A DNA stretch of 64,000 nucleotides from Collinsella aerofaciens (GTDB lineage Bacteria > Actinomycetota > Coriobacteriia > Coriobacteriales > Coriobacteriaceae): positions 186,001-250,000 of the forward strand of contig NZ_SPFO01000001.1 of NCBI RefSeq assembly GCF_005845035.1, in the 5' to 3' direction. A program made the translations under genes and the position numbers. The notes under the pieces are model-generated. The model worked only from the letters and a program-made list of their open reading frames with translations. It was not told the DNA's origin and made no database searches. This document shows, one piece after another, positions 1-64,000 of the stretch (the stretch's first letter is position 1; each line of letters opens with the position of its first letter).

Positions 1-382
1 TGAGCGGAAGTCGCTTGGCATTCATTGGGGACCATTTATTGGGGACAGACTTAAATGACCGGTCGTTGGGGGGCAGACTCTATGTGCCGGCAGTTTGGGA
101 CGGTCCTTTGATGTCTGGTGCCCCCAGAGGGGTGAAGTAATACAGCTGGCTCTGTTTTTTGGCTTCGGTGCTCCGCCCCTTTATGTTTCACAAGGATCGT
201 CGCATGCGCATTTACGCGCATGCCTTGCGCGATAATGCGCATAGCCGCGCAAACATCTGACAACTATGGCTAAATAATGACCGATACGCAAATAAGCACG
301 CAAACACGAGCAGATACGCGCGCAATTGTGCGAATATAGGGTTATTAGAAATGAAGGACTTCCGATGATTCAGGAGGCACAT
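1..382. other. Intergenic region without a convincing gene
   Basis: No open frame here has a ribosome binding site or a recognisable product. It holds two copies of ATTGGGGAC near 27 and 39, a TGCCGGCAGTTTGGGAC stretch near 85 that recurs in related form near 61014 and 61041, and a GC-rich inverted repeat at 202-223. The end of an upstream gene is not visible. Confidence 0.6.
202..223. promoter_or_regulatory. Inverted repeat, possible operator
   Basis: Perfect 8-bp arms GCATGCGC and GCGCATGC are separated by six bases. They lie about 160 bases upstream of the oxidoreductase/DeoR gene pair. Because the second gene is a DeoR-type repressor, autoregulation through this site is a plausible inference, not a demonstrated one. 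Confidence 0.35.
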
Positions 383-1462
383 ATGGCAGATTCCAAACAG
401 GCTCCACTCGACTCCGCGGCAGCCGCAAAAGCAGCGTTCGCTTCGGTCCAGGACAAGCCATTCCCTGATGATATCTTTACGGCTCCCGAGCTTCGCTGGG
501 CTGTGATCGGGTGCGGCGTTATCGCCAACCAGATGGCCCAGTCTCTCGCTCTTGCCGGCCGCAAGCTTGCGGGCGTCGCCAACCGTACGCTGTCCAAGGC
601 TCAGGCTTTTGCTGAGCAGTATGGCATCGAGAAGGTCTATGAAACGGTCGAGGACCTCTATGCCGATCCGAACATCGACGCGATCTATATCACCACGCCG
701 CACAACACGCATATTACCTACCTGCGAGCCGCTCTGGCAGCTGGTAAGCACGTGCTCTGCGAGAAGGCCATTACCCTCAATTCCGCTGAGCTCGACGAGG
801 CGCGTGCCATCGCCGACGAGCACAACGTCGTCCTTATGGACGCCACCACGGTGCTTCACATGCCCTTGTACCAGGAGCTGCGCCGTCGCATGAATGCGGG
901 CGACTTTGGCCGCATGAACCTCGCTCAGCTCAACTTTGGCAGCTACAAGGAGTACGGCGACCTGACCAACCGCTTCTACAATCGTAACCTTGCTGGTGGT
1001 GCCATGCTCGACATTGGCGTCTATGCCCTGTCCGTCATGCGCTTCTTTATGGCAAGCCAGCCCACTGAGGTCATTTCGCTGGGCAACACCTGCGAGACCG
1101 GCGTTGACGTTGCGGGCGGCATCGTCTGCCGTAATGCAGAGCAGCAGCTGGGTGTTGTGAGCCTTACGCTCCACTCCAAGCAACCCAAGCGCTCGGTCAT
1201 TAGCTTCGATAAGTGCTATATCGAGGTCAACGAGTATCCGCGTGCCGACCACGCGACCATCGTGTGGACTGCGGATGGCCACCGCGAGGAGGTCCACGCC
1301 GGCACCGAGGCTTACGCCCTTTGCTATGAGATGGCCGATCTTGAGCAGGTCGTTGCCGGCGACGACTCCAAGCGCGAGCTTCTGGGCTATGCTTCCGATG
1401 TTATGGAGCTGATGACCAAGCTCCGCGCCGATTGGGGAGTCGTGTACCCTGAGGAGGAGTAA
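383..1462 (+). CDS. Gfo/Idh/MocA family oxidoreductase
   Basis: Predicted NAD(P)-dependent dehydrogenase of 359 residues, probably acting on a sugar, inositol or trans-dihydrodiol-like substrate. The N-terminal Rossmann fold shows GCGVIA near residue 43 and the family's EKP-type motif as CEKAI near residue 125. The C-terminal GFO/IDH domain carries GGAMLDIGVY near 205. The ATG at 383 is preferred over upstream starts because AGGAGG lies six bases before it. The next gene, a DeoR repressor, starts three bases after the stop, so the two are probably co-transcribed and the regulator may respond to this enzyme's sugar substrate. The exact substrate cannot be told from sequence. Confidence 0.9.
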   Translation: MADSKQAPLDSAAAAKAAFASVQDKPFPDDIFTAPELRWAVIGCGVIANQMAQSLALAGRKLAGVANRTLSKAQAFAEQYGIEKVYETVEDLYADPNIDAIYITTPHNTHITYLRAALAAGKHVLCEKAITLNSAELDEARAIADEHNVVLMDATTVLHMPLYQELRRRMNAGDFGRMNLAQLNFGSYKEYGDLTNRFYNRNLAGGAMLDIGVYALSVMRFFMASQPTEVISLGNTCETGVDVAGGIVCRNAEQQLGVVSLTLHSKQPKRSVISFDKCYIEVNEYPRADHATIVWTADGHREEVHAGTEAYALCYEMADLEQVVAGDDSKRELLGYASDVMELMTKLRADWGVVYPEEE

Positions 1463-1465
1463 GCG

Positions 1466-2212
1466 ATGCTTGCGGAAGATAGGCTCAACGCGATCGTGTC
1501 GATGGTGCAGCAGGCTGGCTCGGTTACTGTGCCAGAGCTTGCCGAAGCCCTGGGTGTGACGGCGTCTACCATTCGGCGCGACCTGCAGACGCTCGACCGA
1601 GCGCATCGCATCGCCAAGGTCCACGGTGGAGCAACGAGTCTTGAGCGCGCGCACGTGACGCGCGACCTAACGCTTAATGAGCGCAGCGACCTCCATAACG
1701 ACGACAAGGAGCGTATCTGCGCCCGTGCGGCGGCGCTTGTGGAGCCTGAGAGCTTTGTATACATCGACTCGGGCTCGACGACGCTCAGACTCATCGAGCA
1801 TCTTCCACACCTTGAAGATGTCACCTATGTGACCGATTCCGTGCTCCATGCTCAGCACCTTGCTTTGCGCGGCATGCGTACCGTGGTGCTGGGCGGCGAG
1901 CTCAAACCCGAGACCGAGGCGCTCGTTGGCCCCGATGCCTTGGCAACCTTAGACCGCTACAACTTCAACTGTGGTTTTTGGGGCTCTAACGGCATTGCCG
2001 CCGAGCAGGGCTTCACGGCGCCCGATATCGAGGAGGCGCAAGTAAAGCGTATCTCGATGCGCCATACGGCCAAGCGCTTCGTAATCTCGGACGTCAGTAA
2101 ATTTGGCATGGTGGCGCCCGTCAAGTTCGCGGACTTCCGTGACGCAACGATTATTACCGCAGGCGATGTCCCTGCCAAGTACCGGGCAATGGACAACGTC
2201 ATCACGGTCTAG
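1466..2212 (+). CDS. DeoR family transcriptional regulator
   Basis: A 248-residue repressor of normal DeoR length. The N-terminal winged helix-turn-helix includes VPELAEALGVTASTIRRD and is followed by the family's HGGA segment. The C-terminal sugar-phosphate sensor domain starts around the DSGSTT motif near residue 95 and includes FWGSNGIA. It is translated directly after the oxidoreductase gene and likely controls that unit, with a phosphorylated sugar as effector. Effector and target are inferred from the family and the neighbour only. Confidence 0.92.
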   Translation: MLAEDRLNAIVSMVQQAGSVTVPELAEALGVTASTIRRDLQTLDRAHRIAKVHGGATSLERAHVTRDLTLNERSDLHNDDKERICARAAALVEPESFVYIDSGSTTLRLIEHLPHLEDVTYVTDSVLHAQHLALRGMRTVVLGGELKPETEALVGPDALATLDRYNFNCGFWGSNGIAAEQGFTAPDIEEAQVKRISMRHTAKRFVISDVSKFGMVAPVKFADFRDATIITAGDVPAKYRAMDNVITV

Positions 2213-2229
2213 CGATGAGGCAAGGCCAA

Positions 2230-2266
2230 AACCACTACAAAGGTGCCTGTCCCCATTGTGGTGGTT
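2230..2266. terminator. Hairpin downstream of the DeoR gene
   Basis: AACCACTACAA pairs with TTGTGGTGGTT (11 bp, one G-T wobble) 18 bases after the stop. There is no strong T tract, so terminator function is tentative. Its left arm belongs to a 24-nt sequence repeated at 2599-2622. Confidence 0.4.
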
Positions 2267-2349
2267 AGTAACGAAAACCGAGTAGTTTTCTCAATAGAAA
2301 AGCGGCAACGTCCATCCCGGGCGTTGCCGCTTTTGTTGTCTACCGGTTT

Positions 2350-2566
2350 GTCTAAATCTGTAACAACTGGACCGTTAAAAGTGGGCTAGATGTTACAGAT
2401 CGAGATAATTCCGAACCGAGCCGTCCCTTTGTCTCAATCTGTAACATCTGGGACCGATTTTGCCGAGTTACTGTTACAGATTGAGATTTTCCCTTGAGGG
2501 GGATTCGAATGTCTCGATCTGTAACAGATAGACCGGAAAATGGGTTCTAACTGTTACAGATCGAGA
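2350..2566. repeat. Three tandemly spaced 56-nt hairpin repeats
   Basis: Three copies start at 2350, 2431 and 2511 (spacing 81 and 80) and each spans 56 nt. Each is an imperfect palindrome: a left arm like GTCTCGATCTGTAACA and a right arm like TGTTACAGATCGAGA. Arms are conserved between copies while the roughly 25-nt centres and 24-nt linkers differ, although a GACCG stretch recurs in each centre. This is not a CRISPR, because repeats are internally palindromic and linkers are shorter than repeats. It may be a REP/BIME-like array or a binding platform. Confidence 0.85.
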
Positions 2567-2635
2567 CGTTTTGGGACCGCGGCTGAGTCATTGCGGCTAA
2601 ACCACCACAAAGGCGCCTGCCCTTTTTGGCGGGTT

Positions 2636-3295
2636 TTAGGGCTCCCAGGGGCAGGGGGCTTCGATGTGGATGTGCTCGCCGGTTACGGGATGCGTGAAGG
2701 ACACGCTGTGGGCGTGGAGCATCAGGCCGCAGGGGCGCGGCGTTCCGTACAGGTCGTCGCCAACCAGGGGATGATGCTCGCTCGCCAGATGCACACGGAT
2801 TTGGTGCTTGCGGCCGGTGAGCAACTCGACATCGATATACGAGCGCGTGGGCAGGCCTCGGCGGCTCTTAAGGCGCTTGAGCACCTTCACGCGCGTTTGA
2901 GACGGCTTGCCGCTGGCGCCGACGCGCATCTTGCGGCTGTCGTGGCGGTCGCGGGCGATGGGCTTGTCGATGAGCTTCTCGTTCCAGTCGATCTTGCCCT
3001 CGGCGAGCGCCAGATAGTGCTTTTCGAATGCGTGGTCGATGATCATCTGGTCAAAAGCGGGTTGCGTCTGCTTGTCGAGCGAGAACAACACCACGCCGGT
3101 GGTGTTGCGGTCCAGGCGGTTGAGCGGCTGCATGTCAGTCGCGGCAAAGCCGTCACCCATCGCCAACAAAAGGTCGCTAGCGTAGTCGGTAAGTGTGCGC
3201 TCGCCGGTGCCGTCACCGTGGACGATCATGCCAGCGGGCTTGTCGATGGCCATGAGCCAGGCGTCGCAGTAGAGGACTTGAGGTTCTTCGTTCAC
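2636..3295 (-). CDS. RluA family pseudouridine synthase
   Basis: A 219-residue RNA pseudouridine synthase. The catalytic motif is NRLDRNTTG with the nucleophilic aspartate at about residue 62. Other family features are DKPAGMIVHG near 18 and GRKHQIRVHLA near 160. It lacks an N-terminal S4 domain, so it resembles the short RluA/TruC type rather than RluC or RluD. It starts at GTG 3295 with GAAAGG upstream and follows the U32 gene by 15 bases on the same strand, so the two are likely one operon; both families act on RNA, which makes a joint RNA-modification unit plausible. The modified position is unknown. Confidence 0.9.
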   Translation of the reverse strand: MNEEPQVLYCDAWLMAIDKPAGMIVHGDGTGERTLTDYASDLLLAMGDGFAATDMQPLNRLDRNTTGVVLFSLDKQTQPAFDQMIIDHAFEKHYLALAEGKIDWNEKLIDKPIARDRHDSRKMRVGASGKPSQTRVKVLKRLKSRRGLPTRSYIDVELLTGRKHQIRVHLASEHHPLVGDDLYGTPRPCGLMLHAHSVSFTHPVTGEHIHIEAPCPWEP

Positions 3296-3310
3296 GCGTA
3301 AGCCTTTCGG

Positions 3311-5806
3311 TTAGCTAATTCCCACAAACATGCAGCCCGAGGTCGCCCCGCGCAGGCGGGCGGCGGGCTTGCGGCCGGCATGCGCTGCTTCGATGGCACG
3401 ACGGACGCGGGCGACGGCACGGCCCACCTCATCTGTCTCGAGCAGCGTTCCGTCTACCATGAGACGACGCACGCCGGCATCGAGCAGCTGAGGAACCTGC
3501 GGCGTGAGGTCGATGGGGTAAGCATCGTACAGGCGAGAGCGGCCGTGGATGTCGGTACGCACCGGCATGACCTTGCCGTCGATATTCTTAAGCGAGAGCT
3601 TGCGGGCGCGAAGGCGGCAGTTGGCACAATCGTGGATGCAGCCGTTGGCAACCTGCAGAATGCAATGCTCGCTTGTCATGACGCGTGGGCGGCCAAAGAC
3701 GGTGATGCCCAGAGCTGCGGGCGCGGCGGCGCCGAGCGAGACAATCTCGTCGAGCGTGATCTCGGGCGAGAGCCAAAACGCACCGGCTCCGCGCTCGGCA
3801 AGCGCCTCCATGCAGGGCGCGTTGTGAACCGGCAGGCAAGAGCGAATCTCGGCCGTGGTGCCAACCTGGGCGGCCAGGGCAAGCTCAGAGATGTTGCCAA
3901 TAGCGACCGTGGCGCCGGCAACAACCCACGGGTCGACGCGTACGTGGTCAACGGCGCGGCAGACCTCGTCGAGCACGGGTACGATGCCCTGCTCAAATGC
4001 ATCGGCGGGGGAGAGCTCGGCCGCATCGAGCGCGTCGGTGGTCATGTAGATGCGCGTTGCACCCTCCGCCCGCGCTGCCTCGGCGGCCTCGAGCGAGGTG
4101 ACGGTGGCACAGATCTGCGGCTCATCGCGGTAGTGCTCGGGCGCGGGACGGGAATCACTGGTTGCAATCGCCGGCAGCTCGAGCGTTTTCGCGCGCTCCT
4201 CGTACGGTGCCAGAATGGTCTCTTCCAGCGCCTTACAAGCGGCGGCGCGCACCTTATGTACGGCGGAGAAGCCCATGCCACAGGCCTCGTCGAGCGCCAC
4301 ATCAAAGCTCGCGGCCTCAAAGGGCGAGGAACCCATGCGGCCTACATGCTCCACCAGATCGGATGCCTCGACGGCGCGCGTCTTGGCAGCCTCGACGGTA
4401 AAGCCCGTGGCCGTGGCCGTAAGCGAAGGATCGTCACAGCAGGTGAGCGTAACGGTAAACGGCTCGCCTAGACGCGCCACAACGGACACGTCTACAGAGC
4501 GGCGGCGCAGCACATCGCGTTTGAGCGCAGCGCCGGCAGCGTCAATGGCGCGCTGGCTTCGAATCACGCGCACGCGGCAGCCCTCGGGCATGCTGCGGGG
4601 CACGCGGCATTCGATGATATCGCCGGCGGCGGCATCATCGGCGGCGATGGTGGTCAGGAATTGGTCGAACTCATCGTCGTGACGAAGTTCCAGCAGGTCG
4701 CCCTTGCCCACGGGCTCAAACAGCTCAATGCGGGCGATGGCAGCGCGGCGACGGCGGTCGTCGGGCTTGAGCCCGCGCACATCGCGGTTGGCCAGACGGC
4801 TGCCCAGCACCGTGCCCACAATCTGGCCGCGGTTGTTGGAGCGCTCGTAGCTCATCATCTCGTCGCCCGAGGTGCCATTCTGGTAGGCGTGCGTGAAGTC
4901 GCGATTAAAGCAGCGCTTGAGCTGGCGCTGTCGGGCTGCATCCTCATCCTTGGAGGTCGAAACATCGGCCAGCATATCGTCAATCTGGTGACGGTACACA
5001 TCGACGATGGAGTACACGTAATCGGGAGCCTTCATGCGGCCCTCGAGCTTGAGCGATGCGGCGCCGGCGTCATACAGACGGCGAACAAGCTGCGACGTGT
5101 TGGTGTCGCGCGGGCACAGCGCGCGCTCGCGACCGGCAGGGGAGAGCGAGCGGCCGCTCTCGTCGATCAGCTCGTAAGGCAGGCGACAGGGCTGAGCGCA
5201 CATGCCGCGGTTGGCCGAGCGGCCCGCCATGGCAAAGCTCGAAAGCAGGCACAGGCCCGAGTAGCAAAAGCAGATGGCGCCGTGGCTAAAGACCTCGAGG
5301 TCGACATCGGGCGCGGCGTCGTGGATGGCGGCGATCTCGTCGATGGAGAGCTCGCGCGAGAGAGTCACGCGGTCGGCGCCCTGCTCGCGGCACCAAAGCG
5401 TTCCGCGGTCGTCATGGATGTTCGCCTGGGTCGAGATGTGCGTCTCGATGCCGGGCATGGCGCGCTTGACCTCAAAGAACAGACCCCAGTCCTGGATAAT
5501 GAAGGCGTCGGCGCCCAGCGTTGAGCAGCGATAGATGAGTTGCAGCGCATCGTCCATCTCGGACTGCTTGATGACGATGTTGACCGTGACGTAGACGCGC
5601 GACCCGGCTAGATGTGCGGCGCGGCAGGCTTGCTCAAAGGTCTCGTCGGTAAAGTTGGTGGCCTTGCGGCGGGCGTTGAAGCTGCCCATGCCGCAGTAGA
5701 TGGCGTCTGCCCCGGCGGCGAGTGCGGCGGCAAAGGGCTCGGGTCCTCCGGCGGGCGCTAAAAGCTCGGGTCTGCGGTTGGTGGTTCGACTGGCGGTTGC
5801 GGTCAT
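3311..5806 (-). CDS. Large U32 family protein (RlhA/TrhP-like)
   Basis: An 831-residue member of family U32. Although called peptidases, characterised relatives (RlhA, TrhP/YegQ, UbiU, UbiV) are iron-sulfur proteins involved in prephenate-dependent RNA hydroxylation or oxygen-independent ubiquinone hydroxylation. The N-terminal barrel begins ELLAPAGGPEPFAAALAAGA. The core signature SHGAICFCYSGLC is followed by GMCAQPCRLPYELI, supplying the conserved cysteines. The C-terminus carries another cysteine group (NGCIHDCANCR) and a GRSRLYD motif seen in the long U32 forms. AAAGGCAGG precedes ATG 5806. It heads an operon with the pseudouridine synthase. RNA hydroxylation is inferred from the family. 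Confidence 0.88.
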   Translation of the reverse strand: MTATASRTTNRRPELLAPAGGPEPFAAALAAGADAIYCGMGSFNARRKATNFTDETFEQACRAAHLAGSRVYVTVNIVIKQSEMDDALQLIYRCSTLGADAFIIQDWGLFFEVKRAMPGIETHISTQANIHDDRGTLWCREQGADRVTLSRELSIDEIAAIHDAAPDVDLEVFSHGAICFCYSGLCLLSSFAMAGRSANRGMCAQPCRLPYELIDESGRSLSPAGRERALCPRDTNTSQLVRRLYDAGAASLKLEGRMKAPDYVYSIVDVYRHQIDDMLADVSTSKDEDAARQRQLKRCFNRDFTHAYQNGTSGDEMMSYERSNNRGQIVGTVLGSRLANRDVRGLKPDDRRRRAAIARIELFEPVGKGDLLELRHDDEFDQFLTTIAADDAAAGDIIECRVPRSMPEGCRVRVIRSQRAIDAAGAALKRDVLRRRSVDVSVVARLGEPFTVTLTCCDDPSLTATATGFTVEAAKTRAVEASDLVEHVGRMGSSPFEAASFDVALDEACGMGFSAVHKVRAAACKALEETILAPYEERAKTLELPAIATSDSRPAPEHYRDEPQICATVTSLEAAEAARAEGATRIYMTTDALDAAELSPADAFEQGIVPVLDEVCRAVDHVRVDPWVVAGATVAIGNISELALAAQVGTTAEIRSCLPVHNAPCMEALAERGAGAFWLSPEITLDEIVSLGAAAPAALGITVFGRPRVMTSEHCILQVANGCIHDCANCRLRARKLSLKNIDGKVMPVRTDIHGRSRLYDAYPIDLTPQVPQLLDAGVRRLMVDGTLLETDEVGRAVARVRRAIEAAHAGRKPAARLRGATSGCMFVGIS

Positions 5807-5846
5807 ATCCTGCCTTTCAAAATGCTCAGATACTCAAAAGTATAGT

Positions 5847-5870
5847 GGCGTCGCTGCGGTGGGCGACGCC
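5847..5870. promoter_or_regulatory. Inverted repeat upstream of the U32 gene
   Basis: Perfect 8-bp arms GGCGTCGC and GCGACGCC, adjacent to a minus-strand TATACT that could be the -10 box of the U32 gene. It may be an operator; the matching -35 box is poor. Confidence 0.3.
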
Positions 5871-5988
5871 CGCAGCCTAAGCAGGACAAAGTCTTCAGCA
5901 GCTTGGACTGGCTGCTCCACATGAGAACCGTTCAGCGGTTCGGGGAAACCGTTGGGCGATAAAATATTCTCGCAACGTGATAATAATC

Positions 5989-6017
5989 TTGCATCGCGCG
6001 GAAACCTTGAGTACTAT
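5989..6017 (+). promoter_or_regulatory. Predicted sigma-A promoter of ridA
   Basis: TTGCAT and TACTAT are separated by 17 bases, which predicts a start of transcription around 6024, about 83 bases before the ridA start codon. Confidence 0.6.
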
Positions 6018-6025
6018 CCCAATCA

Positions 6026-6073
6026 AGCGCGGTGTTCAGACCGAACTGTGCCTCCCGGTGTGAACACCGCGCT
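6026..6073 (+). promoter_or_regulatory. 5' leader hairpin of ridA
   Basis: AGCGCGGTGTTCA pairs perfectly with TGAACACCGCGCT (13 bp), with four further pairs inside (ACCG with CGGT) and a loop of about 12 bases. It begins almost at the predicted transcription start. It could protect the 5' end of the mRNA, or act as DNA palindrome for a repressor. There is no T tract. Confidence 0.6.
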
Positions 6074-6106
6074 CACGCTCTCTCAATTGATCGTAAGGAG
6101 AAAAAC

Positions 6107-6484
6107 ATGAGCAAGACCGTCGTGTCTTCCGATAACGCACCCGCAGCCATCGGCCCGTATTCCCCCGGTATCCAGGCCGGCAACATGGTGTTCCTGTCCG
6201 GCCAGCTGGGCATCGATCCCGCGACTGGCAAGATGCCCGAGGGCGTCGAGGCCCAGGCCAAGCAGTCCCTCGCCAACGTTGAGGCCCTGCTGACCGCTGC
6301 CGGCGCTACCTTTGCCGATGTCGTCAAGACCACGGTCTACCTGGCCGACATCGCCGACTTCGCTGCCGTGAACGAGATCTACGCTTCCAAGTTCGAGGCT
6401 CCGTTCCCCGCGCGCAGCGCTTTCCAGGTTGCCGCTCTTCCGGCCGGCGGTCTGGTCGAGATCGAGGTCGTCGCCGCTCTCTAA
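6107..6484 (+). CDS. ridA: RidA family deaminase (2-iminobutanoate/2-iminopropanoate deaminase)
   Basis: A 125-residue cytosolic RidA/YjgF protein, the normal length. It hydrolyses reactive enamine/imine intermediates released by PLP enzymes such as threonine dehydratase and diaminopropionate lyase. Signatures are the N-terminal AIGPYSPGIQAG segment, FLSGQLGIDP near residue 30, and the C-terminal ARSAFQVAALPAGGLVEIEVVA that includes the substrate-binding arginine. ATG 6107 follows TAAGGAG. It is monocistronic, ending at a strong terminator. The purine cluster in this window contains a PLP ammonia-lyase (YgeX) that would generate such intermediates, so a helper role is possible but is inference. 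Confidence 0.95.
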   Translation: MSKTVVSSDNAPAAIGPYSPGIQAGNMVFLSGQLGIDPATGKMPEGVEAQAKQSLANVEALLTAAGATFADVVKTTVYLADIADFAAVNEIYASKFEAPFPARSAFQVAALPAGGLVEIEVVAAL

Positions 6485-6514
6485 GGCGTTGGCCACAACT
6501 AAACATGACATGCA

Positions 6515-6552
6515 AAAAGACCCTGCAGCGCGTGCGAGCTGCAGGGTCTTTT
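6515..6552. terminator. Bidirectional intrinsic terminator
   Basis: AAAAGACCCTGCAGC pairs perfectly with GCTGCAGGGTCTTTT (15 bp, 8-nt loop), with A and T tracts on either side. It separates ridA (+) from the convergent regulator gene (-). Confidence 0.92.
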
Positions 6553-6596
6553 ATCAAGTGACGGATCGCTTGTGGAGCCGCGCTCCATTTTGCCCG

Positions 6597-7253
6597 TTAG
6601 CCTTCCTTGCGGACTTTTTGCAGGTAGCGGTAGACGCTGGGCTCCGAGATGCCCAGCGCGGTGGCGGCGCAGGACACGGCGCCCTTGAGCATGAACACCC
6701 CGTTGCCGTTGAGGTGGCGAATGACGTCCACGCGGTCGCTCTGACCAAGCGACGCCACATCCAGCCCGCGCGCGCTCAGCAACTCGGCAATGCTGCGGTC
6801 GATGAGCTCCTGTGTAGACTCCGAAAGACTTTCGACCTCGATAGACGCGGGCTCCGCCTGCCTTGGCACAGCGTCGAAGCAGGCCATGAGCTGCTGAGCC
6901 ATGGCGTTGATGGAGCGTACCGTGGAAAGATCGGTGTTGACGCAGAGCATGCCGACGATCTCGTTATCCTCGCGGATAAAGTACGTCGCTGACTCCAACG
7001 TCTTGCCGCCGGCACCGCGCCCCTCGTAGCCCGTAATAAACGGCAGGTCGCGATACTTGGCGTCGTGCATGATCTTGAGTGCCAGATCGGTGGCGGGACC
7101 GCCGACCTTGCGGCCGCTCACGATGCCGTTGCGAATATCAACGATGGCGTGGTCGGGATCCGAGAAATCGTGCAGCACGATTTCGCTGTTTTTGCCGAGT
7201 ACCTGCTCCAGAAAATCGACCATCGGCAAAAAGCGACGTACGGTCTCGTTCAC
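6597..7253 (-). CDS. YheO-like PAS / HTH transcriptional regulator
   Basis: A 218-residue regulator of the YheO/DauR type. Residues about 5-120 form the YheO-like PAS domain, with features such as EIVLHDF, GRKVGGPATDLAL and ESATYFIRED. The C-terminal helix-turn-helix (HTH_22 type) ends ALGISEPSVYRYLQKVRKEG. GTG 7253 is chosen because AAAGGAG lies six bases before it; an extended start at 7304 has no such site. It is divergent from the NCS2 permease and the first half of the purine cluster, so it probably controls it. A second regulator of this family (32434-33087) heads the other half. Confidence 0.88.
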   Translation of the reverse strand: MNETVRRFLPMVDFLEQVLGKNSEIVLHDFSDPDHAIVDIRNGIVSGRKVGGPATDLALKIMHDAKYRDLPFITGYEGRGAGGKTLESATYFIREDNEIVGMLCVNTDLSTVRSINAMAQQLMACFDAVPRQAEPASIEVESLSESTQELIDRSIAELLSARGLDVASLGQSDRVDVIRHLNGNGVFMLKGAVSCAATALGISEPSVYRYLQKVRKEG

Positions 7254-7605
7254 GGGCAACTCCTTTGGGTGAAATCGGAAATGTTCATAACAATTTTTTC
7301 TCATGGTAACACGGTGTCTATTGATTCACATATTCGCAGGTACATTGCGTAATACGGACGAGCGGTAGGAATTTGGCGGTAAACGGTCGACCAAAAGAAA
7401 AGTTAGATGCTATTTTGACAGGACACTTTCCTGACCTGCGGAAATGCATTGTCTCAGCTCAAGAATAGTCTGATAACAAAAAATTATTATTGAGAATGAG
7501 AAAAATCTTTAATACGATATGCAACGAAGGCACAACCTCACCCCCGCACTGCGTCACAATAGAGCGCTAGATGCGAAAACAACTACTTCGAGGATTGGTG
7601 GTCAA
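7254..7605. other. Divergent promoter region, regulator / purine permease
   Basis: About 350 AT-rich bases between the YheO-like regulator and the permease. It holds a permease-directed promoter at 7490-7518. AT-rich segments near 7285-7302 (ATAACAATTTTTTCTCA) and, inverted, near 7472-7500 (TCAATAATAATTTTTTG on the other strand) look alike and could be operator half-sites. No gene is seen. Confidence 0.55.
7490..7518 (+). promoter_or_regulatory. Predicted promoter of the purine permease operon
   Basis: TTGAGA and TACGAT are separated by 17 bases. Transcription would start near 7525, giving a leader of about 80 bases. No purine riboswitch fold was recognised in that leader. Confidence 0.55.
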
Positions 7606-9000
7606 ATGGCCCAGGAGACGGTTACGAACGGCACTGAAGCCCTGTTCACTCGCGAAGGCATGCCGCCCGTTACGGAAATGATTCCGTGTGCCCTTCAGCA
7701 TGTGCTGGCATCGTTTGCCGGCATCATTACCCCGGCGGTCATCATGGCCGGCGTCTACGGCTTTAATAGCCAGCAGAGCACCGACATCATTCAGGTTGCG
7801 CTCATTCTTTCGGCAATCGACACGGCCCTTCAAGCCTTCGCTCCCTTCCGTCGCATCGGCGGCGGCCTGCCCATCGTCATGGGCGTTTCGTTCGCGTTCC
7901 TGCCGGCCCTGCAGGCCATGGGTGCCTCGGGCTTTAGCTTTGGTGCGCTGCTGGGCGGCGAGATTGTCGGCGGTGCCGTCGCGGTCCTCTTTGGTCTGGC
8001 CTACAGCAAGATTAAGTGGCTGTTCCCGCCCGTCGTGACCGGTACGGTCATCTTCTCCATCGGCGTTTCGCTGTATCCCACGGCCGTCAAGTATATGGCC
8101 GGCGGTATGGGTACGCCGCTGTGGGGCACCCCGCAGGCCTGGTGCGTCGCTCTTATCACCTTCGCCGTGGTCTTTGCGCTCGCCAACTTTGGCAAGGGCA
8201 CGCTCAAGCTGGGATCCGTGTTCTTTGGCATGATCGTTGGCATGATTGTCTCCATCCCCTTTGGCATGATCGACTTCTCCAGCGTCGCCACCGCTCAGGT
8301 CTTCGCCCTTCCCAAGCTCATGCCCTACGCACTCGAGTTTGATCCCGAGGTCTGCATTACCCTCGCCGTCGTGTTCCCCATGGTCGCCATCCAGGTTATC
8401 GGCGACGTCTCCGCTGCCTGCCTGGGCTCCATCGACCGTATGCCCACCGAGCGCGAGCTTTCCGGCGCTATCGTGTCCCAGGGCCTCACCTCTATGGTCG
8501 GCGGCCTGCTGGGCGGTCTTCCCACCAGCGCCCTTGGCCAGAACGTGGGCATCATCTGCTCCAACAAGGTCGTCAACAAGTGGGTCTTTGTGATCATCGC
8601 GGCCGTCTTTGCCATCGCCGGTCTGTTCCCGCAGCTCTCTGCCGTCCTTTCCGCTATCCCGCAGCCCGTCATCGGCGGCGCGACCGTCGGCGTCTTTGGC
8701 ACCATCACCATGAACGGCGTGCGCATGTTCACCCGCGAGGGCCTCACGCAGCGCACTACCACCATCGTCGGTACCTCCGTCGTCTTTGGCCTGGGTATCT
8801 GGATGGCCAGCGGTTGCCTTGCCGGCGAGGGTATGCCCACCTGGGTTTCCACCGTCATCGGCTCCAATGCCGTAACCCCCACCGCCATCATGGCCATTGT
8901 CCTTAACCTGATCCTTCCGCAGACGCCGGTCGTGGCCCAGCACATCGATGCTGCCAAGGACGCTGCCGTGGATCTGGTCTTGCCCGAGAGCAAGAAGTAA
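7606..9000 (+). CDS. NCS2 family nucleobase (xanthine/urate/uracil) permease
   Basis: A 464-residue inner-membrane proton-coupled nucleobase transporter of the NCS2 (nucleobase-ascorbate) family, with about 12-14 hydrophobic segments. Family features are the N-terminal QHVLASFAGIITPAVIMAG segment, a FPMVAIQVIGDVS segment where other members carry substrate-binding residues, and LPTSALGQNVGII corresponding to the conserved asparagine motif. ATG 7606 is preferred, with GAGGA upstream, rather than longer in-frame starts. It lies first in the purine cluster, so urate or xanthine is the most likely substrate, but NCS2 specificity cannot be read reliably from sequence alone. Confidence 0.9.
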   Translation: MAQETVTNGTEALFTREGMPPVTEMIPCALQHVLASFAGIITPAVIMAGVYGFNSQQSTDIIQVALILSAIDTALQAFAPFRRIGGGLPIVMGVSFAFLPALQAMGASGFSFGALLGGEIVGGAVAVLFGLAYSKIKWLFPPVVTGTVIFSIGVSLYPTAVKYMAGGMGTPLWGTPQAWCVALITFAVVFALANFGKGTLKLGSVFFGMIVGMIVSIPFGMIDFSSVATAQVFALPKLMPYALEFDPEVCITLAVVFPMVAIQVIGDVSAACLGSIDRMPTERELSGAIVSQGLTSMVGGLLGGLPTSALGQNVGIICSNKVVNKWVFVIIAAVFAIAGLFPQLSAVLSAIPQPVIGGATVGVFGTITMNGVRMFTREGLTQRTTTIVGTSVVFGLGIWMASGCLAGEGMPTWVSTVIGSNAVTPTAIMAIVLNLILPQTPVVAQHIDAAKDAAVDLVLPESKK

Positions 9001-9016
9001 CCAATTCGGTGCTATT

Positions 9017-9048
9017 CGTCGGCGGACGCATCGCCTCGTCCGCCGACG
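9017..9048 (+). terminator. Perfect hairpin between permease and ssnA
   Basis: CGTCGGCGGACG pairs with CGTCCGCCGACG (12 bp, 8-nt loop) 16 bases after the permease stop. There is no T tract, so it may be an mRNA 3'-end stabiliser or a partial terminator inside the operon. Confidence 0.5.
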
Positions 9049-9195
9049 TCATGCGGCGCCAAGCCGCACTTCAAAGGGTTTGTCCCTTTGGTGAAGCGTT
9101 GACGGGAGAGGGCCCGTTTCCGGTGTAGGCCGGCGCTTCGCACTCCGCCATGTCAGAGGTGTCAAACCCCGCCTCTGATGTCGAAGGGAGCATCC

Positions 9196-10551
9196 ATGCT
9201 TCTGGTCGCTAACGGTTCCGTCTTTACCCGCAACGCTCAGACCCCGTTTATTCCAAATGGTGCGGTCGCCATTGACGGAGATACGATCGTCGAAGTGGGC
9301 CCCGAGTGCGAGCTCAAGGCCAAGTACCCGGATGCCGAGTACGTCGACGCCCAGGGCAACCTCATCATGCCCGGACTCATCAACTGCCACACCCACATCT
9401 ATTCGGGTCTAGCCCGCGGCCTTGCCATCAAGGGCTGCAACCCCACCAACTTCCTGGAGAATCTTGAGCAGCAGTGGTGGAAGATCGACGACAACCTGAC
9501 GCTCGACGGCACCAAGGCCAGCGCCTATGCCACGATCTTGGACTCCATCCGCGACGGCGTCACCACGATCTTCGATCACCATGCGAGCTTCTGTGAGATC
9601 CCGGGTAGCCTCTTTACCATTAAGGACGCAGCTCAGGAGCTGGGCATGCGTTCGTGCCTGTGCTACGAGGTCTCCGATCGCCGCGGCCAGGAAAAATGCG
9701 ACCAGGCCATTGCCGAGAACGCCGAATTTGCCCAGTGGGCCGCCAAGGAGCGTCGCGATAACGACAACCATATGATCGCCGCCATGTTTGGCGGACATGC
9801 CACCTTTACGCTTTCGGACGAGACCATGGATAAGATGGCCGAGGCCAACAACGGCCTGACCGGCTTCCACATCCATGTGTGCGAGGGCATGAACGACGTG
9901 TGGGATTCCCGCCTCAACCGCGGCGGCATCAGCCCCGTCGAGCGCCTGCTGCAGCACAACCTGCTGGGTCCCGACACCATGCTGGGCCACTGCATCCACG
10001 TGACGCCTGCCGAGATGGATATCGTCAAGGAGTCCGGCACCTGGCTCGTCAACAACCCCGAATCCAATATGGGCAACGCCGTGGGCTGCGCCCCCGTGCT
10101 CGAGTTCTTCCGCCGCGGCATCCCCGTGTGCATGGGCACCGATGCCTACACCCACGATATGCTCGAGAGCCTCAAGGTCTTCCTGATCATTCAGCGTCAC
10201 AACGCCGCTATGCCCAACGTGGGCTGGTGCGAGGCAATGACGATGCTGTTCGAGAACAACGCCAAGATGGCCAGCAAGTACTTCGATCGCAAACTCGGTG
10301 TGCTCGAGGCCGGCGCTGCCGCCGACGTCATCGTCATGGACTACAAGCCCTTTACGCCGCTGAGCGAGGAGAACATCGACGGCCACATGCTCTTTGGCAT
10401 GATGGGCAAAAACTGCCGCACCACCATCATCAACGGCCGCGTCCTGTACAAGGATCGCGAGTTCGTTGGCATTGATGAGGACAAGATCAACGCGTGGACC
10501 ATGGCTGAGTCCAAGAAGCTCTGGAGCACGCTCAACGAACGCACCTACTAA
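9196..10551 (+). CDS. ssnA: SsnA-like amidohydrolase
   Basis: A 451-residue metal-dependent amidohydrolase (TIM-barrel, cytosolic) of the SsnA type, found with YgfK and XdhD in Escherichia coli and in gut anaerobes that break down urate. Metal ligands are visible: CHTH in LINCHTHIYSGLARG near residue 66, HIHVCEG near 233, LGHCIHVT near 263 and the aspartate of MGTDAYTHD near 315. ATG 9196 is chosen because AAGGGAG lies just upstream. It likely deaminates or opens a purine-derived ring, but the precise step is not known to me. It is followed after 148 bases by ygfK. Confidence 0.88.
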   Translation: MLLVANGSVFTRNAQTPFIPNGAVAIDGDTIVEVGPECELKAKYPDAEYVDAQGNLIMPGLINCHTHIYSGLARGLAIKGCNPTNFLENLEQQWWKIDDNLTLDGTKASAYATILDSIRDGVTTIFDHHASFCEIPGSLFTIKDAAQELGMRSCLCYEVSDRRGQEKCDQAIAENAEFAQWAAKERRDNDNHMIAAMFGGHATFTLSDETMDKMAEANNGLTGFHIHVCEGMNDVWDSRLNRGGISPVERLLQHNLLGPDTMLGHCIHVTPAEMDIVKESGTWLVNNPESNMGNAVGCAPVLEFFRRGIPVCMGTDAYTHDMLESLKVFLIIQRHNAAMPNVGWCEAMTMLFENNAKMASKYFDRKLGVLEAGAAADVIVMDYKPFTPLSEENIDGHMLFGMMGKNCRTTIINGRVLYKDREFVGIDEDKINAWTMAESKKLWSTLNERTY

Positions 10552-10565
10552 TTACAAGTAGATTC

Positions 10566-10601
10566 ACGCGCGTCGGATGTTTCGCCGCGTTCGACGCGCG
10601 T
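10566..10601 (+). promoter_or_regulatory. Hairpin in the ssnA-ygfK gap
   Basis: ACGCGCGTCG pairs perfectly with CGACGCGCGT (10 bp, 16-nt loop). It has no T tract. It may be an intercistronic processing or stability element that balances expression of the two genes. Confidence 0.45.
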
Positions 10602-10699
10602 ATAGGCGGCCTCCGCGGGGTCGCCGGCGCTGTGCTAGCGCTACACCGTATTTGCGCCCGTCGCGCGGTCTCGCCGGGCGTTACAGAGAGGAGCTCATT

Positions 10700-13699
10700 A
10701 TGAGCGACATCATGAGGCCGATCCCGTTTTCGCAGCTGATGAACTGGATCATCGAGGAGCACAAGACTCAGGGCGCCGTCTTTGGCGTGCGCAAGATGGT
10801 CACGACCAACCAGGAGGGCGCGCTTCCCATTTTTGACGAGCGCATCGAGACTCCGTTTGGCCCGGCCGCCGGTCCCAATACGCAGCTGGCCCAGAACATC
10901 GTGGCATCCTACGTGGCCGGTTCCCGCTTCTTTGAGCTCAAGACCGTTCAGGTTATGGACGGCGAGGAGCTCTCCAAGTGTGTGAACAAGCCCTGCATCG
11001 TGGCGCAGGACGAGTGCTACAACTGCGAGTGGTCGACCGAGCTCGAGGTTCCGCAGGCCTTTGCCGAGTACGTGAAGGCATGGTTTGCCTGCCACCTGAT
11101 CGCTCGCGAGTACGGCCTGGGCAGCCCGGATGGTTTTGTCTTCAACATGTCCGTGGGTTATGACCTCGAGGGCATCAAGAGCCCCAAGGTCGATGCGTAC
11201 ATTGAGGGCATGAAGGACGCCAGCGGCTCCGAGGTTTGGAACGAGTGCCGCACGTGGGCGCTCGCTAACCTGGACAAGTTTGAGCATGTCGATGCCGCGT
11301 TTGTCGAGTCCATCCCGGCGCGCGTCTCCAACTCCATTACCGAGTCCACGCTGCATGGCTGCCCGCCGGCGGAGATCGAGCGCATCGCGACCTATCTGAT
11401 TACCGAGAAGGGTCTCAACACCTACATCAAGTGCAACCCCACGCTGCTGGGCTATGAGTTTGCCCGCCAGCGTCTGAACGAGCTGGGCTTTGACTACATC
11501 GTTTTCGATGACACGCACTTCCGTGAGGACCTGCAGTGGGCCGATGCCGTGCCTATGTTCGAGCGCCTGATTGCCCTGTGCGCCGAGCGCGGCCTGGAGT
11601 TTGGCGTCAAGCTGACCAACACCTTCCCCGTCGACGTGACGAGAAACGAGCTGCCCTCTACCGAGATGTACATGTCCGGCCGTTCGCTGTTCTCGCTGAC
11701 CATCGAGGCCGCCCGCCGCATTACCGAGCAGTTTGACGGTAAGCTGCGCATCAGCTACTCCGGTGGTGCCACGGTCTACAACATCCGCGCCCTGTATGAT
11801 GCCGGCATTTGGCCCGTCACCCTGGCGACCGACGTGCTCAAGCCCGGTGGCTACGAGCGCTTTAGCCAGATGGCCGGCGAGTTTACCGACCTGGATGGCA
11901 AGCCGTTTGCGGGCGTCTCGCTCGAGGCCGTGACCGCGATTCAGACCGACTCGCTCACCAACCCGCTCTACAAGAAGCCGCTGCGCCCGCTGCCCGACCG
12001 CAAGGTCGCCGGCAAGAGCCCGCTTTCCGACTGCTTTACCACGCCGTGCCGCACGAGCTGTCCCATCCAGCAGGATATTCCCGCCTATCTGGCGGCTGTT
12101 GACGAGGGCCGCTTCGAGGACGCGCTCAACATCATCATCGAGCGCAACGCCCTGCCGTTTATCACCGGCACCATCTGCCCGCATCCCTGCGGCCGCGCTT
12201 GCGAGCGTGCGTTCTACGAGCCCGAGGGTGCCCAGATTCGCGCCAGCAAGCTCAAGGCTGCCCGCGAGGCCATGACCGCCGTGCTGCCCAAGCTGCGCGC
12301 CCAGGCCATTGCCAACGACGGCGAGCACAACGTTGCCGTTATCGGTGGCGGCCCGGCCGGTCTGGCGACGGCGTTCTTCCTGACGCGTGCCGGCGTGCCC
12401 GTCACTATCTTTGAGGCCCGCGATTCGCTCGGCGGCGTGGTCCGCCACGTGATCCCCGAGTTCCGTATTGCGAGCGACGATATCTCCCACGATGCCGAGC
12501 TCTGCCTGGCCTTTGGCGCCAAGGTGCAGCTCAACGCTCGCGTGGATTCCATTGAAGAGCTCAAGGCCCAGGGCTTTACCGACGTGGTCGTGGCCACCGG
12601 TGCCTGGATGCCCGGCTCTGCGGGCTTGGGCGAGGGTGCCGAGCTCGACGTGCTGGAGTTCCTCGAGACCGCCAAGAAGGGCGAGAAGCTCGAGCTGGGC
12701 GAGGACGTCGTGGTCATCGGCGCCGGCAACACCGCCATGGATGCTGCCCGCGTGGCCAAGCGCCTGGCTGGTGTGAAGAACGTGCGCCTGGTGTATCGCC
12801 GCACCAAGAAGCAGATGCCCGCCGACGAGGAAGAGCTTGATCTTGCTCTTGCCGACGGCGTTGAGTTCTGCGAGCTGCTGGCGCCCAAGGCACTCAACGG
12901 CGCCGTGCTGACCTGCGATGTTATGGAGCTTGGCGAGCCGGATGCAAGCGGCCGTCGCAGCCCCGTCGCCACGGGCGAGACCGTCGAGCTTCCCGCCACC
13001 ACGGTGATCTGCGCCGTGGGCGAGGGCATCGACGCCAGCCTGTACGATGCCGCGGGCGTCGAGCACGACCGTCGCGGCCGCCTTGCCGCCACCTCCACCG
13101 GCGTCGAGGGCGTCTGGGCTGCGGGCGACTGCCGTCGCGGTCCTGCCACCGTGGTCGAGGCCATCGCCGATGCCGCCGAGGTTGCCCGTGCCATCGCCGG
13201 CGTGGACTTTAACAAGTACGCCGACCAGAATGCTCAGGCCGGCCGCGAGGACACCTGCTACGAGCGCAAGGGGTCGCTGTGCCGCGACAAACGCAACTGC
13301 ACCAAGACCCGCTGCCTGGGCTGCGGCTCGGTGTGCGAGGTCTGCTGCGACGTGTGCCCCAACCGCGCCAACGTGGCAATTAAGGTGCCGGGCCTGGCCA
13401 AGCATCAGGTCGTCCATGTCGACGGCATGTGCAACGAGTGCGGCAACTGCGCCGTGTTCTGCCCTTACCAGGAGGGTCGTCCCTACAAGGACAAGCTCAC
13501 CCTGTTCTGGAGCGAGGAGGACATGGAGAACTCCGAGAACGAGGGCTTCCTGGCCGTGGACGAGGACCACTTTAAGGTTCGCGTCGCCGGCACGGTCCGC
13601 ACCGTCTCGGTCGATGCCGTCAACACCGGTCTTCCCGAGGCCGTCCGCCTGACCATCAGGGCTGTGCGCGACAACTATTCGTACCTTCTTAAGAAATAG
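10700..13699 (+). CDS. ygfK: YgfK-like FAD / iron-sulfur oxidoreductase (putative selenate reductase subunit)
   Basis: A 999-residue cytosolic flavo-iron-sulfur protein close to the length of E. coli YgfK. The N-terminal third is a dihydroorotate-dehydrogenase-like barrel (residues about 1-430). The middle is a glutamate-synthase small-subunit-like module: a cysteine cluster TPCRTSCPI and CPHPCGRACE near 450-500, FAD motif VIGGGPAGLA near 547 and NAD(P)H motif VIGAGNTAMD near 673. The C-terminus adds cysteine clusters CLGCGSVCEVCCDVCP near 873 and CNECGNCAVFCP near 912. GAGAGGAG precedes ATG 10700. It probably passes electrons between NAD(P)H, ferredoxin and the molybdenum hydroxylase in anaerobic purine breakdown; the selenate-reductase label is historical. 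Confidence 0.9.
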   Translation: MSDIMRPIPFSQLMNWIIEEHKTQGAVFGVRKMVTTNQEGALPIFDERIETPFGPAAGPNTQLAQNIVASYVAGSRFFELKTVQVMDGEELSKCVNKPCIVAQDECYNCEWSTELEVPQAFAEYVKAWFACHLIAREYGLGSPDGFVFNMSVGYDLEGIKSPKVDAYIEGMKDASGSEVWNECRTWALANLDKFEHVDAAFVESIPARVSNSITESTLHGCPPAEIERIATYLITEKGLNTYIKCNPTLLGYEFARQRLNELGFDYIVFDDTHFREDLQWADAVPMFERLIALCAERGLEFGVKLTNTFPVDVTRNELPSTEMYMSGRSLFSLTIEAARRITEQFDGKLRISYSGGATVYNIRALYDAGIWPVTLATDVLKPGGYERFSQMAGEFTDLDGKPFAGVSLEAVTAIQTDSLTNPLYKKPLRPLPDRKVAGKSPLSDCFTTPCRTSCPIQQDIPAYLAAVDEGRFEDALNIIIERNALPFITGTICPHPCGRACERAFYEPEGAQIRASKLKAAREAMTAVLPKLRAQAIANDGEHNVAVIGGGPAGLATAFFLTRAGVPVTIFEARDSLGGVVRHVIPEFRIASDDISHDAELCLAFGAKVQLNARVDSIEELKAQGFTDVVVATGAWMPGSAGLGEGAELDVLEFLETAKKGEKLELGEDVVVIGAGNTAMDAARVAKRLAGVKNVRLVYRRTKKQMPADEEELDLALADGVEFCELLAPKALNGAVLTCDVMELGEPDASGRRSPVATGETVELPATTVICAVGEGIDASLYDAAGVEHDRRGRLAATSTGVEGVWAAGDCRRGPATVVEAIADAAEVARAIAGVDFNKYADQNAQAGREDTCYERKGSLCRDKRNCTKTRCLGCGSVCEVCCDVCPNRANVAIKVPGLAKHQVVHVDGMCNECGNCAVFCPYQEGRPYKDKLTLFWSEEDMENSENEGFLAVDEDHFKVRVAGTVRTVSVDAVNTGLPEAVRLTIRAVRDNYSYLLKK

Positions 13700-13710
13700 G
13701 CGAGTCTCTT

Positions 13711-14190
13711 ATGGCCAAATCCATTCAACATAACGTGGCCTACGTTGCCTGCGGAAGCGGTTGCGCCTCCGCAGGCGGCGATGCCCGCTGCAGCGAAGGC
13801 TGCATTGGCTGTGGCGCCTGCGTCACGGCTTGCCCCCACGGTGCCATCTCACTGGTCGACGGCGTTGCCCGCGTGGACCGCTCCAAGTGCACGGGCTGCG
13901 GCCTGTGCGGCATGGCGTGCCCGCAGCGCGTGATTGCCTTCGTTCCCGGCTACCAGAACATCCTGGTGCGCTGTAACAACACCGACAAGGGCGCCATTGC
14001 GCGCAAGATCTGCGACACGAGCTGCATCGGTTGCGGCATGTGCGCCAAAAAGTGCCCTGCCGGCGCTATTCGCATCGAGGACAACTGCGCCCATATCGAC
14101 GGCGCGGACTGCCTGTCGTGCGGCATGTGCGCGGTTGTGTGCCCGCATGGCGCCATTCACGACCGCACCGGCATTGCCGCCGGCGTGTAG
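13711..14190 (+). CDS. Four-cluster 4Fe-4S ferredoxin
   Basis: A 159-residue soluble ferredoxin with four CxxCxxCxxxCP motifs: CIGCGACVTACP near 31, CTGCGLCGMACP near 60, CIGCGMCAKKCP near 105 and CLSCGMCAVVCP near 133, so up to four [4Fe-4S] clusters. An extra cysteine-rich N-terminus (ACGSGCASAGGDARC) resembles the RnfB ferredoxin region. It starts 11 bases after ygfK and ends 12 bases before the molybdenum hydroxylase. Together with the absence of an FAD subunit for the hydroxylase, this places it as the likely electron carrier between YgfK and the hydroxylase. The partner assignment is inferred from position. Confidence 0.9.
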   Translation: MAKSIQHNVAYVACGSGCASAGGDARCSEGCIGCGACVTACPHGAISLVDGVARVDRSKCTGCGLCGMACPQRVIAFVPGYQNILVRCNNTDKGAIARKICDTSCIGCGMCAKKCPAGAIRIEDNCAHIDGADCLSCGMCAVVCPHGAIHDRTGIAAGV

Positions 14191-14202
14191 AAGGGAATCA
14201 CC

Positions 14203-16980
14203 ATGGCACAGGAATTCACTTTTACCGTTAACGGCGTGGAGCGCACGACGACTCAGAACAAACCGCTGCTGCGCTACCTGCGGGACGACCTGCATATTCA
14301 CTCCGCCAAGGACGGCTGCTCCGAGGGCGCGTGCGGTACCTGCACCATCCACGTGGACGGTGCGGCCGTCAAGGCGTGCGTGCTGACCACCGCGCTTGCC
14401 GCCGGCCGTAACATCGTAACCGTCGAGGGCCTGCCCGAGGACGTGCGCGAGGCCTTTGTGTACGCCTTTGGCGCCGTGGGCGCCGTGCAGTGCGGCTTTT
14501 GCATCCCCGGCATGGTCATGGCGGGTGCGGCACTCATCGCCGAGGACCCCGAGCCCACCGAGGAACAGATCAAGTACGCCATTCGCGGCAACGTCTGCCG
14601 TTGCACCGGCTACAAGAAGATTATCGAGGGCATTTCGCTGGCAGCCGCGGTGCTCCGCGGCGAAAAGCAGATCGACGAGGACCTGGAGCGCGGCGATGAC
14701 TACGGCGTGGGCAAGCGCGCCTTCCGTATCGACGTGCGCAAGAAGGTGCTCGGCGAGGGCAAGTACCCCGACGACATCGACGAGCTCGACCAGCCGGGCC
14801 TGACCTATGCCAGCGCCGTGCGCTCGAAGTACCCGCGTGCCCGCGTGCTCTCCATCGATACCTCCAAGGCCGAGGCCCTGCCCGGCGTGGTGGGCATTCT
14901 GCGCGCCGAGGACGTGCCGGTCAACCAGGTCGGCCACCTTATCCAGGACTGGGACGTCATGATCGCCCAGGGCGATATCACCCGCTGCGTGGGCGATGCC
15001 ATCGTGCTGGTGGTTGCCGAGGACGAGGCGACGCTCGAGAAGGCCAAGAAGCTCGTCAAGGTTGATTACGAGCCTCTGGAACCCGTGCGTAACATCGCCG
15101 AGGCCAGGGCTGCCGACGCTCCGCGCCTGCACGACAGCTTCTTTGCCTTTGGCAACACGGTGGAGCTCAAGGACAACGTATGCCAGAGCCGTCACGTGAC
15201 GCGTGGCGACGCCGCCAAGGCGCTGGCGGAGAGCGCGTTCACCGTGACGCAGCGCTTTACTACGCCCTTTACCGAGCATGCTTTCTTGGAGCCCGAGTGC
15301 GCCGTCGCCTTCCCGTACAAGAACGGCGTCAAGGTGCAGTCGACCGACCAGGGCGCCTACGACACGCGTAAAGAGTGCGCCCACATGTTTGGCTGGGATA
15401 GCGAGCCCGAGCGCGTGGTCGTCGAGACCATGCTCGTGGGCGGCGGCTTTGGCGGCAAGGAGGACGTGTCCATCCAGCACCTGGCCGCGCTCGCCGCATA
15501 TAAGTTCCAGCGTCCCGTGAAGTGCAAGCTCGCGCGTGCCGAGTCGCTCGCGTTCCATCCCAAGCGCCACGCCATGGACGGCACCTTTACACTGGGCTGC
15601 GACGCCGAGGGCAACTTTACCGGCCTGGATTGCGAGATCAACTTTGATACCGGCGCCTACGCGTCGCTGTGCGGCCCGGTGCTCGAGCGCGCCTGTACGC
15701 ATGCCGTCGGCCCCTACAAGTACCAGAATACCGACATTCGCGGCTTTGGCTACTATACCAACAACCCGCCCGCCGGCGCGTACCGCGGCTTTGGCGTTTG
15801 CCAGTCCGAGTTTGCGCTCGAGAGCCTGATCGACCTGCTGGCCGAGAAGGTCGGCCTGGATCCGTGGGAGATTCGCTACCGTAACGCCATCGAGCCGGGC
15901 GAGGTTCTGCCCAACGGGCAGATTGCCGACTGCTCCACGGCGCTGAAGGAGACGCTGCTCGAGGTCAAGGATGCCTACTATGCGCATCCCGGACACGCCG
16001 GTATCGCCTGCGCCATGAAGAACGCCGGCGTGGGCGTGGGCCTGCCCGATGCCGGCCGCTGCAAGATTCGCGTCGAGAACGGCGTGGCCGTGGTCTATGC
16101 TGCCACGTCCGACATCGGCCAGGGCTGCAACACGGTCTTTTTGCAGGACGTTGCCGAGGCATGCGGCCTGCCGCTTCGCTGCATCGCCAATGGCGAGTGC
16201 TCTACCGAGAACGCTCCCGACTCCGGCACCACGTCTGGCTCGCGTCAGACGGTCGTGACCGGCGAGGCCGTGCGCGGTGCCGCCTTCCTGCTGCGCGATG
16301 CCATGCTTGACATCGAGGCCGGCAAGCATGCACCCGATGCTCCTGTGAGCGCCCATGGTGATGGCATCAAGATCGAGTACGACGACGGTCGCGCCTATCA
16401 GCTGCACACACAGGAACTCGTCGCCGGCCAGGGTATGCATCCTCAAGATCCCGCTGCCGCCATCAAGGCGCTCGAGGGCTGCGAGTTTGGGTACGTGTAC
16501 CTGGAGCCGACCGACAAGCTGGGACCCGACGTTCCCAACCCCAAGAGCCACATCTGCTACGGCTTTGCCACGCATGTGGTCATTCTGGATGATGACGGTC
16601 GCGTGAGCGAGGTCTATGCCGCGCACGATTCCGGCAAGGTGGTCAATCCCATCTCCATCCAGGGTCAGATCGAAGGCGGCGTGCTCATGGGTATGGGCTA
16701 TGCGCTTACCGAGGATTGGCCGCTCAAGGACTGCGTGCCCCAGGCAAGGTACGGCACGCTCGGACTGTTCCGTGCGCCCGAGATTCCGGATATCCACGCC
16801 ATCTACGTGGAGAAGGATGAGCTGCTGCCCGTGGCATACGGCGGCAAGGGCATCGGCGAGATCGCAACGATTCCCACGGCGCCCGCCGTACAGAACGCCT
16901 ATCGCGCATTTGACGGCAAGCTGCGTCCGGATCTGCCCATGGTGGATACGCCCTACAGCCGCGCCCGCAACCGCGGGTAG
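14203..16980 (+). CDS. xdhD: Fused 2Fe-2S / molybdenum hydroxylase (XdhD-like)
   Basis: A 925-residue xanthine-dehydrogenase-family hydroxylase in which the iron-sulfur and molybdenum-binding parts are fused and no FAD domain is present, as in E. coli XdhD. The plant-type 2Fe-2S centre uses Cys39, 44, 47 and 59; the second centre uses Cys97, 100, 132 and 134. The molybdopterin domain follows from about residue 190, with VGGGFGGKED near 413, GAYRGFGVCQSE near 525 and GKGIGEIATIPTAPAV near 885. GAAGGGA precedes ATG 14203. The presence of YqeB, YqeC and XdhC in the window suggests a selenium-dependent molybdenum centre. Substrate is likely urate, xanthine or hypoxanthine. Confidence 0.92.
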   Translation: MAQEFTFTVNGVERTTTQNKPLLRYLRDDLHIHSAKDGCSEGACGTCTIHVDGAAVKACVLTTALAAGRNIVTVEGLPEDVREAFVYAFGAVGAVQCGFCIPGMVMAGAALIAEDPEPTEEQIKYAIRGNVCRCTGYKKIIEGISLAAAVLRGEKQIDEDLERGDDYGVGKRAFRIDVRKKVLGEGKYPDDIDELDQPGLTYASAVRSKYPRARVLSIDTSKAEALPGVVGILRAEDVPVNQVGHLIQDWDVMIAQGDITRCVGDAIVLVVAEDEATLEKAKKLVKVDYEPLEPVRNIAEARAADAPRLHDSFFAFGNTVELKDNVCQSRHVTRGDAAKALAESAFTVTQRFTTPFTEHAFLEPECAVAFPYKNGVKVQSTDQGAYDTRKECAHMFGWDSEPERVVVETMLVGGGFGGKEDVSIQHLAALAAYKFQRPVKCKLARAESLAFHPKRHAMDGTFTLGCDAEGNFTGLDCEINFDTGAYASLCGPVLERACTHAVGPYKYQNTDIRGFGYYTNNPPAGAYRGFGVCQSEFALESLIDLLAEKVGLDPWEIRYRNAIEPGEVLPNGQIADCSTALKETLLEVKDAYYAHPGHAGIACAMKNAGVGVGLPDAGRCKIRVENGVAVVYAATSDIGQGCNTVFLQDVAEACGLPLRCIANGECSTENAPDSGTTSGSRQTVVTGEAVRGAAFLLRDAMLDIEAGKHAPDAPVSAHGDGIKIEYDDGRAYQLHTQELVAGQGMHPQDPAAAIKALEGCEFGYVYLEPTDKLGPDVPNPKSHICYGFATHVVILDDDGRVSEVYAAHDSGKVVNPISIQGQIEGGVLMGMGYALTEDWPLKDCVPQARYGTLGLFRAPEIPDIHAIYVEKDELLPVAYGGKGIGEIATIPTAPAVQNAYRAFDGKLRPDLPMVDTPYSRARNRG

Positions 16981-17049
16981 GGTAGGGCGCGGACGGCCAT
17001 TGCTGACGAGCTGTTCGCGCTCAACATCAACTACATACGCTGCGCCTTT

Positions 17050-17083
17050 GGCCCCGGCTCCATCGCGAGCCGGGGCCCTTTGT
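17050..17083 (+). terminator. Intrinsic terminator after the XdhD-like gene
   Basis: GGCCCCGGCT pairs with AGCCGGGGCC (10 bp, 8-nt loop), followed by a T-rich tail CTTTGTTT. It ends the first purine operon. Confidence 0.85.
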
Positions 17084-17090
17084 TTGGAGT

Positions 17091-17202
17091 GGAAACTGCG
17101 TCCCGGATTTGGCGCTCAGAACGGGACACGCTTTCCGGATGGGATGCTTGGCGGAAACTACGGCCCAGTTTTTGGCTCCAGAACGGGATGCATTTTCCGG
17201 AA
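17091..17202. repeat. Two 50-nt imperfect direct repeats
   Basis: Copies at 17091-17140 and 17153-17202 share GGAAACT at the left, CAGAACGGGA in the middle and TTTCCGGA at the right, offset by 62 bases. They lie between the terminator and the inverted repeat in front of the ATPase. Function unknown; they could be regulatory sites or insertion remnants. Confidence 0.7.
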
Positions 17203-17253
17203 CGGTCCACGTGCGGTGGTGTACCGCCCCTTTCGTGTGCGCCGCTTGTCGAA

Positions 17254-17309
17254 TTACGTTATAGCTAGCTATATTATAGGAAGGTATAATATAGCTAGCT
17301 ATAACGTAA
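17254..17309. promoter_or_regulatory. Perfect 25-bp inverted repeat upstream of ATPase gene
   Basis: Arms 17254-17278 and 17285-17309 are exact reverse complements separated only by GGAAGG. Each arm contains the internal palindrome ATAGCTAGCTAT. The element ends just before the ribosome binding site of the ATPase gene (AAAGGAAGGA), so it lies at the expected promoter or leader position. It is extremely AT-rich compared with its surroundings. It could be a high-affinity operator, a hairpin in the leader, or a mobile-element end. Confidence 0.88.
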
Positions 17310-17323
17310 AGGAAGGATGGTCT

Positions 17324-18715
17324 ATGTTTGTCGGAAGAACAGCGGAAATGTCCGAGCTCAATCGACTGTATGGCACGGACTCCTTTGAGATGCCTGTGAT
17401 TTACGGCCGCCGTCGTGTGGGTAAAACGCGCCTTATCACAGAGTTCATCCAAGGCAAGAAGGCTATTTACTTTCAAGCTCGTCGTACCAATGCGGAGGCA
17501 AACCTGCACGGCTTTAGCCAGGCGATACTTGCAGGCTCGGTTGGTGCTGCAGGCGTGTCGTTTCGTAGTTTTGACGAGGCGTTCGATGCATTGGTCACCA
17601 TGGCTCGAACGGAGCGTTTGATTGTCGTGATTGACGAGTATCCCTATCTCGCCCAATCGAATCCCGAGATCAGCTCGTTGCTGCAAGACAAGATCGACCA
17701 CTTATACAAAGAGACCAGGCTAATGCTGATCCTATGCGGCTCGTCTCTTTCGTTTATGGAGGAACAGGTGTTGGGCTACGAGAGCCCACTATACGGTAGG
17801 CGTACGGCCCAGTTTAAGATCATGCCGCTCGATTTTACGACGACCCTCGGGTTGTGGCAGAGCATGAGTCGCGAAGACGCTGCAGTTTGCTATGGTATGA
17901 CGGGCGGCATTCCTGCATATATCGAGAGAGTCGATCCTGCCGCATCGCTCAAGGACAACATCAAACGTCTTTTCCTTACTCCTACGGGCTATCTCTTTGA
18001 GGAGCCGAGTAACCTGCTAATGCAAGAGTGCCGCAATCCCGAGCAATATGATGCGATCGTGCAAGCAATTGCTCAGGGGCGCTCGAAGATCTCGGAGATT
18101 GCGAGCTCTACGGGAATCCCTGCGAGCAACGTAAAGAGCTATGTGGATAAGCTGGCGTCGCTTGGGATTGTCGAGCGCGAGCTGCCCCTAAACGAGACGA
18201 GCAATAAGCGAGCCGTGTATCTGCTGAGCGACCAGATGTTTAGGTTCTGGTACAAGTTTGTTCCGCAGAACATCGGGCTGATTCAAAACGATATGGCCGA
18301 GATGGCGTATAAGCGCATTGAGCCGCACGTATCGGATTACATGGGTACGGTCTTTGAGCTTATATGCAGACAATACGTGTACGAACTCGCGCGCGCGGGC
18401 GAACTTGGTGTGGTGCCGGCAACAGTTGGCCGTTGGTGGGGAACGGACAATCGGACGCGTACGCAGGAAGAGATCGATTTGATTGTCGACGACGGAGAGG
18501 GCGCGGCGCTCTTTGCGGAGTGCAAATGGCGTAACGAACCGGCAGGCGAGGATGTTCTGGAAAAGCTCGTGTACCGAAGCGAGCTCTTTAGGCGTCAGCA
18601 TAAAAGCTACGTGATCTTCTCGAAGCGTGGCTTTACGCAAGGATGTCAGGAAGCTGCGGCGAGCAGGGGAGATACCAAGCTGATTTCGTTTGCCGAGATG
18701 TGCGAGCGGAGATAA
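17324..18715 (+). CDS. Archaeal-type AAA ATPase with DUF234 nuclease-like C-terminus
   Basis: A 463-residue protein of the archaeal ATPase (STAND-like) family. Walker A is GRRRVGKT at 28-35 and Walker B is LIVVIDEYPYL near 100. A winged helix-turn-helix follows around 250-295 (ISEIASSTGIPASNVKSYV). The C-terminal DUF234 domain shows EIDLIVDD near 384 and FAECKW near 397, a PD-(D/E)xK-like nuclease pattern. ATG 17324 is supported by AAAGGAAGG seven bases upstream; the frame stays open far upstream but overlaps the hydroxylase gene. Biological role is unknown. It is preceded by a perfect 25-bp inverted repeat and starts the accessory island. Confidence 0.85.
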   Translation: MFVGRTAEMSELNRLYGTDSFEMPVIYGRRRVGKTRLITEFIQGKKAIYFQARRTNAEANLHGFSQAILAGSVGAAGVSFRSFDEAFDALVTMARTERLIVVIDEYPYLAQSNPEISSLLQDKIDHLYKETRLMLILCGSSLSFMEEQVLGYESPLYGRRTAQFKIMPLDFTTTLGLWQSMSREDAAVCYGMTGGIPAYIERVDPAASLKDNIKRLFLTPTGYLFEEPSNLLMQECRNPEQYDAIVQAIAQGRSKISEIASSTGIPASNVKSYVDKLASLGIVERELPLNETSNKRAVYLLSDQMFRFWYKFVPQNIGLIQNDMAEMAYKRIEPHVSDYMGTVFELICRQYVYELARAGELGVVPATVGRWWGTDNRTRTQEEIDLIVDDGEGAALFAECKWRNEPAGEDVLEKLVYRSELFRRQHKSYVIFSKRGFTQGCQEAAASRGDTKLISFAEMCERR

Positions 18716-18766
18716 CCAAGCGCGCTCTGATGTGATTGCTCGGAATGGGTCGCGCTAAGGATGCCA

Positions 18767-18882
18767 AGCGTAAAACCTACAATGAAAATGGCGTAAAAAC
18801 TACATCTGTCATGGCGTAAAAACTACATTGAAAGTAGCGTAAAATCAGCATTGAGAATGGCGTAATTTCGCATATCGCGTGA
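18767..18882. repeat. Five 23-bp iteron-like repeats
   Basis: The core GCGTAA starts at 18768, 18791, 18814, 18837 and 18860, an exact 23-base period. The fuller unit is GGCGTAAAAACTACATTGAA; the second and third copies match best and the last keeps only the GCGTAATTTCG part. The array fills the gap upstream of the DUF4143 ATPase gene and ends about 20 bases before its start codon. Exact phasing suggests cooperative protein binding on one DNA face or an origin-like iteron array. Confidence 0.9.
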
Positions 18883-18901
18883 TAGAGAGGGACGGCCGTC
18901 T

Positions 18902-20197
18902 ATGGATGCACCAAAGAGATTGACCCAAAAGGGATATAGGCCCCGGCTCATAGAGGAGCGCCTCGACACCCTTATGCGGGCGTTTGGCTGTGTGGAGATC
19001 AACGGCCCCAAATGGTGCGGCAAGACCTGGACGGCGCTCTCTCGCTCGGCGAGCGTCTCCAGGCTCGATGAGCCTGCGCAGCGTGCGGCGGCAGAGGTCG
19101 ACCCAAGCCTGGCGCTCATCGGCGATGCGCCACACCTGGTCGATGAATGGCAGGAGGTGCCCGAGGTTTGGGATGCCGCCCGGCGTTTCGTGGACGCGAG
19201 CGGCAACGAACGGGGGACACTTTTGCTCACGGGCTCGACCGCGCTCAAAAGCGAGGAGCGCAGCCATGTTCGTCATTCCGGCACGGGTAGGATCGCCCGT
19301 CTGTCAATGCGCCCCATGGCCCTGTGTGAGTCGGGCGACGGCGAGCCGCTCGTGTCACTGGCAAGCCTCTTTAAGGGCGAGGATTTTGCCCCTCAGCGTC
19401 GCGAGAGCACGGTGGATGACGTCGCCCGCTGGTGCTGCAGGGGCGGTTGGCCTGCAAATCTTGGGCTTTCGGAAGATCTTGCGCGAGAGACGGCAAGCCA
19501 GTACGTGCACTCGGTGCTCGACGTCAACGTGCTGGACGAGGGCATGTCGCCCGAGCTTGCACACGGCCTTTTGCGAGCTCTTGCCATGAACGAGAGCCAG
19601 GCTGTCACGTACAAGACGCTCGTAAAGGACGCCTCGTACGGTGAGGCGGGCCCCGACGAGAGGACCATCGCTGCGTACTTGGACCTCTTCAACAGGCTCA
19701 AGCTGACCGAGGACCTGTGCGGATGGGAGCCGCCCATGCGCTCGAAGGCCCGCGTTCGCGTGCGCCCCAAGCGCTACTTCTGTGACCCGTCACTTGCGGC
19801 GGCGTTGCTGGGGGCTACCCCTGAGCGGCTGCTTGGCGATATGCAAACGCTGGGGATGCTCTTTGAGAATCTCGTCCTGCGCGACGTGCGCGTGTTCCTT
19901 TCCACCTACGGCGGTGTCGACAACAGTGTCCATTATTTCCGAGATGAGAAGGGCCTTGAGGTCGATCTGATCGTTGAGCACGACGGGCGCTGGGGAGCCA
20001 TCGAGGTCAAGCTGAGTGATGCGAAAGCAGACGATGGAGCGAGAAATCTCAAGGCGCTGGAGAGGAAAGTGCTCTCCAATCCTGCCGCCCAGAATGCCGC
20101 GCCGGCGTTTTTGGCGGTCGTGGTTGGAAAGGGGAGCATTGCCTACACACGCGACGACGGCGTGGCGGTGATTCCCATGGCGGCACTTGGGGCGTAG
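18902..20197 (+). CDS. AAA_14 / DUF4143 family ATPase
   Basis: A 431-residue ATPase. Walker A is GPKWCGKTWT at 35-44, and the Walker B-like segment is HLVDEWQEVP near 80. LLLTGSTA near 107 fits the sensor position. The C-terminal DUF4143 domain ends in a nuclease-like pattern, GLEVDLIVEHDGRW then AIEVKLSD near 365 (D and ExK). It is unrelated in detail to the DUF234 ATPase just upstream although both combine AAA and PD-(D/E)xK-like parts. It starts at ATG 18902 after GAGAGGGACGG. It lies behind the 23-bp repeat array, which is likely its control region. Role unknown; many such proteins sit in mobile or defence loci. Confidence 0.85.
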   Translation: MDAPKRLTQKGYRPRLIEERLDTLMRAFGCVEINGPKWCGKTWTALSRSASVSRLDEPAQRAAAEVDPSLALIGDAPHLVDEWQEVPEVWDAARRFVDASGNERGTLLLTGSTALKSEERSHVRHSGTGRIARLSMRPMALCESGDGEPLVSLASLFKGEDFAPQRRESTVDDVARWCCRGGWPANLGLSEDLARETASQYVHSVLDVNVLDEGMSPELAHGLLRALAMNESQAVTYKTLVKDASYGEAGPDERTIAAYLDLFNRLKLTEDLCGWEPPMRSKARVRVRPKRYFCDPSLAAALLGATPERLLGDMQTLGMLFENLVLRDVRVFLSTYGGVDNSVHYFRDEKGLEVDLIVEHDGRWGAIEVKLSDAKADDGARNLKALERKVLSNPAAQNAAPAFLAVVVGKGSIAYTRDDGVAVIPMAALGA

Positions 20198-20228
20198 TGG
20201 TTTTGCGGGCGTGCCGTGCTTCCTTTAC

Positions 20229-20490
20229 CGAAAATCCATTTGGTAAACCAGATGCTCGCGGATAGAATAAAGTTGACGGCAGCCCAAGGGTGATAGCTGG
20301 GCAGCGCCGTTGCTTGGTCAAGAGGTCAGTGCCTTAATGGCAGCGACTTGTTATGCTTCGAATGCTGCTTGAGTGCCTCGGAAAGTTCGATAAGCGCCGT
20401 GAAGAGCGAGACCAAAGCAACCAAGAGCTCTACGAGCTCTGATGGGCCCGGGATGACCGCTGATTCAAGTCACCGGGCCTAAATCTTTTT
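20229..20490 (+). ncRNA. Candidate small transcript (promoter plus terminator module, copy 1)
   Basis: TTGGTA (20240) and TAGAAT (20263) are spaced 17 bases, predicting a start near 20275. The unit ends in a hairpin at 20441-20484 (GGGCCCGG pairs with CCGGGCCT, with inner TGAC and GTCA) followed by CTTTTTC. The product would be about 215 nt. A 21-nt block covering the -35 region and the exact 44-nt terminator are repeated downstream of the exonuclease (21439-21529), where the sequence in between has been lost. It may be a small RNA or a small-peptide gene such as a type I toxin. No known RNA family is recognised. Confidence 0.5.
20353..20442 (+). CDS. Candidate 29-residue peptide in the small transcript
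   Basis: An open frame from ATG 20353 reads MLRMLLECLGKF then a charged tail ending QELYEL. Its stop codon touches the start of the terminator hairpin, which is the usual layout of a short monocistronic gene. Codons are those favoured by neighbouring genes. Against it: no clear ribosome binding site, and the peptide is amphipathic rather than the single hydrophobic span typical of type I toxins. It is offered as a hypothesis only. Confidence 0.25.
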   Translation: MLRMLLECLGKFDKRREERDQSNQELYEL

Positions 20491-20652
20491 CATGCATTTG
20501 AATAGAGCGGGCAACTCTCTTGGGGCCGTCTGCATGACGTGTGCCTGGCGCATGGTATTGCGCCCCACTTTCATGTCCGTACGGGCGCCTATCCTTACGG
20601 CAATGTAGCCGCCTATGTAGCAAGCGGCAGGCAACGGAGAAAGGCCCTAACC

Positions 20653-21387
20653 GTGTCAGCTGAAAAGACGCCGTGTATCTCGGCTATCGATACGACGAAC
20701 TTTGCGCGCCAGATTGTGCTGGACTTTGAGTTTGCGCCGGTGCCAAAGCAGCGCCAGCGCCGTGGGCTGCGCAATGAGATTATTGAGGCCGGCGCCGTCA
20801 AGCTCGATTACCACGGCAACGTTATGGGTGAGTTCTCGCAGTTTGTGCAGACAGAATTTACCGAAGGCGTTGCGTATCCCGTCCGCGAGCTTACGGGGAT
20901 ATCGGCTGTGGACACCGCGATGGCCGATCCGCTCTATGTGGTGATCAAAAGGCTCAGCGATTGGATCGGTCGCTACTCCGCCCAGGTGGTTTGTTGGAGT
21001 GGGGCGGATCGTCGACAGCTTTTGACCGAGTGCCAGGCAAAGCACATCGACCTTTCCGCATTTCCTACGGACTGGGCCGACCTGCAGGCGTTTTACACCT
21101 CGATCATGGACGTGGGCAGCCACGGGTGTGTCTCTTTGAGTGACGCGGCGACGTGGTTTGGCATCGAGTTCGACGAGTCGACGGGTCACGCCCACAGCGC
21201 CCTAGCCGATGCGCGCGTGACCGCTAAGTTGCTCAAGCAGGTAATGGACGGGGGCTACCACGTGAGCCCACGTGCCCAGGAAGTCCGCCAGCGGTGGGGG
21301 ATGGGCGAGCGAGCCCAGACACGCCTTTCCAGCAAGTGCCCCGAGCTGAGCGATCTGCTGCTGAAGCTGAAGGCGGAGGGGAGATAG
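20653..21387 (+). CDS. DEDDh-type 3'-5' exonuclease
   Basis: A 244-residue RNase T / DNA polymerase III epsilon-like exonuclease. Motif I is LDFEF near residues 23-27, motif II includes the aspartate of CWSGADRRQ near 116, and motif III is HSALADARVT near 180 with the catalytic histidine and aspartate, as in the KapD/ERI-1-like branch. GTG 20653 is preferred because GGAGAAAGG lies upstream. It is bracketed by two copies of the same promoter-terminator module, an arrangement suggesting that the exonuclease was inserted or duplicated together with these modules. It may degrade RNA or DNA; the substrate is unknown. Confidence 0.85.
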   Translation: MSAEKTPCISAIDTTNFARQIVLDFEFAPVPKQRQRRGLRNEIIEAGAVKLDYHGNVMGEFSQFVQTEFTEGVAYPVRELTGISAVDTAMADPLYVVIKRLSDWIGRYSAQVVCWSGADRRQLLTECQAKHIDLSAFPTDWADLQAFYTSIMDVGSHGCVSLSDAATWFGIEFDESTGHAHSALADARVTAKLLKQVMDGGYHVSPRAQEVRQRWGMGERAQTRLSSKCPELSDLLLKLKAEGR

Positions 21388-21438
21388 GGGGCGTTCAGTT
21401 GGTAGCCGAGGCAGTTGGGACGGTCGAGGTCGCGCTAA

Positions 21439-21529
21439 CGAAAATCCATTTGTTAAACCTGCTAGCCCTGGGTACACTGCATATCGATGGGCCCGGGATG
21501 ACCGCTGATTCAAGTCACCGGGCCTAAAT
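21439..21529 (+). repeat. Promoter-terminator module, copy 2 (shortened)
   Basis: It repeats the 21-nt block at 20229-20249 with one difference and the 44-nt hairpin at 20441-20484 without any difference (here 21486-21529). TTGTTA (21450) and TACACT (21473) are again 17 bases apart. Transcription would begin where the hairpin starts, so only a very short RNA could be made. It looks like a deletion derivative of copy 1. Confidence 0.75.
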
Positions 21530-21687
21530 TCATATCTATAGGTTTAACCGAATGGCTGACAAGCCTACGGGACCTAAGATTCCATGGCATCGCGAATGGG
21601 CAGAACGTTGACTCTCGACTTCCCCTTCTATCTGCGTCAGATGGTCATTGGCTTCTGTTCCTTTGCTAGAATCAGAAGCACATTTGT

Positions 21688-21702
21688 ATTGCATCATGCA
21701 AT
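21688..21702. promoter_or_regulatory. 15-bp palindrome upstream of the RHH gene
   Basis: ATTGCATCATGCAAT is a perfect palindrome around one central base, 14 bases before the RHH start codon. RHH proteins usually bind short palindromes and repress their own operon, so this is a good operator candidate for the restriction-modification operon. Confidence 0.55.
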
Positions 21703-21716
21703 CGCGGGGGTTGCCA

Positions 21717-21923
21717 ATGAAATACGCCGAGCTTGTCGACGGAGAGGCCAAGACAGGCGAGCTCAAGAGCTTTCTTGTGGATGGCGAGAACGTTGCCGTG
21801 ACCATCCGCATACCTAAAAACATGCGTGATGCGGCGAAGGACGCCGCTGCGCTTTCTGGCATCAGCTTTACCTCGCTGGTAAAGATGAGCCTCATCGAAT
21901 ATCTGACCAAGAAGGAGAAATAG
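21717..21923 (+). CDS. Small ribbon-helix-helix-like protein leading the RM operon
   Basis: A 68-residue protein. The C-terminal half, NVAVTIRIPKNMRDAAKDAA then ISFTSLVKMSLIEYL, has the strand-helix-helix pattern of MetJ/Arc-type DNA-binding proteins and antitoxins. The stop is two bases before the hsdM start, so the genes are translationally linked. No toxin gene lies beside it. It probably regulates the type I operon, with the palindrome at 21688-21702 as operator. The start ATG 21717 follows only a G-rich GGGGG sequence. Function is inferred from fold pattern and position. Confidence 0.65.
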   Translation: MKYAELVDGEAKTGELKSFLVDGENVAVTIRIPKNMRDAAKDAAALSGISFTSLVKMSLIEYLTKKEK

Positions 21924-21925
21924 CA

Positions 21926-23722
21926 GTGGCGGATAGCGACGATCTTATCAAGGCCGTTGGCGCCAATATTCAAGAGAAGGCATCTCTCATTTGGAGTGCC
22001 GCCGATACCCTGCGTGGCCCCTACAAGCCTCATGAGTACGGCCTGGTCATCCTTCCTATGACCGTTATCAAACGCTTCCACGACTGCCTTGAGCCCACGC
22101 ACGATGCCGTTCTCGCCGCAGCTGAGAAATACAAAGCCTTTTCCGTGAAGGACGGCTTTTTGCGCGATGCCTCCGGCTACCCCTTCTACAACACCTCTAA
22201 GTTCACCTTCGAGACGCTCAAGGCCGACCCGGAGAACATCGAGGACAACTTCAAGGACTACATCAACGGGTTCTCGGACAACGTGCAGGACATCTTGGCA
22301 CGCATGAAGTTCGCCGACCAGATCGAACGCCTCTCCGACCCAGACGCCCCGCTGCTCTACCAGGTCGTCTGCGACTTCTGCAAGCCGCAGGCCGACATGT
22401 CGCCCGACAAGATCAAAGCTGTGGACATGGGCTACATCTTCGAGAACCTCATTCAGCGCTTCTCCGAGTCCTACGACGAGGACGCCGGCGCTCACTTCAC
22501 GAGCCGCGACATCGTGTACCTCATGACCGACCTGCTCATTCAGGCGGACCCGCACGTCTTCGACGGCGACCGCATCACGAAGACCGTCTACGACCAGACC
22601 ATGGGAACCTCGCAGATGCTCGGCTGCACCGAGGAGCGCCTGCGCCAGCTCGACGCCGAGGCCCGTGTAACCTGCTACGGTCAGGAGTTCAATCCCTTCA
22701 CTTTCGGCATCGCGAAGGCGAGTGCGCTAATTCGTGGCGAGGACGACGCCAACATGCGCTTCGGAGATACCCTCTCCGCCGATAAGTTCGATGGCTTCAA
22801 GTTCGACTACTGCATTTCCAATCCACCCTTCGGTGACCCGTGGAATCCTCAGGCCCCCTCGGTGGAGAAGGAATTCAAGACTGCCGGCGGTGGACGCTTC
22901 CCCGTTGAGAAGCTTCCCGCCAAGGGCGATGGTCAGATGCTCTTCGTGCTCAACGGCCTGTCTAAGCTCAAGGACGACGGCGTGATGGCGATTGTCCAGG
23001 ACGCGAGTCCGCTCTACAAGGGCAAGCCCGGCAGCGGCGAGGACAGCATCCGCCGATACGTGTTGGAGAACGACTGGCTCGACGCGATCGTGCAGCTGCC
23101 CTGCGACTCGTTCTACAACACCGGCATCGCCACCTACGTTTGGCTCTTCAGCAAGGCGAAGGCACCGGAGCATCGCGACCACGTGCTGCTCATCGACGCC
23201 TCCCGGTGCTTCGAGAAGCGCCGCAAGGGCATTGGCGACAAGAAGAACGACATCACCAAGTCCTGCCGCGACCTTATCGTCCAGGCGTACTCCGAGTATC
23301 GCGACGGCACTTGGACGGGCGCCGGGTCCAACGGACTAGAGGTCTCCGTCGAGGCGCGCCTGATGGAGACGGTCGAGTTTGGCTTCAACCGCGTTGCCGT
23401 GGAGAGCCCCGTCGTCGACGAGGACGGAGAACCCGTCCTTAACAAACGCGGGAAAATGCAGGCGGACAAGGCCAAGGAGGACACCGAGGACATCCCGCTC
23501 ACTCAGGACATTGACGCCTATATCGAGCGCGAGGTACGCCCGTACAACAAGTACGCCTGGGTGGACAAGAAGAAGACCAAGGTGGGCTACACCGTCCCGT
23601 TCACGCGCGTGTTCTACAAGTACGCCGAGCTGGAGCCAGCTGACGAGATCGCCAAGCGCATCCTCGAGCACGAGAAGACGCTCGAGAAGAGCCTCAAGGC
23701 CCTCTTCGGAGAGGTGCGTTAG
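21926..23722 (+). CDS. hsdM: Type I restriction-modification methyltransferase subunit HsdM
   Basis: A 598-residue N6-adenine DNA methyltransferase subunit. The N-terminal helical HsdM domain spans about residues 10-150. The SAM-binding region begins with HFTSRDIVYLMTDLL near 192, and catalytic motif IV is SNPPFGDPW near 298. GTG 21926 has AAGGAG upstream, inside the end of the RHH gene. With HsdS it methylates the recognition site, and with HsdR forms the restriction complex. hsdS starts three bases after its stop. Confidence 0.95.
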   Translation: MADSDDLIKAVGANIQEKASLIWSAADTLRGPYKPHEYGLVILPMTVIKRFHDCLEPTHDAVLAAAEKYKAFSVKDGFLRDASGYPFYNTSKFTFETLKADPENIEDNFKDYINGFSDNVQDILARMKFADQIERLSDPDAPLLYQVVCDFCKPQADMSPDKIKAVDMGYIFENLIQRFSESYDEDAGAHFTSRDIVYLMTDLLIQADPHVFDGDRITKTVYDQTMGTSQMLGCTEERLRQLDAEARVTCYGQEFNPFTFGIAKASALIRGEDDANMRFGDTLSADKFDGFKFDYCISNPPFGDPWNPQAPSVEKEFKTAGGGRFPVEKLPAKGDGQMLFVLNGLSKLKDDGVMAIVQDASPLYKGKPGSGEDSIRRYVLENDWLDAIVQLPCDSFYNTGIATYVWLFSKAKAPEHRDHVLLIDASRCFEKRRKGIGDKKNDITKSCRDLIVQAYSEYRDGTWTGAGSNGLEVSVEARLMETVEFGFNRVAVESPVVDEDGEPVLNKRGKMQADKAKEDTEDIPLTQDIDAYIEREVRPYNKYAWVDKKKTKVGYTVPFTRVFYKYAELEPADEIAKRILEHEKTLEKSLKALFGEVR

Positions 23723-23724
23723 CA

Positions 23725-24999
23725 ATGCGGGAGATGAAGGACAGTGGCGTCGAGTGGCTCGGCGAGGTCCCCTCGAGGTGGAAATTGCATAGGGCTAAGC
23801 GCCTGTTTAAACTCACCAACGACAGGGGCAACGATGACCTTACGCTTTTGGCAGCGACCCAGAAGCATGGCATGTGGCCTCAGGATAGGCTTGAAGGTGT
23901 TGTTCGCGTTAAGGACGATACCGACCTAAGTAGATTCCGTACGGTTCACAGGAATGATTTTGTAATCAGCCTGCGCAGCTTCCAGGGCGGCTTCGAGCGC
24001 TCCGACTTCGAAGGGGTCTGTTCGCCTGCTTACCAAACGTTTCGCTCAATAAAGCCAATCGACTATCAGTTCTATAAGTACTTGTTTAAGTCGCCGTCGT
24101 TTATTGACCATATGAATTCACTAACGTTGGGCATCCGCGAAGGCAAAACAATCAAGTTCGAGGACTTTGCAGCCCAAGTGCTACCCATGCCTCCCCTCGA
24201 TGAGCAGCGCCGCATCGCGGAATACCTGGACGATAAGTGCGCCGAAATCGACCGCGCCGTCTCCACCGCCGAGCAGTCTATTGAAGAGTACAGGGCGTAT
24301 CAAAACGATGTGGTTAAACGAGCCATTGTTTACGGTACGTGTAACGCTTTCAAAGTGAAAGAAAGCGGAGTCCCGGCGATAGGAAAAATGAATGCGAACT
24401 GGGGCCTCGTGATGGTGAAGCGTCTCGCTGTATTTCTCAACGGAGATAGAAGTGACAGCTACCCTTCAGGCGACGACATTCAAGAGGCTGGAATTCCGTT
24501 TATTACGTCTGGCGACCTCAATGGTCGTTATCTTCCCGACGTCTTTTCGAAGTACATTTCGCAAGATAAGTACGATTCACTTAAGGGTGTGAAGCTACGG
24601 CGCGGTGATGTCGTCTTTTGTTTGCGCGGAAGCGTTGGCAAATGCTCGTTGAACCGAACGGAGAACTGCGGCACGGTTGCTTCTTCGCTGACTGTCGCTA
24701 GACCCATTTGCTGCGCTCCCGAGTGGCTTAGCTATGCGCTTACGTGCTCATCTACCACCAATCAAGCCATGGCTACTGCCATTGGTGCAACGAGCGCAAA
24801 TCTTGCCGCTAACGTATTGGCTCGGGCGTTTGTGCCATTGCCCCCTCTCTCCGAACAGCGTCTCATTGCGGACTACTTGGACGAGAAGTGCACCCAGATC
24901 GATGCCGATATCGCTGCCAAGCAGGCTATCATCACCGACCTCAAAGCGTACAAGCAGTCGCTCATCTACGAGACCGTCACCGGAAAGCGGGAGGTGTAG
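23725..24999 (+). CDS. hsdS: Type I restriction-modification specificity subunit HsdS
   Basis: A 424-residue specificity subunit with two target-recognition domains. The first begins WLGEVPSRWKLHRAKRLFKL; each domain is followed by a conserved helical spacer, LPMPPLDEQRRIAEYLDDKC near 153 and LPPLSEQRLIADYLDEKC near 372. The two half-sites of the target are read by residues about 15-150 and 210-365. The target-recognition regions are more AT-rich than the flanking genes, as expected for exchangeable HsdS domains. The DNA target cannot be predicted. Confidence 0.94.
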   Translation: MREMKDSGVEWLGEVPSRWKLHRAKRLFKLTNDRGNDDLTLLAATQKHGMWPQDRLEGVVRVKDDTDLSRFRTVHRNDFVISLRSFQGGFERSDFEGVCSPAYQTFRSIKPIDYQFYKYLFKSPSFIDHMNSLTLGIREGKTIKFEDFAAQVLPMPPLDEQRRIAEYLDDKCAEIDRAVSTAEQSIEEYRAYQNDVVKRAIVYGTCNAFKVKESGVPAIGKMNANWGLVMVKRLAVFLNGDRSDSYPSGDDIQEAGIPFITSGDLNGRYLPDVFSKYISQDKYDSLKGVKLRRGDVVFCLRGSVGKCSLNRTENCGTVASSLTVARPICCAPEWLSYALTCSSTTNQAMATAIGATSANLAANVLARAFVPLPPLSEQRLIADYLDEKCTQIDADIAAKQAIITDLKAYKQSLIYETVTGKREV

Positions 25000-25002
25000 C
25001 CA

Positions 25003-25566
25003 ATGGGCGATTCCTATCGTCTTCCGGGCATCGTGCTGGAGGCGTCGTCGTCGAAAACGTGGGATATTGCCGTTTCCGAATGGCACGTGGTGGGGTGCCA
25101 TGACAATGGGAACACCTCCGGAGAGTGTCTTTGCGGGCATGAGGGCATCAGGTATGAGTTCACAATCAAAAATTCCGTCAACGGGAAAGAGCTCTCGCCA
25201 ATAGGCTCCACCTGCATCCTTAAGTTTGAAAATGATGAGCTCAAGAACGAGGTTGAGGGCTGGAAGGCAGCGATCAAGCTGCTGGAAGCCCTTGAGGCGA
25301 GGAAGCCGGGCGTGCGACTCGATGGCATGAACAGGGATCTGTTTTCTCGACGCCTCTACGCTTTCCTTTACGAGAGGGGCGCCTTTCCGGCCAATAGGTA
25401 CAACGGTTATGACGGTCGAAACGATTACGAGTTCATGGTGGATATGTTCAACAAGAGGACGGCACCGACGGAAAAGCAGCGCGCGAAGATGTACATGGTG
25501 CTAAACAAGAGCATATTTCCGTGGCTCGCTCTCTTTGGTCGCGAGTTGAGAGAGATGAGGTTGTAG
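25003..25566 (+). CDS. Unknown protein embedded in the type I RM operon
   Basis: A 187-residue protein I cannot name. The N-terminal part has a possible metal-binding pattern: GCHDNGNTSGECLCGHEG near 31-48 with cysteines and histidines, then IGSTCILKF near 67. The C-terminal half is charged and mostly helical (GRNDYEFMVDMFNKR, EKQRAKMYMVLNKS). It starts three bases after hsdS and ends one base before hsdR, so it is co-translated with the restriction subunits rather than a chance passenger. Possible roles are control of restriction, assembly, or an extra nucleic-acid-binding component; none is proven. Confidence 0.8.
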   Translation: MGDSYRLPGIVLEASSSKTWDIAVSEWHVVGCHDNGNTSGECLCGHEGIRYEFTIKNSVNGKELSPIGSTCILKFENDELKNEVEGWKAAIKLLEALEARKPGVRLDGMNRDLFSRRLYAFLYERGAFPANRYNGYDGRNDYEFMVDMFNKRTAPTEKQRAKMYMVLNKSIFPWLALFGRELREMRL

Positions 25567-25567
25567 C

Positions 25568-28500
25568 ATGCCTGCGCAGACAAAGGAAAAGAACCTCGAA
25601 GAGGACATCGAGTCGTTTCTCTGCTCGCCTGAGGGCGGTTTCTTCAAGTGCGACGACAGGCATTCGCTCCTCTACGTCGAGGACGGCACCTATCAGATGG
25701 TCGGCGGCGGCTACATGGAGCATCGTGACCGTGCGCTCGACGCCGCCACCCTGGTCAACTTCATCCAGACGACGCAGCCCAAGGCGTGGGATCGCTTCGA
25801 GCGCATGTGCAACTCCGATTCCACGGCGAAGTTCGCCAAGGTCTTCAACGACGCCGTCGACCGCCTGGGTATGGTCGCGGTGCTCAAACACGGCTTCAAG
25901 CACCGAGGAATTCCTTTCAAGGTCGTATTCTTCAAGCCGGAGAGCGGGCTTAACGAAAGCGCCGCCGACCACTATGCCAAGAACGTCTGCCGCTGCATCC
26001 GCCAGTTCCACTTCGCCGAGACGGGCAACCAGACCATCGACATGGTCCTGGACGTGAACGGCATCCCCCTGGTGGGCATAGAGCTCAAGGACCAGTTCAC
26101 CGGCCAAGACGTTGAGAATGCCATGCGCCAGTGGCGCGAGGACCGCGACCCGAGGTGTCGCTGTCTCAAGTTCAACACGCGCATGGTGGCCTTTTTCGCC
26201 GTCGATCTCGAAAATGTCTACATGACCACCAAGCTGGAGGGCGCGAAGACCTTCTTCCTGCCGTTCAACCAGGGCTCCGCCGGGGCGGGAAACGACGGCG
26301 GCGCCGGCAACCCCGCAAATCCCGACGGTTATGCCACGAGCCACTTGTGGGAGGTCGCCCTGCAGAAGGACAGCCTGCTCGATATCGTCAACAAGTTCCT
26401 CCACCTGGAGGTCAAGGAAGAGACAGAGCTCGATGCGCGCGGCAACGAGGTGAAGCGCAAGAAGGAGCGCATCATCTTCCCCCGTTACCACCAGCTCGAC
26501 TCCGTGCGTAAGGTCATCGCCGACGTGCGCGCGAACGGGACGGGCAAGAACTACCTCGTGCAGCATTCGGCGGGGTCGGGCAAGTCGAACAGCATCGCCT
26601 GGACGGCCTATCGCCTTGCATCCCTCTTTGTGGATGACACCCCGCTGTTCGACTCCGTGGTCGTCGTCACCGACCGCCGAGTGCTCGACAGCCAGCTGCA
26701 GGAGACCATCTCGGGCTTCGATCACGCCATCGGCTCGGTCGTGACCATCGGCAAGGACAAGACCTCGGCCGACCTGCGGGACGCCATCAACGGCGGCGCT
26801 CGTCTCATCGTCTCGACCCTTCAGAAGTTCCCCGTGATCTACGAGCAGGTCGAGAGCAAGGGTAAGCGCTTCGCCATCATCGTCGACGAGGCACATTCGT
26901 CCCAGACGGGAACGAGCGCGCTCAAGCTCAAGAGCGCCCTTGCCGACAAGCGCGACGCGCTCGAGGAGTACGCTGAGATCGAGGCGGAAGCCGAGGACGC
27001 CGCAGCCGATTGGGAGGACCAGCTCGCCGACGAGCTCGCGAGCCACGGCCGTCACAAGAACCTGACCTTCGTTGCCTTTACCGCCACGCCAAAGGAACAG
27101 ACGCTCGAGATCTTCGGCGATGAGTGGCCTGACGGGTCCTTCCACCCGTTCCACGTCTACTCGATGCGCCAGGCGATAGAGGAGGGCTTCATTATGGACC
27201 CCCTCGCCAACTACGTGAGTTATTCGGAGGCCGTCGAGCTCGCACGCACGGTCCCCGACAATCCCGACGTACCGAGCAGCCCCACGCTCAAGCTGCTCCG
27301 CAAGTATAAGGAGCTGCACCCCTATGCCCTCGGCCAGAAAGCCGAGATCATCGTGGAGACATTCCGCAATGTGACACGCACCAAAATCCGCGGCAAGGGC
27401 AAGATGATGGTGGTCACGGCCTCGCGCCTCGCGACGGTTCGCTACTACCACGAGATCAAGCGCTACATGCAGAAGAAGGGCTACGATGATATCGAGGTGC
27501 TGGTGGCGTTCTCGGGCGCCATTAGCGACCCGGCTGACGGCCCCGACGGTCCCGAGTACACCGAGCCGGTCATCAACGTCGGCCACGATGGACAACGCGT
27601 CGCCGAGAGCCAAACGAAGGCCGAGTTCCACAACTATGGGGACGTGCTTGTTGTTGCCGAGAAGTACCAGACGGGCTTTGACGAGCCGCTGCTGCACACG
27701 CTGGTGGTGGACAAGAAGCTCAAGGACGTGAAGGCCGTCCAGACGCTCTGCCGCGTCAACCGCATCCACCCGGACAAGGAGGACACCTACATCCTCGACT
27801 TCGTGAACAAGCCCGAGGACATCCAGAAGGCTTTCGAACGCTTCTACACCGAGACGTCGCTTTCCGAGCAGATTAACACCGACCTCCTCTATCAGGTGCA
27901 GACCGATATTCGCGGTTACGGGCTCTATGACGAGTCTGACATTGAGGCCGCTGCCGAGATAGTCTTCACCGATGGCAAGGGTAAATCGCAGAGCAACGTG
28001 CAGGGTAAGCTCGCGGCCGTTTTGAAGCCGGCGGTCGCGCGTTATAACGAGTTGAACGACGATGAACGCTATCAGGTTCGTCGCAAGGTGCGTAGCTTCT
28101 GCAAGTGGTACACCTACATCACCCAGATCGTGCGCATGTTTGACCGAGACCTGCATAAGGAATACGTGTATTTAAGCTATCTGCGCCACCTCCTCAAGGT
28201 CGAGAAGATCCCCGTCGAGGCTGTGGACGACAAGGTCGAGATGCGCTTCTACAAGCTCAAGCAGGAGTTCGAGGGCAGCATTTCGCTTGAGCCTGGCGGC
28301 GGCGTGCTCGATCCCGGTGGCGCGGCCAAGACCGTGACGCCCGATAAGAAGCGCGACCCGCTGCAGGTGCTCGTGGATAAGTTCAACGAGCAGTGGGCTG
28401 GCAACTTCACCGAGGGAGATCGTGTGGTTATCGACACGCTGTGGAAGCGTATCGCCGAAAACCCGCAGGTCGCCGACACCATCCGTCGCGACGGCAGACA

Positions 28501-28660
28501 GGTCTTCGAATCAAGCCTGCTGCCCAAGGTGTTCGATGAGGAGGCTCGCCGCGCCTATGTGGAGAACACGGACTCCTTTACCAGCCTCTTTGAGGACAGT
28601 GAGAAGTATCGCGCCATGATGAGCGCCATCGGGCAGCTGCTGGTTGAGAAATTCAAGTAG
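25568..28660 (+). CDS. hsdR: Type I restriction endonuclease subunit HsdR
   Basis: A 1030-residue motor and nuclease subunit. The N-terminal nuclease domain has VLDVNGIPLVGIELKD near 158-170 (PD-(D/E)xK type). The SF2 translocase follows: Walker A HSAGSGKSNS near 332, DEAH box VDEAHSSQTG near 440, motif III FVAFTATPK near 500 and the second RecA domain with KYQTGFDEPLLHTLVVDK near 700. The C-terminus is helical and would contact HsdM. It appears intact. It starts one base after the unknown gene, completing the order RHH-hsdM-hsdS-unknown-hsdR. Confidence 0.95.
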   Translation: MPAQTKEKNLEEDIESFLCSPEGGFFKCDDRHSLLYVEDGTYQMVGGGYMEHRDRALDAATLVNFIQTTQPKAWDRFERMCNSDSTAKFAKVFNDAVDRLGMVAVLKHGFKHRGIPFKVVFFKPESGLNESAADHYAKNVCRCIRQFHFAETGNQTIDMVLDVNGIPLVGIELKDQFTGQDVENAMRQWREDRDPRCRCLKFNTRMVAFFAVDLENVYMTTKLEGAKTFFLPFNQGSAGAGNDGGAGNPANPDGYATSHLWEVALQKDSLLDIVNKFLHLEVKEETELDARGNEVKRKKERIIFPRYHQLDSVRKVIADVRANGTGKNYLVQHSAGSGKSNSIAWTAYRLASLFVDDTPLFDSVVVVTDRRVLDSQLQETISGFDHAIGSVVTIGKDKTSADLRDAINGGARLIVSTLQKFPVIYEQVESKGKRFAIIVDEAHSSQTGTSALKLKSALADKRDALEEYAEIEAEAEDAAADWEDQLADELASHGRHKNLTFVAFTATPKEQTLEIFGDEWPDGSFHPFHVYSMRQAIEEGFIMDPLANYVSYSEAVELARTVPDNPDVPSSPTLKLLRKYKELHPYALGQKAEIIVETFRNVTRTKIRGKGKMMVVTASRLATVRYYHEIKRYMQKKGYDDIEVLVAFSGAISDPADGPDGPEYTEPVINVGHDGQRVAESQTKAEFHNYGDVLVVAEKYQTGFDEPLLHTLVVDKKLKDVKAVQTLCRVNRIHPDKEDTYILDFVNKPEDIQKAFERFYTETSLSEQINTDLLYQVQTDIRGYGLYDESDIEAAAEIVFTDGKGKSQSNVQGKLAAVLKPAVARYNELNDDERYQVRRKVRSFCKWYTYITQIVRMFDRDLHKEYVYLSYLRHLLKVEKIPVEAVDDKVEMRFYKLKQEFEGSISLEPGGGVLDPGGAAKTVTPDKKRDPLQVLVDKFNEQWAGNFTEGDRVVIDTLWKRIAENPQVADTIRRDGRQVFESSLLPKVFDEEARRAYVENTDSFTSLFEDSEKYRAMMSAIGQLLVEKFK

Positions 28661-28699
28661 GATTCCTGAGATTGATGTTGGAAAAAGGGGCAACCGCAA

Positions 28700-30822
28700 A
28701 TGAAAGCAACCGAGGCAAATCTACTCGACCTTATGGGCGTGGCGAAGATGCAGTTTGTCATTCCCGTGTACCAGCGAGTTTACTCGTGGAGTGTAAAAGA
28801 GTGCGAGGTGCTTTGGGATGACGTCATGCGAGCGGGTCGTGATGGCGTATCGCACTTCGTGGGGTCAATGCTTTATATCCCCGAGTCCGAGAGCTCTGCC
28901 ACGAGCATTTCGCGCGTGCTTCTGATTGACGGACAGCAGCGCATGACGACGTTTTCGTTGATGATTGCAGCTTTGGCTGACTATTTGGAGAGCAACCCCG
29001 ACAAGGCTGGCTTCCTTGGCGACCTCAAAATCTCGGCGCTGAGGAAAATTACCTCTTTAACGATGACGACTACAACGGTCTGGCACGCTACAAGCTGGTG
29101 CTCTCGCAGGACGATAAAGAGACGCTGTTCTCCATCGTGTCTGGGGCTCCCGTGCCAGATGAAAAATCGGATCGGATTGTCGAGAACCATGCGTTCTTCC
29201 GCGAGAAGATGCGTGGTAAATCATTTGACCCGGCAAGGCTTTGGGCGGGGCTAAACCGCGTGCAGGTCATCGACACTAAGCTCACCGCTGGCGTTGATAA
29301 TGCCCAGCTCATATTTGAGTCCATGAACTCCAAGGGCAAGCCGCTCACACCCATTGACCTCATCCGTAACTACGTTCTAATGTCGCTTCCCAACGACGAA
29401 CAGACCAAGCTTTATGAGGGTTATTGGCATCCACTCGAGTGCTTGTTCGGAAAAGGCGGCGAGGACGAGTTCAATGCATTTATCTGGTACTGGCTGTGGC
29501 TTAAAGTTCCCAATAGGATGCCGAAGGAGAACGAGGCCTACTACGAGTTTAAGCGCTATTTCGCCGACGACTACGATGGTGACACCGAGGGCCTGCTTAA
29601 GGAGCTGCGCGGGTATGCACATAGATACGCCAGTCTGTTCCTTGGTAAGGAGAAGGACGACGGACTGCGCCGAGTGTTCGGCAGAATCGTAAGCCTCGAC
29701 GTGAAGCAGATAAGGCCCCTCTTAATGTTGCTTTATTCGGTTTACGAGGGGAATGGACTAGACCGCAATGCGTTTTTACGTATCTGCGAGACTATCGAGT
29801 CGTTTCTGTTCAGGCGAGCGGTTTGCGGCAGACTTACCACGGGCCTAAATAATTTCTTTGCCGGCATGTATCGCAATCTCGAGCAGCAGGACGATATCGA
29901 GGAGTACGTTACGGCGATGCTCCTTATCCACAGCAGCGGTATGACCGCATACTTTCCGACAGACGAGCATTTTGTCGAGGAGTTTAAGGCGCGTGACTGC
30001 TACAACCGCTTCTCTAAAAAGCGCTATTACCTGGAACGCATGGAGAACTGGCACCACCCGAAGGAGTCCATCTCAGCCGACGATTACCAGATCGAGCACA
30101 TCATGCCCCAGACGATTGATGATGAGCACGGCTGGAAGGAATCGCTTGGTGAGAACTGGGAAGACGTCCACGACAGGCTGTGCAACAACTTGGGAAATCT
30201 TACGCTGACGGGCTACAACCAGGAGTACTCAAACCGGTCGTTCTCGGACAAGCTCAATCTGCCTGACGTCGGATTTAAGTGCAGCCCGCTCTACCTAAAC
30301 AAATCGATTGTCTCGCATGAAAAATGGGGTGAGGAAGAGATTGGGCAGCGCGCGGACGAGCTGGCGAAAGAAGCGTGCGAGATATGGAAGTATCCCGACC
30401 TTCCGGCAGACGTCGTCGACAAGTACCGTCCTTCTCGTGGGGAGCCTGACGAGGCTCCTGTCTGGACTCTGCATGAGAACCACCCCACCTTTGCCGAAGG
30501 TGGGCTCAACCAGAAGCTTTTCGATGAGGTGCGCGAGTCCGTTCTGAGTGGTAACCCTTCGTGGGAGTCCTACATAGCCAAGTACTATGTAGGCTTCAGG
30601 TCGGGCAAGCGAAAACTGCATGCCGTGTTAGAAGGTAGGACCAGCAACGGTGGCTGGATTGCCGTCGGCCTGGCAAAGAGCGTGGATGACCTAATTGATC
30701 CAGAGGACATGTGCCAGGACAAACGTACGCAGGGTGGATTTGGCCCAGGCCTACCGACCTATGTTGCTCTTCGTAATGCCGATGACATTCCCGCGGTGCT
30801 CGATCTTATAAAGCAGTGCTAG
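28700..30822 (+). pseudogene. GmrSD-like (DUF262 + DUF1524) restriction protein, frameshifted
   Basis: Two frames together encode a single protein of about 707 residues. The first frame (28700-29254) carries the DUF262 half: IPVYQRVYSW at 21-30 and LLIDGQQRMTTF at 75-86. The sequence then matches the other frame from about 29045 on: NDDDYNGLARYKLVLSQ continues to FESMNSKGKPLTPIDLIRN and the DUF1524 HNH motif YQIEHIMPQ near 30087. A single missing base around 29043-29048 (GAGGAAAATT) would explain the shift. The family is nucleotide-dependent type IV restriction of modified DNA. It lies 39 bases after hsdR, likely in the same operon. It could be a real inactivation or a sequence error. Confidence 0.85.
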
Positions 30823-30828
30823 GTTAAA

Positions 30829-30855
30829 GGCCGGGAATCTAATTCCCGGCCCTTG
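30829..30855 (+). terminator. Hairpin after the GmrSD-like gene
   Basis: GGCCGGGAA pairs with TTCCCGGCC (9 bp, 5-nt loop) seven bases after the stop. The T tract is weak. It probably ends the restriction operon. Confidence 0.65.
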
Positions 30856-30889
30856 CCATCTCGGAATTGCCGATGGCTTATCTGCCCAC

Positions 30890-31183
30890 CTACACCCCCG
30901 CAATCCCGCGCGCCGCGCTCAGCAGCTCGTACTCCCTCTGGCTCCACTGGTGCAGCTCGGCCGCGTGCACGGCGTCGCGACACAGGTCCAGGAACACCTC
31001 GGCGCCCTCGCAGAAGCACTCGCGGGCAAAGGCGCCGGATCCGTCCGCAACGCACGCACCGTCGGCAAAAAGCTTCCAGCTGGACGGCTCGCGCGAGCCG
31101 TCTCCGAGCAGCTTGATCTGCAGAACATGTGGGCCGCCAGCGGCACATGGCCCTTCTTCCAACGCCTGCACCGTAAAGCGCAT
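30890..31183 (-). CDS. Hypothetical protein, possibly a gene remnant
   Basis: A 97-residue frame, MRFTVQALEEG to LLSAARGIAGV. Its composition is that of a normal soluble protein (LQIKLLGDGSREPSSWKLF then VFLDLCRDAVHAAELHQWS), and I judge it more protein-like than the other frames over this stretch. No ribosome binding site precedes ATG 31183; a TATACT box lies just upstream, so translation could be leaderless or the gene may be a truncated remnant. No family recognised. It lies at the right edge of the accessory island. Confidence 0.45.
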   Translation of the reverse strand: MRFTVQALEEGPCAAGGPHVLQIKLLGDGSREPSSWKLFADGACVADGSGAFARECFCEGAEVFLDLCRDAVHAAELHQWSQREYELLSAARGIAGV

Positions 31184-31206
31184 CTGGAGGGACAGAGTAT
31201 AAAATC

Positions 31207-31250
31207 CGGAAAAGTGTCGAAATAGGCACCTTAAAACTTCGGAAAAGTGT
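31207..31250. repeat. Pair of 11-bp direct repeats
   Basis: CGGAAAAGTGT occurs at 31207-31217 and 31240-31250, 33 bases apart (three helical turns). It lies upstream of the small minus-strand gene and may be a regulator binding site or the remnant of an island gene's control region. Confidence 0.5.
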
Positions 31251-31320
31251 AGCTGGATGACAAAACAGCACTAAGAAGCTGGTGCTGGATGCGGGATCCT
31301 GTGGCCGCCTTCAGCCCTCG

Positions 31321-32310
31321 CTACTCGTCGTCCCCGTCGTTGGGGTCGCCCTTGAGGGTGTTGATGTCCAGGTACTGGTTATCGTCCTCTTTTTGCTGGG
31401 TCTCCGACTCCGCTTGGGTGGGGCCGCGGAACAGCTGGAATCCCTCAAATGCAATGACACCGAGCAGGGCAATGATAATGGCGATAAAGGCAACCTTGAC
31501 TGCCTGCGGAAATTCCGAGAAACGCAGTGCCTTTTCCTCGGCGTAATAATCGGCGAAGCGCTCTTCGCCCGTGCTTTTGGTATACGCCGGCGCGGACGCG
31601 GCCTCCGGGTCATATTCCGGTGCGGGCGTGGCAGCGTACGGATCGTTGGGATAATCGCTCGACGCGGTGCCATAGTCCTCGGTCTCGATGCGACTGTTGC
31701 CAGCATAGCCATCGGAATAATCGGAATATGCCGTACCGCCCTCATAGTCTGCGGCGCTCGTGTTGGCGGCAAAAAGCGGGTTAACTGGAACGTCGAGCGC
31801 CGGCATGCCGGTAGAGGTCTCATCCAGATCGGTTGCAGCCCAGGAATCGTAGGCAACCTGATGGGCAACGGGCTCATCGAGCCTTGCGACCGGAGGCTTG
31901 CGTGCCGCAGGAACAGGCAACTGCTGGGCGCTGTACATAACAGTGCTGTCGGCCGATTTGCCCTGCGTCGCTGCTGCGAGAAATGCCGCCGTCTCGGATG
32001 GGTCACTTGCGGGGCGGGGAGCGGGCGTGGGCGCCGAAGTGGGTGCGGGTGTAGGCGCGGGCGTCGAAACAGCCGACTGCGCAGGAGTCGGCGCAGATGC
32101 GGTCTTAGGCGCAAGTGCGGGATTGGGGCTTGACGGGCGAGCCGCGCCGCCGCCCATGAGTTCGTCGGCGGTCCACGGGCGATCATCCATCACATCGTCA
32201 AGGCTCAGCGAAAACAGGTCGTCTTCACCCTCATCGAACATGCGGTGCACATGTCCACCAATTGCCGGAATCAATCCGCGACCGGTGCATGATGCCTTGC
32301 TCAACGCCAT
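31321..32310 (-). CDS. Single-pass membrane protein with a long disordered N-terminus
   Basis: A 329-residue protein of unknown function. It starts at ATG 32310 after AAAGGATGG. Residues about 1-60 include an acidic DDLFSLSLDDVMDDRPW patch. About 70-110 is an Ala-Pro-Thr-rich region (TPAPTPAPTSAPTPAP), then a Tyr/Asp/Ser-rich region (YSDYSDGY). One transmembrane helix, VKVAFIAIIIALLGVIAF, lies near 275-295, and a short acidic tail follows. There is no signal peptide, so the long N-terminal part is probably cytoplasmic. No enzymatic motif is present. It sits alone between the island and the second YheO-like regulator. Confidence 0.8.
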   Translation of the reverse strand: MALSKASCTGRGLIPAIGGHVHRMFDEGEDDLFSLSLDDVMDDRPWTADELMGGGAARPSSPNPALAPKTASAPTPAQSAVSTPAPTPAPTSAPTPAPRPASDPSETAAFLAAATQGKSADSTVMYSAQQLPVPAARKPPVARLDEPVAHQVAYDSWAATDLDETSTGMPALDVPVNPLFAANTSAADYEGGTAYSDYSDGYAGNSRIETEDYGTASSDYPNDPYAATPAPEYDPEAASAPAYTKSTGEERFADYYAEEKALRFSEFPQAVKVAFIAIIIALLGVIAFEGFQLFRGPTQAESETQQKEDDNQYLDINTLKGDPNDGDDE

Positions 32311-32433
32311 TCTGTTCCATCCTTTCGAAATACTAATGACATCGATTATATGGAACTTCCCAAGTGGCTCGGTCTTGGATTCGTGCTTTCCAGAACTCGC
32401 GCCCAAAAGGGGAGGGGCAATCCAGGCGAGCGC

Positions 32434-33087
32434 CTACTTGTCGCCGGCCGCCGCCTTGGCCTCATTGAGGTAGCTATAAAAACTGTACTTGGAGATGCCA
32501 AAGAACTCGCAGGCGCGCTCGCTCGACTTGGAAATGAGGAAGGCGCCGCGACGGTCGAGGTAGCCAATGGCACGAATGCGCTCGTCTTTGGTCATGAGTG
32601 CCGCGGGCTTGCCCACAAACTGCTCGCACTCGTGCAGCAGGTCCTCGAGCAGGTCGCCGATGTTCTTGGTAATGGGCTCGGGCTCGGTATAGCCCGTGCC
32701 GCCGGTGCCGGTAAAGGCGTCGAGCGAACGCTCAAAAGCCTTCATGAGCGTAATGTCAAAGTTAATGCCCAAAATGCCGACGGGCTTGCCTTCGTCGTTG
32801 CGGATAAAGATCGTCGACGATTTGAGCAGCTTGCCATCGGTGGTTTTGGTGAGGTATGGCTCGCGGTCGTGCACGTCGGTGGTGCCCTCGTGCATGGACT
32901 CAAACACGATATGGCTGGGGCCGTCACCCAGTTTGCGCCCGCTGACGTGGCCGTTTTCGATCACTACGATGGAGTGGTCCACGTCCTCGGTTTCCAGATC
33001 GTGGACGACGACTTCGCAGTTGGGGCCAAATTGGAGCGCCAGGCCGTGTGCTAGGCGCTTGTAAAACTCAATCTGTGCGGGGGTCAT
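32434..33087 (-). CDS. YheO-like PAS / HTH transcriptional regulator (second copy of family)
   Basis: A 217-residue regulator of the same family as the one at 6597-7253. The PAS part includes EVVVHDLE, GRKLGDGPSHIVFES and KSSTIFIRNDEGKPVGILGIN. The C-terminal HTH reads KSSERACEFFGISKYSFYSYL. ATG 33087 follows AGGAAGG. It is transcribed divergently from ygeX and so likely controls the second half of the purine cluster, or senses a compound shared with the first regulator. The two proteins clearly differ in sequence, so they are not a recent duplication. Confidence 0.9.
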   Translation of the reverse strand: MTPAQIEFYKRLAHGLALQFGPNCEVVVHDLETEDVDHSIVVIENGHVSGRKLGDGPSHIVFESMHEGTTDVHDREPYLTKTTDGKLLKSSTIFIRNDEGKPVGILGINFDITLMKAFERSLDAFTGTGGTGYTEPEPITKNIGDLLEDLLHECEQFVGKPAALMTKDERIRAIGYLDRRGAFLISKSSERACEFFGISKYSFYSYLNEAKAAAGDK

Positions 33088-33225
33088 GGGTGCCTTCCTA
33101 AAAATTAGTTTGGGCACACTTTGCCATAAACCACACTTGACCGCAAACAAATCCATCAACAAGGCAATTCATGACCGTTCGGCGGCGAAAAAGTACCGAT
33201 TACGGCAACAAACAATTCGTTAGGT

Positions 33226-33278
33226 ATGCCAATCAAAAAGTGTGATAGAACAGTGCTAACAAACTTTTTGTTTGGCAT
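33226..33278. promoter_or_regulatory. Inverted repeat upstream of ygeX
   Basis: ATGCCAATCAAAAAG and CTTTTTGTTTGGCAT are 15-bp arms with one mismatch, separated by 23 bases, in the divergent region between the YheO-like regulator and ygeX. It is a good operator candidate for that regulator; as RNA it could also form a hairpin. Confidence 0.6.
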
Positions 33279-33364
33279 CCACATAAAAGTTCAGTCGCAT
33301 GAATGGGAATGGGCTGAAACGCGTATGCGGGGGCCGGCAAGAGAGGACTTAAGGAGTTCACCGT

Positions 33365-34579
33365 ATGGCCGATAAGATCCAGTGGGCGGGCAACACGATG
33401 CCCAAGAGCGATGACAAGCACTTGGGAATCATGAGCCTCGACCACGTGAAGAAGGCCCGCGCCTTCCACCAGTCGTTCCCCCAGTACACCGTCACTCCGC
33501 TTGCCCGCCTGGACGGCCAGGCCGCGCGCCTGGGCCTGTCCAACCTGTGCGTTAAGGACGAGAGCTATCGCTTTGGCCTCAACGCCTTTAAGGTTCTGGG
33601 CGGCTCGTTTGCCATGGCCAACTATATTGCCGACGAGACCGGCAAGGACGTTGCCGACTGCACCTTCGATTACCTGACCTCCGATCAGCTGGCCGAGGAC
33701 TTTGGCCAGGCCACCTTCTTTACCGCTACCGACGGCAACCATGGCCGCGGCGTGGCATGGGCTGCCAACAAGCTGGGCCAGAAGGCCGTCGTGCACATGC
33801 CCAAGGGTTCCACCAAGCCCCGCTTCGATAACATCGCGGCCGAGGGCGCCACGGTGACCATCGAAGAGGTCAACTACGACGAGTGCGTGCGCATGGCCGC
33901 CGCCGAGGCCGATGCCTGCGAGCGCGGCGTCATCGTTCAGGACACCGCCTGGGAGGGCTACGAGAAGATTCCGTCCTGGATCATGGAGGGTTACGGCACC
34001 ATGGCTTCCGAGGCTGCCGAGCAGCTGCGCGAGATGGCCATCAACCGCCCGACGCACGTGTTTGTCCAGGCTGGCGTGGGTTCGCTCGCCGGCGCTGTGG
34101 TGGGCTACTTCACCAACCTGTATCCCGATAACCCGCCCACCTTCGTCGTGGCTGAGTGCGCGCCTGCCGCCTGTCTGTACAAGGGCGCTGCCGCCGGCGA
34201 CGGCGATCCGCGCATCGTGGACGGCGACATGCCCTCCATCATGGCCGGTCTGTGCTGCGGCGAGCCCAACATTCTGGGCTGGGATATCCTGCGCAACCAC
34301 GTCACCGCCTTCGTGTCCTGCCCCGACTGGGTCACCGCTCGCGGCATGCGCACCCTGGGCGCTCCCGAGAAGGGCGACCCGCGCGTCATCTCCGGCGAGT
34401 CCGGCGCTGTGACCACCGGCCTGGTCGAGACCCTCATGCTCGATCCCGAGTACGCCGAGCTCAAGGAACTCATCGGCCTGGACAAGACGAGCTCCGTGCT
34501 CTGCTTCTCCACCGAGGGCGACACCGATCCCGACCAGTATCGCCGCATTGTTTGGGAAGGCGAATATCCCACTTGCTAA
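33365..34579 (+). CDS. ygeX: Diaminopropionate ammonia-lyase (YgeX)
   Basis: A 404-residue PLP enzyme converting 2,3-diaminopropionate to pyruvate and two ammonia. The PLP lysine is in GLNAFKVLGGSFAMANY near residue 75, the substrate loop is TATDGNHGRG near 120 and the phosphate-binding loop is QAGVGSLAG near 238. TAAGGAG precedes ATG 33365. In the urate-degradation clusters of gut anaerobes, ygeX makes the final pyruvate, which can feed short-chain fatty acid or lactate formation. It starts the second purine operon, 75 bases before ygeY. Confidence 0.95.
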   Translation: MADKIQWAGNTMPKSDDKHLGIMSLDHVKKARAFHQSFPQYTVTPLARLDGQAARLGLSNLCVKDESYRFGLNAFKVLGGSFAMANYIADETGKDVADCTFDYLTSDQLAEDFGQATFFTATDGNHGRGVAWAANKLGQKAVVHMPKGSTKPRFDNIAAEGATVTIEEVNYDECVRMAAAEADACERGVIVQDTAWEGYEKIPSWIMEGYGTMASEAAEQLREMAINRPTHVFVQAGVGSLAGAVVGYFTNLYPDNPPTFVVAECAPAACLYKGAAAGDGDPRIVDGDMPSIMAGLCCGEPNILGWDILRNHVTAFVSCPDWVTARGMRTLGAPEKGDPRVISGESGAVTTGLVETLMLDPEYAELKELIGLDKTSSVLCFSTEGDTDPDQYRRIVWEGEYPTC

Positions 34580-34653
34580 TCGTTGGGGCGGAGTAAATAG
34601 GTATCGCTCCGCCACCTCACAGGTAGATTCCTTCGTTTGAAAGGTTATGAACA

Positions 34654-36039
34654 ATGGCTAAAGAACTCGATTTCGACGCTATCAAGGCTGCTGCTGAGTC
34701 CCATCGTGCTGATATGACTCGCTTCCTGCGCGCTATGATCTCCCATCCCTCTGAGTCTTGCGAGGAGGGTGAGGTTGTCGCCTGCATCAAGGCCGAGATG
34801 GAGAACCTTGGCTATGACGAGGTCAAGGTCGATGGCCTGGGCAACGTCATGGGCTTTATGGGCGAGGGCGACAAGATCATCGCCATCGACTCCCACATCG
34901 ACACCGTCGGCATCGGCAACATCGAGAACTGGGATGCCGATCCCTATGAGGGCTACGAGACCGACGAGATCATCTACGGCCGCGGCGGCTCCGACCAGGA
35001 GGGCGGCATGGCTTCTGCTACCTACGCTGCCAAGATGATGAAGGACATGGGCCTCATCCCCGAGGGCTACAAGATCATGGTCGTCGGCACCGTCCAGGAA
35101 GAGGACTGCGACGGCATGTGCTGGCAGTACATCTACAACAAGGATGGCATTAAGCCCGAGTTCGTCATTTCCACCGAACCCACCGACGGCGGCATCTATC
35201 GCGGTCACCGCGGCCGCATGGAGATCCGCGTCGACGTTCACGGTACCTCCTGCCACGGCTCCGCTCCCGACCGCGGCGACAACGCCATCTACAAGATGGC
35301 CGACATCATCGCCGACGTCCGCGCCCTCAACAACAACGGCTGCGACGAGTCGACCGACATCAAGGGTCTCGTCAAGATGCTCGACCCCAAGTACAATCCC
35401 GAGCACTTCGAGGATGCCCGCTTCCTGGGCCGCGGCACCTGCACCGTCAGCCAGATCTTCTACACCAGCCCCAGCCGCTGCGCCGTGGCCGACTCCTGCG
35501 CCATCTCCATCGACCGTCGTATGACCGCCGGTGAGACCTGGGAGTCCTGCCTGGACGAGATCCGCAACCTGCCGGCAGCCAAGAAGTACGGTGACGACGT
35601 GAAGGTCTCCATGTACATGTACGACCGTCCGTCCTGGACCGGCGAGGTCTACGAGACCGAGGCTTACTTCCCCACGTGGATCAACAAGGAGACCGCTCCG
35701 CACGTCAAGGCCCTCGTCGACGCCCACAAGGCCATGTTTGGTGACGAGCGCATCGGCTGCGAGCCCAGCATGGACAAGCGCACCGGTCGCCCGCTGTGCG
35801 ACAAGTGGACCTTCTCCACGAACTGCGTCTCCATCCAGGGCCGCTACGGCATCCCCTGCGTGGGCTTTGGCCCGGGTGCCGAGTCTCAGGCTCACGCTCC
35901 CAACGAGGTCACCTACAAGGACGACCTGGTCACCGCTGCCGCCATGTATGTGGCTGCCCTGAACCTCTACGATCCGAGCCAGGCCGATGGCGACGCCACC
36001 GTGTTCCGCGCCGGTCTGACCAACAACAAGATCGACTAG
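34654..36039 (+). CDS. ygeY: YgeY family M20 metallohydrolase
   Basis: A 461-residue metal-dependent amidohydrolase of the M20/ArgE/DapE family, in the YgeY group linked to selenium-dependent purine metabolism. Metal ligands are [11 protein letters not shown] near 76-86, [11 protein letters not shown] near 108-118 and the [10 protein letters not shown] glutamates near 146-152. The dimerisation domain includes [11 protein letters not shown] near 195. It probably hydrolyses an amide or carbamoyl-type intermediate that leads to diaminopropionate. It follows ygeX with a 74-base gap and shares its operon; the gap to ygeW is 201 bases. Confidence 0.93.
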
Positions 36040-36240
36040 TCCCATTCCTCGATTTTGTTGAGCCGGGGACAGTTTATGCCCTCGGCGCCTCCTGTTGACT
36101 TGGGGCCCGCGGTCGTTATCTCCCATGCTTCCTCAACGGTAGCGGGTCCTCGTCATAGCGCTCTGCATGTTCTAGCCACACGCGCATGCCGGAGCACATC
36201 TACTCATTGCGATCGTTTCACCTTTAGAAAGGACATTTAC

Positions 36241-37443
36241 ATGGACGCCAAGTTTACCGAGCTCGTCGAGCAGCTGAACGGCCTCGATTTTAAGGGTATG
36301 TACGGCAGCGACTTCCTGCACACCTGGGATAAGACCACCGATGAGCTCAAGGCTCTCTACATCGTCGCCGACGCCCTGCGCGAGCTGCGCGAGAACAACG
36401 TCTCGTCCAAGATCTTCGACTCGGGCCTGGCCGTCTCCCTGTTCCGCGATAACTCCACCCGTACGCGCTTCTCCTTCTCTAAGGCCGCCAACCTGCTCGG
36501 CCTTGAGCTGCAGGACCTGGACGAGAAGAAGTCCCAGATCGCTCACGGCGAGACCGTCCGCGAGACCGCTACCATGATCTCCTTCATGGCCGACGTCATC
36601 GGCATCCGCGACGACATGTACATCGGCAAGGGCGACGCCTACATGGCCGAGGTCTCCGAGTCTGTCCAGCAGGCTTACGAGGACGGCGTTCTGGATCACC
36701 GTCCCACGCTCATTTCCCTGCAGTCCGACTCCGATCACCCCACGCAGTCCTCTGCCGACATGCTCTACCTCATCAACGAGTTTGGCGGCCTTGAGAACCT
36801 CAAGGGCAAGAAGGTTGCCGTCACCTGGGCCTATTCGCCCTCTTACGGCAAGCCGCTGTCCTGCCCGCAGTCGCTGATCAGCCTGCTGCCCCGCTTTGGC
36901 ATGGACGTCACCCTGGCCCACCCCGAGGGCTACGACCTCATGCCCGAGGTCGTCGAGCGCGCCAAGGGCTATGCCGCCGAGTCCGGCACCACCTTTAAGC
37001 AGGTCAACACCATGGCCGAGGCCTTCGAGGGCGCCGACATCGTGATCCCCAAGAGCTGGGCTCCGTTTGCCGCCATGGAGAAGCGTACCAATCTGTACGC
37101 CGAGGGCGACGACGCCGGCATCGCTGCGCTCGAGAAGGAGCTGCTCGCCCAGAACGCCACCCATCAGGATTGGTGCTCCACGACCGAGCTCATGGAGAAG
37201 ACTGCCAACGGCCAGGACACCATCTTTATGCACCCGCTGCCCGCCGACATCTCCGGTGTCTCCTGCGAGCACGGCGAGGTTAACGCCGACGTCTTCGACA
37301 TGCACCGCGTGGGCATGTACAAGGAGGCCAGCTACAAGCCGTACGCCATCGCTGCCATGATGTTCCTGCAGAAGGTTGCCGATCCCGCCGCTACCCTCAA
37401 GGCCCTCGACGAGCGCAACACCGCCCGTTGGCTCCAGGCCTAA
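36241..37443 (+). CDS. ygeW: Knotted carbamoyltransferase YgeW
   Basis: A 400-residue carbamoyltransferase of the knotted, ornithine/aspartate-carbamoyltransferase-related YgeW family. The carbamoyl-phosphate motif is FRDNSTRTRFSF near 67-78, the middle motif is SDHPTQSSADML near 162 and the second signature is MHPLPADISG near 332. ATG 36241 follows AGAAAGGAC; in-frame sequence upstream has no family features. It likely runs toward carbamoyl phosphate from a ureido intermediate, allowing ATP recovery by carbamate kinase, but no carbamate kinase gene is in the window. A terminator follows. Confidence 0.94.
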   Translation: MDAKFTELVEQLNGLDFKGMYGSDFLHTWDKTTDELKALYIVADALRELRENNVSSKIFDSGLAVSLFRDNSTRTRFSFSKAANLLGLELQDLDEKKSQIAHGETVRETATMISFMADVIGIRDDMYIGKGDAYMAEVSESVQQAYEDGVLDHRPTLISLQSDSDHPTQSSADMLYLINEFGGLENLKGKKVAVTWAYSPSYGKPLSCPQSLISLLPRFGMDVTLAHPEGYDLMPEVVERAKGYAAESGTTFKQVNTMAEAFEGADIVIPKSWAPFAAMEKRTNLYAEGDDAGIAALEKELLAQNATHQDWCSTTELMEKTANGQDTIFMHPLPADISGVSCEHGEVNADVFDMHRVGMYKEASYKPYAIAAMMFLQKVADPAATLKALDERNTARWLQA

Positions 37444-37466
37444 AGCCGGGCTGAGGTAAGCTATGT

Positions 37467-37506
37467 AAAGGGGGCGCTCTGCCAACCGGCGGGGTGCCCC
37501 CTTTTT
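37467..37506 (+). terminator. Intrinsic terminator after ygeW
   Basis: AAAGGGGGC pairs with GCCCCCTTT, with further pairing inside and a run of five T. It splits ygeX-ygeY-ygeW from the molybdenum accessory genes. Confidence 0.85.
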
Positions 37507-37593
37507 GCATCGCGGGCGTGCGGGATAAGCGCTTTCGATGTGGATGCCCGCGGCGCGAGTTATGGGTACGATGGTTTCAGGGGAGGTATCGCC

Positions 37594-38208
37594 ATGAAAC
37601 TTGGTTGCGTCATTATGGCTTCGGGCGAGGGTAAGCGGTTTGGCTCTAACAAGATGCTTGCCGATATCTATGGTGAGCCGCTGATTTCTCGGACCATCGA
37701 TTCGGTTCCCCGGGGCTTTGACGTCGTGGTTTCGACGCGTTGGCCCGAGGTCGCCCAGATTTGCGAGGACAAGCATTGCCCGTGTGTGCTGCACGATGGC
37801 GAGCTGCGCAGCGAAAGCGTCCGTGCGGGCCTTTCGTGGGGGGTACAACGCAACTGGAAAGGTTGTCTCTTTTTGCCGGGCGACCAGCCGCTTGTGAGCG
37901 CGGATTCTTTTGAGGCCATGGTTCGCGCGTTTGAGGAGCGTGGCCGCAAACACCCGGTGCGTCTTGCGTGCAACGGCGAGCCTTCGAGTCCGGTGCTCTT
38001 TCCGGCGGAACTGTTCGATGCGCTCATACGTCTTGAGGGCAAGGACGGCGGCGGTTCGATCCTCAAGGGCCGTGCCGACGTGGTACTGGTCGAGGCGCGT
38101 GCCTACGAGCTGTGGGACGTCGATACCGCCAAGGGACAGCGACGCATAGCGGAGCATATCGCCGCCTGCTCGTATTTTGATCGCGTGGCCAACTGCATCA
38201 ACCAATAA
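37594..38208 (+). CDS. MocA-like molybdenum cofactor cytidylyltransferase
   Basis: A 204-residue nucleotidyltransferase of the MobA/MocA fold. It would transfer CMP to molybdopterin to form the dinucleotide cofactor of xanthine-dehydrogenase-type hydroxylases. The nucleotide-binding loop is MASGEGKRFGSNKML near 8-22 (a variant of LAAGxSxRMGxxK), and the acidic motif is FLPGDQPLVSAD near 92. GGGGAGG lies before ATG 37594. It corresponds in context to E. coli YgfJ. It is followed by hyuA nine bases later. Confidence 0.88.
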   Translation: MKLGCVIMASGEGKRFGSNKMLADIYGEPLISRTIDSVPRGFDVVVSTRWPEVAQICEDKHCPCVLHDGELRSESVRAGLSWGVQRNWKGCLFLPGDQPLVSADSFEAMVRAFEERGRKHPVRLACNGEPSSPVLFPAELFDALIRLEGKDGGGSILKGRADVVLVEARAYELWDVDTAKGQRRIAEHIAACSYFDRVANCINQ

Positions 38209-38217
38209 GGAGCAATT

Positions 38218-39585
38218 ATGATCATCATCAAAAACGGCGCGCTCGTGACGCCCCAGGGACTTCGCCGCGCCGATCTTGCCATGGAGGGCGACAAGATTGT
38301 GCGGATTGCCGCAGCAATCGAGCCGGGCGAGGGCGATACCGTCGAGGATGCCGCGGGCTGCTGGGTGTTCCCCGGCTTTATCGACGGCCACACGCATATG
38401 CAGTGCTGGACCGGCATGGATTGGACAGCCGATAGCTTTGAGACCGGCACGCGTGCGGCTGCCTGCGGCGGTACGACGACCATCGTGGACTACGCGACGG
38501 CCGATCGCGGCGTGACCATGCCCGATGCCTTGGCCGAGTGGCGTCATCGCGCCGACGGCACCTGCACGGCAAACTACGCCTTTCATATGGCACTCGCCGA
38601 GTGGAATGAGCGCAACCGCGCCGATCTTTCGGCCATGCGCGAGGCGGGCGTATCGTCGTTCAAGACCTACTTTGCCTACGACCACCTGCGCTTGGACGAT
38701 GCCGAGACACTCGAGGTGCTGGAGGAGCTCAAGCGCCTGGGCGGCATACTGTGCGTGCATTGTGAGAATGGCACGTTGGTGAATGAACTGCAGAAGCGCG
38801 TGTACGAGCAGGGGATTCATGGGCCCGAGGGGCATGCGCTCAGCCGTCCGGACGTGTGTGAGGCCGAGGCCGTGAGCCGCCTGCTGTATCTGGCGCACTT
38901 GGCCGGGGACGCTCCGGTCAACGTGGTGCACCTTTCGACCAAGCTGGGGCTCGAGGCCATCCGTGCCGCCAAGGCGCGCGGGCAGAAGAACATCTATGTC
39001 GAGACCTGCCCTCAATATCTGATGCTCGACGACACCTGCTATTTGGAGCAGGGAGAGGACGGCTTTGCGGGTGCCAAGTATGTGATGAGTCCGCCGCTGC
39101 GCCATGCCGGCGACCGTGCGGCCCTGCGCGAGGCGCTTGTGGCCGGCGAGATCGATACCATCGCCACCGACCACTGCAGCTTTAATCTGCACGGGCAAAA
39201 GGACCGCGGGCGCGACGACTTCCGCGCGATTCCCAACGGCGGGCCCGGCGTGGAGCATCGTCCCGTTGCGATTGCCACGAGCTTTGAGGGGCAGCTGGGC
39301 CCCGAAGACCTCTGCCGCCTGATGAGTGAGAACCCGGCACGCGTGTTTGGCATGTACCCGCGCAAGGGCTGTCTTGCCGAGGGTTCCGATGCCGATGTGT
39401 GCGTGTGGGATCCCCAGGCGCGCTGGACCATTCGCGCGGCGACGCAGCATCAGGCTGTGGACTACACGCCACTCGAGGGTTTTGAGGCACATGGCCGCGC
39501 CAAGGCTGTCTACGTCAACGGCGTGCTGGTGGCGCGCGACGGCGAGCCCACCGGAGCCCAGCCCGGTCGCTACGTGCCTCGTTAG
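38218..39585 (+). CDS. hyuA: Dihydropyrimidinase / hydantoinase (HyuA-like)
   Basis: A 455-residue cyclic amidohydrolase. Its binuclear zinc ligands are GFIDGHTHMQ near 56-62 (HxH), the carboxylated lysine of SSFKTYFAY near 148, VHCENG near 181, VVHLSTK near 240 and the aspartate of ATDHCS near 318. It opens hydantoin-like or dihydropyrimidine rings. Within the cluster it would open a purine-derived five- or six-membered ring. It converges on yqeC with a 26-base gap that includes a GGCGCC hairpin. Confidence 0.93.
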   Translation: MIIIKNGALVTPQGLRRADLAMEGDKIVRIAAAIEPGEGDTVEDAAGCWVFPGFIDGHTHMQCWTGMDWTADSFETGTRAAACGGTTTIVDYATADRGVTMPDALAEWRHRADGTCTANYAFHMALAEWNERNRADLSAMREAGVSSFKTYFAYDHLRLDDAETLEVLEELKRLGGILCVHCENGTLVNELQKRVYEQGIHGPEGHALSRPDVCEAEAVSRLLYLAHLAGDAPVNVVHLSTKLGLEAIRAAKARGQKNIYVETCPQYLMLDDTCYLEQGEDGFAGAKYVMSPPLRHAGDRAALREALVAGEIDTIATDHCSFNLHGQKDRGRDDFRAIPNGGPGVEHRPVAIATSFEGQLGPEDLCRLMSENPARVFGMYPRKGCLAEGSDADVCVWDPQARWTIRAATQHQAVDYTPLEGFEAHGRAKAVYVNGVLVARDGEPTGAQPGRYVPR

Positions 39586-39611
39586 CAGAAAGGGCGCCGG
39601 GGTGGCGCCGG

Positions 39612-40346
39612 CTACTTGAGGCTGCCGACGACGATGGGGCGGCCGAGGGCGGCCTCAAAGCGTCCTGTCATAGCCGGGTCGTTGAGCGTGTCGACTTGGT
39701 TGAGCATGACGCGTGCGGTGCAGAGTCCCAGCGCCTGCATCTCGGCATTGAGCACCTGGGCGACGCGCTCGGGTGTGGCGATGTCGGTGAGCTCGCAGCC
39801 GCAACGCTCGCAAAAGAGCTCGGGGCGGTGGACGGCTTCGTTGATGGGCTTGCCGAGCCCCGAGGCGCCGACGATCCAGACGATGTTGGCGGTGCCAGAG
39901 GGAATCACCGGCTCCCAGGCGGCGTGGGCTTTGAGCGGGAGTCGCTTGCTGCCGTCCGCCTCGGCCAAGACGTAGTTAAAGCGCTGTGCCAGCTCGCCGA
40001 GTGGCTCGGCGGGGGCGGAGAGCTTGCCTGTCTCCGGGTCCAAGACGCCTGCCTGACAGATGCTTCCGCGCGCAAGGCCCGCGCAGGCCTCGCAGGTGCA
40101 ACCAGAGACATGTGCGGCGCCCGGCTTCCAAGGCGCGGCGTCCAGGCGACGGTTCGACCCGTCCCATGGCACGCCGGCGACGGGAAACATATGCGTGGTG
40201 GTGCAGAGGAGCACGCGGCCGCCAGCGCGCATGAGCTCAAGACCCAGCGCCTTTAGCAACGTCGACTTGCCGCCACTGCCGATAATCGCGGTAATGCCCG
40301 GCTCGATCCTGAGCGCCGAGGCAAGGTTGCCGCTAACCGTTTCCAT
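39612..40346 (-). CDS. yqeC: YqeC-like selenium-dependent hydroxylase accessory protein
   Basis: A 244-residue putative nucleotide-binding protein. The P-loop is IIGSGGKSTLLK near 20-31. Later features are TTTHMFPVAG near 51, the cysteine pair of GCTCEACAGLA near 83, VLAEADGSKRLPLKAH near 128 and TARVMLNQVD near 216. The family occurs with selenium-dependent molybdenum hydroxylases, with YqeB and XdhC, and is thought to serve maturation of the labile selenium centre. It is the only gene of this half on the minus strand, divergent from yqeB. Confidence 0.88.
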   Translation of the reverse strand: METVSGNLASALRIEPGITAIIGSGGKSTLLKALGLELMRAGGRVLLCTTTHMFPVAGVPWDGSNRRLDAAPWKPGAAHVSGCTCEACAGLARGSICQAGVLDPETGKLSAPAEPLGELAQRFNYVLAEADGSKRLPLKAHAAWEPVIPSGTANIVWIVGASGLGKPINEAVHRPELFCERCGCELTDIATPERVAQVLNAEMQALGLCTARVMLNQVDTLNDPAMTGRFEAALGRPIVVGSLK

Positions 40347-40448
40347 CTGTTCACCGCCGTATAATACTGTGATAATAAATAATCATCAGAGTAGCGGTCG
40401 AACCGCTTTTGCTCTGCCCAAACCGTAGCACAGGGAGGTGCCCCGGGA

Positions 40449-41243
40449 ATGCTCGTTTATGTTCGCGGCGCCGGCGATATCGCCACGGGCGTCGCCGCTC
40501 GCTTGGTGCGCGCCGGCGTGTCGGTCGTCATGGCCGATATCGCGGTCCCCACGTGCATCCGTCGTACAATCAGTTTTTGCGAGGCCATTCGCTTGGGCGA
40601 GGTCCAGGTCGAGGGCATTCGAGCCCGCTTGGCGCAGACGCCGGCCGAGGCGCTTGAGATTACCGAGGCGGGGGATGTTGCCGTTGTGATGGACCCCCAG
40701 GCCAAGATGCTCGATGAGCTTAAACCCGCTGCCGTGGTCGACGCGATTCTGGCCAAGCGCAACTTGGGCACCACGCGCGATATGGCGCCTGTCGTCATCG
40801 CCGTGGGGCCGGGCTTTACCGCGCCGGTCGATTGCGATGCCGTGGTCGAGACCATGCGTGGGCATTTCCTCGGCCGCGTCATCACCCAGGGCTCGCCCCA
40901 GCCCAATACGGGCGTGCCGGGTGTGATCGCCGGCTATGGCAAGGAGCGCGTTATCCACAGCTCCGCCGCCGGCGTGTTTAGGTCCGACCGCGCGATCGGC
41001 GACATCGTGAGTGCCGGCGATGTGATCGGGTATGCGGGTGATACTCCCATGGTCACGCAGATCGACGGCTGCTTGCGCGGCCTTTTGGCCGACGGCGTTC
41101 AGGTGGCCGAGGGCTTTAAGTGCGCCGACGTCGACCCACGCGGCGATGCCAGCTATATCAACTATATTTCGGACAAGGCGACGTCGGTCGGCGGCGGCGT
41201 GCTCGAGGCGCTCGCCATGCTCACCGGTGTATTCCAGGGATAG
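40449..41243 (+). CDS. yqeB: YqeB family selenium-dependent molybdenum hydroxylase protein
   Basis: A 264-residue protein of the YqeB/EF2563 family, consistently found with selenium-dependent molybdenum hydroxylases. The N-terminal Rossmann-like segment VYVRGAGDIATGVAARLVRA and the MADIAVPTCIRRTISF segment are typical. The C-terminal half contains a biotinyl-lipoyl-like stretch GDIVSAGDVIGYAGD near 190. It begins at ATG 40449 with GGGAGG upstream, and is followed nine bases later by xdhC. A role in inserting selenium into the cofactor is proposed for the family; the chemistry is not settled. Confidence 0.9.
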   Translation: MLVYVRGAGDIATGVAARLVRAGVSVVMADIAVPTCIRRTISFCEAIRLGEVQVEGIRARLAQTPAEALEITEAGDVAVVMDPQAKMLDELKPAAVVDAILAKRNLGTTRDMAPVVIAVGPGFTAPVDCDAVVETMRGHFLGRVITQGSPQPNTGVPGVIAGYGKERVIHSSAAGVFRSDRAIGDIVSAGDVIGYAGDTPMVTQIDGCLRGLLADGVQVAEGFKCADVDPRGDASYINYISDKATSVGGGVLEALAMLTGVFQG

Positions 41244-41252
41244 GAAATTGCA

Positions 41253-42296
41253 ATGGAAAAGCTCGATGTGGTGAATGCTGCGCTTGGCGCTCTGAAGGCC
41301 GGTAAGACGTGCGAGCTGGTGGTGGTGGCCGGCACGGCAGGGTCATCGCCGCGCGGCGTGGGCGCTTGGATGGCCGTCTTTGCCGATGGCAGTCAAGCGG
41401 GCACCATCGGCGGCGGCAAGATTGAGCTCTTTGCGCTGGACGAGGCGCGCGAGCTCTTGAGCGCGGGACAGTCGCGTCTGGTCCGCTACACCATGGGCGG
41501 CGAGAACTCCGATACCGGCATGATTTGCGGCGGAGCCATCTGCCTGTGCTATCTGCACCTGGATGTATCGCAGGTGCCGTTGTTCCAGTCGGTTGCCGAC
41601 GTCTTGGCATATCGACGCATCGGCGACTTTGTCATCGACTTTGAACCGTTTATCGCAAACGCGCTCGAGGGCGATGTGGCCGAGTACCATGGTGGGGCAT
41701 CGCGCCATACCATTGCCGGCTGCCCCGAGCTTTCGTTGGTGGAGGAGGGGAGTAAGGTCACCTACACCAACGCCGCCTCCGAGATTCCCCCGGCGCACAT
41801 CGAGACGCTCTGCCCCGAGGGCCTGACCTATATCTTTGGCTGCGGACACGTGGGCGCTGCGACAGCGCGGGTGCTCACGGCGGCGGGCTTTGCCGTTGTG
41901 GCGTGCGATGACCGCCCCGGCACGCTGACGCCCGAATGGGTGCCCGGTGTCTACGATCGTCGCTTGGTCGATTACAAGAACCTGAGCGAGCTGTGTCCCA
42001 TCGGTCCGCGCGACTTGGTGGTCGTGGCCACAGCAGGCCACAAGTCCGATATCGACGTGGTGATTCAGGCGATGCACGCCAAGCCCGCCTACCTGGGCTG
42101 TCTGGGCTCGCGTCGCAAGACGGCCTTTGTGCGCGCCCGCCTGGAGCAGGAGGGCTTTACGCAGGACCAGATCGACGAGCTGCACCTGCCGATCGGCGTT
42201 GCCATCCAGGCCGAAGACCCCGAGGAGATCGCTATCTCCATCGCCGCCGAGATGATTCACCTGCGCCGCACCAAACTCGTCCCCCGCAAGCGCTAA
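41253..42296 (+). CDS. xdhC: XdhC/CoxI family molybdenum cofactor sulfurylation or selenation protein
   Basis: A 347-residue XdhC-type maturation factor. The N-terminal XdhC_CoxI domain includes VVVAGTAGSSPRGVGAWM near 22-39 and GTIGGGKIEL near 50. The C-terminal Rossmann domain (XdhC_C) includes YIFGCGHVGAATARVL near 192 and YLGCLGSRRKT near 279. Such proteins bind the molybdenum cofactor and promote its sulfuration or selenation before insertion into the hydroxylase. It closes the purine cluster, 311 bases before rplE. Confidence 0.92.
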   Translation: MEKLDVVNAALGALKAGKTCELVVVAGTAGSSPRGVGAWMAVFADGSQAGTIGGGKIELFALDEARELLSAGQSRLVRYTMGGENSDTGMICGGAICLCYLHLDVSQVPLFQSVADVLAYRRIGDFVIDFEPFIANALEGDVAEYHGGASRHTIAGCPELSLVEEGSKVTYTNAASEIPPAHIETLCPEGLTYIFGCGHVGAATARVLTAAGFAVVACDDRPGTLTPEWVPGVYDRRLVDYKNLSELCPIGPRDLVVVATAGHKSDIDVVIQAMHAKPAYLGCLGSRRKTAFVRARLEQEGFTQDQIDELHLPIGVAIQAEDPEEIAISIAAEMIHLRRTKLVPRKR

Positions 42297-42607
42297 TCGC
42301 ATCCCCACCAATAAGTTGCGGTGAAATACGGATTGTTTAAGCCTGTTAGGCCGCCAAACAGTCCCTATTTCACCGCAACTGCTTTTTGGGATCCATTTGT
42401 GCGGGGGAGTTGTGGAGTTGTGCAGGCAGACGAGGTTTTTCTGGAAATACGCTCCCGATGCGCGTATAGTACCGATTGTTTTGTCGGCTCCTGCTGCGTC
42501 GAGTCCAAACCGCAAAATGCCATGAGCGGCGCGGATGCAGCCAGGAGGCACGAGGACAACCCATCGTGGCCACGCCCCGTGCTTAAAACCCCAAGAAGGA
42601 GTGAACA
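42297..42607. other. Non-coding junction between the purine cluster and ribosomal operon
   Basis: 311 bases hold a long hairpin (42314-42380) and presumably the promoter and leader of the rplE operon. A TATAGT at 42465 could be a -10 box but its -35 partner is weak. No part of rplX or another ribosomal gene was seen. Confidence 0.6.
42314..42380 (+). terminator. Long hairpin after xdhC
   Basis: AGTTGCGGTGAAATA pairs perfectly with TATTTCACCGCAACT (15 bp), with further imperfect pairing inside, followed by GCTTTTTGG. It probably terminates the yqeB-xdhC unit. The long stem also makes it a candidate dispersed repeat. Confidence 0.7.
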
Positions 42608-43165
42608 ATGGCAGAAGAGAAGTATGTGCCGCGTCTGAAGACCAAGTACAACAACGAGGTCAAGCAGCAGCTTCAGGACAAGTTCCAGTACGAGAACGTC
42701 ATGATGATCCCCAAGTTTGAGAAGATCGTCGTGAACATGGGTGTCGGCGAGGCCGCTACCGATTCCAAGGCCATCGACGGTGCCGTGCGCGACCTGCGCG
42801 CCATCACCGGCCAGCAGCCGATGATCACCCGTGCCCGCAAGTCCATCGCTACTTTCCGCCTGCGCGCTGGTATGCCGATCGGCTGCAAGGTTACCCTGCG
42901 TGGCGACCGTATGTGGGAGTTCTTCGATCGTCTGACCTCCGTCGCGATCCCCCGTATCCGCGACTTCCGCGGCATCTCCGCCAAGAGCTTCGACGGCCGT
43001 GGTAACTTCTCCATGGGCGTCACCGAGCAGCTCATCTTCCCCGAGATCGACTTCGATTCCGTCGATCACCAGCGCGGTATGGACATCACTTTCGTGACCA
43101 CCGCCAATACCGATGAGGAGGCCAAGGCCCTTCTGGACGCCTTCGGTTTCCCGTTCAAGAAATAG
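42608..43165 (+). CDS. rplE: 50S ribosomal protein L5
   Basis: 185 residues, full length for L5, which binds 5S rRNA in the central protuberance and contacts the peptidyl-tRNA. Family segments include [11 protein letters not shown] near 41 and [21 protein letters not shown] near 122. AAGGAG precedes ATG 42608. Unusually it is the first gene of the ribosomal block here: rplN and rplX, which usually precede it, are absent and the upstream neighbour is xdhC. Confidence 0.97.
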
Positions 43166-43244
43166 GTTCACCTGCCCTATAAGCGCCGTTCCCACAAGGG
43201 GGCGGCGCTTGGGGCGAACAATACTCTATGTGAGGAGGATATAA

Positions 43245-43430
43245 GTGGCTAAGACATCGATGATCGTCAAGTGCAATCGCAAGCAGAAGTTCTCTACTCG
43301 TGAGTACACGCGCTGCCAGCGCTGCGGCCGTCCGCACTCTGTGTACCGCAAGTTCGGCCTGTGCCGTGTCTGCTTCCGCGAGCTTGCACTCAAGGGCGAG
43401 CTTCCCGGCGTTAAGAAGGCCAGCTGGTAA
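43245..43430 (+). CDS. rpsN: 30S ribosomal protein S14, zinc-binding type (type Z)
   Basis: 61 residues, the short zinc form. The zinc ligands are Cys24, Cys27, Cys40 and Cys43 (CQRC and CRVC). It assembles in the head of the small subunit next to S3 and S10. Starts at GTG 43245 after GAGGAGG. Being the zinc form it may be replaceable by a zinc-free paralogue under zinc limitation, but none is in the window. Confidence 0.97.
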
Positions 43431-43549
43431 GTCACTACCAGCGTTTCAAGCATCAGTTTGGAACAGGGAAAACGCGCTAAAAAGGCTTTGCCGTTAAGGG
43501 CGGCGAAGAACCAAGAGCACGTGTTCATCAAGAACGAAGGAGAATCTGT

Positions 43550-43948
43550 ATGAACCTTACAGACCCGATCGCAGATATGCTTACGCGCATCCGTAACGCT
43601 AACTCTGTGAACAAGGCCACGGTCTCCATGCCGAGCAGCAAGAAGCTCGTCGAGATCGCTCGTGTTCTGCACGAGGAGGGCTACATCGAGGGCTACGATG
43701 TCGAGGACACCGTTCCCCAGAAGACTCTGCACATCACGCTTAAGTATGGTCCCAAGAAGGCTAAGGTCATCAACGGCATCCGCCGCATTTCCAAGCCGGG
43801 CCTGCGTAAGTACACCGGCGTTGCCGACATGCCCCGCGTCCGCGGTGGCCTTGGTACCGCCATTATTTCCACCAGCCATGGCGTCATGACCGACCGCGAT
43901 GCTCGCAAGCACAACGTCGGCGGCGAGATCATCGCTTACGTCTGGTAA
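43550..43948 (+). CDS. rpsH: 30S ribosomal protein S8
   Basis: 132 residues. It binds the central domain of 16S rRNA and in many bacteria is the feedback repressor of the spc operon. It begins [17 protein letters not shown] and ends with the conserved [11 protein letters not shown] 119-base gap separates it from rpsN, longer than other gaps here, which could hold an S8 target; no matching fold was drawn with confidence. Confidence 0.97.
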
Positions 43949-43981
43949 TTCGCTCGGTAGGTAGAAGGAAAGGAGATCACC

Positions 43982-44518
43982 GTGTCTCGTATCGGTAATA
44001 AGCCTGTCCAGATTCCCGCCGGAGTCGAAGTGGCAGTCAACGGCAACAACGTTGTCGTCAAGGGCCCCAAGGGCCAGCTCGAGCTCGATGTCTTTGAGAA
44101 GCTCGCTATCAACGTCGAGGACAACGTCCTCACCGTTTCCCGTCCCGACGACGAGCGTGAGACCCGTGCCCGCCACGGCCTCACCCGCGCCCTCATCCAC
44201 AACATGGTTGTTGGCGTTTCCGAGGGCTTCGAGAAGAAGCTCGAGCTCGCCGGCGTCGGTTACCGCGTGCAGCAGAAGGGCAAGAACCTCGAGTTCTCCC
44301 TGGGCTTCTCGCACCCCGTGATCGTCGAGGCTCCCGAGGGCATCACCTTCGAGGTTCCCGACAACACCCACGTGAACGTCAAGGGTATCAACAAGCAGCA
44401 GGTCGGTCAGATCGCCGCTGAGATCCGCGGCCATCGTCCTCCCGAGCCTTACAAGGGCAAGGGTATCCACTACGTTGGCGAGCACATCCGCCGCAAGCTG
44501 GGTAAGGCCGCCAAGTAG
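43982..44518 (+). CDS. rplF: 50S ribosomal protein L6
   Basis: 178 residues, two-repeat L6 fold near the factor-binding centre. It starts [16 protein letters not shown] and contains the signature [14 protein letters not shown] near 158. GTG 43982 with AAAGGAG upstream. It follows rpsH by 33 bases. Confidence 0.97.
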
Positions 44519-44593
44519 TCGTAACCGACTCACTCGCATAAGACCAGCACCCCGTCAGGTGCTGGCAAGATCAACCTTTTTAGGAGTTTACGT

Positions 44594-44962
44594 ATGAACA
44601 AGCATAAGGCGAAGCTGGAAGGCCTCAAGCGTCGTCAGCGTCGTGTTCGCGGCAAGGTCTCGGGTACCTCCGAGCGTCCGCGTCTTCGCGTGACCCGTAC
44701 TAACGCCAACATCTATGCCCAGATCATCGACGACAGCAAGGGCTCCAGCCTGACGCTCGTCTCTGCCTCGACCCTCGAGGCCGAGTTCAAGGGCACCCAC
44801 ACCTCGAACAAGGAGGCTGCGGAGAAGGTCGGTCAGCTCGTTGGCAAGCGCGCCATCGAGGCCGGCATCACCAAGGTCGCCTTCGATCGCGGTGGCCGTA
44901 TCTACCATGGCCGCGTCAAGGCCCTCGCCGACGGTGCTCGTGCCGCCGGTCTCGAGTTCTAG
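44594..44962 (+). CDS. rplR: 50S ribosomal protein L18
   Basis: 122 residues; binds 5S rRNA together with L5. It shows the basic N-terminus [20 protein letters not shown] and the C-terminal [21 protein letters not shown] small hairpin (CCAGCACC with GGTGCTGG, 44542-44563) lies in the 75-base gap after rplF. Confidence 0.97.
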
Positions 44963-44976
44963 GAGGTATGTAGCAC

Positions 44977-45501
44977 ATGGCTCGTAATCAGAAGCAGCAG
45001 CGCGAGGCCTCCGAGTTCGAGGAGCGCGTCGTTTACATCAACCGCGTGTCGAAGACCGTCAAGGGTGGTCGTCGCATGAGCCTCGTCGCTCTCGTCGTCG
45101 TTGGCGACGGCAAGGGCAACGTCGGCGTTGGCATGGGCAAGTCCGCTGAGGTGCCCATGGCCATCTCCAAGGCATCTCTCGATGCCAAGAAGAACATGTT
45201 CCACGTGCCGGTGACCGAGCAGGGCACCATCCCGCACGAGGTTCTCGGCCACTTTGGTGCCGGCCGCATCATCATCAAGCCCGCTGTCGAGGGTACCGGC
45301 GTTATCGCCGGCGGCGCTGTGCGTCCCCTCTTTGAGCTTGCTGGCATCAAGAACGTCCTATCCAAGTCCCTCGGTACCGACAACGGCCTCAACATCATCA
45401 AGGCTGCCGTCGAGGGCCTCAAGGAGCTCTCCAGCCCTGAGGACGTCGCGGCTCGCCGTGGCCTGACGGTCTCCGAGATGTTCGTCGGTAAGGAGAACTA
45501 A
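44977..45501 (+). CDS. rpsE: 30S ribosomal protein S5
   Basis: 174 residues; decoding-fidelity protein on the back of the small subunit. Contains the S5 signature around [20 protein letters not shown] and [12 protein letters not shown]. It begins 14 bases after rplR, with AGGAGG in the gap. Confidence 0.97.
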
Positions 45502-45503
45502 GC

Positions 45504-45686
45504 ATGGCTGACACCATCAAGATCAAGCAGGTCCGCAGCACCAACGGTTGCAAGCAGGACCAGGTCCGTACTGTCCGTGCCCTCGGTCTCCACAGGATCC
45601 GCGAGGTTCGCGAGATTGCTGACAACGAGTCCGTCCGCGGCATGATCTTCAAGGTCAAGCACCTTGTCGAGATTGTAGAGGAGTAG
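45504..45686 (+). CDS. rpmD: 50S ribosomal protein L30
   Basis: 60 residues, typical bacterial L30. Features KIKQVRSTNGCKQDQVRTV and LGLHRIREVREI. The start lies two bases after the rpsE stop, so translation is probably coupled. Confidence 0.96.
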   Translation: MADTIKIKQVRSTNGCKQDQVRTVRALGLHRIREVREIADNESVRGMIFKVKHLVEIVEE

Positions 45687-45689
45687 CAA

Positions 45690-46139
45690 ATGCAGCTTCA
45701 CGATCTTACTCCCGCGCCCGGTTCCACCAAGAACCGCAAGCGCGTCGGCCGTGGCAATTCTTCGGGTCACGGCACCACTTCTGGCCGCGGCCAGAAGGGC
45801 CAGGGTTCCCGCTCTGGCGGCACCAAGGGTGCCGGCTTCGAGGGTGGCCAGACTCCGCTGGCTATGCGCCTGCCCAAGCTTCCGGGCTTCCGCAACCCCC
45901 GTCGTATCGAGTACACCGCCGTTAACGTTGAGCGTCTCGAGCGTAAGTTCGAGGACGGCGCTGTGATCGACGGTGCCGCTCTTAAGGCCGCTCGCATCAC
46001 CAAGAGCGAGTTCGAGCCCGTCAAGGTGCTCGGCAATGGTGAGCTCACCAAGAAGTTCACGGTCAAGGTCGACAAGGTCAGCGCTTCTGCGCAGGCCAAG
46101 ATCGAGGCCGCCGGCGGAAAGGTCGAGCTGCCGTGCTAA
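45690..46139 (+). CDS. rplO: 50S ribosomal protein L15
   Basis: 149 residues. The Gly/Arg-rich N-terminal extension ([20 protein letters not shown]) that threads into 23S rRNA is present, with the globular C-terminal part. It starts three bases after rpmD and its end overlaps the secY start codon by seven bases. Confidence 0.97.
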
Positions 46140-47419
46140 ATGGTCTTAAGAATGCTTTCCGCATCAAAGAATTGCGCGAAAAGATTCTTTTTACCATAGC
46201 TATGCTCGTCGTGTACCGCATTGGTGCGCACGTTCCTGTGCCCGGCATTCCCTTCCAGGGGATGCTGGGCCTTTTCTCGACCGATAACAATTCGGTCGCC
46301 GCAGGTGCTATGGCCCTCCTGAATCTTTTCTCTGGCGGCGCGTTGAGCTATGTGTCGGTGTTTTCGCTGGGCATCATGCCTTACATCACCAGCTCGATCA
46401 TCCTCCAGATGCTCCAGGCCGTCGTGCCTTCCCTGCATGAGCTTGCCCGCGAGGGCGAGGTCGGTCAGACCAAGATTACGCAGTATTCGCGTTACCTCAC
46501 CCTGGCTCTGGCAATCCTCAACTCCGTGGGTTACCTCTTCCTCTTTAAGAGCTTCGGCATCAGCTTCAATGGCGCCGGCGCTCCCGAGATCATCTTCGAC
46601 CTCATGATCGTCGGTACGCTCACCGCGGGCGCCATGCTGATCATGTGGATTGGTGAGCTCATCACCCAGCGCGGTATCGGCAATGGCATGTCGCTGATCA
46701 TCTTCGCGAACATCATGGCCGGTCTGCCGCAGGCTATCTTCTCCAGCACCGAGGGCAATGCCGGTGGCATCATCACCATGGTGATCATCTGCGCCATCAT
46801 CCTGCTGGTTATCCCGCTGATTGTTTTCCTTGAGCGCGGCCAGCGCCGCATCCCGGTCTCCTACGCTAAGCGCGTCGTGGGCCGTCGCATGATGGGTGGC
46901 CAGACCACCTACCTGCCCATCAAGGTCAACACCGCGGGTGTCGTGCCGATCATCTTCGCTTCGGCGCTGCTGTACTTCCCGGCTCAGATTGCCGTGTTCT
47001 TCCCCGGCATCGGCTGGATTCAGGCAGTTGCCTCCGCGCTTTCGACCGGTTGGCTCAACTGGGTGCTTAACGTTGTCCTCATCGTGTTCTTCGCGTACTT
47101 CTACACCTCCATGGTGTTCAACCCCGATGACACGGCCGATAACCTTAAGAAGCAGGGCGGCTTTATTCCGGGCGTGCGTCCGGGTAGGGCTACCGCGGCC
47201 TACATCAAGAACGCGCTCAACAAGATCACGCTTCCCAGCGCTGTCTTTTTGGCGCTCATCGCCATCGTGCCTTCGATCATCTTCTCCTTCACGGGTAACC
47301 ATCTGATCCAGGCATTTGGCGGTACGTCCATCCTCATCATGGTCGGCGTCGTGCTCGACACGGTCGATAAGCTCGAAGGCCAGATCAAGATGTATGATTA
47401 CGATGGATTCTTTAAATAG
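46133..47419 (+). CDS. secY: Preprotein translocase subunit SecY
   Basis: 428 residues, ten predicted transmembrane helices; the channel of the Sec translocon. Family features are the N-terminal [13 protein letters not shown], the plug/TM2 region [21 protein letters not shown] (split across positions 60-82) and cytoplasmic loop [14 protein letters not shown] near 239. GTG 46133 overlaps the rplO stop, so the two genes are translationally coupled. Confidence 0.96.
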
Positions 47420-47437
47420 GCTAGAGGAGGATTGCTC

Positions 47438-48064
47438 ATGAACCTCGTATTGCTCGGAGCTCCGGGTGCCGGTAAGGGCACCGTCGCACAGGAGCTCGTC
47501 GCCGAGTTTGGCGTCGCCCACATTTCCACGGGCGACCTGCTGCGTGCTGCCGTCAAGGGTGGCACCGAGCTTGGTATTCAGGCTAAGAAGTACATGGACG
47601 CTGGCGAGCTCGTTCCCGATCAGCTCGTGATCGACCTTGTCAAGGAGCGCCTTGCCGCCGATGACGCCCAGCAGGGCTTCATCCTCGACGGCTTCCCGCG
47701 CAACACCGCCCAGGCCGTGACGCTCGATTCCGAGCTCTCCGCCATGGTTCGCGAGATCGACTGCGCCCTTCTGGTCGATGTGGCCCCCGAGGTCATTATC
47801 GATCGTCTGTCTTCGCGTCGCACCTGCCGCGCCTGCGGTTACACCGGCACCGCTGCCGATGCTACCTGCCCCAAGTGTGGCGGCGAGATGTATCAGCGCG
47901 ACGACGACAAGCCCGAGACCATCAAGAACCGTCTCGACGTCTACGAGAAGTCCACGAGCCCGCTCGTCGACTACTATCGTGGCCAGGGTCTGCTCAAGTC
48001 GGTCAACGGTGACCAGGCTCGCGAGACCGTGTACGGGGATGTCAAAGAGGCTCTCGGTCTATGA
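47438..48064 (+). CDS. adk: Adenylate kinase
   Basis: 208 residues, converts ATP and AMP to two ADP. The P-loop is GAPGAGKGT at 7-15, and the AMP site includes LDGFPRN near 84. The long LID domain carries a four-cysteine zinc site (CRACG and CPKCG near 130-150), as in many Gram-positive enzymes. ATG 47438 follows GAGGAGG. The stop overlaps the map start in an ATGA junction. Confidence 0.97.
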   Translation: MNLVLLGAPGAGKGTVAQELVAEFGVAHISTGDLLRAAVKGGTELGIQAKKYMDAGELVPDQLVIDLVKERLAADDAQQGFILDGFPRNTAQAVTLDSELSAMVREIDCALLVDVAPEVIIDRLSSRRTCRACGYTGTAADATCPKCGGEMYQRDDDKPETIKNRLDVYEKSTSPLVDYYRGQGLLKSVNGDQARETVYGDVKEALGL

Positions 48065-48849
48065 TCAAGATTAAGTCTGCAACGCAAATCGAGCAGATGA
48101 AGAAGGCAGGAGCGCTATCTAAGATGGCGCTCCGCCACGTTGGAGCCATGGTGCGCCCCGGCGTTTCGACTTTTGAGCTCGATCAGCTCGCGGAGCAGAT
48201 TATCCGCATGCATGGTGGCATCCCAGCCTTTAAGGGTTACGGCGGGTTTCCCGGAACCATTTGCGCATCGATTAACGATGCCGTGGTCCACGGTATTCCC
48301 AACCCCGACATGATCCTGCGCGATGGCGATATCATCTCCATCGATACGGGAGCCGTTGTCGACGGTTGGGTCGGCGATAATGCTTGGACGTTTTTCGTCG
48401 GCACCCCCACGCCCGAGGCCAAGGCCCTGTGCGAGGTCACGCGTGATTGCCTTAAGGCTGCCATCGAGCAGGCTGTTCCCGGTAACCATATCGGGGACGT
48501 CGGTTATGCCGTTCAGTCCCTCGCCGAGTCTCACGGCTATGGCGTGCTTCGTGATTATGTGGGCCATGGCATTGGCCGCGTGATGCACGAGGACCCCAAC
48601 GTTCCTAACTATGGAAAGAAGGGGAGGGGCGTTCGCCTCCAGGCCGGCATGGTCATTGCCATCGAGCCGATGGTTACGATGGGTTCCAACCATGTGAGCA
48701 CGGGCTCCGACGGTTGGATCGTCACGACCAACGACCACCTGCCCGCCGCGCACTACGAGAACACCGTCGCCATTACCAATGACGGTCCGGTGATTCTGAC
48801 CACGGATGCCCAAGGTGCTTGGTGTTCGCTCCAAGGCGGAGAAATGTAA
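48061..48849 (+). CDS. map: Methionine aminopeptidase, type I
   Basis: 262 residues; removes initiator methionine from nascent proteins. Catalytic histidine is in VVHGIPNPD near 79; metal ligands include the aspartates of SIDTGAVVDGWVGDNAW near 97-108, the histidine of GHGIGRVMHEDPN near 172 and the glutamate of AIEPMVTMG near 205. No N-terminal zinc-finger extension. Its start overlaps adk by four bases. Confidence 0.97.
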   Translation: MIKIKSATQIEQMKKAGALSKMALRHVGAMVRPGVSTFELDQLAEQIIRMHGGIPAFKGYGGFPGTICASINDAVVHGIPNPDMILRDGDIISIDTGAVVDGWVGDNAWTFFVGTPTPEAKALCEVTRDCLKAAIEQAVPGNHIGDVGYAVQSLAESHGYGVLRDYVGHGIGRVMHEDPNVPNYGKKGRGVRLQAGMVIAIEPMVTMGSNHVSTGSDGWIVTTNDHLPAAHYENTVAITNDGPVILTTDAQGAWCSLQGGEM

Positions 48850-48885
48850 CAAGTTCCACTTAGTTGTGGAGCCATTACGAAGTTA

Positions 48886-48914
48886 TTACGATGCGTGCAT
48901 ACGTGTTGTAGAAT
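48886..48914 (+). promoter_or_regulatory. Predicted internal promoter upstream of infA
   Basis: TTACGA and TAGAAT are 17 bases apart in the 104-base gap after map. It would allow infA and the alpha-operon genes to be transcribed independently of secY-adk-map. Confidence 0.55.
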
Positions 48915-48953
48915 ACTCAATCGCTGTCGTTTTCTAGAGAAAGATGATTGCTT

Positions 48954-49172
48954 GTGAAGAAGGAAGACGCAATTGAGCTCGAGGGTACGGTAAAGGAACC
49001 GCTGCCCAATGCCATGTTTAAGGTCGAGCTCGAGAACGGTCATTCGGTTCTGTGCAACATTTCTGGCAAGATCCGAATGAATTACATCCGTATTCTCCCC
49101 GGTGACAGGGTTGTCGTGGAGCTTTCCCCGTACGACCTGACCCGCGGCCGCATCACCTATCGCTACAAATAG
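48954..49172 (+). CDS. infA: Translation initiation factor IF-1
   Basis: 72 residues, the standard length, single OB fold that binds the ribosomal A site during initiation. Sequence includes [19 protein letters not shown] and a C-terminal [15 protein letters not shown] 48954 is chosen because it gives the usual length; an in-frame TTG two codons upstream is an alternative. Confidence 0.95.
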
Positions 49173-49322
49173 CGGCACGCATACACGCACTCCATTTCCG
49201 ACTGCAGGCTTAGCTCAACCTACGGTCGGATTGTGTGTGAAGACCAGCCATAGTTTTAAACGCCTGCGGCTGGGCGAGTAGATAGTAGGGAAGTAGTTTG
49301 AGCGCTACCGAAAGGAAGAACG

Positions 49323-49436
49323 ATGAAGGTACGTCCTTCGGTCAAGAAGATGTGCGATAAGTGCAAAATCATTAGGCGCCATGGCAAGGTCCTCGTCATT
49401 TGCGAGAACCCCCGTCATAAGCAGCGTCAGGGTTAA
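49323..49436 (+). CDS. rpmJ: 50S ribosomal protein L36
   Basis: 37 residues, [14 protein letters not shown] onward. The zinc ligands Cys11, Cys14, Cys27 and His32 are present, so it is the zinc-binding form. AAAGGAAG lies before ATG 49323. The 150-base gap after infA contains no other gene. Confidence 0.96.
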
Positions 49437-49450
49437 GAGAGGAGACTACG

Positions 49451-49825
49451 TTGGCCCGTATTAATGGTGTCGACCTCCCGCGTGAGAAGCGCGTTGAGAT
49501 CGGTCTGACCTACATTTACGGCATCGGCCGCACCACTGCGACGAAGATTTGCGTCGAGTGCAACGTTAACGTGGATACGCGCGTTAAGGACCTCACCGAG
49601 GATGAGGTTAACGCCATCCGCGATTATATCGATAAGAACCAGATCATGGTTGAGGGCGACCTCCGCCGTGAGCGCAACCAGAACGTCAAGCGCCTTATGG
49701 ACATCGGCTGCAACCGCGGCCTTCGTCACCGCAAGGGCCTCCCGGTCCGCGGTCAGCGCACCCACACTAACGCTCGTACCCGCAAGGGCCCGAAGCGTCA
49801 GATCGGTGCTAAGAAGAAGAAATAA
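49451..49825 (+). CDS. rpsM: 30S ribosomal protein S13
   Basis: 124 residues; head protein that contacts tRNAs and L5. It shows [20 protein letters not shown] and the C-terminal basic tail [18 protein letters not shown]. It uses a rare TTG start at 49451, with AGAGGAG upstream; no ATG nearby fits. Confidence 0.96.
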
Positions 49826-49839
49826 GGAGCGCTAGATAG

Positions 49840-50244
49840 ATGGCTACTGCTAAGAAGAACGTTCGCGCTGCCCGTCTGAAGCGCGCGGACCGTAAGAACA
49901 TTTCCGTGGGCCAGGCTCACATTCGTTCTACGTTCAACAACACGATCGTTTCGATCACCGATCCCCAGGGCAACGTCATTTCCTGGAAGTCGGCTGGCCA
50001 GGTGGGCTTCAAGGGCTCCCGTAAGTCCACGCCGTTCGCTGCCCAGATGGCTGCCGAGGCTGCTGCCAAGCAGGCCATGGAGCACGGTATGAAGAAGGTT
50101 TCCGTCTTCGTCAAGGGCCCCGGCTCCGGTCGTGAGACCGCCATCCGCTCCCTCCAGGCTGCTGGCCTCGAGGTCTCGAGCATCCAGGACAAGACCCCCA
50201 TTCCGCACAACGGCTGCCGCCCCAAGAAGCGTCGCCGCGTGTAA
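49840..50244 (+). CDS. rpsK: 30S ribosomal protein S11
   Basis: 134 residues; platform protein near the mRNA exit. Signature segments are [16 protein letters not shown] near 27 and the C-terminal [18 protein letters not shown]. It begins 14 bases after rpsM with AAGGAG. Confidence 0.97.
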
Positions 50245-50263
50245 CTGAAAGGATCGTATCAAT

Positions 50264-50860
50264 ATGGCAATCGACAGGACTCCTGTTCTTAAGCGCTGCC
50301 GTCAGCTCGGGATCGATCCCGCTGAGCTCGGTTACAGCAGCAAGAAGGAATCTATCCGTCAGCCCAAGCGCCGTCGCAAGGAATCTGAGTACGGCATGCA
50401 GCTGCGCGAGAAGCAGAAGGTCAAGTTCATCTATGGCGTTCTGGAGAAGCAGTTCCACGGCTACTTCAACAAGGCCCGCAAGATGAACGGCGTCACCGGT
50501 GAGAACCTCATGATCATCCTTGAGTCTCGCCTCGACAACGTCGTCTTCCGTCTTGGCTTCGCCCGCACCCGCAAAGAGGCTCGTCAGTCCGTCCGTCATG
50601 GTCACTTCACCGTGAACGGCAAGCGCGTGGACATCCCGTCCTACCGCGTCAAGGCCGGCGACGTCGTCGCTGTCGGCGAGAAGTTCCGTGACCTCCTCCC
50701 CATCAAGGAGGCCCTGATTTCCTCCGAGCGCTTTGAGGTTCCTGGCTGGCTCGAGCTCGATATCGAGAAGCTGTCTGGTAACGTGCTCGCTCTGCCGACG
50801 CGTGAGCAGATCAGCGGTGATATCAACGAGCAGCTCATCGTCGAGCTCTACTCTAAGTAG
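50264..50860 (+). CDS. rpsD: 30S ribosomal protein S4
   Basis: 198 residues; primary 16S-binding protein. The S4 RNA-binding domain is at about 88-150 (RLDNVVFRLGFARTRKEARQ). The N-terminus lacks the CxxC zinc cysteines, so it is the zinc-free form. In many bacteria S4 is the feedback repressor of the alpha operon; no leader pseudoknot was identified here. Confidence 0.97.
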   Translation: MAIDRTPVLKRCRQLGIDPAELGYSSKKESIRQPKRRRKESEYGMQLREKQKVKFIYGVLEKQFHGYFNKARKMNGVTGENLMIILESRLDNVVFRLGFARTRKEARQSVRHGHFTVNGKRVDIPSYRVKAGDVVAVGEKFRDLLPIKEALISSERFEVPGWLELDIEKLSGNVLALPTREQISGDINEQLIVELYSK

Positions 50861-50892
50861 TCCATCCGGGCTGCTGAGGCTGGAGGTAATAC

Positions 50893-51834
50893 ATGTCAGA
50901 ATTCATTAGGCCTCAGGTTCAGGTCGAAGAGATCAACGAGACGTCTGCTCGTGTCTCCGTCGAGCCGCTCGAGCGTGGTTACGGCGATACGCTGGGTAAC
51001 TCCCTTCGTCGCGTTCTTCTGTCCTCGCTCGAGGGTGCCGCTGTCGAGGCTATTCAGATCGATGGTGCGCAGCACGAGTTCATGACCATCCCTAACATGG
51101 TCGAGGATGTCACCGACATCGTCCTGAATGTCAAGGGTCTTGTCTTCAGGGCTCTCGGCACGACCGACGAGGCGACCGCCACCATCTCGGTTGACGGCCC
51201 CTGCGAGGTCACCGGTGCGGACTTCTTTATTCCGTCCGAGTTTGAGCTGGTCAACCCCGAGCAGCACATCGCTACGCTCACCGAGGGTGGCCATCTCACC
51301 ATGAGCATGCGCATCGGCTATGGCCGCGGCTATGTTTCTGGCGAGGCCAACAAGCGCGATAACGATCCCATCGGTGTGATCCATGTCGACTCGCTGTACT
51401 CGCCGGTTTCCCGTTGCGCCAAGCTCGTTGAGGCTTGTCGTGTCGGTCAGCACACCGACTACGACCGCCTTGTCCTCGAGATCGAGACCAACGGCTCCAT
51501 CGCCCCGCGCGACGCCGTGGTCCAGGCTGCCAATATCATCAACCAGCATATGGCCGCCTTTATGAACCTTGCCGAGACCACCGAGGTCGAGGAGGAGGCT
51601 TCGATCTTCGCTCCCGAGGTCACCAACGACAACGCCGAGCTGGACAAGCAGATCGAGGATCTGGACCTTTCCGTCCGTTCCTACAACTGCCTTAAGCGCG
51701 CCAGCATTCACTCGGTCCGTCAGCTCGTTGAGTTCTCGGAGAACGATCTGCTCAACATCCGTAACTTCGGTGTTAAGTCGATCGAGGAAGTGAAGGACAA
51801 GCTTGAGTCCATGGGCCTGAGCCTGAAGGCTTAA
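50893..51834 (+). CDS. rpoA: RNA polymerase alpha subunit
   Basis: 313 residues. The N-terminal dimerisation and assembly domain (about 1-230) includes LERGYGDTLGNSLRRVLLSS. After a linker, the C-terminal domain (about 250-310) includes RSYNCLKRASIHSVRQLVEF and FGVKSIEEVKDKL, which contacts UP elements and activators. Located between rpsD and rplQ as usual. Confidence 0.97.
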   Translation: MSEFIRPQVQVEEINETSARVSVEPLERGYGDTLGNSLRRVLLSSLEGAAVEAIQIDGAQHEFMTIPNMVEDVTDIVLNVKGLVFRALGTTDEATATISVDGPCEVTGADFFIPSEFELVNPEQHIATLTEGGHLTMSMRIGYGRGYVSGEANKRDNDPIGVIHVDSLYSPVSRCAKLVEACRVGQHTDYDRLVLEIETNGSIAPRDAVVQAANIINQHMAAFMNLAETTEVEEEASIFAPEVTNDNAELDKQIEDLDLSVRSYNCLKRASIHSVRQLVEFSENDLLNIRNFGVKSIEEVKDKLESMGLSLKA

Positions 51835-51864
51835 TGCTTCGCATATTTGAGGAGAAACTAGACC

Positions 51865-52332
51865 ATGCGTCACAACGTTAAGAAGGGCCTGAAGCTCGGC
51901 ACCGATGCGAGCCACACCAAGGCCATGAAGAAGAGCCTTGCTAAGGCCCTCTTCGAGAACGACCGCATCAAGACCACCGAGACCCGCGCTAAGGCGCTGC
52001 GTTCGGTCGTCGACCCGATCATCACTTGGGCCAAGAAGGGCGACCTGCACTCTCGTCGTCTGGCTATCGCCAAGCTCGGCGATAAGCAGCTCGTTGCCGA
52101 GATCTTCGACAAGGCTGCCCAGGGCATGTGGCAGGACCGCAACGGCGGTTACACCCGCATCATGAAGCTCGGTAACCGTAAGGGCGACAACGCTCCCATC
52201 GTTATCATGGAGCTCGTCACCGAGCCTTGCACGCCTAAGGCCAAGAAGGCTGCTCCGGCCCCCAAGAAGGCCGCTGCTCCCAAGAAGGTCGAGGCTGTCG
52301 AGGAGGCTCCTGCTGAGGAGACCGCTGAGTAG
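51865..52332 (+). CDS. rplQ: 50S ribosomal protein L17 with C-terminal extension
   Basis: 155 residues. The core (about 1-118) is standard L17: RHNVKKGLKLGTDASHTKA and IMKLGNRKGDNAPIVIMEL. The last 35 residues form an Ala/Lys/Pro/Glu-rich tail (KAKKAAPAPKKAAAPKKVE), longer than the usual protein and probably disordered. It is the last ribosomal gene and is followed by a strong terminator. Confidence 0.96.
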   Translation: MRHNVKKGLKLGTDASHTKAMKKSLAKALFENDRIKTTETRAKALRSVVDPIITWAKKGDLHSRRLAIAKLGDKQLVAEIFDKAAQGMWQDRNGGYTRIMKLGNRKGDNAPIVIMELVTEPCTPKAKKAAPAPKKAAAPKKVEAVEEAPAEETAE

Positions 52333-52358
52333 ACATTCCGTCTGCATAGGCTATATTC

Positions 52359-52389
52359 GAGGGGTACGTTCGCGTACCCCTCTTTTTTT
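52359..52389 (+). terminator. Intrinsic terminator of the ribosomal operon
   Basis: GAGGGGTACG pairs with CGTACCCCTC (10 bp, TTCG tetraloop), followed by seven T. Textbook rho-independent terminator. Confidence 0.95.
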
Positions 52390-52424
52390 GTCGCGATACC
52401 GTTACTTGTTTGTTGGGAGCGCCC

Positions 52425-53249
52425 ATGACTGCGCCGTCTGATTTCAATTCGATTTCCGAGCTTGACGCCACGCTCGTATTTCGCGTGGCCTATGATGGCT
52501 CGTCGTATAGCGGATTTGCCGAGCAGCCGGGACAGACGACGGTTGCGGGTGAGCTGCGTCGAGCCATCGAGACGCTGCTTCGCCGTCCGATCGATCTGAC
52601 GTGCGCAGGTCGTACCGATGCCGGCGTGCATGCCGTGGCTCAGTACATCAGCGTGCCCGTAACGGACGCTGAGCTCGCCCTTACGCGCCGTAGGTGGCTG
52701 CGGGCTATGGATGCCCTGCTGCCTAAAGATATCGCCATAAACGAGGTCTACAGGGCCCGTAAGGGCTTTTCTGCACGCTTTGACGCGCGTTCCCGTACGT
52801 ATACGTACCGTATTGCCGATCGCGATGCGCGCCCCGTGCTGTCCCGTGGTGCCGTGTGGTGGCATCGCTATCCCTTGGACGTCGAGGCCATGTCTGCGGC
52901 CTGTCCCGCGCTTTTGGGTGAGCAGGACTTTAAGAGCTTTTGCAAGGTCGCCTCTGCCGTGGGCAAGCCTACGCACCGCTGCGTGATGCGGGCCGAGTTT
53001 GGCCATGAGGTTGCGTTTGGCGAGGACATCCTGACGTTTACCATCGAGGGCAATGCGTTTCTGCATTCGATGGTCCGCACGATCGTGGGCACGCTTGTCG
53101 AGATTGGCATGCATCGCCGTGAACCCGAGTGGATGCGCGAGGTCATCGATGCTTGCGACCGTACCGCTGCGGGCCCCACGGCTCCTGCCTGCGGCCTTAC
53201 GTTTATGGGCGTGGATTACGATCCCGCCGAGCTTGTCGTGCTCGACTAG
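52425..53249 (+). CDS. truA: tRNA pseudouridine synthase A
   Basis: 274 residues; makes pseudouridine at tRNA positions 38-40. The catalytic aspartate is Asp65 in AGRTDAGVHA. Other features are FRVAYDGSSYSGF near 19 and FLHSMVRTIVGTL near 215. ATG 52425 follows TTGGGAG. It lies after rplQ as in many Gram-positive genomes but behind a terminator. Confidence 0.95.
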   Translation: MTAPSDFNSISELDATLVFRVAYDGSSYSGFAEQPGQTTVAGELRRAIETLLRRPIDLTCAGRTDAGVHAVAQYISVPVTDAELALTRRRWLRAMDALLPKDIAINEVYRARKGFSARFDARSRTYTYRIADRDARPVLSRGAVWWHRYPLDVEAMSAACPALLGEQDFKSFCKVASAVGKPTHRCVMRAEFGHEVAFGEDILTFTIEGNAFLHSMVRTIVGTLVEIGMHRREPEWMREVIDACDRTAAGPTAPACGLTFMGVDYDPAELVVLD

Positions 53250-53410
53250 GGGAGGGCTCGGCGCGTCGTGCGTCGGCACCTGTCATCTGTGGGCTGCGCG
53301 TGTGCAACATCTGTTCTTGGCGTGCAATACAACCGGTGTCTCATTGCTTTTATTGCCGGGGTGTACCATGAACGACAGTTTGATTCACTGCTGTCGAGAG
53401 GACGGATAAC

Positions 53411-54451
53411 TTGGTTCGACGTGGCTCGCATCCGCGACTTTCGGTGATCCTTGTGGTAGAAGGTTCGCCCAGCTATGCGATGCGTGCGCTCGAGAGTATC
53501 CAGAACCAAGACCTCTACGATTTGCAGATTGTCGTTGTCTGTCGCGATGCTGCGCCCGGTGTGCGCCATTCGCTTCAAGTTGCTGCCGACAGGGACATTC
53601 ATATTGATTTGATTGACGTCGAGGACGCGAAGCGCGGCGCTTGTCTTCGTGCCGGTTTTGCTGCCTCGCGCGGCTCTCAAATCATCGCTATGAACGCCGA
53701 TGAGTGGTTTGCTCCGCAGTCCCTTTCCAAGATGGTCAATATCGCGTGCGATACTACGGCAGACATAGTGCTCCCCACGGTGTCGCTCGACCGCTATGAT
53801 GCACATCGAGAGCGCCATTCGCGCGTCTTGGATGCTGCTCATATTTCCATTGATAGCAAATCTTCGATGGTGGCCGGGCTGCCTCAGTTGATTTTAGGCG
53901 GCCTAGTCGTTCAGACCTCTGGTGTGATGTACAGCCGCTCGCTGTTTGAGGCATGCCTTTTGTGCGACAAGGTGTTTCGCACAGTTGGGTTTATGGCATG
54001 CGCGCTTTCGCAGACACGATGCGTGTCCGGCTGCGGCGATGCTTGTTTCCACACGGCGGCACCTAAACTTACAGATGCCTTTGATCCCACCATGTATGCC
54101 AAGGTATCCGATGACACTCGAGCGCTCGACGAGCTTGCGGACTCACTCTCGGAAGCAGACAGCGGTGGTCGGCTCAAGCTGGCAAGCCAAAAGTTCTACT
54201 TTGCCGGACTGGTCGCCTGCATCGAGAATTTGTGTCTGAGCCCGCATGGGGTGTCGTCAATCGAGCGTTCCGCCCGCATGCGTGATATGCTCGATGCGCC
54301 TCGAACCCGTCAGATGGTCGCCGCGCTCAAGGATAACCATCGGGGGCTCGGTCTGTTGTTTGGGCCGATCGCCAGCGCCAAGCCCGCGCGCTGCGTGATG
54401 TGTACGCATCTGGCGGCTTTTCTTAACCGGACGGGCGCAAAAACCGCCTAA
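53411..54451 (+). CDS. GT2-like glycosyltransferase fold protein
   Basis: 346 residues. The N-terminal part follows the GT-A pattern: RLSVILVVEGSPSYAMRALESI near 9-30, IVVVCRDA near 40, and AFAASRGSQIIAMNADEWF-like sequence near 82-99 where family 2 enzymes have the DxD region (here NADEW). The C-terminal half is not recognisable. The sugar donor is unknown, and the altered DxD motif makes catalytic activity uncertain. It starts at TTG 53411 after GAGAGGACGG. Confidence 0.65.
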   Translation: MVRRGSHPRLSVILVVEGSPSYAMRALESIQNQDLYDLQIVVVCRDAAPGVRHSLQVAADRDIHIDLIDVEDAKRGACLRAGFAASRGSQIIAMNADEWFAPQSLSKMVNIACDTTADIVLPTVSLDRYDAHRERHSRVLDAAHISIDSKSSMVAGLPQLILGGLVVQTSGVMYSRSLFEACLLCDKVFRTVGFMACALSQTRCVSGCGDACFHTAAPKLTDAFDPTMYAKVSDDTRALDELADSLSEADSGGRLKLASQKFYFAGLVACIENLCLSPHGVSSIERSARMRDMLDAPRTRQMVAALKDNHRGLGLLFGPIASAKPARCVMCTHLAAFLNRTGAKTA

Positions 54452-54458
54452 ACGGCTC

Positions 54459-54494
54459 ATTTCGAAACAAACTTGCATAGAATTGTTTCGAAAT
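54459..54494. promoter_or_regulatory. Perfect 12-bp inverted repeat upstream of argR
   Basis: ATTTCGAAACAA and TTGTTTCGAAAT are separated by 12 bases. They lie just after the GT2-like gene and 90 bases before argR. The sequence does not match the usual ARG box, so it may be an operator for another regulator or for this lineage's ArgR. Confidence 0.55.
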
Positions 54495-54583
54495 GCGTTC
54501 TTATACACAAAAGCCTTCAAATAGCGTTAAACTATTCAATCACTGATTGATTGTCTCCGCCATCTTTTGGAGAGAGGGTTTGT

Positions 54584-55021
54584 ATGGCTAAAAAACGCAA
54601 TGGGCGCCAGGATGCCATTAGAGATATTGTGCGCAATAAGGACGTCCGTACGCAGCGCGTGCTGGTCGATGAGCTCCGCGCTATGGGCTTTGATTGCACG
54701 CAGGCGACTGTCTCTCGCGATATTGCCGATATGGGGCTGCGTAAGCTCCCTGAGGGCATCTATGTTCTGGCAGAGGACCTGCACCTGCAGCGTATGGTTT
54801 CCGAGCTCGTAACGGGCGTTCTGCGCACCGATAATCTGGTTATGATCAAGGCTCAGCCTGGCACGGCTTCCGGCATCGCCGCCGCCGTTGATGCGGCAGA
54901 GCTGCCCGATGTGCTTGGCTCGCTTGCCGGCAACGATACGATTTTGGTTATTGCCCAGACGGCCGAGGACGGCGAGCGTCTCGAGGCGCTGATCAATAAG
55001 CTGAGCAATTCTCGCAAGTAG
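54584..55021 (+). CDS. argR: Arginine repressor ArgR
   Basis: 145 residues. The N-terminal winged HTH (about 5-70) includes FDCTQATVSRDIADMGLRKL. The C-terminal hexamerisation and arginine-binding domain includes PGTASGIAAAVDAAELPDVLG and GNDTILVIAQ. ATG 54584 follows GGAGAGAGGG. Arginine biosynthesis genes are not in the window, so its targets lie elsewhere. It ends near two tandem terminators. Confidence 0.95.
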   Translation: MAKKRNGRQDAIRDIVRNKDVRTQRVLVDELRAMGFDCTQATVSRDIADMGLRKLPEGIYVLAEDLHLQRMVSELVTGVLRTDNLVMIKAQPGTASGIAAAVDAAELPDVLGSLAGNDTILVIAQTAEDGERLEALINKLSNSRK

Positions 55022-55070
55022 GCGTGCGGGTCGTGCGCTCGGCACTGTGTGCGTGACATGGTGGCTTGTA

Positions 55071-55100
55071 AGGGGGTATCGACGTTGGTCGGTACCCCCT
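55071..55100 (+). terminator. Terminator after argR
   Basis: AGGGGGTATCGAC pairs with GTCGGTACCCCCT (13 bp, GTTG loop), followed by ATATTGTTTG. Confidence 0.75.
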
Positions 55101-55148
55101 ATATTGTTTGCCGGTATAAAGACCGTTCACCAGGTCGCTTTAAACTAA

Positions 55149-55187
55149 AAGGCCCCCGAGCAGTTTAATAAGCTGCTCGGGGGCCTT
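55149..55187. terminator. Bidirectional terminator between argR and pbp
   Basis: AAGGCCCCCGAGCAG pairs perfectly with CTGCTCGGGGGCCTT (15 bp). It serves argR from one side and the penicillin-binding protein gene from the other. Confidence 0.88.
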
Positions 55188-55210
55188 GTTGCTAATGGCC
55201 GGATGAATTT

Positions 55211-57409
55211 CTAGCCAACAGTATCGTCAGGCGTGGGCGAGGGGTCGGGAGTGGGCGTAGGCGTGGGCGTAGGCGTGCCGCCATCGCCGCCGGTCGAACC
55301 ACCAGTGGAGCCGCCCGTCGAGCCACCGGTCGTTCCGGTGCCGCCGGTGGTGTCGCCGCCCGTGGTCTCGGTGGTCGTGGTCGTCGTGGTGGTCGTTGTG
55401 GTGGTTTCCTCTTCGTCCTCGTTCTCGTCCTTGTCGTCGTTCTCCGTCTTCTTGGTGTTGTTGGTGCCGTAGAACTTCCAGACGCTGTTGTTCTTGTAGG
55501 TGGGCGCCGTTCCGGTCGCAAACTCCTCGCGTTCGGTACCGGTCAGAACGGTGTTCATAAACCGCTTAAAGACAGGCAGGTTGGTGCTGTCGCCCAGCAG
55601 GTCCGTGCCGTATTTTTGGATGGGGATCTCGCCCGCGGAATAGCCGGTCCACAGGGCGCACGCCAGCTGCGGGGTATAGCCGCAGAACCACAGGTTGGTG
55701 GTGTTGTCGGTGGTGCCCGTTTTGCCGGCATAGGGCTGGTTGACGCTCAGGGCGCCAGCAGCACCCGTACCGCCGCCCTGCATGACGCCGGACAGAACAT
55801 CGGTGACCGCGGCGGCCTCGCCCTCGGTAAGCACCTGTGAGGGATTGTCCGTGTGCTGGTACAGCACCGAACCGGTACGAGAGTCAATCTCGGTGATGGC
55901 GATCGGCTGGCGATAGTAGCCGCCGTTGGCAAACGTCGCGTAGGCGGCGGCCATCTCGAGCGGCGAGATCGAGCCGGTGCCGAGCGTCATGACGGGAACG
56001 TCCTCGATGTTGTCCTTGGCGGGATCGATGCCGAGCTTTTTGACGAGTGAGATGATCTTGCTGTTGCCGACGGCTTCCGCCACCTGGATGTAGCCGGTGT
56101 TGGAGGAGTATGCCGTTGCCTGCTTAAGCGTGATGTTGCCATAGCTATGGTTGGCGTAGTTTTGGACCTCGGTCGTGGTGCCCTTGGCCTTGAGCGGCGA
56201 GTTGCAGTTGAGGGTGACGTTGGGGTTCATGCCGTTTTGGATGGCAGTTGCCAGCGTAAAGGCCTTAAACGTGGAGCCCACGGGACGCTTGGCCGTGGCG
56301 TGGTTTACGTGGTTCTCGTCGGCGTTGTAGTCGTAGCCGCCCACCATGCACTTGATGTAGCCGGTCTTGGGGTCGACGACGACCATGCCCATGTCCAGGC
56401 CGTCGAGTGAGAGCGTGTCGAGCTGCTGGCGGACGGCATTCTCTGCCACCTGCTGCATCGTGGGGTCGATGGTGGTCTTGACGGTCAGACCGCCCTTAAA
56501 GAGCACGTCGGTCGAGAACTCCTGCTCCAGCAGCTGCTTAACATAGGCGACAAAGTAGGGCTGCGAGTATACGTCGACGCCGCTGCCCGAAATCTCGGTC
56601 ACGTTGAGGGTGATGGGCTCGGCCTGTGCGGCATCGTGTTCCTCCTGCGTGATGTGGCCCAGGCGCAACATGTTGTCGAGGACCTTGTTGCGACGGGACA
56701 GCGCTAGGTCGGGGTTGACCGTGGGGTCGTACTGCGAGGGCGAGTTGGGAAGGCCGATGAGCAGCGCGGCCTCGCTGAGGGTGAGATCGGCGGCGCTCTT
56801 GGACAGATAGGTCTCGGCTGCGGCCTCGATGCCGTAGGCGCCGTGGCCGTAATAGATGGTGTTGAGGTACATCATGAGGATCTCGTCTTTGGAGTACATG
56901 TCCTCCATCTTGACGGCGATGTAGGCCTCGCGCACCTTACGCTCGATGGTCGAGTCGAACTGCTCCTCCTGCAGGATGGTGTTGCGCACCAGCTGCTGTG
57001 TGATAGTCGAGGCGCCTTCGTGTCCGCCGCCGAGGGTTGCCACCGCAGCACGCGCGATACCCCACAGGTCGATACCGCCGTGCTCGTAGAAGCGTTCGTC
57101 CTCGACGTCAACGGTGCCCTGCAGCACGTAGGGGGAGACCTCGTCCTTGGTGATGGACTTGCGGTTTTGCGTGTAGAAGCTCGCGATCTTGTTGCCGTTG
57201 CAGTCGACGATCTCGGTGGGCTCGCTCACTAGATACGCGTTGGCGTCGGTGTAGTCGGGCAGATCGGACAGCCAGCGGTTGACGTTGCCGACCATGCCGA
57301 TGCCAAATGCCACGCCCGCGATAAGCAAAAAGCCCAAAAACGAGAGCAGGATTATGGGCAGAGCATGCGTCTTTGAACGGCTGCGTCCCTGTCGTTGGCG
57401 AGGACCCAT
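55211..57409 (-). CDS. Class A penicillin-binding protein (PBP1A-like)
   Basis: 732 residues, bifunctional peptidoglycan glycosyltransferase and transpeptidase. A membrane anchor (LPIILLSFLGFLLIAGVAFG) lies near 17-37. The GT51 domain has VEDERFYEHGGID near 100 with the catalytic glutamate and GASTITQQLVRN near 130. The transpeptidase has the serine motif GSTFK near 383, SSNTGY near 437 and KTGTTD near 570. The C-terminus is low complexity: a threonine run followed by Gly/Ser/Thr and Thr-Pro repeats, likely a disordered extracytoplasmic tail. ATG 57409 follows TGGAGGT. Confidence 0.93.
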   Translation of the reverse strand: MGPRQRQGRSRSKTHALPIILLSFLGFLLIAGVAFGIGMVGNVNRWLSDLPDYTDANAYLVSEPTEIVDCNGNKIASFYTQNRKSITKDEVSPYVLQGTVDVEDERFYEHGGIDLWGIARAAVATLGGGHEGASTITQQLVRNTILQEEQFDSTIERKVREAYIAVKMEDMYSKDEILMMYLNTIYYGHGAYGIEAAAETYLSKSAADLTLSEAALLIGLPNSPSQYDPTVNPDLALSRRNKVLDNMLRLGHITQEEHDAAQAEPITLNVTEISGSGVDVYSQPYFVAYVKQLLEQEFSTDVLFKGGLTVKTTIDPTMQQVAENAVRQQLDTLSLDGLDMGMVVVDPKTGYIKCMVGGYDYNADENHVNHATAKRPVGSTFKAFTLATAIQNGMNPNVTLNCNSPLKAKGTTTEVQNYANHSYGNITLKQATAYSSNTGYIQVAEAVGNSKIISLVKKLGIDPAKDNIEDVPVMTLGTGSISPLEMAAAYATFANGGYYRQPIAITEIDSRTGSVLYQHTDNPSQVLTEGEAAAVTDVLSGVMQGGGTGAAGALSVNQPYAGKTGTTDNTTNLWFCGYTPQLACALWTGYSAGEIPIQKYGTDLLGDSTNLPVFKRFMNTVLTGTEREEFATGTAPTYKNNSVWKFYGTNNTKKTENDDKDENEDEEETTTTTTTTTTTTETTGGDTTGGTGTTGGSTGGSTGGSTGGDGGTPTPTPTPTPDPSPTPDDTVG

Positions 57410-57571
57410 ATATTGACCTCCAGGTATGTCGTGCCGGACGGTGGATGTACCGTCGGGGCAGGATGGACATAAGTTATTACACGATAAACCAAACGGGGCG
57501 CGCGAGGCCTCGTGTATGCTGGAAGACGGCATTTTTCAGAGTGAATGCATACCTTGGTAAGGAGTTTGCCG

Positions 57572-59530
57572 ATGGCGATTCGGACGATGGGGCCGAGCGG
57601 ACAATACGAGACTGGATTGGATGATGCCGGTGCGGCGCTGCCCGAGCTGCTGGCGCCGGCGGGTGGACTCGACCAGATGCTTGCGGCCATCGCCGCGGGT
57701 GCCGATGCCATCTATGCGGGGTTGGGCGGCTTTAACGCCCGTGTGAGCGCCCATGGCTTTACGGATAACGAGTTTGCGCGCGGCTGCGCCGTGGCGCATG
57801 CCCATGGCGTGCGTGTGTGCGTAACGCTCAACGTGTTCGTGTTTGACGATGAGTTGTCCGACGCGGTGGTGTTGGGAGCTCATGCACTGGAGCTGGGCGC
57901 CGATGCTCTGATTGTCGCCGATGCCGGGTTGGCCTGCGCGCTGCGCGCGGCGATTCCCGGGGTCGAGATTCACCTGTCCACGCAGGCGGGCGCTCATGGC
58001 GAGGGTGCCGTGCAGTTGGCTGCCAAGGAGTTGGGAGTTGAGCGCGTGACGACTGCGCGCGAGCTGAGCATGGCGGAGATTGGGACGCTTTGCGCTACTG
58101 GCGTGCCCATCGAGGTATTCTGCCACGGTGCGATTTGCATCGGCTATTCGGGGGCGTGCGAGTTCTCGGCCCTGCGGCGTGGGCGCTCGGCGATGCGCGG
58201 CGACTGCACGCAGCCGTGCCGTCTGGCGTACGACCTGGTGGACGAGGCGGGGCAGAGCGTTGTCGCCGTCGAGGGAGATCGCCTGCTGTGCCCGCGCGAC
58301 TATCTGGGTATTGCGCATCTGCCCGAGCTTGTAGATGCCGGCGTGGCGTCGCTCAAGATCGAGGGGCGCATGAAGAACCCCGATTACGTATTCAACGTGG
58401 TGCGGGTGTGGCGCCGGGCACTCGATATGCTGTGCGACGGCGCGTGGGACCCCGGTGCCGTGGAAGAGCTTGAGCGCGAGCTGGGAAGGTCGTTTAACCG
58501 TGGGTTTACCGATGCGTACCTGCGAGGGCGTTCGGGTGCCGAGCTGATGAGCTTTGAGCGCGCAATTAACCAGGGCGTGCGCGTGGGGCGCTTGGTCGCT
58601 GTGGGCCACGAAGAGGTGACCGTTGAGCTCGACGCCGCCGTGGCGGCGGGTGACACGCTCGAGATTCGGTTCTATCCGGGTGTCGACGCGCGTCCCGATG
58701 TGCCCAAGCGCTGGCCGCAGGTGCCCTGCCCGGTGGATGCCGCAGCGGGGAAGCGCGTCGTCGTGCATTGCAAGCGTAAGGTGGACACGGGCTGCGAGGT
58801 GTACCTGATTCGCAGCGCCGGTGTGTTGGAGCAGACGGCGACGGCCCTGGAGCGCATGCATGCCGAGGCCGATGCGGTCGTGCCTGCTGCTCGCGCCGTT
58901 GAAGTGCTGCCGTTTGAGGGCGTTGCGGTGGATGGCGGTGCATCGACGGAGTTGGTGGAGTGCGCGGTTCCCACTCGCATGGTTTTTGCTTGGCAGCTGA
59001 TGGATGCCGACCCGTGCGGAGAACTCGATTTGTCCGACGCCGTTGTGGTGCTTGACGAGGTGTGCCGCGCGAGTGACGCTGACTGGACCCGCTCACTGAT
59101 GCAGCGTGCCGGGCACGTCGTCTGCCGCAACCTGGGACAGGTGGTGATCGCTCGCGAGCTGGGCGTGACGTTTGACGTGGCGGCGCCGGTGTTCTGCGCG
59201 AATCGGGCCATGCTTACCTGGCTGCGCGGACTCGGTGCGGGGCGGGTGTACTTGCCGGCCGAGTTGCTCGGCAATGATGCGAAACGTATTGCCGAACTGA
59301 CGGCCGAACCTGATGTTTTGGGCCCCGTCGATGCCGATTGCCCCGAGCTCATGGTGTGCGAGCACTGCCTGCTGACCGCCGAGGGCGTCTGCGCCACCGA
59401 TGCGACGGGGCAGGTCCATTGTCGTGACTGCTTGCGTCGTCGGCAGGCACGCTATCTGGTCGAGCGTGACGGTACACGTCTGCCAGTTGCCATTGACGCA
59501 TGCGGCAGGACGAGGATTTTCCTGTCGTAG
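57572..59530 (+). CDS. U32 family protein (RlhA-like)
   Basis: 652 residues, close to the length of E. coli RlhA, which is needed for hydroxylation of a 23S rRNA cytidine. It begins ELLAPAGGLDQMLAAIAAGA near 24 and carries FCHGAICIGYSGACEFSALR near 187 and GDCTQPCRLAYDL near 218, with the cysteines expected for an iron-sulfur cluster. A C-terminal cysteine group, CEHCLLTAEGVC and CRDCLRR, ends the protein. ATG 57572 has AAGGAG upstream. It is a second, shorter U32 protein beside the 831-residue one at 3311-5806 and is divergent from the PBP gene. The reaction is inferred. Confidence 0.87.
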   Translation: MAIRTMGPSGQYETGLDDAGAALPELLAPAGGLDQMLAAIAAGADAIYAGLGGFNARVSAHGFTDNEFARGCAVAHAHGVRVCVTLNVFVFDDELSDAVVLGAHALELGADALIVADAGLACALRAAIPGVEIHLSTQAGAHGEGAVQLAAKELGVERVTTARELSMAEIGTLCATGVPIEVFCHGAICIGYSGACEFSALRRGRSAMRGDCTQPCRLAYDLVDEAGQSVVAVEGDRLLCPRDYLGIAHLPELVDAGVASLKIEGRMKNPDYVFNVVRVWRRALDMLCDGAWDPGAVEELERELGRSFNRGFTDAYLRGRSGAELMSFERAINQGVRVGRLVAVGHEEVTVELDAAVAAGDTLEIRFYPGVDARPDVPKRWPQVPCPVDAAAGKRVVVHCKRKVDTGCEVYLIRSAGVLEQTATALERMHAEADAVVPAARAVEVLPFEGVAVDGGASTELVECAVPTRMVFAWQLMDADPCGELDLSDAVVVLDEVCRASDADWTRSLMQRAGHVVCRNLGQVVIARELGVTFDVAAPVFCANRAMLTWLRGLGAGRVYLPAELLGNDAKRIAELTAEPDVLGPVDADCPELMVCEHCLLTAEGVCATDATGQVHCRDCLRRRQARYLVERDGTRLPVAIDACGRTRIFLS

Positions 59531-59626
59531 GTGCCGCGTCGCGTCAGTTTGTTATCATAAGAGAGTTTATGGACTTCCAGCACCGCCGTTTTCGGCGAGG
59601 GTGCTATAGCAAAAGGAGGATACCCA

Positions 59627-60838
59627 ATGCTGTCTGTTGACGAGCAAATGCGTATCATCACCTCGGGCGCCGCGCAGATCGTTCCCGAGGCCGACCTTCG
59701 CAAGAAGCTTGAGAAGGGCGAGCCCCTCAACATCAAGCTCGGCGTCGACCCCACCAGCCCCGACCTGCACCTGGGCCACGCCGTGCCGCTGCGCAAGATG
59801 CGTCAGTTCCAGGACCTGGGCCACAACGTCACCCTCATCATCGGCAACGGTACCGCGCTGATCGGCGACCCCTCGGGCAAGAACTCCACGCGTCCGCAGC
59901 TTTCGCAGGAGCAGATCGAGGCCAATGCCGAGACCTATGTGAGCCAGGCCATGAAGATCCTGGATCCCGAGAAGACCACCATCGTGCACAACGGTGACTG
60001 GATCTTGTCGATGGATCTGGCCGGTCTGCTGCAGGTGTGCTCCAAGTTCACCGTCGCCCGCATTCTTGAGCGCGATGACTTTACCAAGCGCTACCAGTCT
60101 CAGACGCCGATCGCCCTGCATGAGTTCCTGTATCCCGTGATGCAGGCTTTCGACTCCGTGCAGATCAAGGCCGACGTGGAGATGGGCGGCACCGATCAGC
60201 TCTTCAACCTGCTCGCCGGCCGTGAGCTCATGGAGAAAATGGGCATGGAGCCGCAGATCGCGCTCACCATGCCGCTGCTCGAGGGCACCGACGGCGTGCG
60301 CAAGATGTCCAAGTCCTATGGCAACTACATCGGCCTGACCGACGCTCCCAAGGATATGTTCGGCAAGACCATGTCCATCCCCGACGAGATGATTGGCAAG
60401 TACTACCGCCTGGCGAGCTCGCTCACCCCGGCAGAGGTCGACAAGATCGACGCCGCCCTGGCCGATGGTTCTGCCGACCCCTACGAGCTCAAGCGCGCTC
60501 TGGGCCGTGACCTGTGTGACACCTACCACGGCGCCGGTGCCGGCGACGAGGCTCAGGCCGAGTTCGACCGCGTGTTCAAGGAGGGCCAGCTCGCCGACTT
60601 CCCCGAGAAGCACGTTGAGCTGACCGTCAACGACGAGGGCCAGATCTACCTCGCTGGCCTGCTCAAGGACCTGGGTCTTTCGGCGAGCGCCGGCCAGGCT
60701 CGTCGCGATATCGACGGCGGCGGCGTCAAGATCAACGGCAAGGCCGTGGCTCCCAAGAGCTATAACATCGATCCCGGCGCCCTCAAGCTGGGCGACACCC
60801 TTTCTGTGGGCAAGCGCAAGGGCTTTAAGTTGATTTAG
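59627..60838 (+). CDS. tyrS: Tyrosyl-tRNA synthetase
   Basis: 403 residues, class I aminoacyl-tRNA synthetase. HIGH motif is HLGH at 48-51 and KMSKS is RKMSKSYGN near 226. An S4-like tRNA-binding domain forms the C-terminus (about 335-403: LSASAGQARRDIDGGGVKING). AAAGGAGG precedes ATG 59627. The 96-base upstream region is too short for a T-box. Confidence 0.96.
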   Translation: MLSVDEQMRIITSGAAQIVPEADLRKKLEKGEPLNIKLGVDPTSPDLHLGHAVPLRKMRQFQDLGHNVTLIIGNGTALIGDPSGKNSTRPQLSQEQIEANAETYVSQAMKILDPEKTTIVHNGDWILSMDLAGLLQVCSKFTVARILERDDFTKRYQSQTPIALHEFLYPVMQAFDSVQIKADVEMGGTDQLFNLLAGRELMEKMGMEPQIALTMPLLEGTDGVRKMSKSYGNYIGLTDAPKDMFGKTMSIPDEMIGKYYRLASSLTPAEVDKIDAALADGSADPYELKRALGRDLCDTYHGAGAGDEAQAEFDRVFKEGQLADFPEKHVELTVNDEGQIYLAGLLKDLGLSASAGQARRDIDGGGVKINGKAVAPKSYNIDPGALKLGDTLSVGKRKGFKLI

Positions 60839-60877
60839 TTCCGCCGTTCTAACGAACGGCGGACCGGCCGACGCTGC

Positions 60878-60976
60878 GCGGGCCGCATTTGGACAATCTG
60901 ACGTTCAACTTCAAGGGCGCGACCAGAAGGTCAGCGCCCTTTCGTTTCACGTCACCTTGTCTCAAATGCGGCCCGC
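60878..60976 (+). terminator. Nested long hairpin with internal terminator after tyrS
   Basis: The outer arms start GCGGGCCGCATTTG and end CAAATGCGGCCCGC. Inside are TGACGT/ACGTCA and the innermost AAGGGCGC/GCGCCCTT stem (60913-60942) followed by TCGTTT. The inner stem is the likely terminator; the outer pairing makes a palindrome of about 99 nt. Confidence 0.75.
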
Positions 60977-61127
60977 TCGCTGTCGTTGCCAAAACATCGG
61001 CGCTTCCGTTGTTGGCACTTTGGGACGTTCCTTTTGTGCCGGCACTTTGGGACACTCCTTGTCATTGGTGCAAAGCAACCTCTCCTCATTGCACCAAGTG
61101 GCGTGTGCCGTTAAGCGGAGAGGCGTA

Positions 61128-61155
61128 TTGTTGACCCATCGTTTGGGCATACAAT
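61128..61155 (+). promoter_or_regulatory. Predicted promoter of adenine deaminase
   Basis: TTGTTG and TACAAT are spaced 16 bases apart. Transcription would start near 61162, about 60 bases before the start codon. Confidence 0.6.
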
Positions 61156-61167
61156 GGCTATTGGCTT

Positions 61168-61203
61168 GCTGCGGTGAAGGCTCGTCCGCTCCGCAGCTTT
61201 TTT
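61168..61203 (+). terminator. Terminator-like hairpin in the ade leader
   Basis: GCTGCGG pairs with CCGCAGC (7 bp, 16-nt loop), followed immediately by six T and CT. It lies between the predicted promoter and the ribosome binding site, so it could attenuate transcription of adenine deaminase. Confidence 0.6.
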
Positions 61204-61223
61204 CTACGGTTAAAGGAGTATGT

Positions 61224-63044
61224 ATGTCCGTTGAGGTCATGAGGTCTGTGATCGATGCTGCCGAGGGGCGCGTGCCCGTCGACACGCTGTTTGCCAATGC
61301 GCAGATCGTCGACGTGTATGGCCAGCGTGTGGCGCCCGGTAGCGTTGCCGTCAAGGACGGTGTAATCGTCGGCGTGCTCTACAACGGTCGCGACGATGCC
61401 GCCGGTACCTACGAGGCTGCCGAGGTTATCGACTGCCAGGGTCGCTATCTCGCTCCCGGTTTTATTGACGGGCATCTGCATATCGAGTCTTCGAACATCC
61501 GTCCCGCCGAGTATGCTCGCATGGCCGCGACGCGCGGTACTACCACCGCCATTGCCGACAGCCACGAGATTGCTAATGTTGCCGGTCTCGATGGCTTGCG
61601 CTTTATGATTGAGGACGGCCGCCGCGCACCCATCTCCATCAAATACATGATGCCTTCGTGCGTGCCCGCTCTACCCGACGAGCAGGCCGGTGCCGTTATT
61701 TCGGCTGCCGATATGCAGGCGTTTTTTGCCGAGCATCCGGGCGATGTCTTTGGTCTGGGCGAGATGATGAACCTGCCGGGCGTCTTTATGGCCGACCCCG
61801 AGACCTGTGCTCGCATTGATGCTGCCAACCAGACGCCGTCCAAGCAGGTTGACGGCCACGCGCCGCTCGTTGCCGGCAAGGACCTCAACGCCTATGCCGC
61901 GGCGGGTATTATCGCCGACCACGAGTCGACGATTCCCGAGGAGGCACTCGACAAGCTGTCCCGCGGCATGTATGTGATGCTGCGTGAGGGCACGTGCAGC
62001 CACGACCTGGCCAATTTGTCCCCGATGCTGCTGGAGAATCCTGCCCGCGCCCGCCGCTGCTGCTTTGCGACCGATGACCGCGCTCCCTCCGATGCTCTTT
62101 CGACCGGCATGATCGACAATGCCTGCCGCGTGGCTATCGAGGCCGGTATCGACCCCGTGGTCGCCATCTCCATGGCGTCCCTTTCCACGGCTGAGGCATT
62201 TGGCCTGGACCACGGCTGCCGCGACCCGCACGAGCTCCGCGGCTCAATCGCCCCGGGCAAGCGCGCCGACCTGCTGTTGCTCGATGACCTGACGTTTGCC
62301 AAGGCTCCGCATCGTGTTTATGCCGCCGGTGCCCTGGTGGCGCAGGATGGCACCTTTGTGGGCGAGGTCGCACCCGAGACTGCCGAGGTCGCCTCTCTTG
62401 CCGATGAGCTGCGTGCTTCCGTTAAGCTGCCGAAGCTTTCGCTTGACGTGTTCGATTATGCCTTTAAGCCGGGCGAGGCGGTTATCGATGTCATCCCGGG
62501 TATGGCTATCACGGGTATGGCCCGTCCCGAGACTGACGAGGACTTGCGTCGCATTATGCTGATTGAGCGCCATGGCCGCGGCGTGTCGCTGCAGGCCGAG
62601 GGCGTCGATGGCGATGGCCCCGCTGGCCTGAGCCTGGTCGGCAAACATATCGGTCGCGGCTGGGTGCGCGGTTTCACTATCACCGGTGGTGCCATTGCCT
62701 CCACGATCGGCCACGACTCGCACAACGTGTGCGTGGTGGGCGACAATGCGGCGGATATGATGGCTGCTGTTGAAGCCGTGGGCCAGGGCGGCCACGTGCT
62801 GGTGCGCAACGGCGAGGTCGTGGCTCGTATTCCCCTGGCGCTCGGCGGCCTGATGAGCGAAGACACTGCCGAAGACGTCGCGGCGCAGCACGACGACTTT
62901 ATGGTCAAGGCACGCGCTATGGGTATTGAGCCGCCGCTCGACCCCATCATGGGCATCATCTTCCTGCCCCTGCCGGTCATCCCGACGCTCCGCATCCGCC
63001 CCGAGGGCATGTTCGACGTTACAACCTTCACCTACGCCGACTAG
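61224..63044 (+). CDS. ade: Adenine deaminase
   Basis: 606 residues, amidohydrolase converting adenine to hypoxanthine and ammonia. Metal-binding motif is GFIDGHLHIESS near 81-92, with TTAIADSHEIANV near 112, EVxxDHES-type segment ADHEST near 231 and CFATDDRAPSD near 285. The C-terminal Ade-specific domain includes RHGRGVSLQ and HDSHNVCVVGDN near 500. TAAAGGAG precedes ATG 61224. It would feed adenine into the hypoxanthine-xanthine-urate route used by the purine cluster, although it lies about 19 kb from it. The leader contains a possible attenuator. Confidence 0.95.
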   Translation: MSVEVMRSVIDAAEGRVPVDTLFANAQIVDVYGQRVAPGSVAVKDGVIVGVLYNGRDDAAGTYEAAEVIDCQGRYLAPGFIDGHLHIESSNIRPAEYARMAATRGTTTAIADSHEIANVAGLDGLRFMIEDGRRAPISIKYMMPSCVPALPDEQAGAVISAADMQAFFAEHPGDVFGLGEMMNLPGVFMADPETCARIDAANQTPSKQVDGHAPLVAGKDLNAYAAAGIIADHESTIPEEALDKLSRGMYVMLREGTCSHDLANLSPMLLENPARARRCCFATDDRAPSDALSTGMIDNACRVAIEAGIDPVVAISMASLSTAEAFGLDHGCRDPHELRGSIAPGKRADLLLLDDLTFAKAPHRVYAAGALVAQDGTFVGEVAPETAEVASLADELRASVKLPKLSLDVFDYAFKPGEAVIDVIPGMAITGMARPETDEDLRRIMLIERHGRGVSLQAEGVDGDGPAGLSLVGKHIGRGWVRGFTITGGAIASTIGHDSHNVCVVGDNAADMMAAVEAVGQGGHVLVRNGEVVARIPLALGGLMSEDTAEDVAAQHDDFMVKARAMGIEPPLDPIMGIIFLPLPVIPTLRIRPEGMFDVTTFTYAD

Positions 63045-63083
63045 TCATCGGGGACGTTCTTAAACGACTAGTCATCGGGGACG
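63038..63083. repeat. 19-bp tandem duplication at the ade stop codon
   Basis: CGACTAGTCATCGGGGACG occurs at 63038-63056, where it includes the ade stop TAG, and again at 63065-63083, a 27-base period. It looks like a slippage duplication or a short dispersed element. Confidence 0.75.
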
Positions 63084-63182
63084 CTCTTTGGCGGGCTGCC
63101 TGACGCCGCGACCGTAGGACCTCTGGCATGTGTGAGCTATTTGCCAGGTCCTTGTAACGTTTACGCCCGCGGAGTCTTATTT

Positions 63183-63246
63183 GAGCTCCCTTTGGGTACG
63201 TTGGAATCGGATACGCGTTCGATTCCAACAAGCCCGAAGGGAGCTT
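63183..63246 (+). promoter_or_regulatory. Leader hairpin that buries the HAD gene ribosome binding site
   Basis: AGCTCCCTTTGGG pairs with CCCGAAGGGAGCT (one G-T) and an inner stem GTTGGAATCG pairs with CGATTCCAAC. The right arm contains AAGGGAG (63237-63243), the apparent ribosome binding site of the ATG at 63251. It may be a translational control element or a leader terminator (CTTTTCT follows). Confidence 0.65.
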
Positions 63247-63250
63247 TTCT

Positions 63251-64000
63251 ATGTTTAAACTGATTGCATCCGATATGGACGGCACACTGCTTGACGAAAA
63301 CGGCCAGGTGCCTCCCGAGACCTACGAACTGATTCTGGCGCTACACGAGCATGGCGTGCATTTCGCCGCATCGTCAGGTCGTCGCTACGATCGCCTGTGC
63401 GAGTTCTTTGCGCCCGTTCGCGACAAGATGGACTTTGTCGCCGCTAACGGCGCCCAGGTCTACGCCGACGGCAAGATGGTGGACCGCGAGGTGTATTCGC
63501 ACCTGGCGATTCGAAAGCTCGCCCAAGCAGTCGCGACGTTTCCCAATCTGCATCTTGCGCTCTTTGACCGAACCAAGTCCTTTTTGCTCGATGACGAGTG
63601 CAAGTTCGTGCGCGAGGTCGATAAGGACCTTCCCAATGCCGAGCGCATTTGGGAGCTGCCCGATCCCAGCGTAAATATCATCAAGGCGAGTATCTTTTGC
63701 GATGACGGTGCCGTTATGGACAGCGCTTACGTACTGCAGCGCGAACTTGGTCAGCTCTTTACTTTTGCGCCTTCGGGCAACGCGTGGATTGATGCCATGC
63801 AGCCCGGTGTGTCGAAGGCCTCGGGTATCGCGCAGCTCGCGGAGCATTACGGCATTGGTCGCGACGAGGTCATGGCGTTTGGCGACTCGATGAACGACTA
63901 CGAGATCATTCGCTTTGTCGGCACGGGCTGCGCGATGGAAAACGCGCGCCCCGCGCTCAAGGCGGTGGCCGATCGCGTGGTGGGTTGTAATCGCGACCAC
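63251..64000 (+). CDS. Cof-type HAD phosphatase (3' end cut by window)
   Basis: 250 residues are visible and the frame is open at the window end. HAD motif I is ASDMDGTLLDENG near residues 7-19, motif II FAASSGRRYDRL near 38, and motif IV AFGDSMNDYEII near 213, with the lysine (motif III) in GVSKASGIAQL near 190. The cap is of the C2B type seen in Cof/YidA sugar-phosphate and flavin phosphatases. Substrate unknown. Its ribosome binding site lies in a strong hairpin. Confidence 0.92.
   Translation, partial: MFKLIASDMDGTLLDENGQVPPETYELILALHEHGVHFAASSGRRYDRLCEFFAPVRDKMDFVAANGAQVYADGKMVDREVYSHLAIRKLAQAVATFPNLHLALFDRTKSFLLDDECKFVREVDKDLPNAERIWELPDPSVNIIKASIFCDDGAVMDSAYVLQRELGQLFTFAPSGNAWIDAMQPGVSKASGIAQLAEHYGIGRDEVMAFGDSMNDYEIIRFVGTGCAMENARPALKAVADRVVGCNRDH

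What the first reader, a model, noticed from the sequence alone, without database searches (positions are those of the whole stretch)
18767..18882. Five iteron-like 23-bp repeats upstream of the DUF4143 ATPase
The core GCGTAA occurs five times with an exact 23-base spacing, directly before the gene. Such phased arrays are typical of cooperative binding or replication iterons. Two neighbouring but unrelated AAA/nuclease-like ATPases each having a striking repeat control region suggests a common logic, perhaps that the ATPase recognises its own repeats.
Basis: partly seen in the sequence, partly recalled or inferred. Interest (0 to 1): 0.7.

Follow-up and report, generated by a model that had tools for sequence, protein, structure and literature searches.

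The report
Private repeat arrays before ATPase–nuclease genes
The five phased 23-base repeats are real and are one example of a 23-base repeat array found just before almost every gene of this ATPase–nuclease subfamily in distantly related bacteria and an archaeon, each gene with its own repeat sequence, so the protein very probably binds its own promoter; this gives a direct handle on one of the most common untested candidate anti-phage genes.

Summary
In detail: GCGTAA starts at 18768, 18791, 18814, 18837 and 18860 (exact 23-bp steps), unmatched in 2000 shuffles. The gene (18902-20197) encodes an AAA_14 / winged-helix / PD-(D/E)xK protein, PADLOC candidate PDC-S01, with a STAND-like ATPase fold. 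Of 104 homologue upstream regions (several bacterial phyla, one archaeon), 97 are significantly periodic, 90 of them at 23 bp or its double; 430 control regions of the same loci give one such case. The repeat sequence differs from gene to gene and, where searched, occurs only at its own gene. In at least 19 mainly Clostridial loci the last unit lies between the -35 and -10 boxes at one fixed phase. Other subfamilies have other pitches: a second DUF4143 subfamily 32-33 bp, the neighbouring DUF234 ATPase (PDC-S27) 15 bp plus a perfect 25-bp inverted repeat; a third DUF4143 subfamily mostly lacks arrays. Best explanation: a private multi-site operator through which the ATPase-nuclease controls its own expression. 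Replication iterons are unlikely. Binding is inferred, not shown; covariation with the winged helix is weak. I found no paper describing such arrays in the open-access library searched. PDC-S01 is reported as the fourth most common prokaryotic defence, experimentally unvalidated.

The parts
18768..18790 (+). repeat unit 1
18791..18813 (+). repeat unit 2
18814..18836 (+). repeat unit 3
18837..18859 (+). repeat unit 4
18860..18882 (+). repeat unit 5, degenerate after GCGTAA; must overlap or adjoin the core promoter (inference: only about 20 nt remain before the ATG)
   Evidence: no sigma-70 consensus found here
18902..20197 (+). gene of AAA_14 + DUF4143 protein, 431 aa (PADLOC PDC-S01)
18902..19456 (+). 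ATPase domain (residues 1-185): Walker A GPKWCGKT, Walker B VDEWQ; G40 K41 D81 E82 invariant in 90 homologues
19550..19780 (+). winged-helix region (residues 217-293), proposed DNA reader
   Evidence: secondary structure of the AF2 model; the archaeal ATPase matches span residues 6-304
19841..20194 (+). PD-(D/E)xK-type nuclease domain (residues 314-431); E353, E368 and K370 invariant, D355 nearly so
   Evidence: family assignment also in PMC12988326
17254..17309 (+). control region of the neighbouring DUF234 ATPase: perfect inverted repeat, 25-bp arms, with 15-bp periodicity
17324..18715 (+). neighbouring ATPase_2 + DUF234 gene (PADLOC PDC-S27)

Best explanation
The array is a private multi-site operator of the downstream gene. 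The gene product, a STAND-like ATPase with a winged-helix domain and a C-terminal PD-(D/E)xK nuclease domain, binds the 23-bp direct repeats cooperatively, one protomer (or protomer pair) per unit. Because the array runs into the core promoter, a filled array excludes RNA polymerase and keeps the nuclease at a low level; nucleotide state or a trigger would release it. Shown: the array, its conservation at a fixed pitch, its position on the promoter, its gene-private sequence, and the domain make-up. Inferred: binding by the gene's own product, cooperativity, repression rather than activation, and the trigger.
For: Periodicity at 23 bp or its double in 90 of 97 significant homologues out of 104; after thinning to under 60% protein identity, 29 of 32 significant and 28 of them at 22-24 bp or double. 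Control regions in the same loci: 1 of 430. Each locus has its own unit sequence on a shared + strand pattern, TAAAAT-like tract plus variable box (5.9 bits against 2.96 +/- 0.07 for permuted columns). The repeat core is found only at the gene's own array in the six array-bearing genomes searched, apart from one single-mismatch hit in the window's genome that is at the control level. In at least 19 loci, mainly Clostridial, a TTGnnn-17-TAnnnT promoter lies at the same phase, with the last unit between the two boxes. Unit similarity follows protein similarity (Mantel rho 0.44, 0 of 500 permutations). Confident model (pLDDT 95) with a winged-helix arrangement and ATPase + winged-helix matches to STAND proteins.
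Against: No binding data. The Mantel correlation could reflect shared descent of adjacent sequences. Residue-level covariation is weak: only the wing region 267-294 stands out (p 0.009 before correction for seven regions), the recognition helix does not. No sigma-70 consensus promoter is recognisable at the window locus itself. In seven homologue regions no significant array was found. Repression was chosen over activation from box position only.
Confidence: 0.72

Rival explanations
1. The array is an activator platform: like MalT on its boxes, the ATP-bound STAND protein multimerises on the repeats upstream of -35 and recruits RNA polymerase, so the system is positively autoregulated once triggered.
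For: STAND fold; MalT multimerisation drives cooperative binding to MalT boxes (PMC4381067); most units lie upstream of the core promoter.
Against: In the Clostridial loci the last unit lies inside the -35/-10 spacer, with near-consensus hexamers that do not look activator-dependent.
Confidence: 0.15
2. A different DNA-binding protein of the host reads the array and controls this gene.
For: Binding by the own product is not shown; covariation with the winged helix is weak.
Against: The repeat core is private to one gene in the genomes searched, differs between paralogues of one genome, and keeps the same pitch across phyla, which a separate regulator would not explain simply.
Confidence: 0.08
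3. Replication or maintenance iterons of an integrated plasmid or mobile element.
For: Direct repeats of about two helical turns; the array plus gene is present or absent as a block between strains; a few plasmid copies exist.
Against: Chromosomal in the genomes examined; 26 of 72,556 plasmid records and 7 viral contigs carry a relative; no Rep protein or origin; the array overlaps the gene's own promoter.
Confidence: 0.03
4. The repeats are a non-functional tandem duplication.
For: Unit number varies between strains, 3 to 6.
Against: Same pitch upstream of homologues with unrelated repeat sequences, 1 of 430 in control regions.
Confidence: 0.02

Closest known systems
STAND transcription factors (MalT of E. 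coli; IniR of mycobacteria)
   Same: STAND-type ATPase with a DNA-binding domain; for MalT, multimerisation enables cooperative binding to several boxes in a promoter (PMC4381067); IniR has an SSO1545-like ATPase domain and binds the iniBAC promoter (PMC5760070).
   Different: Those carry a sensor domain and a C-terminal HTH and act on other operons; here the winged helix is internal, the C-terminus is a nuclease, and the only array found in the genome is the gene's own.
PADLOC phage defence candidate PDC-S01 (and PDC-S27)
   Same: The window protein matches PDC-S01 models (best E 1e-62) and the neighbour PDC-S27 (5e-62); ATPase fused to PD-(D/E)-X-K (PMC12988326).
   Different: The PDC description does not include the promoter arrays, and the arrays are subfamily-specific: 23 bp, 32-33 bp, 15 bp, or none.
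Arch_ATPase structures 2qen (PABY2304) and 2fna (SSO1545)
   Same: Best structural matches, Z 15.0 and 13.6 over about 250 residues covering the ATPase and following domain.
   Different: The alignment stops at about residue 304; the nuclease domain lies outside it. Sequence identity 14-15%.
Plasmid iterons
   Same: Direct repeats of about two helical turns just before a gene (general knowledge of iterons).
   Different: Chromosomal, no initiator protein or origin, overlaps a promoter, sequence private to each gene.
SARP-LAL regulator operators (PimR)
   Same: ATP-binding regulator, cooperative binding to short direct repeats in one target promoter (PMC5930380).
   Different: Heptamers 11 nt apart at another gene's promoter; here 23-bp pitch and own promoter.

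Membership tests
PADLOC PDC-S01 | match to the PDC-S01 profile over most of the protein | tested here: met
   E 9.8e-63, residues 11-429 of 431
PADLOC PDC-S01 | anti-phage activity | not testable with these tools
   validation stated to be pending for most PDCs (PMC12988326)
STAND / archaeal-type ATPases | NOD-type ATPase fold followed by a winged helix | tested here: met
   2qen Z 15.0, 2fna Z 13.6, CED-4 Z about 12, NLRs about 11-12; Walker motifs invariant
STAND / archaeal-type ATPases | trigger-dependent multimerisation | not testable with these tools
   -
PD-(D/E)xK nuclease | conserved E/D...ExK active-site pattern | tested here: met
   E353, E368, K370 invariant and D355 nearly invariant in 90 homologues; the domain was not searched alone by fold
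Autoregulatory operator | binding sites overlapping the gene's own core promoter | tested here: met
   fixed phase against -35/-10 in at least 19 loci, mainly Clostridial; not recognisable by consensus in the window itself
Autoregulatory operator | bound by the product of the gene | tested here: inconclusive
   unit and protein similarity correlate, but residue covariation is weak
Plasmid iterons / replication origin | located on a replicon with an initiator gene | tested here: not met
   chromosomal; the gene product is a STAND-like ATPase-nuclease, no Rep domain
Structured RNA element | match to a known RNA family in the region | tested here: not met
   no Rfam match up to E 1 in 17000-20700

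The most novel reading that the evidence does not exclude
A widespread class of STAND-like ATPase-nucleases assembles on a private DNA array of subfamily-specific pitch (15, 23, or 32-33 bp), and the array is not only an operator but the platform that holds or arms the nuclease, so that loss of array occupancy (for example through phage takeover of transcription or DNA) is the trigger of a defence response.
Probability: 0.15. Interest if true: 0.9.

Novelty: new variant of a known kind. Interest (0 to 1): 0.7.

Why it matters
PDC-S01 is reported as the fourth most common defence system across prokaryotes, with experimental validation pending for most such candidates (PMC12988326). A conserved, gene-private array that marks the probable DNA target of each protein makes binding, specificity and regulation testable at once, supplies many natural protein-site pairs for decoding winged-helix specificity, and gives a marker that separates functional subfamilies inside the broad DUF4143 and PDC groups.

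Tried and rejected
Replication iterons: rejected, see rivals. RNA element: no Rfam match up to E 1, and in the Clostridial loci the array is upstream of the -10 box, hence not transcribed from that promoter. Palindromic operator for the DUF4143 gene: 1 of 35 promoters exceeds all shuffles, so direct repeats only. A universal DUF4143 array: rejected, the GARQVGKTTL-type subfamily has 5 significant of 30 with no common period. Locating specificity residues by covariation: weak, not conclusive. PDB relatives by sequence: none with E up to 1. Literature on DUF4143 with repeats: one irrelevant paper; no paper on 23-bp repeats with AAA ATPases; subscription journals and preprints not covered. In one search some minus-strand loci were printed in the wrong orientation; corrected from then on.

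Full report
Observation. The window lies in a Collinsella-like genome (contig C11 of G000; closest named homologues are Collinsella aerofaciens). Five copies of GCGTAA start at 18768, 18791, 18814, 18837 and 18860, exactly 23 bases apart, on the + strand, and no dinucleotide shuffle in 2000 reaches the self-similarity of the region; no other place in the window does (TRF agrees). The fifth unit is degenerate. The ATG of the next gene is at 18902.

Gene. The 431-residue product matches AAA_14 and DUF4143 and the PADLOC phage defence candidate PDC-S01 with E 1e-62. AlphaFold2 with 90 homologues gives a confident model (pLDDT 95): ATPase 1-185, winged-helix region about 217-293, and a C-terminal domain with the E353, D355, E368, K370 pattern of PD-(D/E)xK nucleases. 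The best structural matches of the first 300 residues are the archaeal ATPases 2qen and 2fna (Z 15.0 and 13.6), followed by CED-4 and plant NLRs, i.e. a STAND-like ATPase.

Comparative test. I took the 230 bases upstream (plus 10) of 104 homologues from the genus and from GTDB genomes. With all periods from 10 to 60 allowed, 97 regions are significant at p 0.01 against dinucleotide shuffles; the best period is 23 in 76, 46 in 14, 24 in 3, 22 in 1. Two of the 104 are remote paralogues of 25% identity (one positive). Thinned at 90, 70 and 60% protein identity, 71 of 76, 41 of 45 and 29 of 32 are significant, almost all at 22-24 bp or double. Controls in the same loci: far upstream 0 of 100 at 23/46, downstream 1 of 101, inside the gene 0 of 104, upstream of other genes 0 of 125. 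Homologues on viral contigs: 6 of 6 at 23 or 46. The hosts include Actinomycetota (Collinsella, Olsenella, Bifidobacterium, Mobiluncus, Sanguibacter), Clostridia and other Bacillota, Bacteroidales, Spirochaetes, Synergistaceae, a Dehalococcoidia MAG and a Methanomassiliicoccaceae archaeon.

Unit anatomy. Each locus has its own unit, for example GGCGTAAAATCGAAA (Bifidobacterium kashiwanohense), AAAAGTTCGGAGTGAA (Bacteroidales), AAATCTATCGGATT (Clostridia). Aligned by circular shift, 76 units share a + strand pattern, a TAAAAT/GAAAAT tract and a variable box often ending in GGAAT(G), with 5.9 bits against 2.96 +/- 0.07 for column-permuted units. In the genomes searched the repeat core occurs only at the gene's own array, apart from one single-mismatch hit in the window's genome that does not exceed the reversed-pattern control. 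Paralogues in one genome have different units (L050 and L062; L044 and L092; L018 and L039).

Promoter. In at least 19 loci, mainly Clostridial, a TTGnnn-17-TAnnnT type promoter lies at one fixed phase, the -35 box at the start and the -10 box just after the end of the last unit, so that the variable box of the last unit is inside the spacer (the pooled Rayleigh test over all phyla is also significant, p about 0.001). The 23-bp pitch equals the -35 to -10 start-to-start distance. In high-GC Actinomycetota, including the window, no consensus promoter is recognisable; only about 20 nt separate the last unit from the ATG, so the promoter must overlap the array (inference).

Other subfamilies. A second DUF4143 subfamily (GARQTGKTW type, own-genome paralogue L007) has 17 of 28 significant regions, 16 of them at 32-33 bp. 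A third (GARQVGKTTL type) has 5 of 30 and no common period. The neighbouring DUF234 ATPase (PDC-S27) has best period 15 in 13 of 14 family promoters, 9 of these at p 0.02 or better, together with palindromes; in the window a perfect 25-bp inverted repeat at 17254-17309. So array pitch is a subfamily property: 15, 23 and 32-33 bp.

Alleles. In related strains the block from just before the array to the stop codon region is missing while the flanks remain (L134-L136). Others keep the array next to a decayed gene. Alleles with an intact gene have 5 or 6 units, decayed ones 3 or 4.

Mechanism. The simplest reading is a multi-site operator bound cooperatively by the gene's own product, probably through the winged helix, which keeps a potentially harmful nuclease low. 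Unit similarity follows protein similarity (Mantel rho 0.44, 0 of 500 permutations), but neighbouring sequences share descent, and residue-level covariation points only weakly to the wing 267-294. Repression is preferred to activation because of the last unit's place between -35 and -10. MalT offers the nearest worked example of a STAND ATPase that binds repeated boxes cooperatively (PMC4381067). Successive sites at 23 and 33 bp are rotated by roughly one sixth of a turn beyond two and three helical turns, which would suit a spiral assembly; this is speculation.

Known or new. The open-access library holds one paper that mentions DUF4143, unrelated, and nothing on such arrays. PDC-S01 is reported as the fourth most common defence across prokaryotes, with validation pending for most PDCs (PMC12988326). 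The arrays as a subfamily-wide feature therefore appear undescribed, within the limits of the library; autoregulation by tandem operators is a known kind of device.

Noticed in passing
17254-17309: Perfect inverted repeat (25-bp arms, 6-bp loop, TTACGTTATAGCTAGCTATATTATA) just before the DUF234 ATPase; the family's promoters have 15-bp periodicity and diverse palindromes.
   Followed up: partly
17091-17201: Two copies (spacing 62) of a GGAAACTGCGTCCCGGATTTGGCGCTCAGAACGGGACACGCTTTCCGGA element; the same kind of element fills the site in strains that lack the DUF4143 gene (L127, L134-L136), so it looks like a dispersed Collinsella intergenic repeat.
   Followed up: partly
20441-20484 and 21486-21529: Identical 44-nt sequence GATGGGCCCGGGATGACCGCTGATTCAAGTCACCGGGCCTAAAT twice, about 1 kb apart, flanking the RNase_T exonuclease gene; also a 24-nt near-repeat TACCGAAAATCCATTTGGTAAACC at 20226 and 21436.
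   Followed up: no
L007 (own-genome paralogue) and L177-L203: Second DUF4143 subfamily with arrays of 32-33 bp pitch.
   Followed up: partly
21648-28660: Genes downstream look like a type I restriction-modification locus (methyltransferase-, specificity- and helicase/nuclease-type ORFs by eye; no domain search of these was run), close to the two PDC candidates; possibly a small defence cluster.
   Followed up: no
L044 and L092; L050 and L062: Two paralogous ATPase-nucleases in one genome with different repeat units, natural pairs for specificity-swap tests.
   Followed up: partly
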